Shown in pieces: positions 1 to 64,000 of a stretch of 64,000 bases of DNA. The notes under the pieces were generated by a model. That model worked only from the letters and a program-made list of their open reading frames with translations. It searched no databases and was not told the origin of the DNA. The stretch is from contig JASANH010000209.1 in assembly GCA_030248295.1 (NCBI GenBank), positions 868,001 through 932,000 on the forward strand. Reading direction: 5' to 3'. Within the stretch, counting starts at the first letter, position 1. Each line of letters opens with the position of its first letter. The stretch is from Mesodorylaimus sp. YZB2_4. Taxonomy: Eukaryota; Nematoda; Enoplea; Dorylaimida; Dorylaimidae. The translations under genes and the position numbers were made by a program.

Positions 1-119
1 TTTTCTATTTGCACCAGCTAAATTATGACTGCGTCCTATCTCCCCCGTCGACACACACTCGTGGTTGAGCAGAATGTTTGAAAATGTGTCAGAAATTGAT
101 GAGTCATTTGTATGTTCAG

Positions 120-1067
120 GTGTGAAAATTTGGATGCGTAATTCGCACTACGGTGGTATGGTGCAGTACAAGACGCGGTACGGGAGTAAACACGATGGAG
201 ATGCCAAGAAATTGAAGATGCAACCGTGTCGGAGCGAATGTAATTTGTGCTCTTATCCGAGCAATAAGATCGATTTGAAACGTCGATCGTCGAGCGGGCC
301 TTGTCTGGTGGCCGATGACGACGATAGCGACTCGGCCAGTTGGTCGCTGGTTGATGACTTCACGCATCTGGTCTGCGTGGTGACCCCTTGTTTGTGCAAG
401 ATAGCACCGAACGGTCTCAGTCCCGGGTGCCATTTGGGCGACGGGGCCATGCATTTGGCGCTGATATCACGATTAGGACGATTCCAGAATTTGGCATTTC
501 TTAGCAAGGTCATGTCGAAGAATACGGATCACGTAAGAATGAGTGGACTAAATTAGAGATTCGCAAATTGCATTTGTTTGTTTTTTCAGACTCGTCATCG
601 AAGATTTCGTTATTTCGAAGTCAAGGAATTCTCATTTACGCCGAGATCGTTTGTGAAGCCGTCATTTACCCGATCCTCGTCCGATGTGCTCGCAACGCCG
701 AAATGCGATGCTGGTGAAATGTGTGCTGATGAGCCGAGTACGGTGGCCAGGGCCAGGGCGGAGGCGCGTGATGGACGATTGGGGCAGTGGAATATCGATG
801 GCGAGCTGTTGGCGCAGCCCGAAGGCAGCATATACTTCAGGTATGGGGCAAATATGGGCAAGGGTAGGTGGTGGTAAACCTCCCCCCCCCCCCCACCTCA
901 GGTCCAGCAGGAAGAAAGAAAAGGAAGCAAGCAAGCAAAAGCGACCAAATTGTACTTGGGCAGGACCAAGACCTGGCCTGCAAGCACAGGCCAATTGTCC
1001 AGCCAGGCCTACAATACTGCATGTAAACAGTCATACAACTCACTCACTCGACTCGACCCAAACCTGA
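120..1067 (+). CDS. cerk: Ceramide kinase, C-terminal part (5' part outside window)
   Basis: Ceramide kinase phosphorylates ceramide to ceramide-1-phosphate at membranes. Visible exons are 120-532, 590-840 and a probable last exon 902-1067. The reading frame carries landmarks of the CERK C-terminal half: GVKIWMRNSHYGGMV, a PCRSECNLC cysteine cluster, then CLCKIAPNGLSPGCHLGDGA followed by GRFQNLAFL, and finally WNIDGELL, all in the order of the vertebrate enzyme. The catalytic ATP-binding half lies upstream of base 1. Exon phases agree (GAT CAC joined to ACT; TTC AG joined to G). The last exon is low-complexity and Lys/Arg-rich, unlike known CERK tails, so the protein may instead end by read-through at 877. 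The identity is firm; the 3' end is uncertain. Confidence 0.85.
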
Positions 1068-2366
1068 CCTGACCTGTCTCACGCAATCAGATCAGGCTTA
1101 GGCTATCTGATCTGATCTGATCTCTACGCCCTCCGCAACCCAGCCGACCTTGCCCATACTAGGTATGGGGAATGTTTGGGCGGTGGGGAAGGTTGTGTGT
1201 TTGGTTGTTCAGACTGGCCACCTTATACACCGAGCAGTGTATTGGCTTGCCTTCGTTAACTGGTCGATACGCTCTCACCAGGCGAGGCAGAAACCCATCG
1301 GGTTGATGTCTCAGGCACGTACGACTGGGAGACCTGCCTGGAATGTTTTTGAGACCATCCACTCCCCGCGATACTTTCTCCAATGTAGGGCTATTCAGCC
1401 TGTTGCAGGTGCCATCACGCGCTTGTCATGCGGCAGTCATATTCTCATTTCAGGGTGCATCGGCAGCTGATAACGTTGTTTGCGCGTGGCATCGAATCGG
1501 GAGTCGTCGTGAGCGGATAAGAGGGGGCACGTCAGCGATGAGCAAGAGGCCACTTACTCTTTGCTTGTGAGATGATAGAGCTTTACTATTTTCTGGTATC
1601 TACTTAACCGATGTTGATTCACTCGTCTCATCGTCTTTTTGGTCGTGATTCCGGTGATTTATTTGCCAAATGAGCTTTGCAATCGTTGTGCCCGTTCACA
1701 GGGTCAGTGTGACGTGTGTGATAGCTGTGCGTTTGCTGTGATTTTATCATCTACTTATCACTGCAATAAAGGTCTCGCTGGGTTTATTTTTGGTTCGTCA
1801 AAAAAGGCATGTCGACTAAAACACGTCGAAAAAAAACAATATCACGATTTTCTGAGCGCTTTCATTTTTCGTTCTTGTAATTGCACTTGTCGACCGAGCA
1901 TCACTTTTCTGCCGAGCACGCTGAATGGACTGCGCAAACCACGCGAACTTTCCACCACGCTTGTCAAACTTTGACCAAGTTCGAAGAATCGAGAATGAAA
2001 AGTGTTCATTTGAGTTCGAAATGTTTTCACGTCCGTCGCGTTCATTTGTGTGCCGTCGTCTGCAACAAAGAATTTGTGCACTTCGGCAATGCATGGTATG
2101 GAATTTTCAAATTTGGCGCGGCTGTTACCTGCGGATCAATGAAGCGCGAAATTTAAAAATGTAACATGCTCATAGATTTGTATTGCGGTTTTTGTATGTT
2201 GGTGCAACCTACTTCTCATTCACGGTGCGGCTACTTCACCTGAGCCTGCTCATTAGACTGCAGTAATGGTCACTGTTTGTGCTTGCGAGCGCCTAACTGA
2301 AACTATATTTTACCCACTATGGTCAAGAATGTAGCACGGTGGCCCACAGCCGATTTCATTTTGTCT
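1068..2366. other. Intergenic, holds one family A repeat
   Basis: No gene seen. A pentanucleotide tract of TGATC units lies at about 1098-1120 and recurs at 9511-9531. A family A dispersed repeat occupies about 1190-1425. Open frames here carry no recognisable motif. Confidence 0.5.
1190..1425 (+). repeat. Dispersed repeat family A, copy 1
   Basis: This copy shares its landmarks with copies at about 14175-14290, 14685-14800, 27085-27310, 27690-27790, 48750-48990 and 52735-53010: a gain of CTGGCCxCCTTATACACxGAGCAGT, a self-complementary core around AACCCxxCGGGTTGATGT, and a right end TTCTCCAATGxGGGCTA. No coding capacity is visible. It looks like a short non-autonomous element; its class is unknown. 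Confidence 0.7.
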
Positions 2367-3005
2367 TCAAAAAACTAGAAGTGGCGCATGATTGCAGAGT
2401 GAGTAAAATATGGTTTAAAATTTGGAATGTTGGATGTGAAAGAGGATTGCACAGGGTGGGTAAAATATGGTTTCAGATTCAAAATGATGCAGAGAAGCAG
2501 GAAACAGCTTACCATTTCTGAGTTGTCTGACGGGGTAGAGGTTACCGAAGACGGACAATCCCAAGCCCATGATGTTCATGACGGGACTGATCACTTCTGC
2601 CCGGAATTCCTCCTCAGTTAAAAAGGGTATCGATTCTTTTCGAACTGCGGAACGTTTGCCTAAAAGGCTCAAACTTTTTAATCCATCGATCGCTAAAGAC
2701 GAGCTTAAAAAACTGGTTTTTAGTGGGAACGAGGATGTGTAATGGCCATGAGTCACGAGGAGGGAAACACGCTTGCCAGACAGGCAGTGCACAAACCCGT
2801 CAAAGTCTCACTTACGTCTGACATGGTCGTGTGATCGATCCGAGCCATCACCGCGTCTCTTGATCACCAGTCCGTCACCTGTTAAAGTATGCAGCATAAA
2901 GTGCCTCATCCTCGCTTCCCACAAATGATCCTCACCTCGGCGATCGACTAGAACAATCAAAATCAACAAAGCCAATAATAGAACCCGAAGTGACGAGGTA
3001 TGCAT
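2367..3005 (-). CDS. Candidate secreted peptide / neuropeptide precursor
   Basis: Three exons on the minus strand (3005-2816, 2692-2513, 2374-2367) join in phase and would give about 125 residues. The start MHTSSLRVLLLALLILIVLV is a classical signal peptide. No cysteines are visible. Two dibasic sites follow, IKRR near residue 50 and LLGKR near residue 76; a Gly before Lys-Arg is the usual signal for C-terminal amidation, so cleavage could release a peptide of about 25 residues ending LSLLG, amidated. Exon 1 ends in a strong donor (GTAAGTG). The third exon adds only two residues and a stop and is the weakest part. I recognise no known peptide family. Prediction rests on signal peptide, phase and processing sites only. 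Confidence 0.45.
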
Positions 3006-3202
3006 TTAGTAGGCCCACGCAGAACACGCCCGACCACGACCCCGCACCAGACTAGAATGAAGAGAAGACCAGCAGAACTGGTTGCACACCTGCACCACAA
3101 CCCGTTCTAAGACGACGCGTTGGTGAAGGTGGCAGTCACCGGGCAGCTTGCAAGCACTTTATCGTGCACTTGCGAGGTCATCGTGGTCTGTCAGTGTCGG
3201 GC

Positions 3203-3745
3203 GCAGCATACCTCTTCGTTAGGCTCCCTCCATGCAGGCTCCGCGGTGCCACAAGCTTGCCTCAGTTTGGTGCCCGCAGGACACAGTCTTCCTGCCTGCT
3301 GGTATGTTTCGGTGAGCCAAGTACTTTAAGGGCCCCCATTAGGATTACTGTACATACTAGCCATGTGTGCAAGCATAGAGTCAGACAGCATGCCTCCTCA
3401 CTAGGCTCCCTCAAAGCAGGCTCCGAGGTGCCACAAGCTTGCCTCAGTTTGATGTCCGCAGGACACAGCCCCAGTTCATGTTCATCATGTTCATGTTTTA
3501 CCACATGACCAAACGCTTATGCGCACTCGAGGGTGAAGGGACACATTTTACACGAAATGAAATGCCAGACCGCGAGTCGAACACTCGCCTGAAACTGCGC
3601 ACCTGGCGTGAGAGGCAGACGCCCCTCAGGCCACGAGGCTGGTGGGTTAGGCGTCTGCCGGCGGCGGGCGGGGTCCCGCATGCCGGAATGCTTTGGTAGC
3701 CAAGCACTCATTAGGATCGCACTGGCCATGTGTGCAAGAGGCGTA
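3203..3745. repeat. Tandem duplication of about 183 bp, interrupted by a SINE
   Basis: Bases 3203-3286 and 3386-3470 are near copies (both contain GGTGCCACAAGCTTGCCTCAG). The downstream part of the unit at 3303-3375 (GAGCCAAGTACTTT...CATTAGGATTACTG...CCATGTGTGCAAG) recurs at about 3690-3742, after a minus-strand SINE. The second unit was therefore split by the SINE insertion. Confidence 0.7.
3477..3672 (-). mobile_element. tRNA-derived SINE, full copy (family B)
   Basis: Read on the minus strand this has a foldback head (GACGCCTAACCCACC...), a tRNA-like promoter with B-box GTGTTCGACTCGCGG, the body TTTCGTGTAAAATGTGTCCC and CTCGAGTGCGCATAAGCG, and an AAACATGAACATGA tail. The same order is seen on the plus strand at 18743-18925, so it is one transposed unit. 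Partial copies lie at 51715-51810, 57845-57965 and 62828-62885. Confidence 0.8.
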
Positions 3746-3755
3746 GAATGCATGA

Positions 3756-3811
3756 GACTGGCAAAACCCTGTAGTTGCACCTGTATGTGCAACTACAGGG
3801 TTTTGCCAGTC
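3756..3811. other. Perfect 25-bp inverted repeat with 6-base loop
   Basis: Bases 3756-3780 are the exact reverse complement of 3787-3811, separated by CTGTAT. The hairpin would have no mismatch. It may be a small-RNA precursor, a foldback transposon remnant or a replication palindrome; nothing nearby decides between these. Confidence 0.75.
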
Positions 3812-4112
3812 ACTGTAGGTGCAGTAGAATGGGCCGCAGTTGCTGGACGTCTGACACAGGCTACTCATCCAAGCATGGCACATAAGATACTCTCCGCATG
3901 GAAACAGTTTAGCGCCGATCTTCGCGTGAATAAACTCACACCTACCAATCCCCCCCCCCCCCACCCAATGCAAGGCACATGATCACAAACACTCGTGTGA
4001 GAAACTAGATTTCCTTGTTTGAATGTGGCAAACTTTCACTCGCCCACCCAGTGTTCGCCGCAGAAGGAGAGGGCCTCGTCAAGAACAGTGACAAATATGG
4101 TATAACACGTCA

Positions 4113-7100
4113 ATGGCGATGAGTATGTTGGGACTTGCAATCCTTGTTCTATTCACCTGGATCGACGGCAGTCATGGTAAGTCTCCATCAATATGACTAA
4201 TCCTACTATAACTTATCTGCGCAGCATCCAGACATAAACGAGAAATCAAAAAGGAAGACGATCCCCTGCTGATCGCTGGTAAGTTCATTTTCTTCCATGC
4301 CCCAGAGTCGTCACGTGCGTTGCCCTTTTTAGGGCTGTTCGAAGGGGACATTGCTGGAGTGGACACTAAAGTACGTCTATTACGGCCTCGACCCCCCTCC
4401 TTCCCCCCCCCCCCCATGCCCTGCCGTTTTAGACTCTGGCGAGTGTGTTGAACGGGACGGTGCTATGGGCCGACAAGAACATACCCTACGTGGTCGACGA
4501 CCAGTTGGGCTTCGTGGCCCAACGAGCCATCGCCAAAGCTATCGAGCAGATCGAGTCGAGGACGTGTGTCCGATTCAGGAATGCCACCAGCGCCGACCTG
4601 GACTACGCGGCATTCGTGGCAGGCAGCGGGTAGTTACTGGCTTTAGAGGGGTCTGATTGCAGTCCAGTCTTCTAGGTGCTACTCGTACGTGGGCAAGCGA
4701 GGGGGCAGGCAGGAAGTGTCTGTGGGCGATGGGTGCGACCAAGTGGGCACCGTACTCCACTTGCTCATGCATGTGCTAGGATTCTGGCACGAGCAGAGTC
4801 GTCTCGATCGGGACTTGTACGTGTTGATCAATTGGGACAATATCGATCAAGGTCAGATCGATCGAATCGATCAGAAATATCTCCTAATCACATTTGTGTT
4901 CAGAGAACGCGGCCAATTTCGACAAGTACTCCATTCCCCGAATCAATGTTCAATCGGCCACGGACCCGGCCTCGTCGGCTTACGATTACGAATCGATCAC
5001 GCACATATCGCCCTACGCCTACGCCAAGTCGAAAGGCACGCCCAGCATTCTATCGAAGGACGAACGATTCAAAGTGGGCCAACGATTCGAGCTGAGTCGC
5101 AACGATGTGAATGCCATCGTGAGGGCCTACTGCGGACGGAGGCAGGCCGGGCTGGCCAACGACGTGATGAGCACGCAGGAGAAAGGAGTGTACGAGGAGA
5201 CAGTACGCCAACAAACGGGACTCACGCAGCAAGAGCAGGAAGGCGAGGACGCCCCTCCGCTCGAACCCGACCAACCAGGTAGGCTATCGATGCGGAATGA
5301 GAGCCAGTCTGATCCCGTTACGCATTTCTCACTGGGCTTATACTTCGGTTTCCTATTTCCCGCCCGCCGAGGTGGCGAACTGAGCAGCCCCCGCACCCCA
5401 TTATGGTCTTAAGGCCGGAGAGAAAAGCTGGCGTAAGTAATGCACAGCCGCGAGGTGTCCTATTAGGACGGATTGGATGGTGAATGAGGCCACCAACACC
5501 ATCGACCACTTAATCCACTCCTTCCTTTTTCACACCCACAAATACAAGATCAAATGAAAAGCCCCTTCTACTCGACACATTCCAATCATATTGCACATCT
5601 CTCGTGGTGCAGTGCGGTGCCATACACTCCCCTCTAATGCTGTCTGCCAAGCTGCTGCACTCAACATTCAAGCTACACCCGCCGAACACATAAAGCGAAG
5701 CGGTTACAGTAAGCCAAGTCGTGTCCTCGGTGCCTCACTGGCCTTCCACATCGATCACATGCTCGTCGGGATGTCTCGAGGCCAGGTGACGTTCCAAGTC
5801 GCGTTTCCTGACCAAACTGCGCCCGCAGAACGGGCATTTGAACAGTGATAATTGATATCGGTTCGGGGAGGAGTCGGGGCGCAACTGATGCTCGTCGCTG
5901 GTTCGTTTTTTGAAGTGTGACGACTCGTCGGGTGACAACACGAGCACGTCGGCGTGCAGACGGACGTGCTTATTCAGGTTGCTGGGGTCGCCGAACGGAC
6001 GCTGACATACTTTGCATTTGAGTGGTTTGAAACCGGTGTGCGTCCGCAAATGGATCTTGAGGCCGTATTTCCTCGAGTAGATCTTACCGCAGTAAATGCA
6101 TCGGTGGCCGTCGGGGGACTTGCCCAGATTCGTGGCGAACACTTCGAACGCACTCTTGGATTGTTCCACGTCGTCCAACGGACTGCCAGCCCTCGACTTG
6201 CCATCCTCCAAGTGCGACTTGATGACCAGATGATCCAGCCTGCCCGAACGAGCGCTGGTGGCCGAGGAGGGCGAGGGGAAAGTGGTCGACGACGAGGCCA
6301 GGCTGGGAGAACGGACCCTCGATGATCCGCAATCCCCGTCCGAGTCATCCCAAGGACGAAAGATTTTCATTTTCTTCTTGCATTGCGAACTTTGCTCGAT
6401 GGGTGTCGAAGATGGGGGACTGGGTCCCAACATGGTCTTCGGATGATCGGCGAACGGGCGGACGCTGGTGGCCAGGTGAAGCGGGGGGAAGACGGTTGGT
6501 CGAGCCAGTCCCTGCTGACCCACCAACGGCGTCACCACGGGTGCCAGGCAGGGCCCTGAAACCGAGATAGGTGGCTGAGTGACCGGATGCAAACTCGGGG
6601 ACACTTGGCTTACCCGCTCTGAAGGCCGGCATACCGAGTTGATGGTTGGGCTGGAATGGGATGTGTACGAACGGCCAGGGTTTGGGTTGGAAATGTCCGA
6701 GGGCGGTGGTGCAGTAGGGCAGGAGCATGGTGGCGCCTGAAAGCGTAAGACTGGTTGGTGCGGACCGAAAATGGCGACTGGGCTAAACGCGTTGGTGGCC
6801 GACCCCACCTCCGATTGGTGCCAATCCAGGGGGCGTGTTAGAATGCACGACGTGCTCAGTCAAGTTTACGTAAGCCGTCGAATGCGCTTTTGCCGGGGTC
6901 ACTCGTGTTTGTGCAGGCGAGGCGTTACATTCGACGCCTCGAGCACATTTCACGCCGGCTGACTCTGGCCAATAAGACAATGGGCGGGGAGTGGAGGACG
7001 GGCGACACGATCTCGAGTGGCGCCCTCGGGCCAGTTATGAGGCACCTAAGAATGGTGTCTTGTAACCATTTTGCGGACGAGGCGGAGGATGCTAATTGTG

Positions 7101-9001
7101 CTGGGCGCAGTGCAAGAGAAGGTCACGAGTTCAGTTGAGAAGGGAGCACGTTTTTAGTAGGTCGCATATTGTGCTCGCCCAACACCACAATGGCCGTTAA
7201 AGAAAACGTGGCGCGCCAATTACCTAATAAGGACCCAAACACGTCCCAGACCAATTGGATTCACTAACTTACTCCCCACCTCTCCTCGCCCTCCCCCTTT
7301 TGTAGAGCGCGGAAAAAGGAAACGAACCAAAATTGGACGTGCACGGCGGACCTAGCACTTACCGGTCGAGGCTTCGATTACCCGAAACGAGTGCTCTTCC
7401 GGTTCGAGCGAGATGGAAAGCGTTTTGTAAAAACAAATAGACTGTATCGAGTGGCCGCACTCTCCGGCTCACCGGACCGCTAAATCTGTCCTTGTTTGGC
7501 CAAGCTCTACCTGCTCGGCCCAGAACGGCTAGCTTAATGAATAAAACAATCGGAGGGGTCCTAGACGCCGGGACACCTGACACCAGATTCCCTCGGCGGC
7601 CCCCGGCCAACCGAGCGGAAATCACTGGCGTGTCCACGCCCCTCTCAATAATAGCACATTTTTCACGCCAACATGCGCAAGGGCCAGATGTCAAATCCGC
7701 TTCGTTAACAGCGCAACAATACGACGAGACGTGCGCACGAATCCCTAATTCGCCTTACTTGTGCTACCTGCCCCCCGACAGATTGAGCCTCTGCATAATC
7801 AATGCCCTGTTTACATTGCAGAGGGCTGTCGGGACACGTCCACCAAGTGCCCCCTCTGGGCCACCCAGGGCCTCTGCTACAAGAACCCCCAAGTCATGGC
7901 CAGCAGGTGCCCCGGCTCGTGCCAGGCCTGTCAAAGTAAGGAGCCGCTCAGCCGCACTGCACTCACTGATCAGTGCTTGCTTTCAGTGATTGCCGACTGC
8001 GACAACTTCAACTCGCTCTGCAACATTTGGGCTTGGCTGGGCAACTGCGTGGGCAAGAGTGCCCAGAAGTACTTGGCCGCCTGCCCGCTGGCGTGCGGAG
8101 TGTGCGCGCCTGAGGGCACAGGTGATAAGGTGGTCGGGTGTCCGAGCGATGCGTCATGAGAGTGTCTTTCAGAAAACGAGACCACCTCCGACCTCTTCAA
8201 TCAATCGACGCCCGACTTTGAGACCACGGATGAATCGAGTGAGACGAGTGTCGCCCCCATTCTCAGCACAATGGCACCAGACGTGAATGAAACCACGACA
8301 CTCCTACCGCCCGCCTCCGAGACGACTGCAGCCGAAGAAGAGACTACCTCTGCACAAACCATCAGCACGTGTCCGGACAAGAATAAGAAGTGCCAAAAAT
8401 GGGCCTCGATCGGACGTTGTTTCTACAAGCACGTGCAACGCCTGTGCCCCGGCTCGTGCAATTTGACTTGCGAACATCAACCGAATCCCGGAAGTACGCC
8501 CCCCCCCCCCAGAACTGGTGAGCACCATTTCCATGCTTGTTCATTGAAGTTACCCCCACAACGAAACGACCCACACCAAAACCACGAGTGACCAAGGCCC
8601 ACGTGACCAAACAGACGAAACCACCCCGGACGACCACCCAGGCTGCGTGCAAGGACAAGAGGAAGAATTGCCAGCGTTTGGTCGAGAAGGGATTCTGTCA
8701 GAGACCCGCGTTCAGGAAGAGCTGCCAGCTGAGTTGCAATTTGTGCAGTGTGGACACGAGTAAGCCAGGGGACTGGATTAGCCTTGATTAATTAGCTATT
8801 GACCAGCTTTCAGGACTTCACGATTTCGCCGTGGACGAAGGAGACGCCGAGCATTGTCTCGACTACGATCACAGCATCTGCGATCGACTTCAGAAGGCCA
8901 GTGGTTGCCGTGCGAACTCGTACGCGCGAAGTTTATGCCCCCGTAAATGTGCAATGTGTCATAGCGAGCCCACGTTCAAGTATGGCAAGGGGCAACAGTA
9001 A
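4113..9001 (+). CDS. Secreted astacin-family protein with five ShK domains, catalytic Glu lost
   Basis: Eleven phase-consistent exons: 4113-4176, 4225-4278, 4333-4370, 4433-4629, 4676-4851, 4904-5278, 7822-7935, 7987-8121, 8173-8493, 8550-8759, 8814-9001 (623 residues). A signal peptide is followed by a furin-like RHKR, the propeptide box GLFEGDI and an astacin domain. The zinc motif reads HLLMHVLGFWHEQ: the three His (146, 150, 156) remain but the catalytic Glu is Leu147. The Met-turn, normally SIMHY, reads SITHI, so the Met and the zinc-site Tyr are gone too. Five six-cysteine ShK domains follow at about 304-338, 343-378, 455-490, 522-556 and 573-609, with Thr/Pro-rich linkers. Active astacins cleave extracellular proteins; this one is probably a binding protein or inactive decoy. 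The 2.5-kb intron 5279-7821 contains a PRDM13-like gene on the other strand. If that intron is wrong, the ShK exons form a separate gene. Confidence 0.8.
5735..6728 (-). CDS. prdm13: PRDM13-like C2H2 zinc-finger transcription factor, nested in the astacin intron
   Basis: Exons 6728-6614 and 6555-5735 join across a 58-base intron (donor GTAAGCC, acceptor CGGTTTCAG); this join changes frame and removes a false reading of the first part. The product is 311 residues. Two adjacent fingers, CIYCGKIYSRKYGLKIHL and CKVCQRPFGDPSNLNKHV, and a third, CPFCGRSLVRKRDLERHL, match the diagnostic C-terminal finger set of PRDM13, a nuclear regulator of neuronal fate. An insert of about 35 residues separates fingers 2 and 3. 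No PR/SET domain is seen; exon 6736 has an acceptor in phase with a possible upstream exon ending at 7363 (donor GTAAGTG), so the 5' end may extend further. The start given is the first Met of exon 6736-6614. Confidence 0.8.
7363..7448 (-). other. Possible upstream exon of the PRDM13-like gene
   Basis: A minus-strand open stretch encoding FYKTLSISLEPEEHSFRVIE ends ACC G before a strong donor GTAAGTG, and the leftover base fits the acceptor at 6736. Upstream acceptor GATACAG is plausible. It does not resemble a PR domain, so coding status is unproven. Confidence 0.3.
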
Positions 9002-9774
9002 ACAGGTGACCCATCCCCGACCATCGAAGCTACTCAAGCAGCACATGCGATTGCAGCAGTCAGATTGCCTGCATGCACACTCGCAGCCAGTCCTCAGCCA
9101 CACACCGTTTTTGTATCCAAAAAGAAGGGAAAAGAAAACAATCAAGACAGAAATCCAGCACTAGCTGGTCAGTAACTGGTCATTAATCGCAGTGTAATAC
9201 GTCCGAGCCCGGCAAAATGATGACATGACACCAACTACGAAAAATAGAATCACCCCTCATATACTTCACTTTGCGTCACCGAAATTTCATTAGGCCTTCG
9301 TTCCTCAGTGGTTCTTCTGATCTTCTAGAATGTTGGGATTGGCACTATGATAACAGGTAACCGATAAAATCTACACGGTGTCCCCCAACTGTTTTTTAGC
9401 TTTTCTCCTCGAAAACACATTGTGGCGTATTTTAACTTTCAAATTATCGGACACACATGAGCTTATTTTAACAAATATTGTAATCTGCCTCTCTTCGCGA
9501 ACACAGCTACCTGATCTGATCTGATCTGATCTATTCCCCAGCGAAACGCAGTTGCGCACTAAAATGCGGGGCACATGAACATACCGTGTAACATTAAATG
9601 GAAAGTCAAAAGAAAAATGTGAAACGTTTTTAAAACAGAAAAAAGTGTACACTTGTCCTGAAATTGCCATATGACACTAATCATCATTCCTCATCGACCG
9701 CAGAGAATAAAAAGTTTTGTGGAATCGAATTCCATAAAATAACTGATGAGTGCTCAGATGATTGTTCAAATGCG
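9002..9774. other. Intergenic, nothing recognised
   Basis: AT-rich sequence with a short TGATC pentanucleotide tract at 9511-9531. No gene or repeat copy recognised. Confidence 0.5.
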
Positions 9775-10500
9775 ATAGTGCCAGTTGGGTTTGGGGGTAG
9801 CTCGAGGTGATGGCAGCCACTGAGACTTGAACTTGCGCTCAGATTCTGACGTCAGTTTGAGTCGACTTTGATCGCAATCATGCTTGCCAGAGAAAAATTT
9901 GTGTAGCTGACACAGTTTGAGAATTTTTTTCGACCGGCCATTGTTCTCCAGCCGCACTCTGATAGGGCCGTGGCGAAGTTTGTGGTCCAGTTTTTGGTCA
10001 AAAGGCGCAAAGCGTACTCCTGGGTACGTTCTAATTTATCTATGTCTTCCTTGAGAATTGGCTCGTAGATTTGATGGCCGTAGTCAAGCTTCACCCGAAT
10101 ACAGGCTTCAAAGACCTGCGGTGGACAGTTTCGGCCTAATTTTCGGTGCAGTGCACTGATCATTGATCGGGATCGAGATGAGATTTCGGAGACGCGCTCG
10201 CTGAATTTCATATTCGCTGATAAGGTAACTCCTATGCACTTGACTTTTTCCGCAACGTCCAGTACCATTGCGTCAATTGTAAGCTTTGGCGTATAACTAA
10301 GAGCAGGGTGATTATTTCGAAATACGACCACTTTACATGTTTGAGGATTCAAGTGCGCCCGCAGACAGGAATCTCGACTGGGTGAAATCTATTGCAGGCT
10401 GTACAGCTGATTCTGCATCTTTAAGTCGTTTCAGTGGAGCAAACAGTGATGTATCGTCAGCGAATCCGAGAAGCGATAAATTTGGAAATTGCGTTTCGAA
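9775..10500 (-). pseudogene. Non-LTR retrotransposon reverse transcriptase, 3' fragment
   Basis: The minus strand encodes NLSLLGFADDTSLFAPLKRL, with the FADD catalytic box, then after a frameshift near 10350 LNPQTCKVVVFR, the KCIGVTLSANMKFSERV region, and IYEPILKEDIDKLERTQEYA, the usual order at the 3' end of a LINE reverse transcriptase. A second frameshift near 9940 leads to KLCQLHKFFSGKHDC. No upstream RT fingers or endonuclease are seen. It is a dead 5'-truncated copy. Confidence 0.75.
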
Positions 10501-10840
10501 ATCGAATATGTATCATCGATATACCGATATTCCTCGACTTATCGAAGAATACCGTCGGAGAACATGGAAGCATATTCGAATATCGAAGAATACCTTCAAT
10601 CGATTAGTCCAAGTATGAGTCGCTATCGATATGTTTCTCATTCGTGCACTACCTGGCCCTTTGACGAGTCGATAATTCGATGCTGTTCGTGTTGACCATC
10701 CCTTCAGAGATTGCCCATTGGGGAAGTCTTCAGGATTTTAATCAGGCCATGAGTGGGCATATTCTGATAGGCGATAAAATTAGGACAATGGCTCTGCACC
10801 GTGCCTGAGTTGTTTCTGCGATTTATGAGAGAGCTGAGTC

Positions 10841-11036
10841 GGCGTTTTTGCCGTGGGGTCCCCAAGCAAAGGCTGGTATAAGGCTGGCTGAAGCCTTATA
10901 CCAGTTAAAGCTTAAGTCTTATGCCAGACTAAGCCTGAGCCTAAGCCTAGTATCAGTCTAAGCCTAGTCACATGCCAGCTTAAGCCTAATACCAGCCTAG
11001 GCGAACCTATGTTGGGGACCGAACAACAAAAGTGCC
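10841..11036. mobile_element. MITE with 8-bp target-site duplication (family D, copy 1)
   Basis: The ends GGCGTTTTTGCCGTGGGGTC and (reversed) GGCACTTTTGTTGTTCGGTC are about 23-bp imperfect terminal inverted repeats. Flanks GCTGAGTC (10833-10840) and GCTGAGGC (11037-11044) are an 8-base direct repeat with one mismatch, which suggests a hAT-type origin. The interior is built of degenerate TAAGCCTA/TATACCAG units. A second copy lies at 17708-17812. Confidence 0.75.
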
Positions 11037-11044
11037 GCTGAGGC

Positions 11045-13018
11045 TTGCTGGAACACCCAGTTTTGGTCTGGATGAGCTCGGCTGCAATCTGGCAATGCAT
11101 GCCTTCGCATGTGTTCTTCGTCGCGCGTCTTCTTGATCTCCACGCCAGGTGAAGGTTGGCTTTTTTATATGGGGTGCGGATCGTGTTCTGAAATTGCTGG
11201 GCCGGTCATATATTGCCTGCGACATCTTCGAGTGACACTGCGCAGGTTACATCATTTTTGGTGTTCTTGCATCGCTGAGCCAAGAACGGCATCGAAACCA
11301 ATGATTTTTCAGCATCTTCAGGTGCTAACCGCAAAAACAATGCTTCGGATCGATAAAGCTGTTGGACCGTGTGAGCGGTGGTCGAGCCATGAAGCTTGAC
11401 TGCTTTACAAGCCCTAAAGTGAAGTTTATCGAGCAATACTCGATGAACAGATGCCACTTGTCTCCCTGATCGTTGAGGATTTTGTTGAACACGACTGTGG
11501 ATGATTTCGACCAACTCTGTGGTCCTTGCTGGAGGTGGGCGACCTAAGCGAGGTCAATCTGGAGCAGGGAGTAGTATTCATTGCGTAGTTGACAAAATTG
11601 CGCCTTGTTTCAAATGGCTTACAGCTTTTCCAAATCACCTCTTGGCAAATTTTGCCACAAAAATTTCTTGAAAATATGACGATGTGATTCCATCACGCCC
11701 GCTTCAACTGTAAAGCAGCAGGGGGCAAGTAACTCTTTATAGACTGACACCATGGACATTACACTGTTCAGCGATAACATTAACTTTACACTATGACTCC
11801 TAGAGCGCTCGAATTCAAAAGTGAAGTTGTATGAAGACTTTTGGAACACCACATATACATATTGTAGGTGCAAGGGTAGGCACAAGCAAGAAACACTACG
11901 CGCCTCACAGCAGCATATTATATGAATAAGGGTCATCGATCAATCGATATTGATTACCATTGGCCGATCGATAGTCGATATAAATTTTAAAAGTTCAGAT
12001 TGAGTAGTTTCGTCAAGCAAAAGCCTCAAAGAGCACATTTCCCGCAGGTGAACCAAATATTGAGAATATCCTCCTCGCTTGATCCTGGCAATGCTCGCTG
12101 GTAACTCGTTCCAAACATGGTGCAGGACAAATTGCACTTTGATAAAGAGTCAAAACGGCCCTCTTTCCGATCGATCCGAATCGCCAGGCGACTAAAACTT
12201 TTTGATTTTGATTTTGATCAGCGGCCATAAATGGGTTGTTTTGGAGACCCTATGTTCCGTCCCTTTCACCCATGAAAATTTTGGTGGGCAAGCCTCGCTC
12301 ACGGTCAACTCTGCAATGGGAAAATGGCGATTGTACATAATACTGTAGGTGTCTTAGTGAACCCCTCCATCGCAATTGGTCCAGTGTTACTAACCAGGAC
12401 TTGACGGTTTCACGATGCGTGAGTTTCATCGAAGACGTGTTCGGAGAGCCAGTCCCAACGTATTATCGAATGTCCAATCGACCACTTCCAAATTATCGAT
12501 CAGCGCACAATGAATCAATCGTTCGATTGTTGTGCAAGCATGACCACCCTTTTAATTCCGCGGATTGTCGATGGAATTTCCGGAAAGACTATAATCGAGT
12601 CCTTGCTGCAACATTTGTGCATTATCCACTCAAGAACATGAACGAGGAAAGGACTTTACGGGATCATCATTAATTGCTCGCCTCCTCGCCACGTACAGTA
12701 TGCATCGAATGCTCGTTAGTGTACTGCAGACCGGGCTGTAAGCAAATATGACTGCTATGATCCAGTGCGCTCCACGCCTAAAATGGTAAACAGGGCGTGT
12801 TCTGGAGGACAATGATGGAGACCAGCAGTTGTGATTGTCAGCCCAGAGTGTGCCGGATGCTCGTTGCCGTATTGTACACACACTCGTGTTTGCACTGTAT
12901 GCCCTGTGCTCGACAAGGCAGTCGGCGAGTGCCTGATTCATCGAGCTAGTATTGGATAAAGGCGGGCCATCGAGCAGGAAATGAGTAAAGTTGAAAGAAA
13001 CCAATCGGCCGACCAGTC
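11045..13018. other. Gene-poor stretch of decayed transposon sequence
   Basis: Besides the transposase remnant, a minus-strand fragment at about 11940-12230 (HHVWNELPASIARIK) resembles the tail after a LINE reverse transcriptase. From 12300 to 13018 nothing is recognised; the last part is probably the promoter and 5' UTR of the SLC17 gene. Confidence 0.4.
11206..11640 (-). pseudogene. Tc1/mariner-superfamily transposase remnant
   Basis: The minus strand reads EIIHSRVQQNPQRSGRQVAS, then LHFRACKAVKLHG and LYRSEALFLRLAPED, the style of the helix-turn-helix N-terminus of IS630/Tc1-like transposases. The frame is broken near 11514 and no catalytic acidic triad follows. Weak resemblance, given by eye. 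Confidence 0.45.
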
Positions 13019-15996
13019 ATGCCGGCGCAAGCTGAGCAGGGTCCGAAGAAGGCCACCGACGATCATGGTAAGCGTGTGCAGAACCAACATGGCAGGGTGG
13101 GCTTCACGCCTGTTTTTAGGTTTCTGGAGTTTCCGATCGTTCCGCTTCCACTTGACCATGGTCCTCAGTCTGGGCATACTGGCCATGTCCACCGTCCGCA
13201 ATGCTCTGGGCATGGCCATGGTCTGCATGATTAATAGCACCGCCGTGGCCGAACGGTACTCGGGTGATCCCCAGCTCAGCAGACAATATTCTCTAGTCAA
13301 CGACTCGTCGGGCCAGTGCCCGCCCTTGAGCAGCACTTATCTGGCCGACTACGACGTAAGGGGGCGGGGGGGGGGCACGGAGAGCAGGCGGAAGAGCATT
13401 GTCGTTGCAGGGCACCATCGTGTGGTCACCGACCGAACAGGGCGCGGTCTTCTCTGCCATCTACTGGGGTGGTGTGATCGCGGGCATCCCGGTCGGCTGG
13501 TTGGCCAACAAGTACAGTCCCAAGTGGATGATCATGGCCGGGTTCGTGGTCCTTCTGGCCAGCTGCCTCCTCAGTCCGGTGGCTGCTCTCAAGGGCGGCA
13601 TCATCCCCACCTTCGTCGTCCGCTTCGTGCAGGGCATGTGCAGCCAAGTCCTGTTCACTCCCTCATCGACCATGATCATCTCCTACTGGGTGCGTCCCGC
13701 TGTGTGCTTGGGTGCTGGTGCCCTGACCAGGGTGTGTTTCAGGTTCCAATGAATGAACGCAGTACAGCCATGTCGCTCACAACCCAAGGTAGGCCACGTT
13801 CCGACCGTCCTTTGCTCCTTGGGGAAGATACATTCTTGCAGGAAACCAAATAGCCATGGTCATCGGGCCTCCGGCCAACGCCTGGCTGTGCCAAGAGAAG
13901 AATATCGCGGGAGGCTGGCCCGCCATCTTCTACGCTAACGGTGAGTCCGTGTCGGCCAGTCCAGCAACCATGATCTAGACAGACCAGTTTCAGGGTTCTT
14001 TATTCTCCTGGCCGCAGTTTTTTGGTGGATTTTCATCAGCGATCAGCCCGATGAGAGCCGATGGGTATCCGACAGGGAGAAGCACTTTATCGATCAGGCC
14101 CTCGGTGGTGAGACAAAGGCCTTGAAGGAAGCCTTGAAGGTACTGTCGGGCGTGTGTAACCCCCCCCCCCGCCTGGTAGGTCATGGCGAGTGGGAGAGAG
14201 TAATCGATACTCTCCCCTGGCTGGGATCAACCTCTCGGGTTGATGTTTCAGTGGTAGGTATAGTCGGAAGACTTGCCACCCCCCTCCTACGCCTGCCAGG
14301 CCTGGTTGCACATGCGCATAGTCACTAAAGTGGACTTTATTCTGCATTGCATCATATGCCAACGTCCATAAATCATGTGCACAACCTGTGGAAATTGGAA
14401 ATTATTGGATTCCAGGTGGATTCGATTCAAGATCTCCAAAGACAGTATTTTACTCCTCTGTTTCACCTGCCCACGGCTAACCCAAGGACACCCGAAAGCT
14501 GCAATTTCATTAGAGTCCACCTGGAAACCAACATTTTCCATTTCCTCAACCCCGAACCGTGTTCTCCCGCAAGAATACTATTCTGCCTCTGAGGAACTGC
14601 CTGTACGGTGAGACAAAGGCCTTGAAGGAAGCCTTGAAGGTACTGTCGGGCGTGTGTAACCCCCCCCCCCCCCCCCGCCTGGTAGGCCATGGCGAGTGGG
14701 AGAGAGTAATCGATACTCTCCCCTGGCTGGGATCAACCTCTCGGGTTGATGTTTCAGTGGTAGGTATAGTCGGAAGACTTGCCACCCCCCTCCTACGCCT
14801 GCCAGGCCTGGTTGCACATGTCACTAAAGTGGACTCACCTTTTCCGTTTTTGCGAAGGCCAACTTTTCGGTTCCATGGAAACAAGTGTGGACATCGATGT
14901 GCCTGTGGAGCTGTTACGTGTGCTCGTTCGCCAATGGTCTCATGACGGCCACTCTCACTTCCTACATCCCCACCTATTACAAGGAAGTGCTTCATCTCGA
15001 TTTGACCAGCGTAAGTAGCCAAAGTAGCCTCGAGCCCCCCCCCCCCCCAGTCCCAGTGTAGGATCTGAGACCCAGCTCCCCCCCAGTCCTATTCCCCCAA
15101 CCCCTTGAGTATCCTAGTCTTCACCGGAAATAAAAAACACGACTGACAGGAAAACACAAAGCCATGAGTAATTACCATTTTTAGAGCGGTCTTCTTAGCG
15201 CCACGCCCTTCTTGGCGCAATGGATCGCCAAAGTGACGTTCTCAGTATCAGCCGACTTTCTAAAACGGAGAACAAATATTAGCCACAATGTGATCGTCAA
15301 GTCGTTCAACAACTTGGGTACGCCAGTGCTTTCACTGATTCATAGCCAGCATACGATCGATTTTCAGGCACTTTCGGAGTGGGCGTATTCCTGATCGCCG
15401 TGGGTTACATGAAGTGCACGCAACCCACCCTAGCCGTCTTCTTCCTGACCATGGCCAACGCACTGTACTCGGGTCTGGTTCCAGGCTACGTCACCAGCCT
15501 GGTCTGCATCGCTCCCTCCCTGAACGGGGTGGTGAATGGCATCACCCGATTCGCCGGTCAGTTGGCAAGTGTCATAGCCCCCTACATCGTGGGCGGTTTC
15601 ACACAGCAGGGCACGGCGGCCGAGTGGAGGATCGTGTTCTACATCATGGCTGCATGCATGTTCGTCTCGGGCACTCTCTTCCTGATATTCGGGACTGGTA
15701 AGCATGCATGCAGTATCTCCAACTGACTGTATTCTAGTCTTGTTTCAGCCGAGATACCGGATTGGAGTGCCATGGCCAAGGTGGCCGATGAGCCCCACCC
15801 CCACGTTGCACCCCTCCAGCCAGAACAAGTCACCAAGATCGAACGACTGAGGCGGGAGAAGGAAGTGGATGAGAAAGAGGACCAAAGCACGCCCAACGAG
15901 CCAGGAGATGAGAAGCCGAGTCCGAGCAAGGGTTGCGGAGAGACCTCAAGCCAGGAAGGTGCTGAGGGAAGTGGAGCATCAGACTCGCATCAGTAG
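13019..15996 (+). CDS. SLC17-type (sialin/phosphate/VGLUT-like) anion transporter, MFS
   Basis: Ten exons in phase: 13019-13067, 13120-13355, 13411-13689, 13743-13788, 13842-13940, 13994-14139, 14858-15010, 15185-15317, 15368-15697, 15749-15996 (572 residues). Family landmarks: FHLTMVLSLGILAMSTVRNA in TM1, a glycosylated first loop, EQGAVFSAIYWGGVIAGIPV with NKYSPKWM after TM2, GFFILLAAVFWWIF before the central loop, SVPWKQVWTSMCLW and SYIPTYYKEVLHLDL, then GTFGVGVFLIAVGYMKC. The C-terminus is a long acidic/Lys tail. SLC17 proteins move organic anions or phosphate across plasma, lysosomal or vesicle membranes; the substrate cannot be read here. ATG 13019 was chosen because its frame enters exon 2; ATG 12981 does not. 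Intron 6 (14140-14857) contains a 501-base duplication. Confidence 0.85.
14107..14834 (+). repeat. Direct duplication with 501-base offset across exon 6 end and intron 6
   Basis: Bases 14107-14337 recur at 14608-14834. The copy includes the last 32 coding bases of exon 6, its donor, a poly-C tract (11 versus 17 bases), a family A repeat core and the sequence TCACTAAAGTGGACT. The copies are nearly identical, so the event is recent. The second exon copy lacks an upstream acceptor in phase and is probably not used. Confidence 0.85.
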
Positions 15997-16859
15997 GCAG
16001 TACGTAAATGATGACACGGGTCAGTTATTTATGTGTACGACGTACATACATCGGCAAGGACGTCGTCCTTCGAATCATTATTTTTTACTGAACCTCATTT
16101 GTTACGTCGATGAGCGAGCTTATCAGAGACTATTTGTCCTATCGTGTCCTCTTGCGCCATTAAAAGATGGTTGCAGTCAGAGCATCGGACGGCAGAGAAG
16201 CTGGCATTCGAACAGTAGGACTGGTATATGCTGCTTACCCGACTGTGTGTGTCCGCTAGCTCGGGTCGTGGCCTAGCGGTCAAGGCGTCTGCCTCTCACA
16301 CTGACATGGGAGGGTTCGACTCCCGCCTGGGTACAAAATAAATGTCAAATTTGTGTTACTTAGCCCTCGATTGCTTGGCTATGGATAAAGTATGACAGGA
16401 CTCCGCCATTCTTCTGGCCGTCAGACAAACTAATAATGGCAGCAAAACCACCTGCAGCCAGCATATGCCAGCTGGAGGACCTGGGCTAATGACATAAAGC
16501 CCATCACTTTTTTCCTCATTTAAATTCTTGCACTCTATTGGTTTTTACGGCAAGAAAAATAGAGATTTATGCACAGATCTCTCCGTCTTGTGGATGCCAG
16601 GCGAGTGTCGAAAGGCGGCGAGTTTCTGTCGGAACAAGTTTTGCTTTAGATTTCTCAAGTAGACAAAGGGAGTGACGGAAAAGGATGTGTACACAAACTG
16701 CATTACCCATTTTTGTTTCACATACCAACTCACGATCAGTCTCCGCAAGCCGGATCTTGTCACAAAGTGTAGGCGTTGGAAAATGCTGGCACTCTTCACC
16801 TCGCCAATTTCAAAGGTGAAACAGTTGGGCCTAGTCAAAGTGTTACTTTCGCCAGGGCC
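15997..16859. other. Intergenic with a tRNA-like element
   Basis: Apart from the tRNA-like stretch at 16262-16335 nothing is recognised. The last 100 bases before 16860 are likely promoter/5' UTR of the hog gene. Confidence 0.4.
16262..16335 (+). repeat. tRNA-like sequence, probably SINE head
   Basis: It has an A-box-like GTGGCCTAGCGGTCAAGGCG, a CTCTCAC anticodon-loop-like segment and a B-box GGGTTCGACTCCC flanked by paired GGGAG/CTCCC. The ends do not form an acceptor stem, so this is not a working tRNA. The wording matches the head of SINE family B. Confidence 0.55.
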
Positions 16860-18440
16860 ATGTTTTCCAGCCGGATATGCTCACTACTTGTCTTCGGACT
16901 GCTCATCGCGACATCTCTTGCCGCACTCGACTGCTCATCCGAGGACTCGGGACAAGCCGACTTTGACACCCCGTCGTTGAGGGGCAAGAAATGCAAGGAC
17001 TTGGATCGCGACTCATGCATTTTCGGAGACGAAACCAAAAAGAAATGCCCGTGTAATTGCAAGAAATTGGTTTATCCAGATGAGTACAACAAACCTGAGA
17101 AAACCTCGGACTCAGGGAAGTCGGGGCAGGTAAGTCACCTGGACCAGTCGTTGTGGCCACAAAGGCTTGCTGAGCCCTCGGTCCCTTCTTTCTACTTATC
17201 GTAGGCTAAAACTTAGTTTTACCCTCAGCTGGAGTAACAGTTACAACGATGTCAGCTGCCTGCACTCCTCCTGTAGGGCTCGTAGTCTAGGGTGGCTGGG
17301 CCTGCGAAGTGCAACATTGCCTGAGGGTGTAAATAATCTGCATCACATTCGCTGCAGGTGGCGATCTGAGCTTGCATAGGCTACTATGATTTTGCAATCG
17401 GGCATGTTCGAATTTTATGGTATTCTTTGAGGGCGGTCAAGATTCGAAAGGGTTATGGCCTCAAGGAGTTCATGCGACAAACTTCAATTTCTGTTGCAGG
17501 GTAAGGGAAGCAGGGGACGAAAAGGACGAAGGTTCTGCTTCCACGCCGACGACACAGTGCTGACGGAGAGCGATCTGGTCATGAGCATGAGTCAGTTGGC
17601 GCGCAGTCCCGAGACGAAGGTGCTGACTGGAGAAGCCTACTCGAAGGTCAGATATTGGCTGCATGCCGAGCAGGAGGTAAGGCTTGTGCTCGTACTCTGG
17701 TCTTTTGGGCGCTTTTGCCGTTTGGTCCTCAGGCAAAGGCTGGTACAAAGCTGGCTTAGGCCCAATGTCAGCCCAAGCTAACTCATGTTGGGGACCAAAC
17801 AGCAATAGTGCTTTCTTAGAGTCAGGAGAACCTGCGATACTCAATCATGCGGCTAAGGACAAATGCACTTGTAAGACTCCCCCCCCCCCGTGACAAACCA
17901 AGACATGCTGTAAGAGTCCTTCAGAGGATCACTTGTTAATGACCCATTCCTGTGCAGACCACTGCCGACTTCCTCGTGCTCACCACTGCTTCTGGTAATC
18001 GCCTACGTATCTCGAGCGAGCACTTGATCTATCGATCGACCACCTGCCGCGCCGATCAGTCGGACACCGTGTTCGCCAGACGGGTCGAGCCTGGTCACTG
18101 TCTTCGCGTCCATGATGCCTCCAGTGGTGGCTTCCTTCTCAGCCCGGTCATCAGTGTGTCAGTGGAGATCGGGAAGGGCATCTACGCACCCATCACCGAG
18201 CAGGGCAGTATCGTGGTGAACGGCGTGCTGGCCTCGTCTTTCACCAACTACGAGGACGAGGCCTTGCAGAAGATGGCCTACGGATTGTTCCTGGACGCCC
18301 GCGATTCCATGAACTCGTTCAAAACCTTGAAATGGCTGGGCAATGTGCTATTTGGAGACAGGAGCACGGAGGCCGTGGCTCAAGTGCCCATCTTCGTGTA
18401 CAGTCTACTCGACCTGTCCGCTTATTTTGTGCACGCTTAG
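16860..18440 (+). CDS. Secreted hog (Hint) domain protein with a novel cysteine-rich N-terminus
   Basis: Exons 16860-17129, 17500-17676 and 17958-18440 give 309 residues. A signal peptide (MFSSRICSLLVFGLLIAT) leads into a short domain with six cysteines (GKKCKDLDRDSC, KKCPCNCKK), then a basic spacer and a Hint domain that starts at RRFCFHADDTVL; the Cys would be the self-splicing nucleophile. SKVRYWLHAE, the SSEHLIY His block and the end block GSIVVNGVLASSF match the autoprocessing half of Hedgehog. Hedgehog-type Hint domains cut their own N-terminal partner free and attach sterol. The N-terminal part is not the Hedgehog signal domain, so this is a hedgehog-related protein of the type known from nematodes (warthog/groundhog kind) but with a partner I do not recognise. 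Intron 2 holds a MITE. Confidence 0.8.
17708..17812. mobile_element. MITE family D, copy 2 (in hog gene intron 2)
   Basis: Terminal inverted repeats GGCGCTTTTGCCGTTTGGTC and, reversed, GCACTATTGCTGTTTGGTCC. The inner AGGCAAAGGCTGGTACAAAG matches the copy at 10841-11036. No clear target-site duplication. Confidence 0.7.
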
Positions 18441-18947
18441 GTGTGGTGCCATATTGGGCCCTGCAGGCTGTTTACAGTACACATATGCCTTGACACTTGT
18501 ATGTTATAAATAGCCAGCCTTATTTTTCATACACCTGCCCCGTTGTTGAGTCTGTGTTCATTGGCTTTCGAGCTCATGACAGCTGCTTTCGCCACTTATT
18601 TTTCCCTTCAACCACGAATTGTTGTGATAAAACTCACAAAACACCACGAAGAGAGGAATGCATAAAAAAGAACACACTTTCTACTGCCAGTGCAATTCCC
18701 GAAAATAGTCTGCTAACGACCCACCGGCCGGCCGGCCGGTAGGGACGCCTAACCCACCGGCCTCGTGGCCTGGTGGGTTAGGCGTCTGCCTCTCACGCCA
18801 GGTGCGCAGTTACGGGCGAGTGTTCGACTCGCGGGCCGGTAAATCATTTCGTGTAAAATGTGTCCCTTCACCCTCGAGTGCGCATAAGCGTTTGGTGATG
18901 TGATTAAACATGAACATGAACGATGAGAAGTGTGCCCGACCAGTTTG
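18441..18947. other. Intergenic, mostly a SINE
   Basis: Lies between the hog gene and the 3' end of GPCR 1. Apart from the SINE at 18743-18925 nothing is recognised. Confidence 0.5.
18743..18925 (+). mobile_element. tRNA-derived SINE, full copy (family B)
   Basis: Head GACGCCTAACCCACC is inverted against GGTGGGTTAGGCGTC thirteen bases later, followed by CTGCCTCTCACGCC, B-box GTGTTCGACTCGCGG, body GTGTAAAATGTGTCCCTTC and tail AAACATGAACATGAA. Same structure as the minus-strand copy at 3477-3672. Confidence 0.8.
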
Positions 18948-19931
18948 TCACTCGTGGCGTGCCCGTATGACCAATCTTTTCATCGATGATTTCGTGCCCT
19001 TGGGATCCAAACTCGTCACCTCCGTCTTCCGTCTGCCTTGTCTGCACATGCCCGAAATTCGTGCACTGCACGCCCCCACCGCCTCCAATACGAGTGCTCG
19101 GAACGGCTTGACGATGAAGAGGGTGAGCAGGGCGTCGAGTATGGCCTCGCACATGAACAAGGCTAGCACGATACTTAAAACGAATGGATAGCTCATTCTG
19201 AGTTGAGGGAACACGGCCAGCACACTCAGCACGGGCACATGGATGCACACGGGCAGCAGGGCGTGCAGGCCTATCAGATTCAGTAGCTGCGAGTCCGATG
19301 CCAGGCTACTGCTTCCAACCCCCGACGACGCCAGTCGCATTTGGTGATTGCGCAATGCCAGGAATAATTTGCAGTAACAATAGGCCAGAACGACGTAAGA
19401 TATTAAAAAATGTATTACTTTTGGCACGAGGCATTCGTGCTGGCCAGGATCGGCGTTCAAGAAGCAGCGTGCATCGGATCGATTTCGTTCCAAACACCCG
19501 GCGTGATAGTCGACCAGTGCGAAGGACACGGGCAGTGCCCAATTGAACGACAACAGCAACCCGATCGAATATCGATTATCGAACAGTCTCTTGTACCAGT
19601 TTTGTCTGACAACGGCCACGTAACGATTGACGGCCAGCAGGGGATGCGAGGTGACGGCCGCGCCCACGCTGACCACGCTCAGTGCCGGTGTCAACACGCA
19701 CATGCTATCGTAGGCCATGAGCCACGGCTGCGCGAGGAGTGCACCCTCAACGGCACACAATGCGTCGGCCAGGGCCAACGATCCGATGAACCACAGGTAG
19801 GAATTGTCACGCAGGTGTCGACGGCAAAGCACGATCACAACTATGTTGAGTGCCAGGGCTAGCAAGGCCAGCACACTGTTCAGGCAGTTAAACGGCCACG
19901 AGGGAATCGGCTGGCCAGTGCCGTTCTCCAT
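18948..19931 (-). CDS. Orphan rhodopsin-like GPCR 1 (intronless)
   Basis: A 327-residue single-exon seven-helix receptor in the plasma membrane. ATG at 19931 (MENGTGQP) is the first Met. TM1 ends VIVLCRRHLRDNSYLWF, TM2 has SLALADALC, TM3 ends HPLLAVNRYVAV with NRY in place of DRY, ECL2 holds paired cysteines, TM5 is followed by a long loop, and TM7 ends LDALLTLFIVKPFR with no NPxxY. A paralogue with the same oddities lies 8 kb away on the same strand at 27943-28878 (shared NSYxWFI, SHPLLAxNRYVAV, CxxPKxxHF, YCYxxxxLAL, QLLxLxxLHALxPxxxHxP). The altered G-protein switches suggest a divergent lineage-specific family. Ligand unknown. Confidence 0.8.
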   Translation of the reverse strand: MENGTGQPIPSWPFNCLNSVLALLALALNIVVIVLCRRHLRDNSYLWFIGSLALADALCAVEGALLAQPWLMAYDSMCVLTPALSVVSVGAAVTSHPLLAVNRYVAVVRQNWYKRLFDNRYSIGLLLSFNWALPVSFALVDYHAGCLERNRSDARCFLNADPGQHECLVPKVIHFLISYVVLAYCYCKLFLALRNHQMRLASSGVGSSSLASDSQLLNLIGLHALLPVCIHVPVLSVLAVFPQLRMSYPFVLSIVLALFMCEAILDALLTLFIVKPFRALVLEAVGACSARISGMCRQGRRKTEVTSLDPKGTKSSMKRLVIRARHE

Positions 19932-22900
19932 CGAGATGCTCCGCGGCCACTGCTTTGATAATCTCGAAGCTGACAACCCCTCAACACAACTCCCGTCGCA
20001 TCATTGGTCGTGCAGAGCTAGTTGAGGGGCTTCTTGATCGGTGCACTAACGAGGTGTCGACGGAAACCATCGTACATTCGTTAGCCAGTGGCTCAAATGG
20101 TGGCAGGTAAAAGGCGTGTGGCTGCGACGAAACCTAAAAAGAGTCAAGATAAGAAATATGCACCTGCTCAACTTAACGAGGCTAATGCGGGCAATAAGAA
20201 TGCGAATGCGGGGCCAATGGTGCCCTGTCAGGAAGGAGAGCAACAAAGAAGTAATCAACGAGCACAGGGTAAGGAACCGGATAAGGTTTTGCATAGGCGC
20301 AAGAATTGATTGCTGGCCGATTAGGGATGGCTAAGTACATATGCAAATGTAGGCTGAGAGTCTCGACCCAAGCCCGCAGACGTCCGAGTCGGACTGGGTG
20401 CCGTCGGATTATAATTGCGCAGCCACTGGTGCGAGGAGGCCGCACAAAATCATTAATGGCCTCGAGGCGGAAGAGCAGGCATTCAGCTGCAGCAAGAGAG
20501 GACTGCCCGCACGAGGCGGACAATCGTAAATGGGGAGCCAATGAAGGTGATAAAACTCTGTGAATTGCATAATCGATGTTATGTTCGTGCGGTGTCAATA
20601 CGCCCCCGCAGAGAAACAAGATTTGAAATGGTCTTTTGGGGAACAGTGATGGCAAAACGATTTTGCCAGGCTTCAAAGGCGCCTCGAGCTGCGTCTGTTC
20701 CCATCCATGCGCCTTGTGTCTCCCAGGGTTCTGTGTCATGTATTTCAAAACAAGCAGGCCTTTTTGGAATGCAAGTGGTGTTCACCAATTTGCCAGAGTG
20801 CGCGCATCAATTTTAGAAAGTTTCCAGGTCATGTGCGCATGTTTAAGGAATACCAGCAGCAGCAGGAGGTTACAAACAAAACATTAAGGTATTGCTGAAA
20901 CCAAGACTTAGGGGCATTCTTCCACACCAAGCATGTTAATCATTTCTGTGCCTGAGATATTGAGCCAGGGGTCTCGTGCCATGAGCGACGCTAAGCTGTG
21001 GCTGATGTGTGCTTGCTTCCAGCCGAAGCTACGGCCCCCCGCTCTCGCTGTTAGTGCAACGTTCTAGGAGGCACCGCTGGCCACGCTATAAGAGTAGATA
21101 CTTTACAACGCCATGGCCACTTTACACTTTACAGTGCTACTTTACAAAGACCCGTTAGTACTCTGGCAATAGCCATTCCGTTTCGTCACAGTGTCGATCA
21201 ATTGGTCGCAGCTGTGCTCTCACTCGTGCGCGACTTGCCTTGGAGAATGAGCATTCCGATGAAGATGCTTGGCAGCCAGGCCGTCTTCGACGTCGACGCC
21301 GAACCGAACGAGACCGTGCGAGAGTTGAAAGACAAGGTGCGAGCCCGACGGCCAGGCATCAAAAACGGCGAGCAAATCCACCTGCTTTATTCGGGCGAAT
21401 GGCTGGCCGATCAGCCGATATGAGTCTCGATGGTAGAATCTACGTGACCGGCAGGAAAACGCACGACGGGCAGGGCTGTGGCGACCATGAACATAAGAAG
21501 CAAGCGGGCGAGCGAGTGGCCAAGCCAGGAGGATCGAAAGGGTCAGAGCGGGAGGACGAGACGGACGGGTTCGGACTGGTTTAACAGGTGACAGACAAGT
21601 TCGAGAGAATTGGACATCAGAAACAGTCTGCCATCGTCAACTGGTTGTTCGTGGTCGAGAATCTGAGGCAGTTGGACACGCTGTTCAAAATAAGCTTCCC
21701 GGGGGCCACAGCCGAGGTCTACGCGGGGTGCGAAATGAAAAGGTGGCGGCCGGCGACATCCTCTTGCAAGAGTGATCAATCTTGACGTGATCGAATTTGG
21801 GTTGATCTTGCTTACTGCTGATGTACGGATTTGTGACATGCTATTGTCTTGTACTAGTATCTAGTAAAGAACGGGAAATCAATGGCTGTCGGTTTGTTGG
21901 CAATGCAGTGCGTGCACTGGGCCACGGTTCGCGCACCATGATGACGGGGGGGGCAGTAAACCTGTTGTCTCTCCCAACGAATTCTGTATTGACCGCAGTC
22001 AGATGCGGTGGAGGAGAATCCGACGGAGCAGGTGATTGCAGGAATGATCAACCTGAATGATTGGTGAGCTGACGTGCTTGTGAGATTCTATGCTCTCGTA
22101 CTAGCCGTAAAACAATAGTTGTCAGTTTGTTCGTAACGCAGCGAGTGGACTGCGCTGAGGTTCGCGCATCATGACGACAGTGAATCGTTGGGGAACCAGT
22201 GCCCCCCTTTCTACCCCCCCCCCCCCCCCCCGCTCCTTGGTGATTACCTGCAGATGAGCATCCAATGCGATACGATTTGGGGCAAGACGTGGGGAGAAAT
22301 GCTAAAAACAAGACAACTCGCTGGAGAATAGGCGAGATTCTCCAACTCGATGATGCAGTACTATGTCAGGTTGGACCTGCTTTCGGGAGTGCATCAGACA
22401 GAGGGGAGGGGTCCTCCTCCGCATCTGACAGAAGTCATCGCAGAATTCTTACCGAACCCGAAAATTAAAATGAAAAAGATGCTGGTTTATGAGCGAGCAG
22501 CGATGACTGGCTGACCATAGAACGCATTCTGTAAGGTCGAATCACGCCACATTCTTGCTGGGTATTTTTGAGTGGTAAAGATCGGGATGCGTCTGCCTTT
22601 GATGTTGTGATCATTATCGGGATGCAGGGCTATTATTCAAGGATTTCACTGGCGATATTGAGATGTTGAGGCATGGATCTGAGGCGGGGTGTAGCGTAAG
22701 AGACCTGCGCTGTGTCTGATGTGCGCTCACCAATCGAGTAGTTCATCACATGCTGTTTCATAGACGAGTGCCTTTTGGTGACTCTTCCAGCGCTCCCTGG
22801 TTTGGTCCACAGGTTCAATGACTCTAGAACGTTGATCCCGAAGAGCACTGTCTACTGAGGTGTGTCTGCCGAGAAGGCCTCCTTTATTTGCTCAGATTGC

Positions 22901-23298
22901 GACAATGGCAGACAAAAGCTGCGTTTCTTTGGCCATTCATCCGTGACTTCATCCAAAGATCACGTCTGACTGCACGACCCACAAAAACCACGTTTATTTC
23001 CAAGGCCTGCGGCCATTACTGAGGATGTGGGAGTGACGGAAACTGAATACAGGAAACCGATGTCTCCTGCTAGAGCCAACGACCAGGCGGAGGGTAGGAG
23101 CGCCAATACTGCTACCGAGAAAACTTCCCCTACACCTCCTCAAAAACGAAAAGCACGTCTGTGAAGACAGGCAACACCTGTCTAGTGCATATGAAAACAG
23201 CAGCCGCACTCATTTTTCATTGAATCAGGCACTCACGAGGACTGGCGAGGAAGAAAATGCTCCTTGCGAGTCAGTGCTCAGGGCCACAATCGGCAGTG
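19932..23298. other. Largely gene-free stretch
   Basis: Holds the ubiquitin-like ORF at 21247-21423. A basic ORF at 20100-20309 (Lys/Gln/Asn-rich) and an opposite ORF at 20182-20748 overlap and neither shows a motif. A poly-C run lies at 22214-22231. Two near-repeats of CAATGCAGTGCGTGCACTG-like text occur at 21897-21940 and 22130-22170. Confidence 0.4.
21247..21423 (+). CDS. Ubiquitin-like domain ORF, truncated
   Basis: MSIPMKMLGSQAVFDVDAEP, then ETVRELKDKV, a PGIKNGEQIHLLYSGEWLAD stretch and stop. This follows the beta-beta-alpha-beta order of ubiquitin (compare the LIFAGKQLEDGRTL region), but ends 15-20 residues early and has no Gly-Gly. It may be the first exon of a UBL gene whose later exon is near 21588, or a pseudogene. 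No intron signal was convincing. Confidence 0.45.
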   Translation: MSIPMKMLGSQAVFDVDAEPNETVRELKDKVRARRPGIKNGEQIHLLYSGEWLADQPI

Positions 23299-24383
23299 AT
23301 GAAAGCAATTTTGTGTGCACTGTCTATTTTCTGTTTAGGTAAGTCTAATTTAGAGCCTGTAATTAAAACACGACAAATAGTGCCATTTAGTATGCGTGGA
23401 TCTGGCCGCGATCACAAAACGAGGATGCGGGGACGAGAAAAATGAAAATCTGGTAAGATTTGTGAAAACTTGCATCTGGTGACTTGACTTGCACAAGATC
23501 CAGGGCGTATTTTAGTGGGCGCCCATGATAGCAGGTACTATTTTAGAGAGTGCGCAGAGACCTGGAGTTGGAGAAGGAGCTGCGGATGGGTAAGTTGCTC
23601 ACTGATCCATCAAGGACCTGGCGGCTCCTCACCCCAGGCCTTCTTGCTATGTGCCGAGGAGGCTATGAGTGTGTGCCACGGGTGCGCGAGGATGTCCCCG
23701 CGACGAGGTAGTTTTGGGTCAGCCGTGGGTTGCGTGCACCATCGTCAGAAACCCTATTTGGACAGGCCGTGAGGGCGTGGATGCTACACAAACCACTGAG
23801 AGACATCTAGTCCTGGGACCTGGGCGCAGACCCGGACTTGTAGAAGGAGCTGCGGATGGGTAAGTGGCACTGCTACATCAAGTGCTGAGAGTTTTCTCAC
23901 CCAGGAACCTCTTGCTACAGTATGTGTCGAGTAGGCTGCATTGAAGGGCAGAGGCCCCGGTAGGGGAGGGTGATGAAGCCTTTGAACCACCAGCCTCGAT
24001 TTACTGACTCGATACTTTGCCTAGACGAACTACAGTTCCGTGTGAAACGAGACTGCGTGTTTGAAAGCGTGGACAACTCACCCACCACGCCGTTTCCCAA
24101 GCTGGGTGCCAGGGCATCGGTGCCTGGTCAACGTAGACCCCAGTTCGTGAGTAAGTTCATGATTGATTAGAAAATGACCTCTTCGAAAAAAGTTTTTCTA
24201 GGCTTCTACGAACGTTTGAAACGGGAAGCTGAACCGCGGGACAAGGATCGTCGTAATCGGGATCGCGACGATCGTCGACGAGATCGTGATCGAGGAACGG
24301 CCGCTGGTCATCATCGCAAGCACGGAGGTGGCCACGGGGCGGGCGGACATACACATCGGGGCCATGACCATAATCGCAACTGA
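23299..24383 (+). CDS. Secreted Arg/Asp/His-rich protein 1
   Basis: Exons 23299-23338, 24025-24150 and 24202-24383 join in phase to 115 residues. Exon 1 encodes a signal peptide (MKAILCALSIFC). The middle part contains FRVKRDCVF, giving one Cys and a basic cleavage site, and the end is LKREAEPRDKDRRNRDRDD followed by HHRKHGGGHGAGGHTHRGHD. The Arg-Asp and His-Gly repeats resemble no family I know; metal or mineral binding is only a guess. A closely similar gene with the same layout follows at 24624, in the same direction. The intron 23339-24024 has a 270-base direct duplication carrying exon-like text ending in a donor (23553-23590 and 23823-23866), so extra cassette exons are possible. Confidence 0.6.
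23553..23945 (+). repeat. Direct duplication of about 270 bp in an intron, exon-like
   Basis: GGAGCTGCGGATGGGTAAGT occurs at 23576 and 23846. Flanks are similar for about 120 bases in each copy, including a CTCACCCCAGG/CTCACCCAGGA acceptor-like site. It looks like a duplicated exon with donor. The phase of the first copy does not fit exon 24025, so its use is unclear. Confidence 0.6.
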
Positions 24384-24623
24384 TGCATGTCCTTTCGGAT
24401 TGGCTTTATGATAGCTTAGTGTCATGCCATGGTGTCTATGTGAGAATGTGGAAAATGAGTTGTTCGGCCTCTTTTTTCTCGTCTGTTCCCAGTACGTCAA
24501 CAGAAAACATTCTTTTTATCATAAATCACGCGCTGAGGACCAAGCCAACTTTTGGCAACAGATGGCTCACTTATCAGAAAGTCAGTCAGGCGCCTCTTCG
24601 AGACCGCCGGGCAGTCACACAAG

Positions 24624-25569
24624 ATGAAGCGGGCTGTAGCGCTGGTTTTGTGTTTAGGTGAGAAGAATGCACTGAGCCTTGCGACCTAGCAAAAATATGT
24701 GCTTTTTCAGCGTGGGCCGTCCGATCGGCTCCCTTGACTTCCGTGATTGGTGGACAATCGTATGGGGACACAGAAGGTAAGCCTGTTCAGGTGGTAACAG
24801 GTAAGCCAATGTAGGCTCGATTTTTCAGAGCAGCACCGCGTTGAGCGAGCGATGATGCCTGGACAAGAGCGCCGCGAACACGGCCCCCGCGGAGACCATC
24901 ACTTGGGGGCAAGGGCGCAAGCTGATTTGGTCAGCTCGGACAGACGGGAGGCGGGTGGTAAGGCAGGGTCATGAAAACACTCGCTCAGTTCACTTGAGGA
25001 CATGTGATTTAGAAATGGAGATCAGAGAAAAACGAGCCGCCGATCCGAGTCGGCGAGATCACGATTCGGACGAAGATCGAAGACGTGATCGAGATCGCGA
25101 CGAGTATGCACGACGCGATCGAGACAGAGGCCATGATCACGGAGGAAGATACGACAACGACAGAGACAGGGATCACCATAACGGCGATCGTCGCGATCGA
25201 GACCGTGATCGTGATCATCACCAGCATGATCGGGACCGTGATCACGACCATCATCACCATGATCATGATCAAGACCGTGATCGTGATTACGACCGCCGCG
25301 ATCGGGATCGGGATCGAGACCGAGACCGCGATCTAGATCGCGATCGTGATCGTGATCGAGGCCACGACCACCGCGAACCCGACCGCAACTATGATCACGA
25401 TAATGGACGTCGTCGTGACAACGAATGGGAAGGACGCCACGATCACCAGGGCGTGACCAGGGAGCGTCGAGATACGCAACAGCAACGACGCAATCCCAGA
25501 CCTCACGGGCACGAACACGACCACGATCATAGCCAGTGCGGATGCAGTCGTACCAGAAAGCAAAATTGA
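24624..25569 (+). CDS. Secreted Arg/Asp/His-rich repeat protein 2
   Basis: Four phase-consistent exons: 24624-24657, 24711-24776, 24829-24957, 25013-25569 (261 residues). A signal peptide (MKRAVALVLCLAWAVRSA) is followed by a His/Arg linker, a furin-like REKR site at about residue 82, then about 150 residues of alternating Arg-Asp and His-Asp repeats (RDRDRD, HDHHHHDHDQ) and a short tail CGCSRTRKQN. It is very charged, with almost no hydrophobic residues after the signal. Sequence bias, exon layout and tandem position mark it as a paralogue of the gene just upstream. A nuclear RD-repeat splicing role is unlikely given the signal peptide. Function unknown; divalent-metal binding or biomineral contact would fit the His/Asp content. 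Confidence 0.7.
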
Positions 25570-25650
25570 TTTATTCCCAATGATACCACGATAAAAGAGT
25601 AGTGCGATCACCTGGCCATCACCTAGTCGTAGCCGTTGTCCAATACGAAT

Positions 25651-26398
25651 CTACTTCTTGCCATTGTACGTGCTCAAGGACACACTCGGGTTGGCCGCGT
25701 ATATGGAGCCGTTCGGTTCGGGGTACTTGGGAATGTAAGGCTGCGGAGGGAGTTTCGGCTGCTGCTGGGCCTTGGCTGCGGGACGAGCGAAGTGGTCAGC
25801 CAATGCGGCCGACGCACTGGTCGTAGCAGGTGGATGAGTAGCATTAGGTTTCTCCGTCGTCGGCGCCACGGGCACGTCCGGCGTGTATTCTGGCCCAGGC
25901 ACCCCGTTCGCGCATCGAGTAGGCTTGACTGTCTGCACTTTAGGAGGGGGCGAAGCTAAGGAGCTTTTCAAGCATTGCGAAAGTTGGTCCAAGAGCGGAA
26001 CATAGCTGGCAGCCTCGTCCAAGTAGCTGCATCTGAAAGGAGACACCACGATGCCTGGTCTGTAGGAAACTTGGGGCCGGGGCTCACCTGTGGAACAAAT
26101 AGGCAATCTGCACATCCCGTTCTTTGAGCAATCCCTCCAAGTGCCTGCACCGCTCCTTCACTTTAGCCATGTCTTGATGCACGGCGCTTAACTCGATTTC
26201 CTTTTGTCGTTCCATGTTCTGGAATCGGAGCGAGTTCTCCATGTCCCTCCTGTTCATCAGTTCCGTCTGCTCGTTGACTCTCTGTTCCAGATCTCGAATC
26301 CGTCTTAGCATGGCCTGCATGTGCTCATTAGCTTCCTTGATAGAGCTGGACGGTGGCACGCTTCCATTCGTTCCATTGCTCGACCACAAGTTGAACAT
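25651..26398 (-). CDS. vmac: VMAC-like coiled-coil protein
   Basis: Exons 26398-26088 and 26032-25651 (230 residues; CAC AG joined to A TGC). ATG 26398 is the first Met. After a Ser/Asn-rich start, IKEANEHMQAMLRRIRDLEQ opens a coiled coil of about 100 residues with heptads through KVKERCRHLEGLLKERDVQI, then YVPLLDQLSQCL, and a Pro/Ala/Thr-rich tail. The REANxHL start, RDEQI-like end of the coil and the xxxLLDxLxxxE step match vertebrate VMAC (vimentin-type filament associated coiled-coil protein), a small cytoplasmic protein of unclear role. The match is by eye and confined to the coil, which can be misleading. Confidence 0.6.
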
Positions 26399-27942
26399 TA
26401 TCCCGTTGAAATAGTGTTCTTGGAAAGGGAAAAGGTTGGCGAAGAAACTAGCTGCCACGACTGGCTATGCTAGTCAGCTAGCTGTGTATGAAGGACGGCT
26501 CGGCTGGCAGATGGAATCACGCTATTCCCCTACCCGCTCGTACAATAGCCTTTCTGCATGTATGGCCAACGTCGCCCGTGTCTCGTAGATGGAAGGTCTG
26601 TTGGCGAAGCCCTATTACGATTCCACTGCTAGCACACCAGGCGCAGCCACGTCGAAACGACCAGTTTATTGAAATTACACGCATCACCCGGCCTGGTTCG
26701 TGCGCTACCGTACAGCCGAGGTGGACACGAATCGTTTATCAAACGGCTATTAGGTTGTTTGACGGATGGGACCTGGATTGCGATGGTTTCCAGTTCTCCT
26801 GGCCCCCAGCTCGATTTTGTGCGCTAGAAATGTTGGCTATATCCTGCACTAGAAGAAGGCCGTCAGAGGTCCCCAAAATGGTACAGCGCTCGAGCACATA
26901 ACGTAGTAACTATTCGTGCTCTTGTGTGAAAGACCTTGCCTAAATTTGAAATATTTGACATTGGTCAAACGCGACTGTGTTTTGTATTTGGCATTTGAGA
27001 TTTTACTTTTGACATAAGTGACACAGGAGTGTTTATAAGCGCATATACACGTAATACGTACAACGCACACTGTATAATAGGTGGAATAGCCCCATTGAAG
27101 AAGATACCGCAGGGAGCGGCTGATCTGAAAAACCCTCCAGGCAGGCCTCCTAGTCGACGGAGGCAGAAACATCAAGCCGACGGGTTTCTGGCTCACCTGG
27201 AGGAGCGTAGCGAGTGGTCAACGAAGGTAACTGATAAGCCGTGGCGGGCAGTCAAGGCAACCACATACTGGGGCAGCCGAATACACTACCTTCTCCACAG
27301 GCCAGACACCTACTAAAACTGCGTAGGCATGGCACACCATTTCGTAGAAAGCGCAGTCTCCCGTTTCTTGCAAGGTGACCTGCAGTGTAGCACTTGTCCA
27401 TGCGACATCCCGTTTTGTGGTCCCCATACCCACGCTTCACTGCATACAAAGACCCATGTGCTATTTTGGAGTCAGAGCCCAGGGGTCACCCAGGTCAGTC
27501 GTTTCTGCAGGAAGCACAGAAATCGCCTTCATTCAAAATTATTCAGGGTAACTGAAGGAGCTGACTAACTGAATTTCTCTAGGGATTTTCAAGTCGACGG
27601 AGGTTGGGCATTCGTGAGGAAAAGGTGCAGGGTGCTCCAGACACATCACCCTCACCATTCACCTGTAACCAAGAACACCGACTGGAGCGAGGCGAGTCTT
27701 GCAACTATACCTGGCTGAAACATCAACCCGACGGGTTGACGATTCCCAGCCACGGACGCCAATAATTCCTCCCACTCACCATGGCCTTCCAGGCACGAGG
27801 GTTCCAGTTCGCTTGCCAAAAAAGGGAATCCCAATCTGAAACTATATTTTACAAAACTTTGCAAGAATTTGACATTCTCGGCGTGTGTTACGGCTGCCAC
27901 ATTAGCTTAGGGTCACTGGCCGCAAAGGGGGAGGGGGTATTG
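26399..27942. other. Intergenic with two family A repeats
   Basis: Family A copies lie at about 27085-27310 (minus) and 27690-27790 (minus). The sequence 26459-27080 shows nothing recognisable; an open frame at 26488-26901 lacks motifs. Confidence 0.5.
27085..27310 (-). repeat. Dispersed repeat family A, copy
   Basis: On the minus strand it reads the shared CTCCACAGG...GTGTATTCGGCTGCCCC start, the AAACCCGTCGGCTTGATGTT core and the end TCTTCAATGGGGCTATTCCA. It matches copies at 1190 and 52735. Confidence 0.65.
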
Positions 27943-28878
27943 TCAAGCTGGTCTCAACGCGATCACATCGCATTGCTCGACCGACGGGTCTTTCCTGCAA
28001 ATCAACGGGCACACCGTCCTCAGATATTTCATGGCTGTTGTCCTGAATAATTTCACTGCCACCATAGTGAGCACTGCATCGAGCAGAGTCTCCAACAAAA
28101 ATAGGCTGAGCACGATATGCGACAATGCCGGGTAGTGGTATCGTATGTGGGGGAATAAGACGAGTACGGCGACGGCAGGGAAGTGGACGAAGATGGGGAC
28201 AAGGGCGTGCAGGATCATCAATCTGAGCAGCTGGTGGTCGGCAGTTACCCTGTTCGTGGGTGTTGCCGATTGAGCCATCAGGATTTGATGTTGTAGCAGG
28301 GCCAGAATGATTTGTGCGTAGCAGTAGGCCATAACAGCGTAGCACACACCAAAGTGTACTATTTTAGGAAGCAGGCACATGGTCTGCGAGGGCTGGGCGT
28401 TGAACAGGCATCGAAGACCCCCGTAGTCGCTCGCTCGATCCAAACAACCGTTCGTGACGTCCACGACCACAAAAGTGATGGGCACGCACCAGCTGACGAC
28501 CAGCATGGCGGCCACGGCGCGGGTATTTTCATAGATCGAGTCATATATGTGCGAATGTTTGACGGCCACGTATCGATTCAAGGCCAACAACGGGTGCGAT
28601 CCTATGGCCGACGGGACGGTGACTAAGGCCAGACTGGGCGCCAACTTGCACACGAACTCGTTGTCGGCCAATGATGGCTGAGCCACGGCCAACCCGCTGG
28701 CGGCCGATATTAAATCGGCCAGCGATAACGAGGCAATAAACCACATGTACGAATTCTGCCGCACATTTCGGACGCACAGCACAAGCACTAACATGTTGGC
28801 CAGCACGCTGAGCACGGCCAGGGTGCTGTTGCACGCCGGGGACACGAGCAGGGCCAACAGGCCAACAGTGCCGTTCAT
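27943..28878 (-). CDS. Orphan rhodopsin-like GPCR 2 (intronless paralogue)
   Basis: A 311-residue single-exon seven-helix receptor, paralogue of the gene at 18948-19931. ATG 28878 (MNGTVGLLALL) is the first true Met; an Asn-Gly-Thr glycosylation site follows it. TM1 ends VLVLCVRNVRQNSYMWF, TM2 has SLSLADLISA, TM3 ends HPLLALNRYVAVKHS (NRY for DRY), TM5 LPKIVHFGVCYAVMAYCY, TM6 lacks the usual CWxP, and TM7 reads LLDAVLTMVAVKLFR without NPxxY. The C-terminal tail is short with a CPLIC pair that could be acylated. Same strand and same intronless form as its paralogue point to a retro- or tandem duplication. Ligand unknown. Confidence 0.8.
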   Translation of the reverse strand: MNGTVGLLALLVSPACNSTLAVLSVLANMLVLVLCVRNVRQNSYMWFIASLSLADLISAASGLAVAQPSLADNEFVCKLAPSLALVTVPSAIGSHPLLALNRYVAVKHSHIYDSIYENTRAVAAMLVVSWCVPITFVVVDVTNGCLDRASDYGGLRCLFNAQPSQTMCLLPKIVHFGVCYAVMAYCYAQIILALLQHQILMAQSATPTNRVTADHQLLRLMILHALVPIFVHFPAVAVLVLFPHIRYHYPALSHIVLSLFLLETLLDAVLTMVAVKLFRTTAMKYLRTVCPLICRKDPSVEQCDVIALRPA

Positions 28879-29653
28879 GCTGATAACACCCACAGGACAC
28901 TGGACTAGGCGCAACTGGCTGTACGAACACCCGTGTCGGCCAGACCAGGGGTAGCCTCGTGGAAGCGAGGCAATAACGCGGATTGTACGCCAGTCTCATT
29001 ACGACAATTCCGAGAGCCGTGATGAAAAAGCCATCAAAGGAAAAATGAGCAGGGAACGGAAATGGGCGAGTGATGAATGCATGCCTGGACGGGCCGACGA
29101 GCAATAAGATAAACGGGATATTCGATCCCCGGGCATTACTTATTACTCACTCACTCACAATAAAAAGTCACGGGAAAGGAAATATTTGATTGATCAATAT
29201 GTGACAGCACGGTCTGACGAGATACGGGCGACATGAAAGGTGAGAGTGAGCAGGACACTGCCATCGTCTACATTTCACCCTGTGTTCATTTCGCCCTTAC
29301 GCCCTTGAGCTAGACAAGATTGCCCACTAAAATGGTCTTTGCTGCTTACTTTTCCAACCTTTCTAACCGTCAGATTGACAGTGGCTAGTGTGCACGTCAG
29401 TTTTCGACTCTTGGGTGCCTGGGTTTCGAACATGGGGCGTCTCACTGTTAATGTGACCCCAACGATTCTCGTTGTGTGACGGCCTCTATCTGATAACATC
29501 AGTGCGCTCGAGTCAGTTTTGAACCCTTGGGTGCCTGGGGCTCGAACCGGGGGCGTCTCACTGCAAATGTGACCAGCTCTTATTACATCGTCATTGCGTG
29601 ACGGGCCCTATCTAACACTGAACAGGCACAACTGCAATCCAACAGTGCACAGT
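28879..29653. other. Intergenic with a tRNA-like dimer repeat
   Basis: Apart from the dimer at 29395-29590 nothing is recognised. A small run of TCACTCACTCAC lies at 29145-29158. Confidence 0.5.
29395..29590 (-). repeat. Tandem pair of tRNA-related units
   Basis: Two copies of about 125 bases, each on the minus strand carrying TGAGACGCCCC then a B-box-like GGTTCGAGCCCC or TGTTCGAAACCC and CAGGCACCCAAG. A SINE or tRNA-pseudogene dimer is likely. Confidence 0.55.
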
Positions 29654-30625
29654 TCACCCTTTCCTGCCGTTGCCTCTGCCCGTCAGCGGGCTCGTGTCGG
29701 CGTGCACGGCCTTGTAGGATGGGTAGCCAGTCAAGGGTTCGATGTAGCTCCTCCAGTACGAGTGCACGATCCTCTTGATGCCCTTGTCCAACCTGCATTC
29801 GCCTTGGCCCGCGACCCCGCCGTCGGCTCGCAGTCCAGCCACCAGTGGTGTCCTGTACTTCATGCCCAGGGTGACTGCCCGCAGTTGAGCCAGGTATCGC
29901 CCCGAGAATCGTCCCCTGTTCTCGCTCATCCAAGCCAGTGTGCATCGGTCGTGCACACATTTCAGTTCGGCATCGCTGAGGGGAATGTCCACGAACTCGG
30001 CCAGCATACGAATACAGCTGGCCAAATCGGCCATCAGATCTTCGTAGTGCAACCAGAATACGTTGGGGTCGTGTCGATGGGGCCACCAACTGAGCATGTG
30101 GTCCCAGTACGAGTCCGTCTGAGAACCGTCCGGTCTGACCCCGAACGGTCTCAACAGGTCGTACGTGTCCCGCACATCCTCGTCGAAGCCCAGCTGGCGA
30201 TATCGACTCACTTTCTCCGACCACACCACGTCGAGGGGGTCGCGAACGATGACCACGTACCTGAGATGAGCATGGGTCAATTTGGGGGCATCTTCGAAGC
30301 ATTCGTGCGACTTGTAGAGACGGGGTTGATCGGCCGGTACCTGTTCACGGTTCAGATCGCACTCGAGTCTTTCGTAGTAAGGAGGGATATAGGGTACCAG
30401 CTGGTCCACGTCCACCGTGTCCCCTGCGCAGTACTCTTCGGGGGTGCCCTTGGTGCGTATCTCGTGCAGAATGTGCTGCAGCCAGGTCGTGCCCGTCCGA
30501 CGAGCCCCGCATATGATTATGTCCGTCGGGCGGGGACTGTACGGGCACGCGCGATCCAAAGGACTGGCGCCCCGATCGTAGAGAAATTTTTGTTGAAATC
30601 GTAATGAATCCTTGGCTGTGGACAT
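29654..30625 (-). CDS. Cytosolic-type sulfotransferase (intronless)
   Basis: A single-exon gene. ATG 30625 starts MSTAKDSLRFQQKFLYDRG; an in-frame ATG at 30652 would add nine residues. Transfers sulfate from PAPS to a small acceptor. The 5'-phosphosulfate loop reads GARRTGTTWLQHIL (usual PKSGTTW), LYKSHECF gives the KTH-like block, VIVRDPLDVVWS is the 3'-phosphate motif, and WLHYEDLMADL matches the FLxYEDxxxD block. The C-terminal RKGxxGxWK loop is not evident; GQGECRLDKGIKR sits there. Length (323 residues) is near the SULT norm of about 290-310. Substrate cannot be inferred. No neighbour suggests a pathway. Confidence 0.85.
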   Translation of the reverse strand: MSTAKDSLRFQQKFLYDRGASPLDRACPYSPRPTDIIICGARRTGTTWLQHILHEIRTKGTPEEYCAGDTVDVDQLVPYIPPYYERLECDLNREQVPADQPRLYKSHECFEDAPKLTHAHLRYVVIVRDPLDVVWSEKVSRYRQLGFDEDVRDTYDLLRPFGVRPDGSQTDSYWDHMLSWWPHRHDPNVFWLHYEDLMADLASCIRMLAEFVDIPLSDAELKCVHDRCTLAWMSENRGRFSGRYLAQLRAVTLGMKYRTPLVAGLRADGGVAGQGECRLDKGIKRIVHSYWRSYIEPLTGYPSYKAVHADTSPLTGRGNGRKG

Positions 30626-30652
30626 GACTAATAGACTAAGTCGTGTTTTCAT

Positions 30653-31745
30653 TCAGAAAAGGCCTTATATAGTGAATGAAGTGAATTAGGCCCGCCGGCC
30701 TGCCGTCATAAAACTGGTTTCGTGCAAAACACCCTTTCTCGACTCCGAAACCAACAACACGCCTAAATTGGGCGGGTAAGATGGATGCGAATCATGGCAC
30801 GCAAACATCCATCCTCGCGCCCCATATCCGCAAAATAGTAAAGAGCACGCCTCCGCCCTGCGCCTCGTCTTATCAATAAGCACACGTACACAATCCAGTG
30901 CAGCAGATAAGACCCACAGTACACTTTTCGAAGGGCTCGGAAGTTGACTGGCTGGGTGCCTCGGGGAAGTGGTCACCACGAAACACCATGCAGTCCGTCA
31001 GTGTCATGTTTCAGCCACCAGCGAGTTGGCGGATTTGGTTGGGGTCCTGGCATGGAGCAAGGTCCCCCGTTGCAGCAGGGTCCCTTGCGAACATCCTTGG
31101 AAGATTGTGGCCTTGGCGCCCTGCCCAGTGCGGTGCCTCAAATCCTGTGGGCCTAAGGACTCATGCCGCCACGTGTCAACTACGATGGGTATACTCGTCA
31201 CAAATGGCGCATCGCCCTCCGACTCATCACATTTTCTAAAACTAGTTCCTAAAGTCAACAACTTTTGAGCGCACCTCGTCTTATCTGTCATTTTTTAATT
31301 GAAAACTGTGCAATCCTGGCCAACCAGTGCCAAGTCTGGCATCGGGTCAGGTTTGACTCAGCGATATGAGCACTGTTGCCGACCACGCGTGGAAAATTTG
31401 AACTTGGAAAACGCATAACGAGTGCATGAGGTGCAGCCTGAATGCCACCCTCGTTTTACACGGTCCAACAATCAAGAATGTGTGCCTTCGATGCAACCTC
31501 TGTTGGACACCACACATTTATGAAAGTGTAGCAAACTTCGAGCAGTCCCCCTCACCACTAATTGGCCCCCCCGGGGCCGCACGGCACGCGGCACTATTTG
31601 AACGGGCACGCTAACTGAGCTCAATCCACGCGACTCTAACGATAAGTTGGCCAAAAATAACGAGCCTTATTTTAATGACAGCCAAGCTGTTAGCTGACAC
31701 AACACAAATGCATGTTTTTGCATACGGAAGGGAAATGACATTGAA
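30653..31745. other. Intergenic, nothing recognised
   Basis: Open frames at 30898-31291 overlap on both strands and show no motifs. No repeat-family copy found. Confidence 0.5.
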
Positions 31746-32315
31746 TTATCGTAGATGACTAATCAATGTGGAATTGGGCAGGGACCACAAACTGGGAACG
31801 TCGGCACTGGCCCGAATTCGATTCTCCAAATCGCTCTGTTTCAATTTAAGAACATAAACGAGGCAGACGAGCGCCAAGACGACGGCCATCAAAGCCATCC
31901 TGCCCAGACAGGCCCATTCGGGAAGACGGGCCAGAATGCGGTGCTCGAGACTGGGCTTGGTCTTGGACACGTCTTCGGCCCGTTTCCCAAACGCCAATTC
32001 CCTCGTGATCGACAGTCCGTGCGCCGAGCCTGGTCTGAACAATTGCCCGTTTACTGAATAGTTTGATCTCAAATGGACGGCCTTGATCTTCATGCGACTG
32101 ATCCTGGCCACGTGCTCCGACTTCAGCACGGGCACCATGACTGGTGTGACAGTGCTGCTCGTGCCGCTGGCGATGGTCGGCGTGCTGGCCATGTCGGTGC
32201 CGCGGTGGCCAGTGGTCATCTTCGGTCGGCCCCAACCCGGCTTCGAGTGTACTCCGTCCGCCATCCGCCTGTTCTCCTCCTTCCCCAGGCCGCCATACAT
32301 TCGAGTGCTCGCCAT
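31746..32315 (-). CDS. Putative single-pass membrane protein, unknown family
   Basis: An uninterrupted minus-strand frame of 189 residues from ATG 32315 (MASTRMYGGLGKEENRRM). A basic, Ser/Thr-rich N-terminal part is followed by one hydrophobic helix (MALMAVVLALVCLVYVL, about residues 140-157) and a short tail with an Asn-Ser-Thr glycosylation site. The layout suits a type II membrane protein. No family recognised. The frame is open further upstream without an ATG, so an upstream exon is possible. The opposite strand is also open here (32083-32703) but has no domain or hydrophobic pattern. Confidence 0.45.
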   Translation of the reverse strand: MASTRMYGGLGKEENRRMADGVHSKPGWGRPKMTTGHRGTDMASTPTIASGTSSTVTPVMVPVLKSEHVARISRMKIKAVHLRSNYSVNGQLFRPGSAHGLSITRELAFGKRAEDVSKTKPSLEHRILARLPEWACLGRMALMAVVLALVCLVYVLKLKQSDLENRIRASADVPSLWSLPNSTLISHLR

Positions 32316-32757
32316 CCCAATCTCACTGCAGCTGCAATTTCGATGGCCCGCGTTGGACCGAGTTTTTCTGCGAGACCCGCATCTTAGACGCACAACGTAC
32401 AAACAGGCGTTTTGTGAGGCCACTGACAGCCTAGCGGACGTGGTCGGCTATCGATCACGCCGAGGCCAATTACCCACGCCCCGGCGAGCTTCGCACACGG
32501 GCGCTCATGGAACAGACACCAACGCACGTCACCACCATAGGCAGGCTACTCGCCAGCCTCGACGAAGACACAATAGGACTGACACAATCATAAGCCAATT
32601 AGGCCACTCATCTCGAAGCTATCACAAAAACACGCATTATAAAACAATCAAAAGCAAAAACATGGAAATATTTAAAAAAATATTTAAAAATTTACCCGCA
32701 TAAGGCACCCCCGACCCAGCAGACCATTTATATACAACAGCGTACTGAAACGTACAA
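32316..32757. other. Spacer between the membrane-protein gene and IRE1 3' end
   Basis: AT-rich toward 32640-32700. No gene or repeat recognised; expected to hold the IRE1 3' UTR. Confidence 0.5.
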
Positions 32758-38114
<5,357 letters not shown>

Positions 38115-38428
38115 TCTTCCAAAAATAGTAAACTCGTAGAAAAACACTGAGCACTTCCGTTCTATCGACTATCCATGACCGATATGCCTGGAAAACCGGA
38201 AATTGGACAAATTAATAAACATTTTCACTTGAATGAGTGTATTTCATCATGTACCCAATAATAGCCTCCCCTCCCCGCCCAGCCACGTCGCGAGCACGGC
38301 GGCACGAGACTACAGTAGGGCCGGACTGGATACGAGTGGGAACAGGTGTACAAAGCGGGGAATACTAAAGTGCAGTTGGATAGATTGTATTGCGCATAAA
38401 ATACCATTCAATTCCAAACACGGCTATC
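38115..38428. other. Spacer between IRE1 start and ACTMAP end
   Basis: Both flanking genes run on the minus strand. The interval should carry the IRE1 promoter; no motif identified. Confidence 0.5.
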
Positions 38429-39307
38429 TCAACCGAGTACGAGCACTCGGCCGCACAAACTGGCAGTCAGACCCTCGTCGGGCACGATGTAAGCTAGTTG
38501 GTCATTGACGCGTTTAGCACCGAGTTCACGCAGATTGCTGTTACTGGCCACTAGTCTTTCCAATGACCACACGGCCGCGTGCTTGCTCTTTCCGTGCAGA
38601 CCTATCACATGAAGACGGGCGTCGATGTTGTCGGCGCGGGACACGATCTCTGATACCACTGACGAGTGCCTGTCCTCGGGGCAATCCGGCAGAATGTGCA
38701 GTTGGAACGAGTTCTCGCGGTCAGTGTTGGATCGAAGGCACGGGCACTGGCGAGGGGTGGGGGCCGTATCGATCAGCACAAAGCCCGTGATCAGGGCCCA
38801 GTGCGCCGAGTGGCCGTTGTTCAGGCACGGTTCGTGGTTCTTGTCGGTGTCGTAGGGAATAAGCAGGCATTTGTTGGCCAGCAATGTCCTCACGATGAAC
38901 GAAGACCATCGGTCGACCACGCCCGCCTCCACTACCTCGACCGGGCAAGTGGGGTACACCTGGGTGGCTAATGCGGACAGCCACTGGACAGAGAACATCT
39001 CGCCGTGATTGGTGAAACCCATCGATTTGGCCCCTTGGAAAATGACAGGGACAGGCACGCTAGGATGACATATCAAATCAGCCGCCATATGCAAGGCCAC
39101 CAAACCGCATCTGAAACACGAGTCCATCGATGGGGCACATTTTCCCAATCAATTCAGCCAAACTTACTGAGGTCCGTCTTGAATAACTGGTCGAACAGGG
39201 CGTACGTGAACAAACACCGTCGCTTGGCCATCGGCGAATTCTTCCTCGAAATCTTCGACTATACGATTAATTCGATTTTGTAAAAGCGGTTGATTAGAAT
39301 TGGTCAT
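38429..39307 (-). CDS. actmap: Actin maturation protease (C19orf54 family)
   Basis: Exons 39307-39168 and 39110-38429 (273 residues; CCT CA joined to A TGC). This cytosolic cysteine protease trims the acetylated N-terminal Cys/Met from actin. Family landmarks: DGPQCGLVALHMAADL with the catalytic Cys, HGEMFSVQWLSALA, CLLIPYDTDKNHEPC, GHSAHWALITGFVL with the catalytic His, GLHGKSKHAAVW and SNSNLRELGAKR, then a conserved end SLCGRVLVL. ATG 39307 lies just inside an exon with a good acceptor at 39323, so a 5' non-coding exon is likely. It is divergent from BABAM2 with 470 bases between the start codons. Confidence 0.88.
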
Positions 39308-39777
39308 CGGGTTGGTCAGACGCTGAAAAAAGAAACGGCTCGATAAACTTTTTCTAGGCTCTTTGCTCTGAACCGCAAAAACTGTACCTACAAACTTATT
39401 TGAAAAAAGCGCCTAGGCCATCATGTTTCAACTTGCCCTCGGCTCGGCACGTCAAAGAAGTCGAATAGAAAGATGATGGAAATAATCGAAATAAAACAGG
39501 GCCGAATAAAACTCTAATTCGATCGATACAGATTGCAAAATGATCGATTTCAATTGCTCAGTTCAATGCGGTAAAAGTTAGTTTCAGGTTTTTTATAAGC
39601 GAGTGCGCGCACGCTACTAGACGCTTACCACAAAATGTCTGCTAGTGCGCGCGAAACGATTTCTTCTTGGATTTCCAAAATCTTTTGTTTTGATTTCACC
39701 AACACCCATTTTTTAATTTCTATACAACAGTTTGCGAATTCAGCAGCGCCTTTCCATTGGCGAGGATCATTCCAGGG
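39308..39777. promoter_or_regulatory. Shared upstream region of ACTMAP and BABAM2
   Basis: The two genes are transcribed away from each other and only 470 bases separate their start codons. AT-rich; a direct repeat of GCGAGTGCGCGC / CTAGTGCGCGCG occurs at 39598-39651. A bidirectional promoter is inferred from layout only. Confidence 0.45.
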
Positions 39778-42257
39778 ATGAACACGAGAATTCAATCCAA
39801 ATTGTCGTCTTACGCAAGCATAGCCACGCCTCCATTGGCCAGAAACTCGGGCTCTTCGTCGACTCCTGTTTCGGCACTGGTGGAAAACGATGGTAGGACA
39901 GGGCCCAGGGTCAGTTTGGTATCGTGGTTGAAATTACTATTGGATCCCGTTTTGAAAGAACAGCCGTTGGGAAACGTCGAAGCGGGATTGAGGAATACGG
40001 TGACCTTGGATCCCAAGGATATTATGTCCAGGTAATCAAGGCCTACTGTAAGCCTAATCGATAATCTAATTTTATGACTAATCAAACTGCATTTGGTAAT
40101 GATTAAGTTTTTTCTAGCGCCTCTCAAGATGTGCTGGAAAAATTGAATTATTGTTCGGGCGATCAAATTGCGTTAAATATTTCCTTCGCTGATACTACCA
40201 TCAAATGTAAGATTTCTGGTTTGATCCCTGATGTTCTGACTACAATAGTTTTTTAAAATTTCAGGGAATTTTTCATTCTGTTGGTTAGACCCGAGCTTGC
40301 CGCCCGACGTGGCCTTCGATGACGCTCAGTTTAAGCCGGCTTATTTCGACTACGAAGTAAGCTTTTTTCGTTTGTTTTTAAATTTTGTAATTGTTTTTCG
40401 TAGGAATTTTACAATTGGGATCCATTCTCGTCGGCCGATTGCTTTAAAAATTTACTTGGACGATTATTCGCTGATTTTCGCAAATATCAGTTGGAATTGT
40501 GTGGAAAACACGGGCGTCTGGCCTTCGAGTTGAGCGAATTGCGTGAACACGGCATAAGCGAGGATTGTTTCGATGTCTATACTTATCGGGTAAATCGTTC
40601 CTTAAAATTTTCTTGGGGCAAATAAGGGAAGGTTGTGGCCGCGGGTTCGATCCCCGGTGAGGGAGGTCGTTCTGCGAACCATACGCGCTCGAGGCCGTGG
40701 GTGACTTATTGGGTGAGTCACCCGCCGGTACTGGGCGGCGGGGCGCTGTGTGGAGAGACCGAACCCAAGCGAGGAGACAGTCCCGGATGCAACACCGACA
40801 GGGTTCAGTCAGAGGGCCTGTCTGGGTCTGGTCCAGTTGCCCTCGTGGGGAGGTGGTCCTAGTGGAGACGCACAGAGGGAACCTGCCATGAGAGCTAATC
40901 ACCATGGCCTAGCATCATGACTGCTGGCCGGCAATGGGTAAAACTGGTTGGAAGTCCAGTGCGTAAGGGTCCAACTTACAAAAACTTCAAAACAGATAAA
41001 GGAGAAGTTCTCACATTTCAGGAGGGAGGACGTAGCGGAGATGTGGTGTTTATATTCCCGCTCGGTTCGGCCGCCATTGCTGAGTTACCAACCAACTTCT
41101 TGACCGTAAGTGTCATCGATTTGTTAGCACAATGCTGGCACAGCCGCCTGGGATTTGAACTCCCGCCAATTTAGTTATCAGTCAGTAACTGCGCACGCCC
41201 CTTTAAAGTGATAGAGCGCAGGTAATCTCTCCCTGCCGTGGCAAAAACTGCTTAGGTTGTGTAAAGTGCGACTGAACCTGCGGGGCGGGAACTCAAATGA
41301 TTGTAAATTTGGGGCTTAAGTGCCTAGCATGTTTTATCGTGCTATGGGGTGGGCCATTGATCATTTTGACACTTAATTTCAGCAAAGACGGTCAATGGAG
41401 AAACATATGTTAGGTTTTTCGATTTCAGGAAGGAGCCGTAAAAGAACGAGCGCAATTGAAAATAAGATATACGTCCTTCGGTGATGGCAAAGCGCACGCC
41501 GATTTGGAATTATCGCCATTTTTTATTAAGTAAGCAACAAATTTTTCATTCTTACACGTTTTTCTTTTTTTTTGTTTGTAGACTATTTGGTGGGAAATCG
41601 TTGCCTTTGCCGCAAATGGTGGCCATGATCTCGGAATATGTGACCGAAGTGGGCGATATTCTCAACGAACAGGTAATTTATTGGTGAGTGGTTGGCTCGG
41701 CATATTTTTGGACGTATTTTAGGTGTCGTGCGTTGGTGAATCGTATAAATTGAAACGAGATTTAATCGTGGCGCTGATGGCGACATTCCCGAAGTGAGTT
41801 GGTCTGGGACACCTGCAAGGTTTGTGGGGAGTGACTGGTTTCTCTTCAGGGGCAGCCTAATCGATTACTGCGATCAGGAATTCACATCGATCAGCTTCCT
41901 GTTGGATCACCAGGACTTCAAATATGTGTGCAAGGGTAAGTGTGGGGGGGGTTCGGAAATGGGTCCTGGAATGACTATATTTTAGTGACTCTTAACCCGA
42001 AGTTTCCGACTGGTCAAAACGGGTGGTCGGTGCGATTGTCATTCACGTCTATTTATCACGAACAAAAGGACAATTCGCGTTTGTCGAGTAAGAAGATTCG
42101 TCAGCCGATGGTGTCGGAGACAACTTTGCCTACAGTGAATGCGAGGACGTCAGTGGAGGAGTTGGTGGCTAAGATACGGTACGAGATGGAATTAGTTTTT
42201 TCTTCTCTTTTGGAACGTCCCATCTCGTTGATGCCCGAAATGTGTGCCTTGTTTTAA
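39778..42257 (+). CDS. babam2: BABAM2 / BRE, BRISC and BRCA1-A complex subunit
   Basis: Ten exons in phase: 39778-40031, 40118-40206, 40265-40356, 40404-40589, 41022-41105, 41429-41529, 41582-41672, 41723-41793, 41850-41935, 41986-42257 (441 residues). BRE is the scaffold subunit with UEV-like folds in two K63-deubiquitinase assemblies, nuclear BRCA1-A and cytosolic BRISC. Matches along the protein: CSGDQIALNISFADTTIKW (human DRFKLHIPYAGETLKW region), DPSLPPDVAFDDAQFKP, NWDPFSSADCFKNLL, then GSLIDYCDQEFTSISFLLDH (CLIDYVPQV region) and FTSIYHEQKDN. The N-terminal 75 residues, Ser-rich, are longer than in vertebrates. Intron 40590-41021 contains a tRNA-type SINE. First ATG in the frame chosen as start. 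Confidence 0.88.
40636..40735 (+). repeat. tRNA-related SINE family C, copy in BABAM2 intron
   Basis: B-box GCGGGTTCGATCCCCGG followed by GGAGGTCGTTCTGCGAACCAT and GGCCGTGGGTGACTTATTGG. The reverse complement of 59876-59985 carries the same order. No intact acceptor stem. Confidence 0.65.
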
Positions 42258-42595
42258 GAGACCACATTGATAATAGAATCGGCGACTTCAAACGGCAGTC
42301 GTGCCAGACGGGTGTCTAGTCAACAGTGAAACTACGCGTGTGATTCAGTGAGCAGACAGTTTATTTTCGTACCTTTTTTCGTTACTAGTGCGGTTTTGTA
42401 TGTCTTTATGAAAGGTCATTTGGATGTTTTTGATAAAGTGGGCAAGGAAAATGCTTTACCAACTGACGCGATTACCAGGCAATTAGGAGGGGGCTTGCGT
42501 CAGAGGGAAACCCACCAGTCTCTAATCACTGATAAGGACTCACGCAGGAGGAAGGTCATTGAGGCAGGCATTCGTCCAGTGTTCTCTGGGTGGCC
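42258..42595. other. Spacer between BABAM2 and small secreted gene
   Basis: Nothing recognised; likely BABAM2 3' UTR and promoter of the peptide gene. Confidence 0.4.
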
Positions 42596-42880
42596 ATGTT
42601 GGCGGGACGTGTATTGCTCGTGCTCGTGTTGGTTGTGGTCGCGGTGGACGGGGCGAGGGCCTTGGCTGTTCGACACTATCGAGGCCCCCTGAATCACCAG
42701 TTTCTCAATCGATATCGGGCCAGCAAGGTGGCCAAGGGGACGAGGTGAGTGCGAGTGGTGTGCTGGCGACTGGTAGAATATGGTGTGTTTAGGAGGGGCT
42801 CGTGGTTGGTCAAACTGCCCTCGACGACCGCCATGCAACAGTTGGTCAATGAGAGGATGTACCGATCGCACGAAGACTGA
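42596..42880 (+). CDS. Small secreted peptide precursor, 78 residues
   Basis: Exons 42596-42744 and 42793-42880 join in phase (ACG AG joined to G AGG) over a 48-base intron. The start MLAGRVLLVLVLVVVAVDGA is a strong signal peptide. The rest, beginning near ALAVRHYRGPLNHQFLNRYR, is basic, has no cysteine, and contains one dibasic site (GTRRGSW) at the splice join. That suits a short peptide hormone precursor: either a peptide of about 27 residues before the site or one after it. No known family recognised. The gene sits between BABAM2 and a glycogen-targeting subunit, which says nothing about its role. Confidence 0.55.
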
Positions 42881-43004
42881 ACCAGTGACGTTGGGAGGCT
42901 AGCATTGTCGGATGTGTGCTGAGTAAGAATAGCCAATCACGATTGTACTGCATAGCACGAGGACTCGTCTAATGAGCACGAAGAAGGCATAACATTGAGC
43001 ATGT

Positions 43005-43987
43005 TTAGGCCGAGTACCAGAAGGCATAATTGGCGTCGTTGTTGTTGTCCCAATAAGACACTGTTCGGGTATCGGGGCAGGCCACCTCGTAGGCCAGGGC
43101 CATTTCGAGACGGGCCCCAGAGCGAGCACCATCGACTCGTAAGTGGAGCGTGTGGCGATCGACGTTGGCTCGTTGGGGGCAGGGCTGGTCCAGGGGGGCG
43201 TCCGTGTCTCGACTGCTCGCCCACTCGTCCAGTGTCCAGCGGGCGAATACCCGGCCTCGAGCGGCCTGCGAGCACCGTTTGACCAGGATAGTGGCCGATA
43301 ACTGAGCACCGGACGAGGAGTCGATGGAGAACAGGCACACGTGTCGTTCGTCGACCAGGCAATGCAGGGTGAAGGCGGGCGATGGGAGGCTGAAGTAGGG
43401 CACAAACCGATTCTCCGAGAACAATCTTCTCCGATCGGCCATCGATTCGTATTTGATCAGGTCCGACGACGAGTCCACGGCCGGAATGTAGGCCAGGGGG
43501 GCCCGCGCGGGGGGCATCTCCAACACTGAAAAGGGTTGGCTGTGACTGGGGACCGTCTCAAGGGCAACAGCTTACTGGGTTGGCTGGTGTCGAACTCGGA
43601 GGGAGTCTCCGCGACGAGAGCGGACAGTTGCGAGGGCTCGGATAGTTTCCTTCGATTAGCCTCGAAGCTAGTCCTGGCTGGCTCGTCGTCATCGGCCTCC
43701 TCGTCGACCTTTTTCTGTCTCATTTCCCTCAGGCACGATTTCATGATGGCCGAAGCTCCGTCGCTTCGACTTCGATTTTGATAAAAGTCCATTCTGGCTT
43801 CTTTTGCGTAGTCGCTGACTCGTTCGCTGCACGTTTCCTCCTCGTCGTCCCTGTCATCGGACAGTAGCAGCTTGTAGGCCATGGCGTGCGTGTCCAGGGC
43901 GAAACGGGCCTGGCTTTTGGCCATTCCGGGCGAACGGGTGCCCGGTTCACAGTCCATTTCCTCCACCGGTTCCATCCTATTTTCCAT
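43005..43987 (-). CDS. PPP1R3-like glycogen-targeting subunit of protein phosphatase 1 (CBM21)
   Basis: Exons 43987-43576 and 43525-43005 (310 residues; CCC A joined to TG TTG). These subunits bring PP1 to glycogen and so promote glycogen synthesis. The C-terminal half is a CBM21 carbohydrate-binding domain: FTLHCLVDERHVCLFSID, SATILVKRC, GRVFARWTLDEWASSRDT, DRHTLHLRVDG and the hallmark SYWDNNNDANYAFWY. The acidic N-terminal half is unlike vertebrate members; SQARFALDTHAMAY or ENRFVPYF could supply the PP1-docking RVxF-type contact, but neither is a canonical site. ATG 43987 is the first Met after a possible acceptor (GTTTAG) upstream, so a 5' exon is possible. Confidence 0.8.
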
Positions 43988-44623
43988 TCCGTCGCGCACA
44001 AAGCCGCCCGCTAAACAATTTTCTTGCTCGTGTGCCAAAACGACGACTTCCACGTGGTTGCCTAGCGCAGCCCCCCTCAATCGATAGTGCAAACTAGAAG
44101 GAGGCTGGCACAGGCGATGTTTGACTCATTGTCAGCAGCGAGGCAGACGATTTGCAACTTTTGCCTTTTCGTCAAAAGAAGTCGTAGTTGAAAGAGATTT
44201 GCAAGTGTTGGCGCGGAAGACTCAAAACAAGTGCGAAGATGGATCAGCTGGGGGGCACTCATTAGCCTGTGCATACTGTATGCTGACAGGGGATGTCGTG
44301 CATTGCAGCCCAGACAGCACATCCCTAGACGGAGGGAGTGATGGATGAGTGGGCTGGGTGTTTGCGACAAAGAACTTTGCTCTATGCCTGGCGCTCAACC
44401 ACAACATGCCGACAATGTTTGGAGGATGAGTATACGTTCCCTGGCCGCACCTGTCGGCTGGTCATGAATGCGGGTAAGAGGATCCCAGTGCCAATAAGAA
44501 TAGTCCATTCACAGAGTCAAAGAGCAATTTTCATCAAGGGCCTATGTACAAAACACCAAAAACGGAGTTCGTCGGGGCGAGCCAAAATAAACAATGCTAC
44601 GTAACTCTTTCACGTACAAGGGA
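43988..44623. other. Spacer between PPP1R3-like gene start and receptor 3' end
   Basis: Nothing recognised; several overlapping short frames without motifs. Confidence 0.4.
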
Positions 44624-46255
44624 CTATGCCGTTGTGGACGGTATCGATTTTGACTCGTCCAAGTCGGGTAGCAGGGCCGCCGTTTCGGTGGTGTGCGGAG
44701 TCGAATTACCTCCTATCCGACGATTAATTGACGAGGCGGGTTTGCCGGTGCCGTCCGAATTGGTCAGCGACACGATGAGCATTGGTTGAGGATGGGGGTC
44801 CTGAACACCGCCCAGGTTGCTGTCCGCATCGGCGGCCGGCTGTCGCAGCTGATCGCGATTCGTGCGATTGCTCGATCGGCCACTCAACGTGCGCTTAATG
44901 CGCCCGAAACAGGGCATCAGCTCGGAGAATGCCGTACGGAAGGCCCCGTTCATGAACTGAAACGAGAACGTGCAGAGGAGGCGGGGCAGGGCAGGGGGGT
45001 TACCGAGTAGAGCAGGGGGTTCCACACGGTCGAGCTCATGGCCACGGCGTGACACAGGAGCGAGTAGAAATACATCTGGTCGTACACAAAGTCCGGCAGC
45101 CACTTGAGGTCGCGGAACAGGTTCATGGTCACTTGGGGACACCTGAAACGAGGGGTGCCAGTGGGGCGTGCGAGGCTGCCGGGCGGACTTACCATGAGCA
45201 GGCGAATATGAATACCTGAAGCGAGGGTGCATCAGACCAGGGGGGGGGGGTGTGGACTGATCACGACTTACCATGGCAATAAGCATTCGATTAGTTCTGC
45301 GTTTGCGCCTGAGGACGGCCTGCTGCCTGGCCTCGGCTGTGGCAGGACCCGTGGAAGTGGCTCTGGCGGCGGCCGGGTGCTGACCAGCGGCCACTTGGGC
45401 GGCCGGTGAGCGCAAGTTGGTGGATTCGGTGGTGCTGCGGGCGTCGAATTTGTTCTTTTTGCTGGCATTGATGGCCTTTTTCATTTTGGCGCTGCGGGCC
45501 AGCCGAAGCCAAATATGCGAGTAGCAGAAGGCGATGACAAGCAGGGGCACGAGGAACTGCAGGATGAGCACGAACGTGCCGTATATCTTCTGCACGCGTT
45601 CTGAGGGCCAGGCCTCCTCGCAAAAATATCCGCAGAAGATGATGGCGGGTTCGAGGGGGGCTGGCGACCCCGAGGGGTCGGTCGAGTTGGGCGGTAGGAA
45701 GGGTTCGATGGGGCGGTCGGGGCCGTAGTAGTACTTATAGTGAGCGACCATGGGCAGGCACAGGCCGGCTGCCAGGGCCCATATGCTGACGATCATGGGC
45801 ACGGCCTGGGCGCGTTGGATGGGCCTGCGGGTGGGGAATATGATGAGGATGTACCTGTCGATGGCCACGGCCATGAGGGTGAAGGTGGAGATGAGGATGC
45901 TCATGCCCTGGAACAGGGGGAACGCGTAGCACAGCACGGGCCCGAACAGCCAATTCTTCTTGATGAATGTGAAGGGCGTGATGGGCAGCGAGGTCAGGCA
46001 GACGACCACGTCCGAGCACGACAGGCTGACTATGAAGAAGTTGCGCACAGTCTGCAGGGCCGGGTATCTCCACACGGACGCGATGACCAGCCCGTTGCCC
46101 AGCAGGCCGGCCAGGAATATGAGCGAGTAGAATATGCCGAATATGGCCCGAACGTGCGCCCTGGCCGTTTCGTCGTTGTATCGATGATAAAAGTAGTCGA
46201 CCACGTCGTCGCACCGGTTCGCCACCGTCCGGTAGGGCTCGATCGTGGCGGCCAT
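44624..46255 (-). CDS. Neuropeptide F/Y-type GPCR
   Basis: Exons 46255-45272, 45215-45193 (only 23 bases), 45142-45004 and 44956-44624, all in phase, 492 residues. A plasma-membrane peptide receptor: TM1 GLLGNGLVIASVW, TM2 NFFIVSLSCSDVVVCL, TM3 with LMAVAIDRYILIIFP (DRY), ECL2 FCEEAWPSERVQKIYG as in NPF/NPY receptors, TM5 ending VIAFCYSHIWLRL, a long Ala/Ser-rich third loop, then RRKRRTNRMLIAMVFIFA with CSWCPQ in TM6 and TM7 WNPLLYS (NPxxY). The cytoplasmic tail is long. ATG 46255 follows an acceptor at 46275; sequence upstream to 46504 is open but looks like 5' UTR. NPF-like rather than sNPF or tachykinin is a judgement from ECL2. Confidence 0.82.
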   Translation of the reverse strand: MAATIEPYRTVANRCDDVVDYFYHRYNDETARAHVRAIFGIFYSLIFLAGLLGNGLVIASVWRYPALQTVRNFFIVSLSCSDVVVCLTSLPITPFTFIKKNWLFGPVLCYAFPLFQGMSILISTFTLMAVAIDRYILIIFPTRRPIQRAQAVPMIVSIWALAAGLCLPMVAHYKYYYGPDRPIEPFLPPNSTDPSGSPAPLEPAIIFCGYFCEEAWPSERVQKIYGTFVLILQFLVPLLVIAFCYSHIWLRLARSAKMKKAINASKKNKFDARSTTESTNLRSPAAQVAAGQHPAAARATSTGPATAEARQQAVLRRKRRTNRMLIAMVSRDQSTPPPPGLMHPRFRYSYSPAHGKSARQPRTPHWHPSFQVSPSDHEPVPRPQVAAGLCVRPDVFLLAPVSRRGHELDRVEPPALLGNPPALPRLLCTFSFQFMNGAFRTAFSELMPCFGRIKRTLSGRSSNRTNRDQLRQPAADADSNLGGVQDPHPQPMLIVSLTNSDGTGKPASSINRRIGGNSTPHTTETAALLPDLDESKSIPSTTA

Positions 46256-48100
46256 CGGCTCGATCGCTCGATACCTAAAGAGGCAGTGAAGCGGTAGGAG
46301 AGGGCTAGGCGTCGGCGAGAGGTCGATTGGCGAGGTGCGAAGTGCGCGGGAGGAAGGGCGCCATTGTTGTCCCACACGCCTAGCTAGCAGTGAAATATTT
46401 ATTCGCCCCTCCGAATCGATCAGCCACGGCTCGTTACTCGGATCAACCGAGCGGCCCCCCAAACCTCTCCGATTTCTCACACGCAACACACTCAGAGCAA
46501 ACACGCCTAACGCCAGAAATGTTTAATGAAGGCCGAGCCGACTGAATAAACTTCATAACCCGCCCTCCCGGGCCCGAATTTGGCAGCCGTCGTAAGCCCG
46601 GCCTAGTGCACGGGACTTGTGCCTCCGTCGGGGCAGGTAGGCGCCATCCGACACCCGTCCTCAATCCCGGCCGCCCGTCGCACCACCCGGCCCTCATAAA
46701 GCCTAGAGGTCGCGAGCGGGTGCCGACGGGGGCGGCCGTAATGGACCCCATCGCACACAATTATCACCTAATCGTCCGACACCTAACAACCGCCCCGCAA
46801 CGAGGCGTGATTAGGGAACAGGCGTAATTGCTGCTCCGCCACCATTGATCGGGGACCGTCACTGGTTATCAGCACGACGCCATCCACCCCATGCCCCCAT
46901 AAAAGTCTGTCAAAAGTCGTCACCAGCCCCATCGCTGTCATTGGTACCCCATCAACTCCCATCAGCAAGAACGGCCTGCCACCCCGCCTCCATTACTGGC
47001 GCTGGCATCGAGGCCAATGCCGCTGCCTGACATGACCGGCACTTGGAAACGGGGTCCGCAGGGAGCGCGAGCACCAGGCATCGAGGACATGTACACGTTG
47101 CCCTGGGCCCGGTACAAATTAACCGAATGATTTGCTCCTTCAAGCCCGTCCAGTCCAGTGCGCAGCACGACAACGCAAAAACTATGCTGTCCTGAAAGAG
47201 TCGAGCCACTGCCCCAACTTGTCGCGGACAGTTGGGCCGACTATACGAGATAAAGAAGACGATACGAGTGCCCCCTACAGCAGGGACAACTGAGCCAACT
47301 GAGCGCATAAGTGCAGAACAACCACCTAAAGCCAGGCACTGCTCATCTCTGGGCGCACCGAAGCACAAAGAGCACCTGCACCTCATGGAAGGCACAAATC
47401 AGCGTCATAAGTCATCATTGAGGAAACACCCACACATTTAGACGCCGTTGCCTCCCCCTCTTTGAGAAGGCGTCACATTTTGTACACAGCAAAAACTGAT
47501 CACTGATCTTATCACCAACTGATCACACCATCCACTCGCATAGTTACTTCTGCTCGCTCATTGTCAGCCTCGCTGCATACTGTAACGCGGTTTAGGCTTT
47601 CAACCAATTTTGCTGGTGCAAATTTTCGCAGTTTCTGGCTCACCATCAGTCACAGTGATATGCGTATGAACCACCCGCTGATACTCGGGAATGCGTGGAA
47701 ATTTTCAACCTTTCAAAGAACACATTAGCTTCCGCTTAGTACCTGCTTCCTGCACCAACCATAAATGCGGTAGGAAGTGAATGGCTATTTCAAATTGGTA
47801 TAAAGAATTCATTTACTTGCCAAGGTGCTCGGAAGAAATTGCGAAGCGACTGAAAAATGTTAAACTGCCATCTTGGATCTCAGGCTGGTGACGCTCACAA
47901 TCATTGGGTTTTGAAGGCGTTTGATAAGCTTCTGATCAGCAGAACTTTACGATAGGAGCCGCGATGGTTCAATTGGTGCCGCATTGCTTGGGCCAACAAT
48001 CCCGACTGAGAGGCCGCAGTTCTGTTCCAGCTGAGGACGACGATTTAGTAAGTCTGTCGCTGAGCATGCTGTGAAAAAGTGATTAAAACGTCAAGTCACA
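46256..48100. other. Gene-poor, includes one half of a diverged duplication
   Basis: 46740-47280 is related to 49435-50090. Minus-strand frames (for example 46952-47395) are open but share no convincing protein pattern between the two copies. 47450-48060 shows nothing. Confidence 0.45.
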
Positions 48101-48104
48101 TCGC

Positions 48105-48195
48105 ATTGAACGATACTTGCCCTGATGGGACATAATTGTAATGTGTGCCTCGGCCACTCGCTGAAGATGGCCACTGGTGGACAGTCGGGCACTTC
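48105..48195 (-). pseudogene. Decayed third copy of the lectin/PAN terminal exon
   Basis: GGGACATAATTGTAATGTGT followed by GGACAGTCGGGCAC matches the 3' end of the PAN exons at 53339 and 63555. Upstream text (AAAGTGATTAAAACGTCAAG) also matches the flank at 63502. The rest of the exon is gone. Confidence 0.6.
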
Positions 48196-48262
48196 CAAAT
48201 TAGTTATGCCTGTACCCCCTTTTTTGTTCTTTTTTTAAACTCTCCTCTCGTTTGCAGCTAAA

Positions 48263-48434
48263 AATGAATAGTCGAATCGCTGCTTTAGTCAGTTTGTCCG
48301 TCTTTGGCCACTGAAGATGATCCCGCGATCAGTCCGATGACGGATCCCTAATCGGAGAACATATCGAACCAAAATGCCGTGCTGGAAGGAGAAATCGAAC
48401 ACGACTACTCGTTTCTTGAGATGGATGAAAGAGG
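48263..48434 (+). pseudogene. Possible broken secreted-protein gene
   Basis: A short signal-like start MNSRIAALVSLSVFG runs into a stop; after a frame change the text reads EDDPAISPMTDP, stop, SENISNQNAVLEGEIEHDYS and FLEMDERG before a donor-like GTGAGATG. The second part looks like ordinary coding sequence with two defects. Family unknown. Confidence 0.35.
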
Positions 48435-51400
48435 TGAGATGTGCATGCGTCTTTTTTGCACTTAATAGCCTACAAAGCTGAAAATTCTATGACCAGGTCG
48501 GGACAGTGATGCAGGAGTCGGGCGTCACGGTGGTTTAAGATCACTAATTGTGCGCCCTTGAAACAAATTGTTTAATTGTTTTATCGGAAATCATTATTTT
48601 TTCAATAATTTGTAAGGGGTCAATTGTAAATTGCAGCTTCCACTATTTGTTCCAGAATTGACGTAGTAAAGGGAACTCATTAGATGAGCAGCGCGACCTC
48701 CTCACTCAAAAAAATCATCATCCAAAGGTTTGAAGAGGTAGCATTTCCTGCGCACTGCAACAGGCTGAACGGCCGAAGAATAAAGAAGGAACCGCGGGGT
48801 AACGAATGGACTCAGTAGTATCTCCAGGCCTGAAACATCAACCCGCCGGGTTTCAGCCTCGCCTGGTTGGTGAAACAGGCCCCTGGAGGAGCGTATCGAG
48901 CGGCCAACGAAGGCAAGCCAATACACTGCTCCGTGTGTAAGGCGGCCAGTCCAGGCAACCAAACACAACGTTCCCCGCCGGCCAAATACGCCTTAACAGT
49001 ACTTATTTCCTCATTTGAAACCCTTCGAGCCCACATCATTTCAAAGGAGTATCCGGCCTGTTCAGAATGCGCAATGACTGATCAATAATGCAGCATAATA
49101 ATCAGTGCGGTCAAGATCTTATGTGACTTGACGGTCATTTTAACCTAATGCCTGGTTTTATCTTTTTGTGATCGATCAGTCCAATTGTTAGTGCTCATTG
49201 ACAAATAAGGCATTGGCTGGAAAAACCCTAGCTTGGAAAAAAGGTCAGATCGCCGCCAGGAAAGCATAGTGCTTGTGAGCAGCGTAGACTTGGCGTTTCG
49301 CATCGGCAAAGTCATGCCAGATAGAAGAAAGCAGCTGAGTCATCGACTGTTGTCGCTTTTGTGCTGGTGAAATGAATGACTATTGTGAGTTTGCTGATCG
49401 GTCTTTACTTGCATCGCAGCGATGGATCTGCTTGACTGCATTGCGCGCAATTATCACCTAATCGCCTGACACCTCAAAGCCGCCTCGCGCAAGGATGGGC
49501 GATTAGGGACTAGGCGTATTCGCTGCCCTGACCATAATTGATCCGCGGACATAACTCATCATCAGCACGAGGCCTCCTTGCTCCACATCATTGCCAACGA
49601 GCATCTCGTCCCTTGAAAATAGCTCCGTCGAAAGTCGTCACCGAAACAATATCAACTCGTCTGACAACCCAAACATAAGCACTTCTCATGGCTGTCGCAA
49701 ATGGTCACTGGCAGCCCATCAACTTCCGTAAGCGAGAGGGCTCTGTCACCCCCACTGCCCCAGTCCTGTCGACAATGGTCACTAGAATTGGCATCGAGGT
49801 AGACTACTCTGAACATGATTGATCCTTCAACACGGGGTCCTCAGGGAGTGCAAGCATTTACGATATTGAGAGGGGGCGGGACATGTTGCACTGGGCCCGG
49901 TACAAATGAATCAACTGCCAATGGTCCCTTGCGAACCCCGCCGAGTACCGCACATCGTGAGTCCGTAACATGACGGAGCAAAAACTATGTTACAAATATC
50001 CGAGGGTGTCGAACCACTGCCAACAACTTGGCCGCGAACAGGAGGGCTGAGATATCTCAGGTAAAGAAGACGATGCGGACGAAGCGCTGGACTAGACGCA
50101 GCCAATGGCACTCCGCCATTGCATCGCTTACGTTCTCGTACAGCTGTTGATTGTTCAACATTTCGTCTGGGCACTGTTCACTCTGGCCTGCAACCAGTCT
50201 CTTTTCCCATCACCATCCAATTTTGATCTCGGAGTTCAATGCCAAAGCAGGGAGTGATTCGCTCCATGATCGTGCCTATCGTGTCTGACTCCGAAACGAC
50301 CATGCTTAATTTATCACCCGCATTCTGTATTATCAATACAACCATGGTTTACTGTCCTTCTAATTTTTTCTCGCCAACAAGAAAAGCAGGAAAAGCACAG
50401 AATCTGGTCCTAAACGTATGCTGGCATGCTGTGCACGAGCTGCTTCTTGTTACTCTTACTCTGCTGCACATCGTCACCAGCGAAAATTGAAAAAGAGATT
50501 TGGAAAACAAGACGGTTTGCAAAAGTGCAAGGTTTCTAGAACCCCTCTTGTAAGTGTCATTGCTCAAGAGGTTTTTTATTGGCCAGATAAAGGGGCTAGG
50601 TGACACTCTATCAGCTTGGCCAAGGCAGTTTCTGCATAAAGTTTGCAAGAAATGAACTGAAACACGAAAACTTTTCCCTTACATAAATCAAAAGCTTCCA
50701 AAATATTGCAACATGTGATCTTGATCGATGATCGTAAAATTAAAGATCCAAAATTGATCCAAAAACCAAGCATCGAGTAAATATGCCTACGTGGATATAA
50801 CTACTGTCGTGGAAAAGCCTGCTATATCGCCTTCCGTTCCCTCTCGTTTGCATGTCTAGACTGTTCTCGAAACTCCGAGTTTGAAGACTGCAATCTGATG
50901 CGCAGATGCAGTAAGTGGATCCGAAAAGTTCAAATTTTGCTGGTCACTCCGATGGCCTGCCAGGCTTGACCAGAACCTCATGCAGCCGCCAGAAATTTGG
51001 CAGTGACCACCCTCATTTTGACACTTGTCTCAACATTAGGAAAAACTTAACAGTCCGGTAGCATTCCTTGTTAGTCAGCAGTTTTCTAGACGCCAAAGCG
51101 CCACAACCAGTTTGATAAACTCACACTGTAACATCAAAACCTATTTTAGTGCAAAAATACAATATGTTCCTTATCAGTGAACTTATCACAGACTGATCAA
51201 TGACACAGCACGCAGGAACTGGATACAAGTCTGCTCACACAGCTTGTGTCCGTGGCCATTGCATAACAGCCGGAACAAGTCAGCTAGCCGGACAAACTTG
51301 AGGGTAACGGGTTACCTGCGGCTCAAATAAGCTGAAATTTGTCTCTGCTCGCAGGGTGGAATATTGAATCCTGAAAAGACCTTCTTGAAATTATGCTCTA

Positions 51401-51714
51401 TGCTGTAGTTTCGTGCTGGAAATACGTGGGGAGTTCGAAATGTTCGCAGCCTGAGTACCTTCCGCGTGAGCTGCATCATCGAAACTTATACTGCCACACA
51501 TCCCATAAGAACCAATGCAACTTCACACTGATCCACCCACGCGTTCTTGAGATATTGGCAACTACGTGGAGGTGGGTCGAAGAAATTATGGATTTCACGA
51601 ATTTTGAGCCTCGGTCTGTCATAGTTTTTAACAAAAGACGGCTCGAAGCCGACATAGCTTTGCGATCGGATGGTCAAAGTGTATAGTGATGATACATCTA
51701 AATTAGCGACAGTT
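48435..51714. other. Gene-poor repeat region
   Basis: Holds a minus-strand family A copy at 48750-48990 and the second half of the diverged repeat pair at 49435-50090. From 50100 to 51700 only short, motif-free frames are seen. Confidence 0.45.
48750..48990 (-). repeat. Dispersed repeat family A, copy
   Basis: Contains, on the minus strand, the CTTACACACGGAGCAGTGTAT and AACCCGGCGGGTTGATGTTT landmarks of the family. Confidence 0.65.
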
Positions 51715-51810
51715 ACTCGCGGGCCGGTAAATCATTTCGTGTATAATGTGTCCCTCCCTCGAGTGCGCATAAGCGTTTGATGGTGTGGTAAAACATAAAC
51801 ATAAACAGTG
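51715..51810 (+). mobile_element. SINE family B, 3' half
   Basis: Starts at CGCGGGCCGGTAAATCATTT, runs through GTGTATAATGTGTCCC and CTCGAGTGCGCATAAGCG, and ends in AAACATAAACATAAAC. The tRNA head is missing. Confidence 0.7.
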
Positions 51811-52400
51811 AAAAAGCGATCAGCCTTATTCAAACGGGGAAGAGAATCGATGGCGATGACCCAAGATCTGGACGACCAACCTTGGCCACATCGGACGACA
51901 AATGTGCTGCTGTGGAAAAGCTGGCGAAAGAAGACCGTTGAATAAAGATTGACGAAATAGCGGAGGAAGTTGGCATTTCAACGGGCAGCGTCTAAACAAT
52001 TTCACACGAGACATTGAATTTCTCCGAGGTCTGCGCGAGACGGATGCCCTGAGACCTGACGAATGTGCAATGGCCTGTTTGAGTTGAACGGCAAAACACA
52101 ATTTTACAATGATCCCAGCCAATTCAGATGGTTTTAATGAAAGAAGTTACTGGAGATAAACCTTCATCACTTTGATCCTGATTCAAAACAACCATCGATG
52201 CAGTGGTTGTCAGACGGGGCACCACCGCCAAAAAGGGGATAATATCGGGAAGGGGGGGAGTTAACGGGAAAAAGATTTTCGAGTGATGAGGAAGTGAAAT
52301 CAGTGACAGAAGCATTTTTTGAGTGGTGTGAAAAGTCTTTCTTTTCAATGGAAATATGTACACGCATTGCAGCAACATTTAACAAGTGCATTGGTCTCAG
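51811..52400 (+). pseudogene. Mariner-type transposase relic
   Basis: The plus strand encodes DDPRSGRPTLATSDDKCAAV, EDR(stop)IKIDEIAEEVGIS and VCARRMP, the HTH region of mariner transposases, then broken pieces of the TGDE/HHFDPDSKQ block and a C-terminal FSSDEEVKSVTEAFFEWC. Several stops and frameshifts and the loss of most of the catalytic core show it is dead. Confidence 0.7.
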
Positions 52401-53338
52401 GGGAGGTCGAAAAAGGATACTTATGGCATTGTACAGTTGCAATTAAAATGTGGTCAGGTTAGGAACTTTTCGAACTCCCCTCAGCCATTACAAAATGTGT
52501 GGTACAGGATAAGAAGAAGGGCATCTTGGAGTCCCAATACAAGTGTACCATGGAACAATAACTGCCCAGCCGTTGAAGAATAAAAACTCCATTAACACCG
52601 CGACCATGGTGACCTGCAGAGCGCATGAGAGCGGGCGGCAAACGAGAACTGTCAGCTTGGATACTCTCATAGTCGAGCATTGTCCTCGGCGATGGGTCTT
52701 GATCAGGTGCAACGCGTTGGTACTGCAGTAGGCGTGTTTGGCCTGTGCAAAAGGTTGTATCTGGTTGCCTTAACTAGCCGCCTTATGCACAGAGCAGTAT
52801 GTGGTTGCCTCGACTGGCTGCCACATACAGCGTATCAGTTGCCTTCATTGGCCGCTCCATACGCCCCCCCCCCCCCCCCCAGGCGAGGCTGAAACCCGTC
52901 TGGTTGATGTCTCATGAACCTACGACTAGGTGACCTGCCTGAAGGGTATTTGAGTTCATCCGCTCCCTGCAGTATCTTCTCCAATGTGGGGCTACTCCGC
53001 CTATTAAAGCACCAGCCCGCGATTCAGTAAGCAGTCACACTGTACTACATGCTGAGTCGATCAGGAGCTGTTCTCCTCTATTCGTGCCTGGCACTTGGCG
53101 AGCAGTGGGCTAGGAGTCCTGGCTGATGCACCAAAGTGGTCGCCGTGCGAGGTCAATAAATGTTTTGTTATTCTCTCTCATAATTTGCTAAATGCTCGGT
53201 GTACCCAACAAGCTCATACAGCACACACCGAAGAAAAATTGAGAGAATTTTTTAAAAGTTGACCTTGACTTTCATCACGATCTTCCTTCCAAAACTGTGC
53301 CTCTATCCTGTCCAGCTCGGTCGCATACACACTCGCGG
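52401..53338. other. Intergenic with a family A repeat
   Basis: Family A copy at about 52735-53010 with a 17-base C run at 52864. The 53035-53165 stretch resembles 63080-63200, both lying just 3' of a lectin/PAN terminal exon. Confidence 0.5.
52735..53010 (+). repeat. Dispersed repeat family A, copy
   Basis: Landmarks GCCGCCTTATGCACAGAGCA, AAACCCGTCTGGTTGATGTC and TCTTCTCCAATGTGGGGCTA in family order. Confidence 0.7.
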
Positions 53339-54619
53339 TCAAGGGACATAATTGTAGTGGGTGCATTGTCCGTTCGGGGCAATCACTGATGGGCAGTTCG
53401 GGCACGCGTCGAGGACTGACCATGTGAACAGCTCGCACTTGTGATCATTGCAAGTTCCCACATTCTGTTTGAAGTTGAAACTTCGACACCAATTTCTGTT
53501 CGTGCAGGCGTTGGCGCAATCCTGGGGCTGTGCAGCGGGAAATACCTCGATCGGGGTCTCAGTCATGCAAATGTTGCTCTTCGTGTAACTTTGTTCGGCA
53601 ACTGAAAAACATATGTTTGTATAAAATTATGTTTTAATGAATCGCCCCTTTGATTGGCGGTTAAGTAAAAAAAAATTCATAAAGAAAACTTGCTGAAAAT
53701 GCCATCATCCTACGCCTAAAGACGCTCCCCTTACAAAACAAAACTTTCAGTAGCCCCTTCTTCCAAGTGCTGTACAGCCTAGAACCGCAGCGACAAGTCA
53801 AAATTTTGAGACGGCGTGAATTTTTCATCGCTTACCTGCTTATCACAAAGAAGCTTTTCGAGGGTTTTTTGGCCTGGTGCAATTTTTTGTATGTTTGAGG
53901 CAGTTTAATGGCAACTTTCGAAAGTTTTGGCTGCAATGTCTCTTTTAAACAGTTCCAGGGCTTACGATTAGACTTACGAGTAAATTGGCACAGAGGAGCC
54001 CAGCCCCCATTGCTGCACACATCATCGTAGAAAAAAAAATCAGTAGGGCTTGATATCCAACAGGTGAGACAATACTCGTCCAAATTAGCGTCGCCATCAC
54101 CGCACATGTGATTTCTGACCCACGTGACGCCTGCTCTAATTTTGGTGCCATTCACAGTCGAGTCATGCCAGAAAGTTGTGTCTGGTGTGACAGCGCACGG
54201 GTCACCCGTCCCACTGTCACGGCGGAGGGCAACGTGTAGTGCTTTTTTGCCGACAACCTAAACGAGCTGTCTTTGTTTTGTGGAGATGAAAGTAAACCAT
54301 CCACTTACTGCTGACATTTGCGCGATCTTTCTAAACTCGCTATCAGTGTGTATTTGGGCCAAAGTTCCACCATTCTCCTCGCATGTCGTCCACGCTTTGT
54401 CCCAGGCAACAATTAATTTGACGATAAAGAAGCATCGCCCGCCATCCACCACACCATTCAATTTGGAACACTCGGCGATGCTGCAAAGTGCTGCAAGCGA
54501 AATGTTGTCCCTATTTGAAGGCATTAAGTGCACAATTGACTGACTGCATTACCTTGACCATGACTGGGGAGAAGAAAAATAATGATTAGACCAGTACAGA
54601 TGGTATCGACCACCCGCAT
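53339..54619 (-). CDS. Secreted C-type lectin-like / PAN protein
   Basis: Exons 54619-54553, 54490-54309, 54257-53978 and 53601-53339, every join in phase, 263 residues. A signal peptide (MRVVDTICTGLIIIFLL) precedes a C-type lectin-like domain: WDKAWTTCEENGGTLAQIHT, then CGDGDANLDEYCLTCWIS and CSNGGWAPLCQFT. There is no EPN or WND sugar-calcium motif, so sugar binding is doubtful. The last exon encodes a cysteine-rich PAN/apple-like module starting SNICMTETPIEVFPAAQPQD and including CANACTNRNWCRSFNFKQN. Such secreted proteins often act in surface coats or recognition. A paralogue's last exon lies at 63555-63817 with identical exon length (263 bases), and a relic of a third at 48105, so this is a local gene family. 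Confidence 0.8.
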
Positions 54620-55619
54620 TGCCCCAATCACGTACTGCACTGCCTGTCGCGGCGAGCTTCTCCGTCGTGGATTCACTTCTGGTGGCCCAGGAATGCTATG
54701 TTGTACGTGTACGGTGTCAAGGGCTCGTCGAGCAATACAGTAGAATTTTAGAGGCCTATATTTTAGCTGCATTGCGTGTGACTTTCAGTGAGCACGTTGC
54801 AGCCAAGCGCAAAGTATCCACGTGGATGCTTAACGACGACCGCATTGTTGCATTAGCCAGGACTTCAACATACCTCACTGCTCGCTAGCTCGTTGCCAGT
54901 CGCCGAGGAGGACTGCACCCGAAAATCGACTTACTGCGGTGCAAGTGCTCACGAAATTATGCATAGGTTGGCAAGAGCATGTCACCGAGGACCATGCTCG
55001 ATTCTGGCGGCCATCCAGGCAGCAGCGCTGACTCGCCGAGGGTCGTGGTATATGAAGGAGCGCTATAACCTAAAACATCGAGGTGTCCAACATATGACTT
55101 TTTTGGCGCGATAAGGTCTCGCGGGCTGGCAGCACTGTGCACAACGAATATACCGCAAGAAAGACCTTTTTGCCTGCATCCAAACTGGAAACTAGAGAGT
55201 TTTGCTGATTTGGAGTATCCTCTATCGTCCCATCCTCCTTCACAATATTCGTGGTTGCTCTGCCAGCCCGCGAAACCTTATTGCGCCAAAAGTCACTATT
55301 GTCCGACATCTCGATGTGCTAGGTTATAGCGACCTGTACTGTAGAGTGGCGAGCTACTGGCTGGATAGTCTCACAATCGAGCATGGTGCTCTTGCCAACC
55401 TATAAATAGTTGCGTGAGCACTTGCACTGCAGTGATTTGATTCGGGCCCACTTAAATAAAATTTTCTCCAAATATGCAGTTCATTGGTCGTGTCACTGAT
55501 ATTTCAAGAGAAGCCCGACACGATGCTTGGGGCGTTGCGTCGAAAGCCAGACCGAAGTATCGACCGTGAGGTTGTGGGCGCTGTCTACAAAACGTGTATA
55601 CTGACCGTTATTGATTATA
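54620..55619. other. Intergenic with a foldback element
   Basis: Contains the inverted repeat described at 55061-55331. No gene recognised. Confidence 0.5.
55061..55331. mobile_element. Foldback element with 72-bp inverted ends
   Basis: Bases 55061-55132 and the reverse complement of 55260-55331 are alike (CGCTATAACCTA, CATCGAGxTGTC, GACTTTTxGGCGC, TAAGGT, TCGCGGGCTGGCAG). The 127-base middle part resembles 57350-57460 (GGGACGATxGAGGATACT, CAGGCAAAxAGGTCTTT). Non-coding MITE-like unit. Confidence 0.7.
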
Positions 55620-56859
55620 TCGCGTGTGCCATAAAGAACGACCCTCTAATGTATCGTCTTCTACCAGCCTTACTATGCAAGTTATCGCAAAATATTTTAT
55701 ACCATTGTGTTCAGCATTCAATTCTGTGTCAGCTTTACCTATTTTACTTGCCAATATATTGACCATTCGTTTTCAAAACTCGATATAGTCGAGAGTACCA
55801 ACTTTCACAGCTTTTTTTCTCAATATCCAAACAAATTCGTTTTATGGCGAGCTTCAATTCATCTTTCAGAGTCGCTTTCGACTTTACTCGATCCCAATTC
55901 ATTGCACGAGCGAGTTCTTCCCAAACAGAGTAGTCTAATGGATTGAAATCGGGACTGTTAGGAGGCCAACGCTTAGCTTCAATAAAATCAGGAAAACGAT
56001 CCTTGCACCATTTTTGTGAGTCTTTATGGGTATGAGCCCTCGCACCATCTTGTTGAAAGAGCCAGTTGTTCCCAAAGGTCTTGTTGCCATATTTCTCAGC
56101 CGCTGGCAACACCATTTCCATATAAACAGAATGATTGGCCGTGCCCTTATCCAAGATGACTAGTGGTGTGACACCCTCAGTGCATGCGCCCAACCACACC
56201 ATAATTTTTTGAGGGAACTTCTGCTTAGGCTTGATTCCAGTCTTCTCATTGGCTGCAGCACGGTTTGGAGCCCATATGCGATCATTTTGGGCGTTGTAAA
56301 TTCCGTCCAGATCGAACATCTTCTCATCAGAAAACAGTATGCGCATGGAATCTGATTTTCTGCACCGATTTCGGACCCACCTTGAAAACGTCTTGCGTTT
56401 TACCTTATGGTTGTTGGGAAGAAATGGATCAACAATTTTTCGATAGGGGGTCAATCCGAGATCATTTTTCAATATTCGGCGAATCGTTGTTTTCGATGAT
56501 TTGAGCTCGCTAGCCAATTTCGCAGTGGTCACTCCTTTTTTCCTCCGCAGACGACCCTTCACTTTTTGAATCATTCCCTTCGTGCGAACACTGCGCGGAC
56601 GACCAGGCGAATTGTGCAGCTCGATAGTGCCAGTTTCGGCGATCATTTTGCACCATCGCTTTACTGTTTTCAGACTCACGACTCCATCTAATTCTTCGCA
56701 CAATATGACAAAGGAGCTGTACAATATGACGGACATTAAGGACTGCCTGATGCAGAATTGAATGCTCTATCTGCCTGTGTTAGTGTCTAATTTACAACGC
56801 GACTGCTTCCGAAGAGAACTAGCCATTTCTGTGAGGGTCATTCTTTATGGCGCACCCGA
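55620..56859 (-). mobile_element. Complete maT-like (Tc1/mariner superfamily) transposon
   Basis: Terminal inverted repeats of about 27 bases: left TCGCGTGTGCCATAAAGAAC, right (reversed) TCGGGTGCGCCATAAAGAAT, each continuing GACCCTC. Both ends abut TA (55618-55619 and 56860-56861), the target of this superfamily. The 1240-base element holds one intact transposase. Confidence 0.88.
55744..56736 (-). CDS. Transposase, maT-like DD37D type, intact
   Basis: An uninterrupted frame of 330 residues from ATG 56736. An N-terminal helix-turn-helix (VSLKTVKRWCKMIAETGTIE, GRPRS) and a second one (KLASELKSSKTTIRRIL) bind the ends; the catalytic part has LFSDEKMFDLDG, WLFQQDGARAHT and WPPNSPDFNPLDYSVWEEL. 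The second and third acidic residues are 37 residues apart and the third is Asp, which is the DD37D signature of maT. No stop or frameshift is present and the terminal repeats are well kept, so recent activity is likely. Cuts and pastes its own element in the nucleus. Confidence 0.9.
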   Translation of the reverse strand: MSVILYSSFVILCEELDGVVSLKTVKRWCKMIAETGTIELHNSPGRPRSVRTKGMIQKVKGRLRRKKGVTTAKLASELKSSKTTIRRILKNDLGLTPYRKIVDPFLPNNHKVKRKTFSRWVRNRCRKSDSMRILFSDEKMFDLDGIYNAQNDRIWAPNRAAANEKTGIKPKQKFPQKIMVWLGACTEGVTPLVILDKGTANHSVYMEMVLPAAEKYGNKTFGNNWLFQQDGARAHTHKDSQKWCKDRFPDFIEAKRWPPNSPDFNPLDYSVWEELARAMNWDRVKSKATLKDELKLAIKRICLDIEKKSCESWYSRLYRVLKTNGQYIGK

Positions 56860-57844
56860 TAGATCTTGTGTTTGCGATGAAGACACTTCACACAGTTCAC
56901 GCTTATGCGCCTGAATCCGCTCTTATGCGTCTTCACCTGAATGACAGGTCGATCAAACCGTCAGACATTTTACAACGTTACAATTGGGAGACGTCCCAAG
57001 CTGGCTCAGTTCTTCAGATTTTATCATGGGATTCACGATTTTGGAAATGTCGATTTTATTCACAAAATGGATTAAACGTAAGCGAAATGGAAAGCGACAT
57101 CATTTACGCGTACCTCAGCCTCAGCGCATGATCAGTCTCTCCTATATCTTTGGCATTCGGCGCGATGCGGAATAATTCATCGAACGATCTTGTTTCTGCT
57201 AGTGTTTCATGTTTTGAGAAAAGAGATTTTGGCTATGACCTTTCTTCAATAATTTTTATCGTGTTTTTATTGCTCGTGCTGTTTCTATATGTTTGTGCCC
57301 ATAAGCGCTCACTCGTGATGCTGGGGACCATGATGAAATATCCATCAGTCTATCCAGCTATCTATGGGACGATCGAGGATACTTTACATCAGCAAAGCTG
57401 GTTTCCAATTGGAGGCAGGCAAAGAGGTCTTTATTTCGCGAGCATTTAGTTCTGCGGCGCCTCTTGGTGTTATCTGAACGCCTCGATCTCGTAAACCAGA
57501 GGGTGGTAACATTGTGATTCTTTTTCTGCCACAGACCAACACAGGTCTGTCAATACTTTTATTGTTCTTCCTTTCAGCTGCTTTGCTAGCGATATTACGA
57601 TGCAATAGGCTGAATTCAAAGCTATGCCAGGCAAGCTAGAACTGCGCTGCTTTTTCTAACATGAAGGCCATGTCATCATTGGATTTTGCGATAAGAATTT
57701 ATCTGCGAAGGCCGAACAGCTGGTTTGATGACCTTGATATGGTGGTCTGGAATGTCCTAGAGGACCAAAATGGATAAGTTCAGACAGGGACAACCCTGCT
57801 TCACGCCCGGCAATATGGTTGGCCGTGTCATGTCATACTTTATT

Positions 57845-57965
57845 CACAGTCAGGCATTGTACAGGGCACTCGAGGGCTGAGGAACACATGTCTGACAATC
57901 ATTTTTTAGCCAGGCGGGAGTCGAACACCCTCCTGAAAGTGCGCACCCAGCGTGGGTGTTACTTA
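57845..57965 (-). mobile_element. SINE family B, diverged copy
   Basis: On the minus strand: GGAGGGTGTTCGACTCCCGCC B-box region, then GAATGATTGTCAG, TGTGTTCCTC and CCCTCGAGTGCCC in family order. Confidence 0.55.
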
Positions 57966-59875
57966 GGGTAGGGTTAGTGCCACGATTTGGGCCAGCTGGA
58001 GCTGGCTTTATGTTTTACAACTATCTTCCTTCGCACTGTAACCGCAGAACGTGAGGGATCTGCAGTCGATCCTGCGGCTTGCTATTGATGCAGCCTGGCT
58101 ATACCCCAGTTCCCCACTGGACTTCCAACCCGTTTTGTCCATAGCCAGCGAGCATTCATGATACGATAAGCGAGGCCGTGAGGTGACCAGCTGTGACGGC
58201 AGCTTTCCTTTGTGCATCTCCTTTGGTAGCACCTCCACACGAGGGCATCCTGTGCGGGCGGCGAGCTCGGGCTTACTAAACTGCCATCCTCAGCTGGGAC
58301 AGAACTGCGGCCTCTCATCGTCAGTCACGGTTAATGGCCCAGGCAATGCGGGACCAGCGCCCTCATTAACTGGGCCACCGCTGCTCCGTCGCATGGCAGA
58401 TACAGTACATAGATCTACTATGTCAGATTCTGACTGCGAGCGGCTGGTAAGGGGACAGTCGAGCTGGCTAAATTTTAATCATGATGTTAACACACGGATT
58501 TCGGAAAACCCACGAAAACTTTAAGCCTTTCAAGCCTTTCAAGCCTTTAGCCTTTAGGTTTTAAGCCTTTAAGCCTAGCCTTTAGCCTTTGGAGCAGCCA
58601 TTAAGTGTGCTGACGGCGGCTAGAGATGTCGCCGTAAGCACACTGGGGCTGGACCGTGCATATATGCCCCACGTATAGGTGCAGTCCGTGGATGTCGGTA
58701 TTAGGAGCACAGGACATGTCATTTTTTTTTCTATAAGCAAGCCAACGAGCGATACTTATCTGATGCATCTGCAGGTCAGACTGGTTTAGGGAAGCCCCAC
58801 AGCGCTGCAGCCTCACAACATTCCATTTGTGCCATCTTTGCACTCTGGTGATCTGCACAGTGAAATATCGTCATTAGGGAAAGATCGGGATCAGGGCAGC
58901 CCTGATCGGGATCGGGACTGGGATTGAGATTTCTTGCATTTTTCTATTTATTTTTGCCAATTAGCCTACTGAAGCACACTTTTTAGGCATCCAGGGTTTT
59001 TTAAGCTTTTTTTTGGCCGATTTTCAATCATTATATACTCGCACAAGCTGAAATTAATCAGAACATTTGCAGTTTCGATACACGTCTTGCAAGATCAGCC
59101 TTCGTGCTGCCTCTTCATCGCTACAGCTGTCAGCCTCTGAACTGTCGCATCCTTGAACGATGACTGAGCCAATATCTTCTGCTTCCTCTGGCAAGATATG
59201 ATGCGATGGATCAGAGTGCACCTAGCGTCCTTACCCCTATATATATATGCACAATACCGATGCCTCAATGTCGGGATCCCGACCTATCCCTAGTCGCAAT
59301 CCGCTAAAAATTTTGTCCACAAACTTGCTAAAATTAGTAAAGTCAGTCAACTATCGAATTCCGCAAAAAAGTACTCCGCAGCATGGCACAAAACAGAGAT
59401 AATGATGGCTCCTGCTGTATACCTCTTCGGACTGCATACCTACCCGGCTAAAAGTTGTGGCAGTACCTGCGATTCAGAACACTTTACTTGGCATAACCAA
59501 ATAAAACATGTGTACAGGACCTTCTTTGGCCAGTTAAAGTTTCAAGTGTTTGAAAAAGATACATTTCACTCCAGCACATCAGCCCATAGTAGGTCAAAGG
59601 GAAGGCTGAACAAGAGGGAAGTCGTCCTGTCCACCCAGACAGGCTCGGCCATAGCCAAATGCCGTTCCAAAGTTGGGTGAGGAGGGGCGGAAAGGAGGGG
59701 CGGCATGCGAGCTACCTGTTGAGGCAAGGGGCGTGTCCACAAAGTCTTTTTAAAATTTTTGCAAGAGGTCAATTTTGAGTCAATGTCAAAGTCAAAAATT
59801 TTTTGGGACTCCTGTCAAAGTCAAGGCCAAAGTCAAATCGAAAAACCGACGTCACTTGCAACACTAATCCTGAGC

Positions 59876-59985
59876 ACCTCTAGGATACTGGGTCATTCAC
59901 CCACGGCCTGGCGTGCAAGGTCAGCTAGGGTTCATGGTCCGCAAAACGACCTCCATCACCAGGGATCGAACCCAGGGTGAGTCCC
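59876..59985 (-). repeat. tRNA-related SINE family C, copy
   Basis: Reverse complement carries CTGGGTTCGATCCCTGG, GGAGGTCGTTTTGCGGACCA and GGCCGTGGGTGAATGACCC, as in 40636-40735. Confidence 0.65.
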
Positions 59986-61504
59986 GCCACACCCTACTGA
60001 CCAATATGGATAGACAAATGCTGAACCACGCTGCACCAACGCGGCCGTTTCCTATAACAAACTGAGTCCGGCCAATCCGCATAATTATGACTAAAAATAT
60101 CATGGATAGGTAACCCAAAAGTGGCGGACCTGTGCTCATCTGACCGTAATTAGGCTCCAGCAGAAAGGGAGGAAAAACAATGCAGTACCTAAAGTAAAAG
60201 CGACATCGTTTTGCCTTTGACCCGAAAAAAACCAGTCAATGAAATTTTTTAAGCTCTATCCGAAAATAAATGTCTGGTTCCATGATCTGTCTCGCAGGAT
60301 TTTCAAGAATGGATTTTTCTGAAATTCCCTGAAGTTGGGTGCAGTTTTCCGCATACTGTATTTGGATATCAAATGTACTGTAAAGCTGAAGTATAGACGA
60401 TGGGGGCGTCACGTTAAAAGCTAGATGGATAGGGCATATTTTAGGCTGGTCAAAACCTGTCTCCCATTTAGCATAAACGAACAGAAGGTGTAAGAGTCGT
60501 CGATTCGGAAGGTAGCGCCGACTTTGACCCACAATATCTCGAGATAGGTGAAAGATAGAAATTTTTCGCGACTATCATTCGATAGCTCGTCCATTTGCGA
60601 ACACGCTGATGTTCGTTGATCAGGAAAAACCGAAAAATTGGTGGGTTATGTCCGATACCGCCGAAACACGTTCAAAAAAAAACGTTTTCTTCGGATAATC
60701 CCGTGAAAATCGAGTCACAAAATAGCATTGTTGCGTCACTATCACCACTCATGGGTGCATCTAATTCACACATAAAAATGGGGGTCAACAATTTTCACTT
60801 GGCAACCTATGTTTACAATGGGTCGAAGCTCACAGAAAGCCTGTCTTAATGTTTCCCAGCTTGCGCTGAGCGCGCTGTAGCCCTCGGCTATAAGAAAGAG
60901 TGACTGATATGGACTGTACCGGCGCAGCGCTTGACAGCTTGACCACGCCTATGCTTATTTCGGATTGGTCTTGTTAGCTCCACCTACCGCGCACTTTGCC
61001 TTTATATTCTGTATGCCCGCATGATTTTGCGCACTTGATTTGCATTCCGACTAGCAGTTTGGTGCTTGGTAAAATCGATTAGAGCTCCGTGCCTTCTGAC
61101 TAAACCACCATACATAACAGTGACGTGATCTTTACCGCCTGGAATGAAATTCCTAGGATCTGCGGATTACTAATCGCGAATCAGCGCAACCGCACGCTGA
61201 AGCGACCCCATCCCTCAGATTATTAGTGCCATCGCGACTGCACGAGTGACTTTACTCTCTAATTTCAAAGTCCCAGGCGACTCTACTAAATGCCACAAGA
61301 GGCGCACAGTGTGGTTAGTTGCCAGCAAGGAGTTGGGCATACGGGTACATAACTGGGCTTATTACGAATCAACGCCTGGTGATAACGAATCATTCTTGCT
61401 GGCTGATTGCGGACTTGGTGATGAGCAACGAATTTTTAATGAAGTACCTACACAAATGTATGGGCGTGATCACGAGTGGCATTAAAATGAAGAGAAGTTT
61501 TAAT

Positions 61505-62365
61505 TGCCACCATGAACCTTGACGCTTTCTGCGCTTTTTTACTGCCCCAGCGCCAAGACGGCTGACATCAGCGTCTCAGGCAAAAAGGGCGCATCAAAAA
61601 AAGCGCGGGCAACAAGGGTGCATCCAAAAGGGCGCATCCAAAAAAGGGCGCAAGGTAAAAAAACGCAAGTGTTTCTGTGTATAATTTTTTACTTTTTGAG
61701 AATCAGACAGACAAGAATTTTATTTGGACCCTGACCGATAGGGAGCCGTCTGACCAGCTAATGTTTGCTCATTTCAGATACTCATGTGGAGTGACCAGCT
61801 CCTAGAAAGAGGGTGAGGGTTTAGTGCAGCAGCAAGAATGCCTGTGCGAACGTGTTGAGCAGTTGGGATTGAGGAATTGGGATATGGACTCCTGGGGTCT
61901 TGAACAATAGAGGCAGCAATGATTCTGATGACTGACATATTGCGTGGCAACTGCTCGCTCAGTGATAGTTGATCGTTCTTTTGGCGACTGCTTGAGGTGG
62001 ATCAGACGCATGGCTGTGATCGCATGTGTGATTGTTTGACTCCGTTCAAAACAGTGGCTTTTGGTTTGCTTGAAGATAATACATTTCCTCTCGGTTTTTT
62101 CTCTCTCCGATAGATGTATTATACATACGTGGTACAAACCTAACTATCGGTTGGGATTTCGCTCGAGAGGTGTGGTTTGGTAGTCAAACTGGACAGTCGA
62201 ATGATTATAATACTCATTAAGATACCAATGGCTCACTTATACCCCCCCCCCTGTGCTAGCTTGCTTGCGCTCTGTCCCTTCTTTTGCATGTTTGCGCCCT
62301 TTTTTATGCGCCCTAATTACTGATGCGCCCTTCTTGCTGCGCTCTTTTTGCGTGGAATCGACATG
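61505..62365. mobile_element. Candidate foldback element with GGGCGCA-rich inverted ends
   Basis: The left end (61505-61670) has repeated AAAAAGGGCGCAT and AAAAAAGCGC units; the right end (62260-62365) has the reverse, TGCGCCCTTTTTTATGCGCC and TGCGCCCTTCTTGCTGCGC. The 590 bases between carry only a motif-free minus-strand frame (61802-62137). Multiple short subterminal repeats in inverted order are typical of foldback or hAT/MULE-type non-autonomous elements. Confidence 0.5.
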
Positions 62366-62827
62366 AGTCAGCTTGAGCGCGCTCAACATTATGCTGCACG
62401 TGTGTATCTAAACGATTTTAGTGACTTATGATGAAGCTTTGCAGAAACTAGGTTGGTCTTCTCTTTTAGTAGGAGGAAGCGCTTGAAGCTTTGTCAATTT
62501 TTAAACTTTCACCGCGGCTTTCATGGTTTTTACTTTTATGATGAGCCAGGCTGGAATCCGATTGTTTGCGGGTACGCAGCAGAACGTTTCAGCCACATTG
62601 TTTAGTCGTTTCACGTCATTTCAGCGAGTCTTATAAGCAAAATTTTATGTATTCTTGCGTAAATATGTGGAATAACCTGTCACTTGAAATTGCCTTATCT
62701 GATTGGTCCCGCTTTCATTAACTTATGTCGAGCGCCCAGTTTCAAAATTGACTTTCAATTTCTTTTGAATAACTTTTATCTTCAGGGAGTTAATTATTGC
62801 TTGACTTTACTGTATCATTGTCAATTA

Positions 62828-62885
62828 TGTTTCTTATCCCTCGAGTGCGCGTTAGTGTTTGGATAAGAATAAAGCATATTGAATG
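62828..62885 (+). mobile_element. SINE family B, 3' fragment
   Basis: CCCTCGAGTGCGCGTTAGTGTTTGG followed by an AATAAAGC-like tail and GAATGAATGA, the family B 3' end. Confidence 0.55.
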
Positions 62886-63554
62886 AATGACGCCTATTCG
62901 AACAGTGCTTAGTTAGTCTAACGTCCAGACTATAGTCGGCCAGCGCCCAGTTGATCGTGACCGCGAACACCTCGACCATGGTGGCTGGCAGGGTGCATGT
63001 TTGTAGGCGGCGAGTGACAATAGCTGGATAGTCCCACTGTCGAGCAGGCCTCGGCGAGGGTTCTGATACACATTGTAGTGAGCATCGATTCAGGTCCAGT
63101 CTTCCACTATTCATGCTCAGCAACAGGCTGGCGAGCAGTGAACTAGAATGGGTCCGAACCAATTCACCATTGCCTCCGCGTGGCCAATGAACCTTTTGTC
63201 TCAGACATCACTCGCTTAAAGCTGTTTCGAGTATCCAAGCAAGCGGTCGACATTACTGGTCAGCGAGCAAAAGCGAGAACACTGAAGTGACGGACAATAA
63301 CACTCCCTCTCCTGATTTTTCTTGTTTTACAGAAATGAAAGAACCTGAGCGAATTCAACCTCGAATTTTATTACGCTCAAATGCATCTTTTCTAAAACTG
63401 TGCCTGGTCTGACACATAAATGCACACGTGGCCAAGTATAGTTCGCTATGGGTCAAAGACTAACGATAAGCATGACATGCGACTCTTGGGTGAAGTGTGA
63501 AACAGTGACTAAAACGTCACGTCGCATCGCATCGAACTGTTCTTCACTTGCAGG

Positions 63555-63817
63555 TTAAGGGACATAATTGTAGTGGGTGCATTGTCCGTTCGGGGCAATC
63601 ACTGATTTGCAGCTCACGCATTCGTCGAGGATCGACAACGTGAACAGCTCGCACAAATGATCATGGCAAGCTGCCACATTCTGTTTAAAGTTGAAACTTC
63701 GACACCAATTTCTATTCGTGCAGGCGTTGGCGCAATCCTGGGGCTGTGTAGCGGGAAAAATCTCGATCGGGGTCTCAGTCATACAAATGTTGCTCTTCGT
63801 GTAATTTTGTTCGGCGA
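63555..63817 (-). CDS. Terminal PAN exon of a lectin/PAN paralogue (rest outside window)
   Basis: One exon of 263 bases with an acceptor CCTTTTAG at 63818-63825 encodes AEQNYTKSNICMTETPIEIF, then CANACTNRNWCRSFNFKQN and a QCTHYNYVP end, over 80 % alike to the last exon of the gene at 53339-54619. Exon length and splice phase are the same. Lectin-domain exons would lie beyond base 64000. Differences cluster in the middle (CHDHLCELFTLSILDECVSC), where two cysteine spacings are kept. No stop or frameshift, so the paralogue looks functional. Only the 3' exon can be judged. Confidence 0.75.
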
Positions 63818-64000
63818 CTAAAAGGAACTGATTATTTCGAAATTTTCTCTTGTTGAGCAGCTTGTTTGAGGAACTGAGATTCAGGGTTGTGCCCTTTGCG
63901 AGATGCCTTGATAAGCACTGGAAGACACTAGCTTTGCAACACCTTCTTCCTAGCGCTGTACGGAGGTATATTTCTCCCTCGAAAATCGTACCTTTGACCG

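Follow-up and report, generated by a model that had tools for sequence, protein, structure and literature searches.

A gene of the early-branching nematode Mesodorylaimus sp. YZB2_4 couples a putatively secreted domain with six cysteines to a Hint domain, and we regard it, with a probability of about two in three, as a member of the Nema-Hogs and most likely an Enop-hog, whose product would be a self-released, probably lipid-tailed peptide of the matrix or of short-range signalling. The open gene model, the order of the domains, the retained Cys and His of the Hint domain, its central Cys pair and the related cargo in two further sequences, the locus L012 of the same genome and the metagenome protein P0006, were observed directly. 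The window that holds the gene is a stretch of 64,000 nucleotides (GCA_030248295.1, contig JASANH010000209.1, 868,001-932,000, forward strand) from a 145-Mb assembly of 1067 contigs. A literature search, for which subscription journals were mostly out of reach, returned no title on the gene.

Gene model and Hint domain

The gene model is real, and the gene looks intact. On the + strand, an ATG at 16860 opens three exons of 270, 177 and 483 bp, which encode 309 amino acids up to a stop ending at 18440; the two introns (370 and 281 bp) have GT..AG borders and join the exons in phase 0. An earlier reading, made from the letters of the window without database searches (hereafter the sequence-only reading), had given the same coordinates, 16860..18440, and the same 309-residue model, and exon translation and intron borders showed both to be right. 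The join of exons 1 and 2 is supported by a phase-0 intron at the same position in L012, and the join of exons 2 and 3 by the alignment to the single Hint exon of L012, which crosses it without a gap. A promoter and terminator scan returned bacterial-type patterns and was uninformative.

The protein runs from a putative signal peptide through the six-Cys cargo, a basic linker and the Hint domain to a C-terminal tail (Table 1). The whole linker (residues 71-102) is a basic Gly/Ser/Lys stretch with a pI of 10.1 and a charge of +4.7. Cleavage at the end of the putative signal peptide (residue 22) and ahead of Cys103 would give a predicted cargo of 80 residues (~8.9 kDa). The C-terminal 65 residues (245-309) occupy the place of the sterol-recognition region of Hedgehog.

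Table 1. Features of the six-Cys Hog gene (positions in the window)
Feature	Positions	Strand	Basis
Exon 1, aa 1-90: signal peptide, six-Cys cargo, start of linker; phase-0 donor CAG|GTAAGT	16860..17129	+	Translation; L012 intron matches in position and phase
Putative signal peptide, aa 1-22, MFSSRICSLLVFGLLIATSLAA	16860..16925	+	Hydrophobic stretch, by eye in translation
Six-Cys cargo domain, aa 23-70, Cys 25, 45, 53, 63, 65, 67	16926..17069	+	Translation; similarity to L012 and P0006
Linker part 1, aa 71-90	17070..17129	+	Translation
Exon 2, aa 91-149	17500..17676	+	Translation
Linker part 2, basic, aa 91-102, GKGSRGRKGRRF	17500..17535	+	Translation
Cys103, predicted nucleophile; scissile bond Phe102-Cys103	17536..17538	+	Aligned to C1 (C258) of fly Hint
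His145 at the place of the fly general base D303 (D46)	17662..17664	+	PDB match and Hint alignment
Exon 3, aa 150-309 and stop	17958..18440	+	Translation
Hint domain, ~aa 102-244 (Pfam match to aa 260), split by intron 2 (17677-17957)	17533..18242	+	Pfam; exon-3 partial model closest to 6tyy/1at0
Block-B motif SSEH, Ser168 ... His171	18012..18023	+	Hint alignment
Cys179, first Cys of the nematode-Hog central pair	18045..18047	+	Feature as defined in PMC2362128
Cys197, second Cys of the central pair	18099..18101	+	Hint alignment
Ser243 replacing the motif-J Cys (C143/C400)	18237..18239	+	Hint alignment
C-terminal adduct-recognition-like region, aa 245-309, 65 residues, named by position	18243..18437	+	Helices modelled only at low confidence

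Pfam found a single family in the full protein, Hint (PF01079, aa 102-260, E 9.2e-33, 114.1 bits against a cut-off of 29.7), and the Hog (Hint) architecture proposed by the sequence-only reading was thus borne out. The PDB sequence search retrieved fly Hedgehog (6tyy, E 9.8e-12; 1at0, 1.9e-10; 6td6, 3e-10) and Sonic hedgehog (7e2i, 3.4e-5). The likeness to Hedgehog, represented by the fly Hint 1at0 and its D46H mutant 6tyy, consists of Hint homology, the Cys nucleophile and a block B of the TxxH type; the window gene differs in that it has no Hedge domain and adds a central Cys pair. Compared with the fly Hint, Cys103 and the block-B His171 are retained, whereas D46 (D303) is replaced by His, T69 by Ser and the motif-J Cys, C143 (C400), by Ser, and the residue at -1 is Phe, not Gly. 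The domain had been called canonical, which is correct for the nucleophile and the block-B His and too strong in view of these four positions. The central pair is formed by Cys179, which lies one residue later than in L012, and Cys197. PMC2362128 gives a pair of conserved central Cys as a mark of nematode Hh-related Hogs, one that some fish Hedgehogs share. Classed by its residues, the Hint of the window gene is of the nematode 'Nema-Hog' type. A partial model of the exon-3 Hint, folded together with the proteins P0001-P0005 and consulted for the Hint half alone, had a mean pLDDT of 54, with 76 of its 160 residues below 50; its nearest solved structures were 6tyy (E 1.2e-4) and 1at0 (E 5.6e-4), with a TM of 0.42 over 88 columns.

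Searching the protein collection with the full window protein alone gave no match at E<=0.01 (1436 candidates), whereas a six-row profile retrieved five proteins from it. Three of these are long enough to show kinship with the locus L013, and two are shorter. Since the profile succeeds where the single query stays blank, absence from this collection means little.

The six-cysteine cargo and its relatives

The sequence-only reading had described the cargo as a secreted six-Cys domain without likeness to the signal half of Hedgehog, and this description stood. Six Cys lie in residues 23-70, behind a start that is hydrophobic by eye; HH_signal matched elsewhere in the genome (contig C139), and Pfam at E<=10 gave no family for either the window cargo or P0006. 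The PDB sequence search with a two-row cargo profile was likewise empty at E<=10. Three PDB matches of P0006 (E 0.16-1.8) and a CDtoxinA match of L012 (E 0.064, below the cut-off), which lay over its Hint, were taken as chance. An AlphaFold model of the cargo, made without an alignment, reached a pLDDT of 49, was unusable and was kept out of the fold search.

To find relatives, we used the cargo exons as genome queries at E<=10. The window exon retrieved itself and, weakly, an exon on contig C20 just upstream of the Hint of L012 (E 0.032, 33% identity), while the L012 exon retrieved itself and the window exon only (E 0.05, 32%). Neither query found a cargo-only copy in the genome at this threshold, and more distant copies are possible. 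The alignment of cargo and linker after the signal peptide scored 82 between the two genes, a value reached by none of 5000 full shuffles (highest 62) and by none of 5000 shuffles with fixed Cys, for which the highest score was 80 and the margin is small. In both genes an intron separates cargo and Hint, with a length of 57 bp and phase 0 in L012 and of 370 bp in the window gene.

A second relative came from a profile of the window and L012 cargo exons, signal peptides included: P0006 was its sole match in the large collection at E<=1 (E 3.4e-10, among three candidates), with a score that must owe most to the L012 row. P0006 and the L012 cargo are identical at 39 of 47 positions; P0006 and the window cargo agree at 14 of 40 (E 1e-4 as a single comparison), and overall the window cargo is 29-33% identical to the two. 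As a genome query, P0006 retrieved the L012 locus only, in two pieces, and did not match the window exon at E<=10. The annotated tail of P0006 matches the Hint exon of L012 in another frame, with a score of 93 that was reached by none of 2000 shuffles, as against 1371 and 486 of 2000 for the other two frames. This is expected if a gene caller that ignores introns read on across this one as far as the Hint exon, and the order of cargo, intron and Hint therefore exists in a second sequence. P0006 presumably comes from another nematode.

Five of the six Cys and the patterns GK-x-C, D-x-C-x-F-x-DE and C-x3-C recur in all three cargoes. The one displaced Cys belongs to the end cluster, which reads C-x-C-x-C in the window gene and C-C-x2-C in L012 and P0006. 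Going by these comparisons, the L012 branch of the cargo is the conserved one and the window gene is a diverged paralogue. L012 and P0006 share with the window gene a related six-Cys cargo with an intron and then a Hint exon behind it, and L012 also a phase-0 intron, a basic linker and a Hint that is the closest to that of the window gene (41% identity). L012 differs in keeping Thr, the motif-J Cys and Gly at -1, and the window gene has an extra intron within the Hint.

The start of the cargo may resemble ShK-like repeats in marine protists. We considered whether an ShK-type domain, a channel-binding or protease-associated fold, had been fused to the Hint. The cargo has six Cys and is putatively secreted, ShK is abundant in the genome (at least 149 matches at E<=10, four of them in the window, with 150 of 167 candidates scored), and when the window cargo was aligned with ShK domains of the window, one low score was reached by 40 of 500 shuffles with fixed Cys. 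In the other nine comparisons, however, 47 to 435 of 500 shuffles did as well, neither cargo exon is among the 149 matches listed from those 150 scored candidates, direct Pfam scans of the cargo were empty, and hhalign against five ShK domains of the window gave a probability of 0.8%. In addition, the last three Cys of these five domains are spaced C-x3-C-x2-C or C-x3-C-x3-C, unlike the C-x-C-x-C of the window cargo and the C-C-x2-C of L012. On Pfam, hhalign, shuffles and Cys spacing, we rejected membership of the cargo in this family and consider an ShK origin extremely improbable.

Hedgehog-related genes of the genome

The genome carries one true Hedgehog gene. At E<=1, HH_signal has two matches only, both on C139 upstream of the Hint L011, and together they cover both halves of the domain. 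Patched-family domains have 28 matches at E<=1e-10, and the nematode cuticle collagen domain Col_cuticle_N has 133. For Ground-like (PF04155), a genome search at E<=1, with no nematode among its control genomes, came back empty, as did the scan of the window protein at E<=10. The combination of cuticle collagens, a single Hedgehog and no Ground-like is close to the pattern reported for Enoplea in PMC2362128. On the 133 collagen matches we also dropped an early guess of a Lophohog or spiralian origin of the gene. Lophohog, as described in PMC9695228, resembles the window gene in having a unique N-terminal domain on a Hog and differs in belonging to other phyla (molluscs and annelids).

The genome was found to contain 40 matches to PF01079, of which 37 exceed the cut-off; once exon fragments of one gene are joined, there are ~37 loci. 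C. elegans has lost Hedgehog; a true Hedgehog together with ~37 Hint loci in one nematode is thus a state of the ligand system unlike that of C. elegans. Counting the window gene, 31 of the 37 loci were read; L014 and L042, whose frames are broken in the stretch read by introns or decay, were left out, and the alignment comprised 29 genome Hints, one fly Hint and P0001-P0004. The block-B His is present in all 29 genome Hints, and the nucleophile Cys in all 22 rows that cover its position, seven others beginning after it. At the D46 position there are 23 His, three Asp, two Phe and one Ser, with Phe, Ser and Asp partly in rows that are hard to align; at T69, 15 Thr and 14 Ser; at C143, 25 Cys, three Ser (the window gene among them) and one gap. 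The true Hedgehog, L011, has His at the D46 position and Lys at -1. With 23 of 29 Hints, L011 included, carrying His in place of Asp303, the D303H mutant of the laboratory has a widespread natural version here. The central Cys pair occurs in 14 of the 29, including the window gene; L019 has a single Cys, and 14, including Hedgehog, have none.

L031 and L043 were also left out of the phylogenetic tree, which was built with IQ-TREE on 32 rows. The window gene and L012 formed a clade with high support (100/98), and this pair grouped with quahog-like rows (L013, P0001-P0004) and a clade of L024, L025, L027, L028 and L040 (94/91). A split with support of 87/79, which is not strong, separated all 17 rows that have the central Cys pair from the other 15, Hedgehog among them; 13 of the 14 genome Hints with the pair were in the tree, all on the same side. 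The end branch of the window gene (1.11) is long compared with that of L012 (0.53).

Several other Hogs of the genome fall into recognisable groups. The quahog-like start pattern C..L/Y..Y....C.....C is common to L013, L024, L025, L028, L040 and L043 and suggests that quahog has expanded in this genome. In L016, L032, L033, L034 and L039, a hydrophobic start is followed by ~20-40 residues (by eye, in the same frame) that are Gly-rich or Pro/Ala-rich and then by the Hint; these genes resemble the Xiphinema short-hogs with 15-25 residues described in PMC2362128. L015, L017, L018, L020 and L031 are closely similar Hog copies on one contig (C71), most with Pro-rich sequence upstream, and the Hints of L017 and L018 are identical over the part compared; judged by this similarity, the cluster is a recent local expansion. 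On contig C186, two Hint matches of equal E-value and bit score (108671-109117 and 116811-117257) lie 8 kb apart on opposite strands, possibly an inverted duplication.

Among known systems, the window gene comes closest to Enop-hog. Table 1 of PMC2362128 (Buerglin 2008) lists Enop-hog (two in Trichinella, one in Xiphinema), T-hog and short-hog, and the text describes six conserved Cys upstream of the Hog in the two Trichinella Enop-hogs (Xhog1 and Xhog2), with similarity to Xiphinema Xhog5. From that description, the likeness lies in an Hh-related gene of a nematode lineage with a true Hedgehog and without Ground-like, in the number of Cys, six, upstream of a Nema-Hog Hint, and perhaps in a Hint clade apart from quahog, the window/L012 clade standing beside the quahog-like group in a tree with no Enop-hog row. 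The window gene is probably an Enop-hog member, an assignment set by description (Cys number, lineage and Hint clade) rather than by sequences. The claim of a new signal candidate was accordingly too strong: six-Cys Hogs (Enop-hog) of Enoplea appear in the 2008 account, and L012 and P0006 carry related cargo. As a gene family, this is most likely an addition to the one described then and not a new kind of system.

Quahog (qua-1) shares the Nema-Hog Hint and forms the neighbouring clade; the cargo of P0003 is much longer, with another Cys pattern. We take L013 and P0001-P0004 to be probable quahogs from their pattern. The Warthog, Groundhog and Ground-like proteins of C. elegans also have a secreted Cys-rich cargo, on a Nema-Hog Hint in several members. 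The sequence-only reading had named kinship with the ground-like or warthog families as evidence against its proposal, and the comparisons pointed to neither. For Ground-like and Groundhog, the difference is the absence of PF04155 from the genome matches at E<=1 in the search described above. For Warthog, it is one of Cys number only, with six Cys in residues 23-102 of the window protein against the eight of the Wart domain given in PMC7919330, which also reports that some Trichinella species have one Wart domain.

Predicted processing and surroundings of the gene

We propose that the precursor enters the ER, where the ~48-residue six-Cys domain would form disulfides. The Hint would turn the Phe102-Cys103 peptide bond into a thioester through Cys103 with His171, and a hydroxylated lipid, a sterol or similar, activated by His145 instead of Asp, would attack the thioester. 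A peptide of ~80 residues, basic in its tail and carrying a lipid at the C-terminus, would be freed, and would most likely stay at the apical surface or in the cuticle matrix in a structural or short-range signalling role. An N-palmitate as in Hedgehog is not expected, as the first Cys of the cargo (Cys25) is not at the predicted N-terminus. The scheme follows that given for Hint in PMC9163320: Cys attacks the preceding carbonyl, and transfer to cholesterol is aided by Asp303. In the same source, fly Hint with D303H has unaltered structure, pKa and efficiency and an added activity on bent sterols, and by analogy with this engineered protein, lipid transfer in the window protein is plausible. 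Cholesterol addition by nematode Hogs is not settled in PMC2362128, and Buerglin named the region ARR for this reason. The statement of the sequence-only reading that self-cleavage and lipid attachment are to be expected was therefore too strong. Our proposal for the role draws on PMC11304992, in which some Hh-related proteins of C. elegans are apparently precuticle or cuticle components and some apparently signal.

Several observations count against this explanation, namely three changed Hint positions, Phe at -1 and the long branch, as well as the diverged cargo with its displaced sixth Cys, the narrow margin of the Cys-fixed shuffles, the failure of P0006 to retrieve the window exon and the low pLDDT of the models. 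There are two alternatives. A proprotein convertase might free the cargo at RGRKGRR just before Phe102, or the Hint might carry out plain hydrolysis, with no lipid added and the Hint serving as a folding or sorting module. A basic stretch does stand immediately before the Hint in both the window gene and L012 (GGKKKRG), the changes D to H and C to S and the Phe at -1 could weaken the transfer step, and fly D303A, according to PMC9163320, is still cleaved with thiol without completing cholesterol transfer. However, a basic tail near a lipid is equally plausible for binding to membrane or matrix, the D303H Hint of that source is active in vitro, and the genome rows retain the nucleophile Cys in 22/22 that cover it (7 do not) and the block-B His in 29/29; we regard release without lipid as unlikely. 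Alternatively, the Hint of the window gene might no longer be catalytic, with the uncut protein in use or the gene decaying, a reading to which the lost motif-J Cys, the Thr to Ser change, the Phe at -1, the long branch and the diverged cargo would all be congenial. Yet all 309 codons form an open frame, the introns have GT..AG borders, Cys103 and His171 are retained, and neither substitution is private to the window gene, Ser standing for Thr in 14 and for Cys in 3 of 29 Hints with the window gene included. We judge a dead Hint quite improbable.

If release with a lipid by a His303 Hint is true, the six-Cys peptide would offer a small testable substrate for asking whether nematode Hogs attach a lipid and, if they do, which one, and the base-swap mutant made in the laboratory would have a natural equivalent. 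A broader idea is put forward tentatively, with the odds against it: the six-Cys peptide may be the founder of a family in nematodes whose members attach their own lipid and act as short-range ligands or organise the matrix, and of which the L012/P0006 branch would be nearly unchanged; with their His303 Hints, these animals may attach other or several sterols and not just cholesterol.

Copies of a tRNA-like repeat flank the gene (16268-16345 and ~18779-18796), and another lies at 3608-3625 (-). The repeat has at least 41 matches in the genome, with 40 of 964 first-look candidates scored, and is probably a SINE; ARAGORN called no tRNA in the window. Elsewhere in the window, the segment 4647-8950 (+) holds an astacin exon (PF01400) with several ShK domains behind it and is likely one secreted astacin/ShK protease gene. 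Two single-frame rhodopsin-family receptors (18948-20000 and 27946-28995, both -) look like paralogues by eye, and a third 7tm_1 ORF lies at 44627-46522 (-). A single-frame sulfotransferase (PF00685) occupies 29657-30652 (-), and a DDE transposase ORF (PF13358), which we take to be Tc1/mariner-like, lies at 55747-56766 (-).
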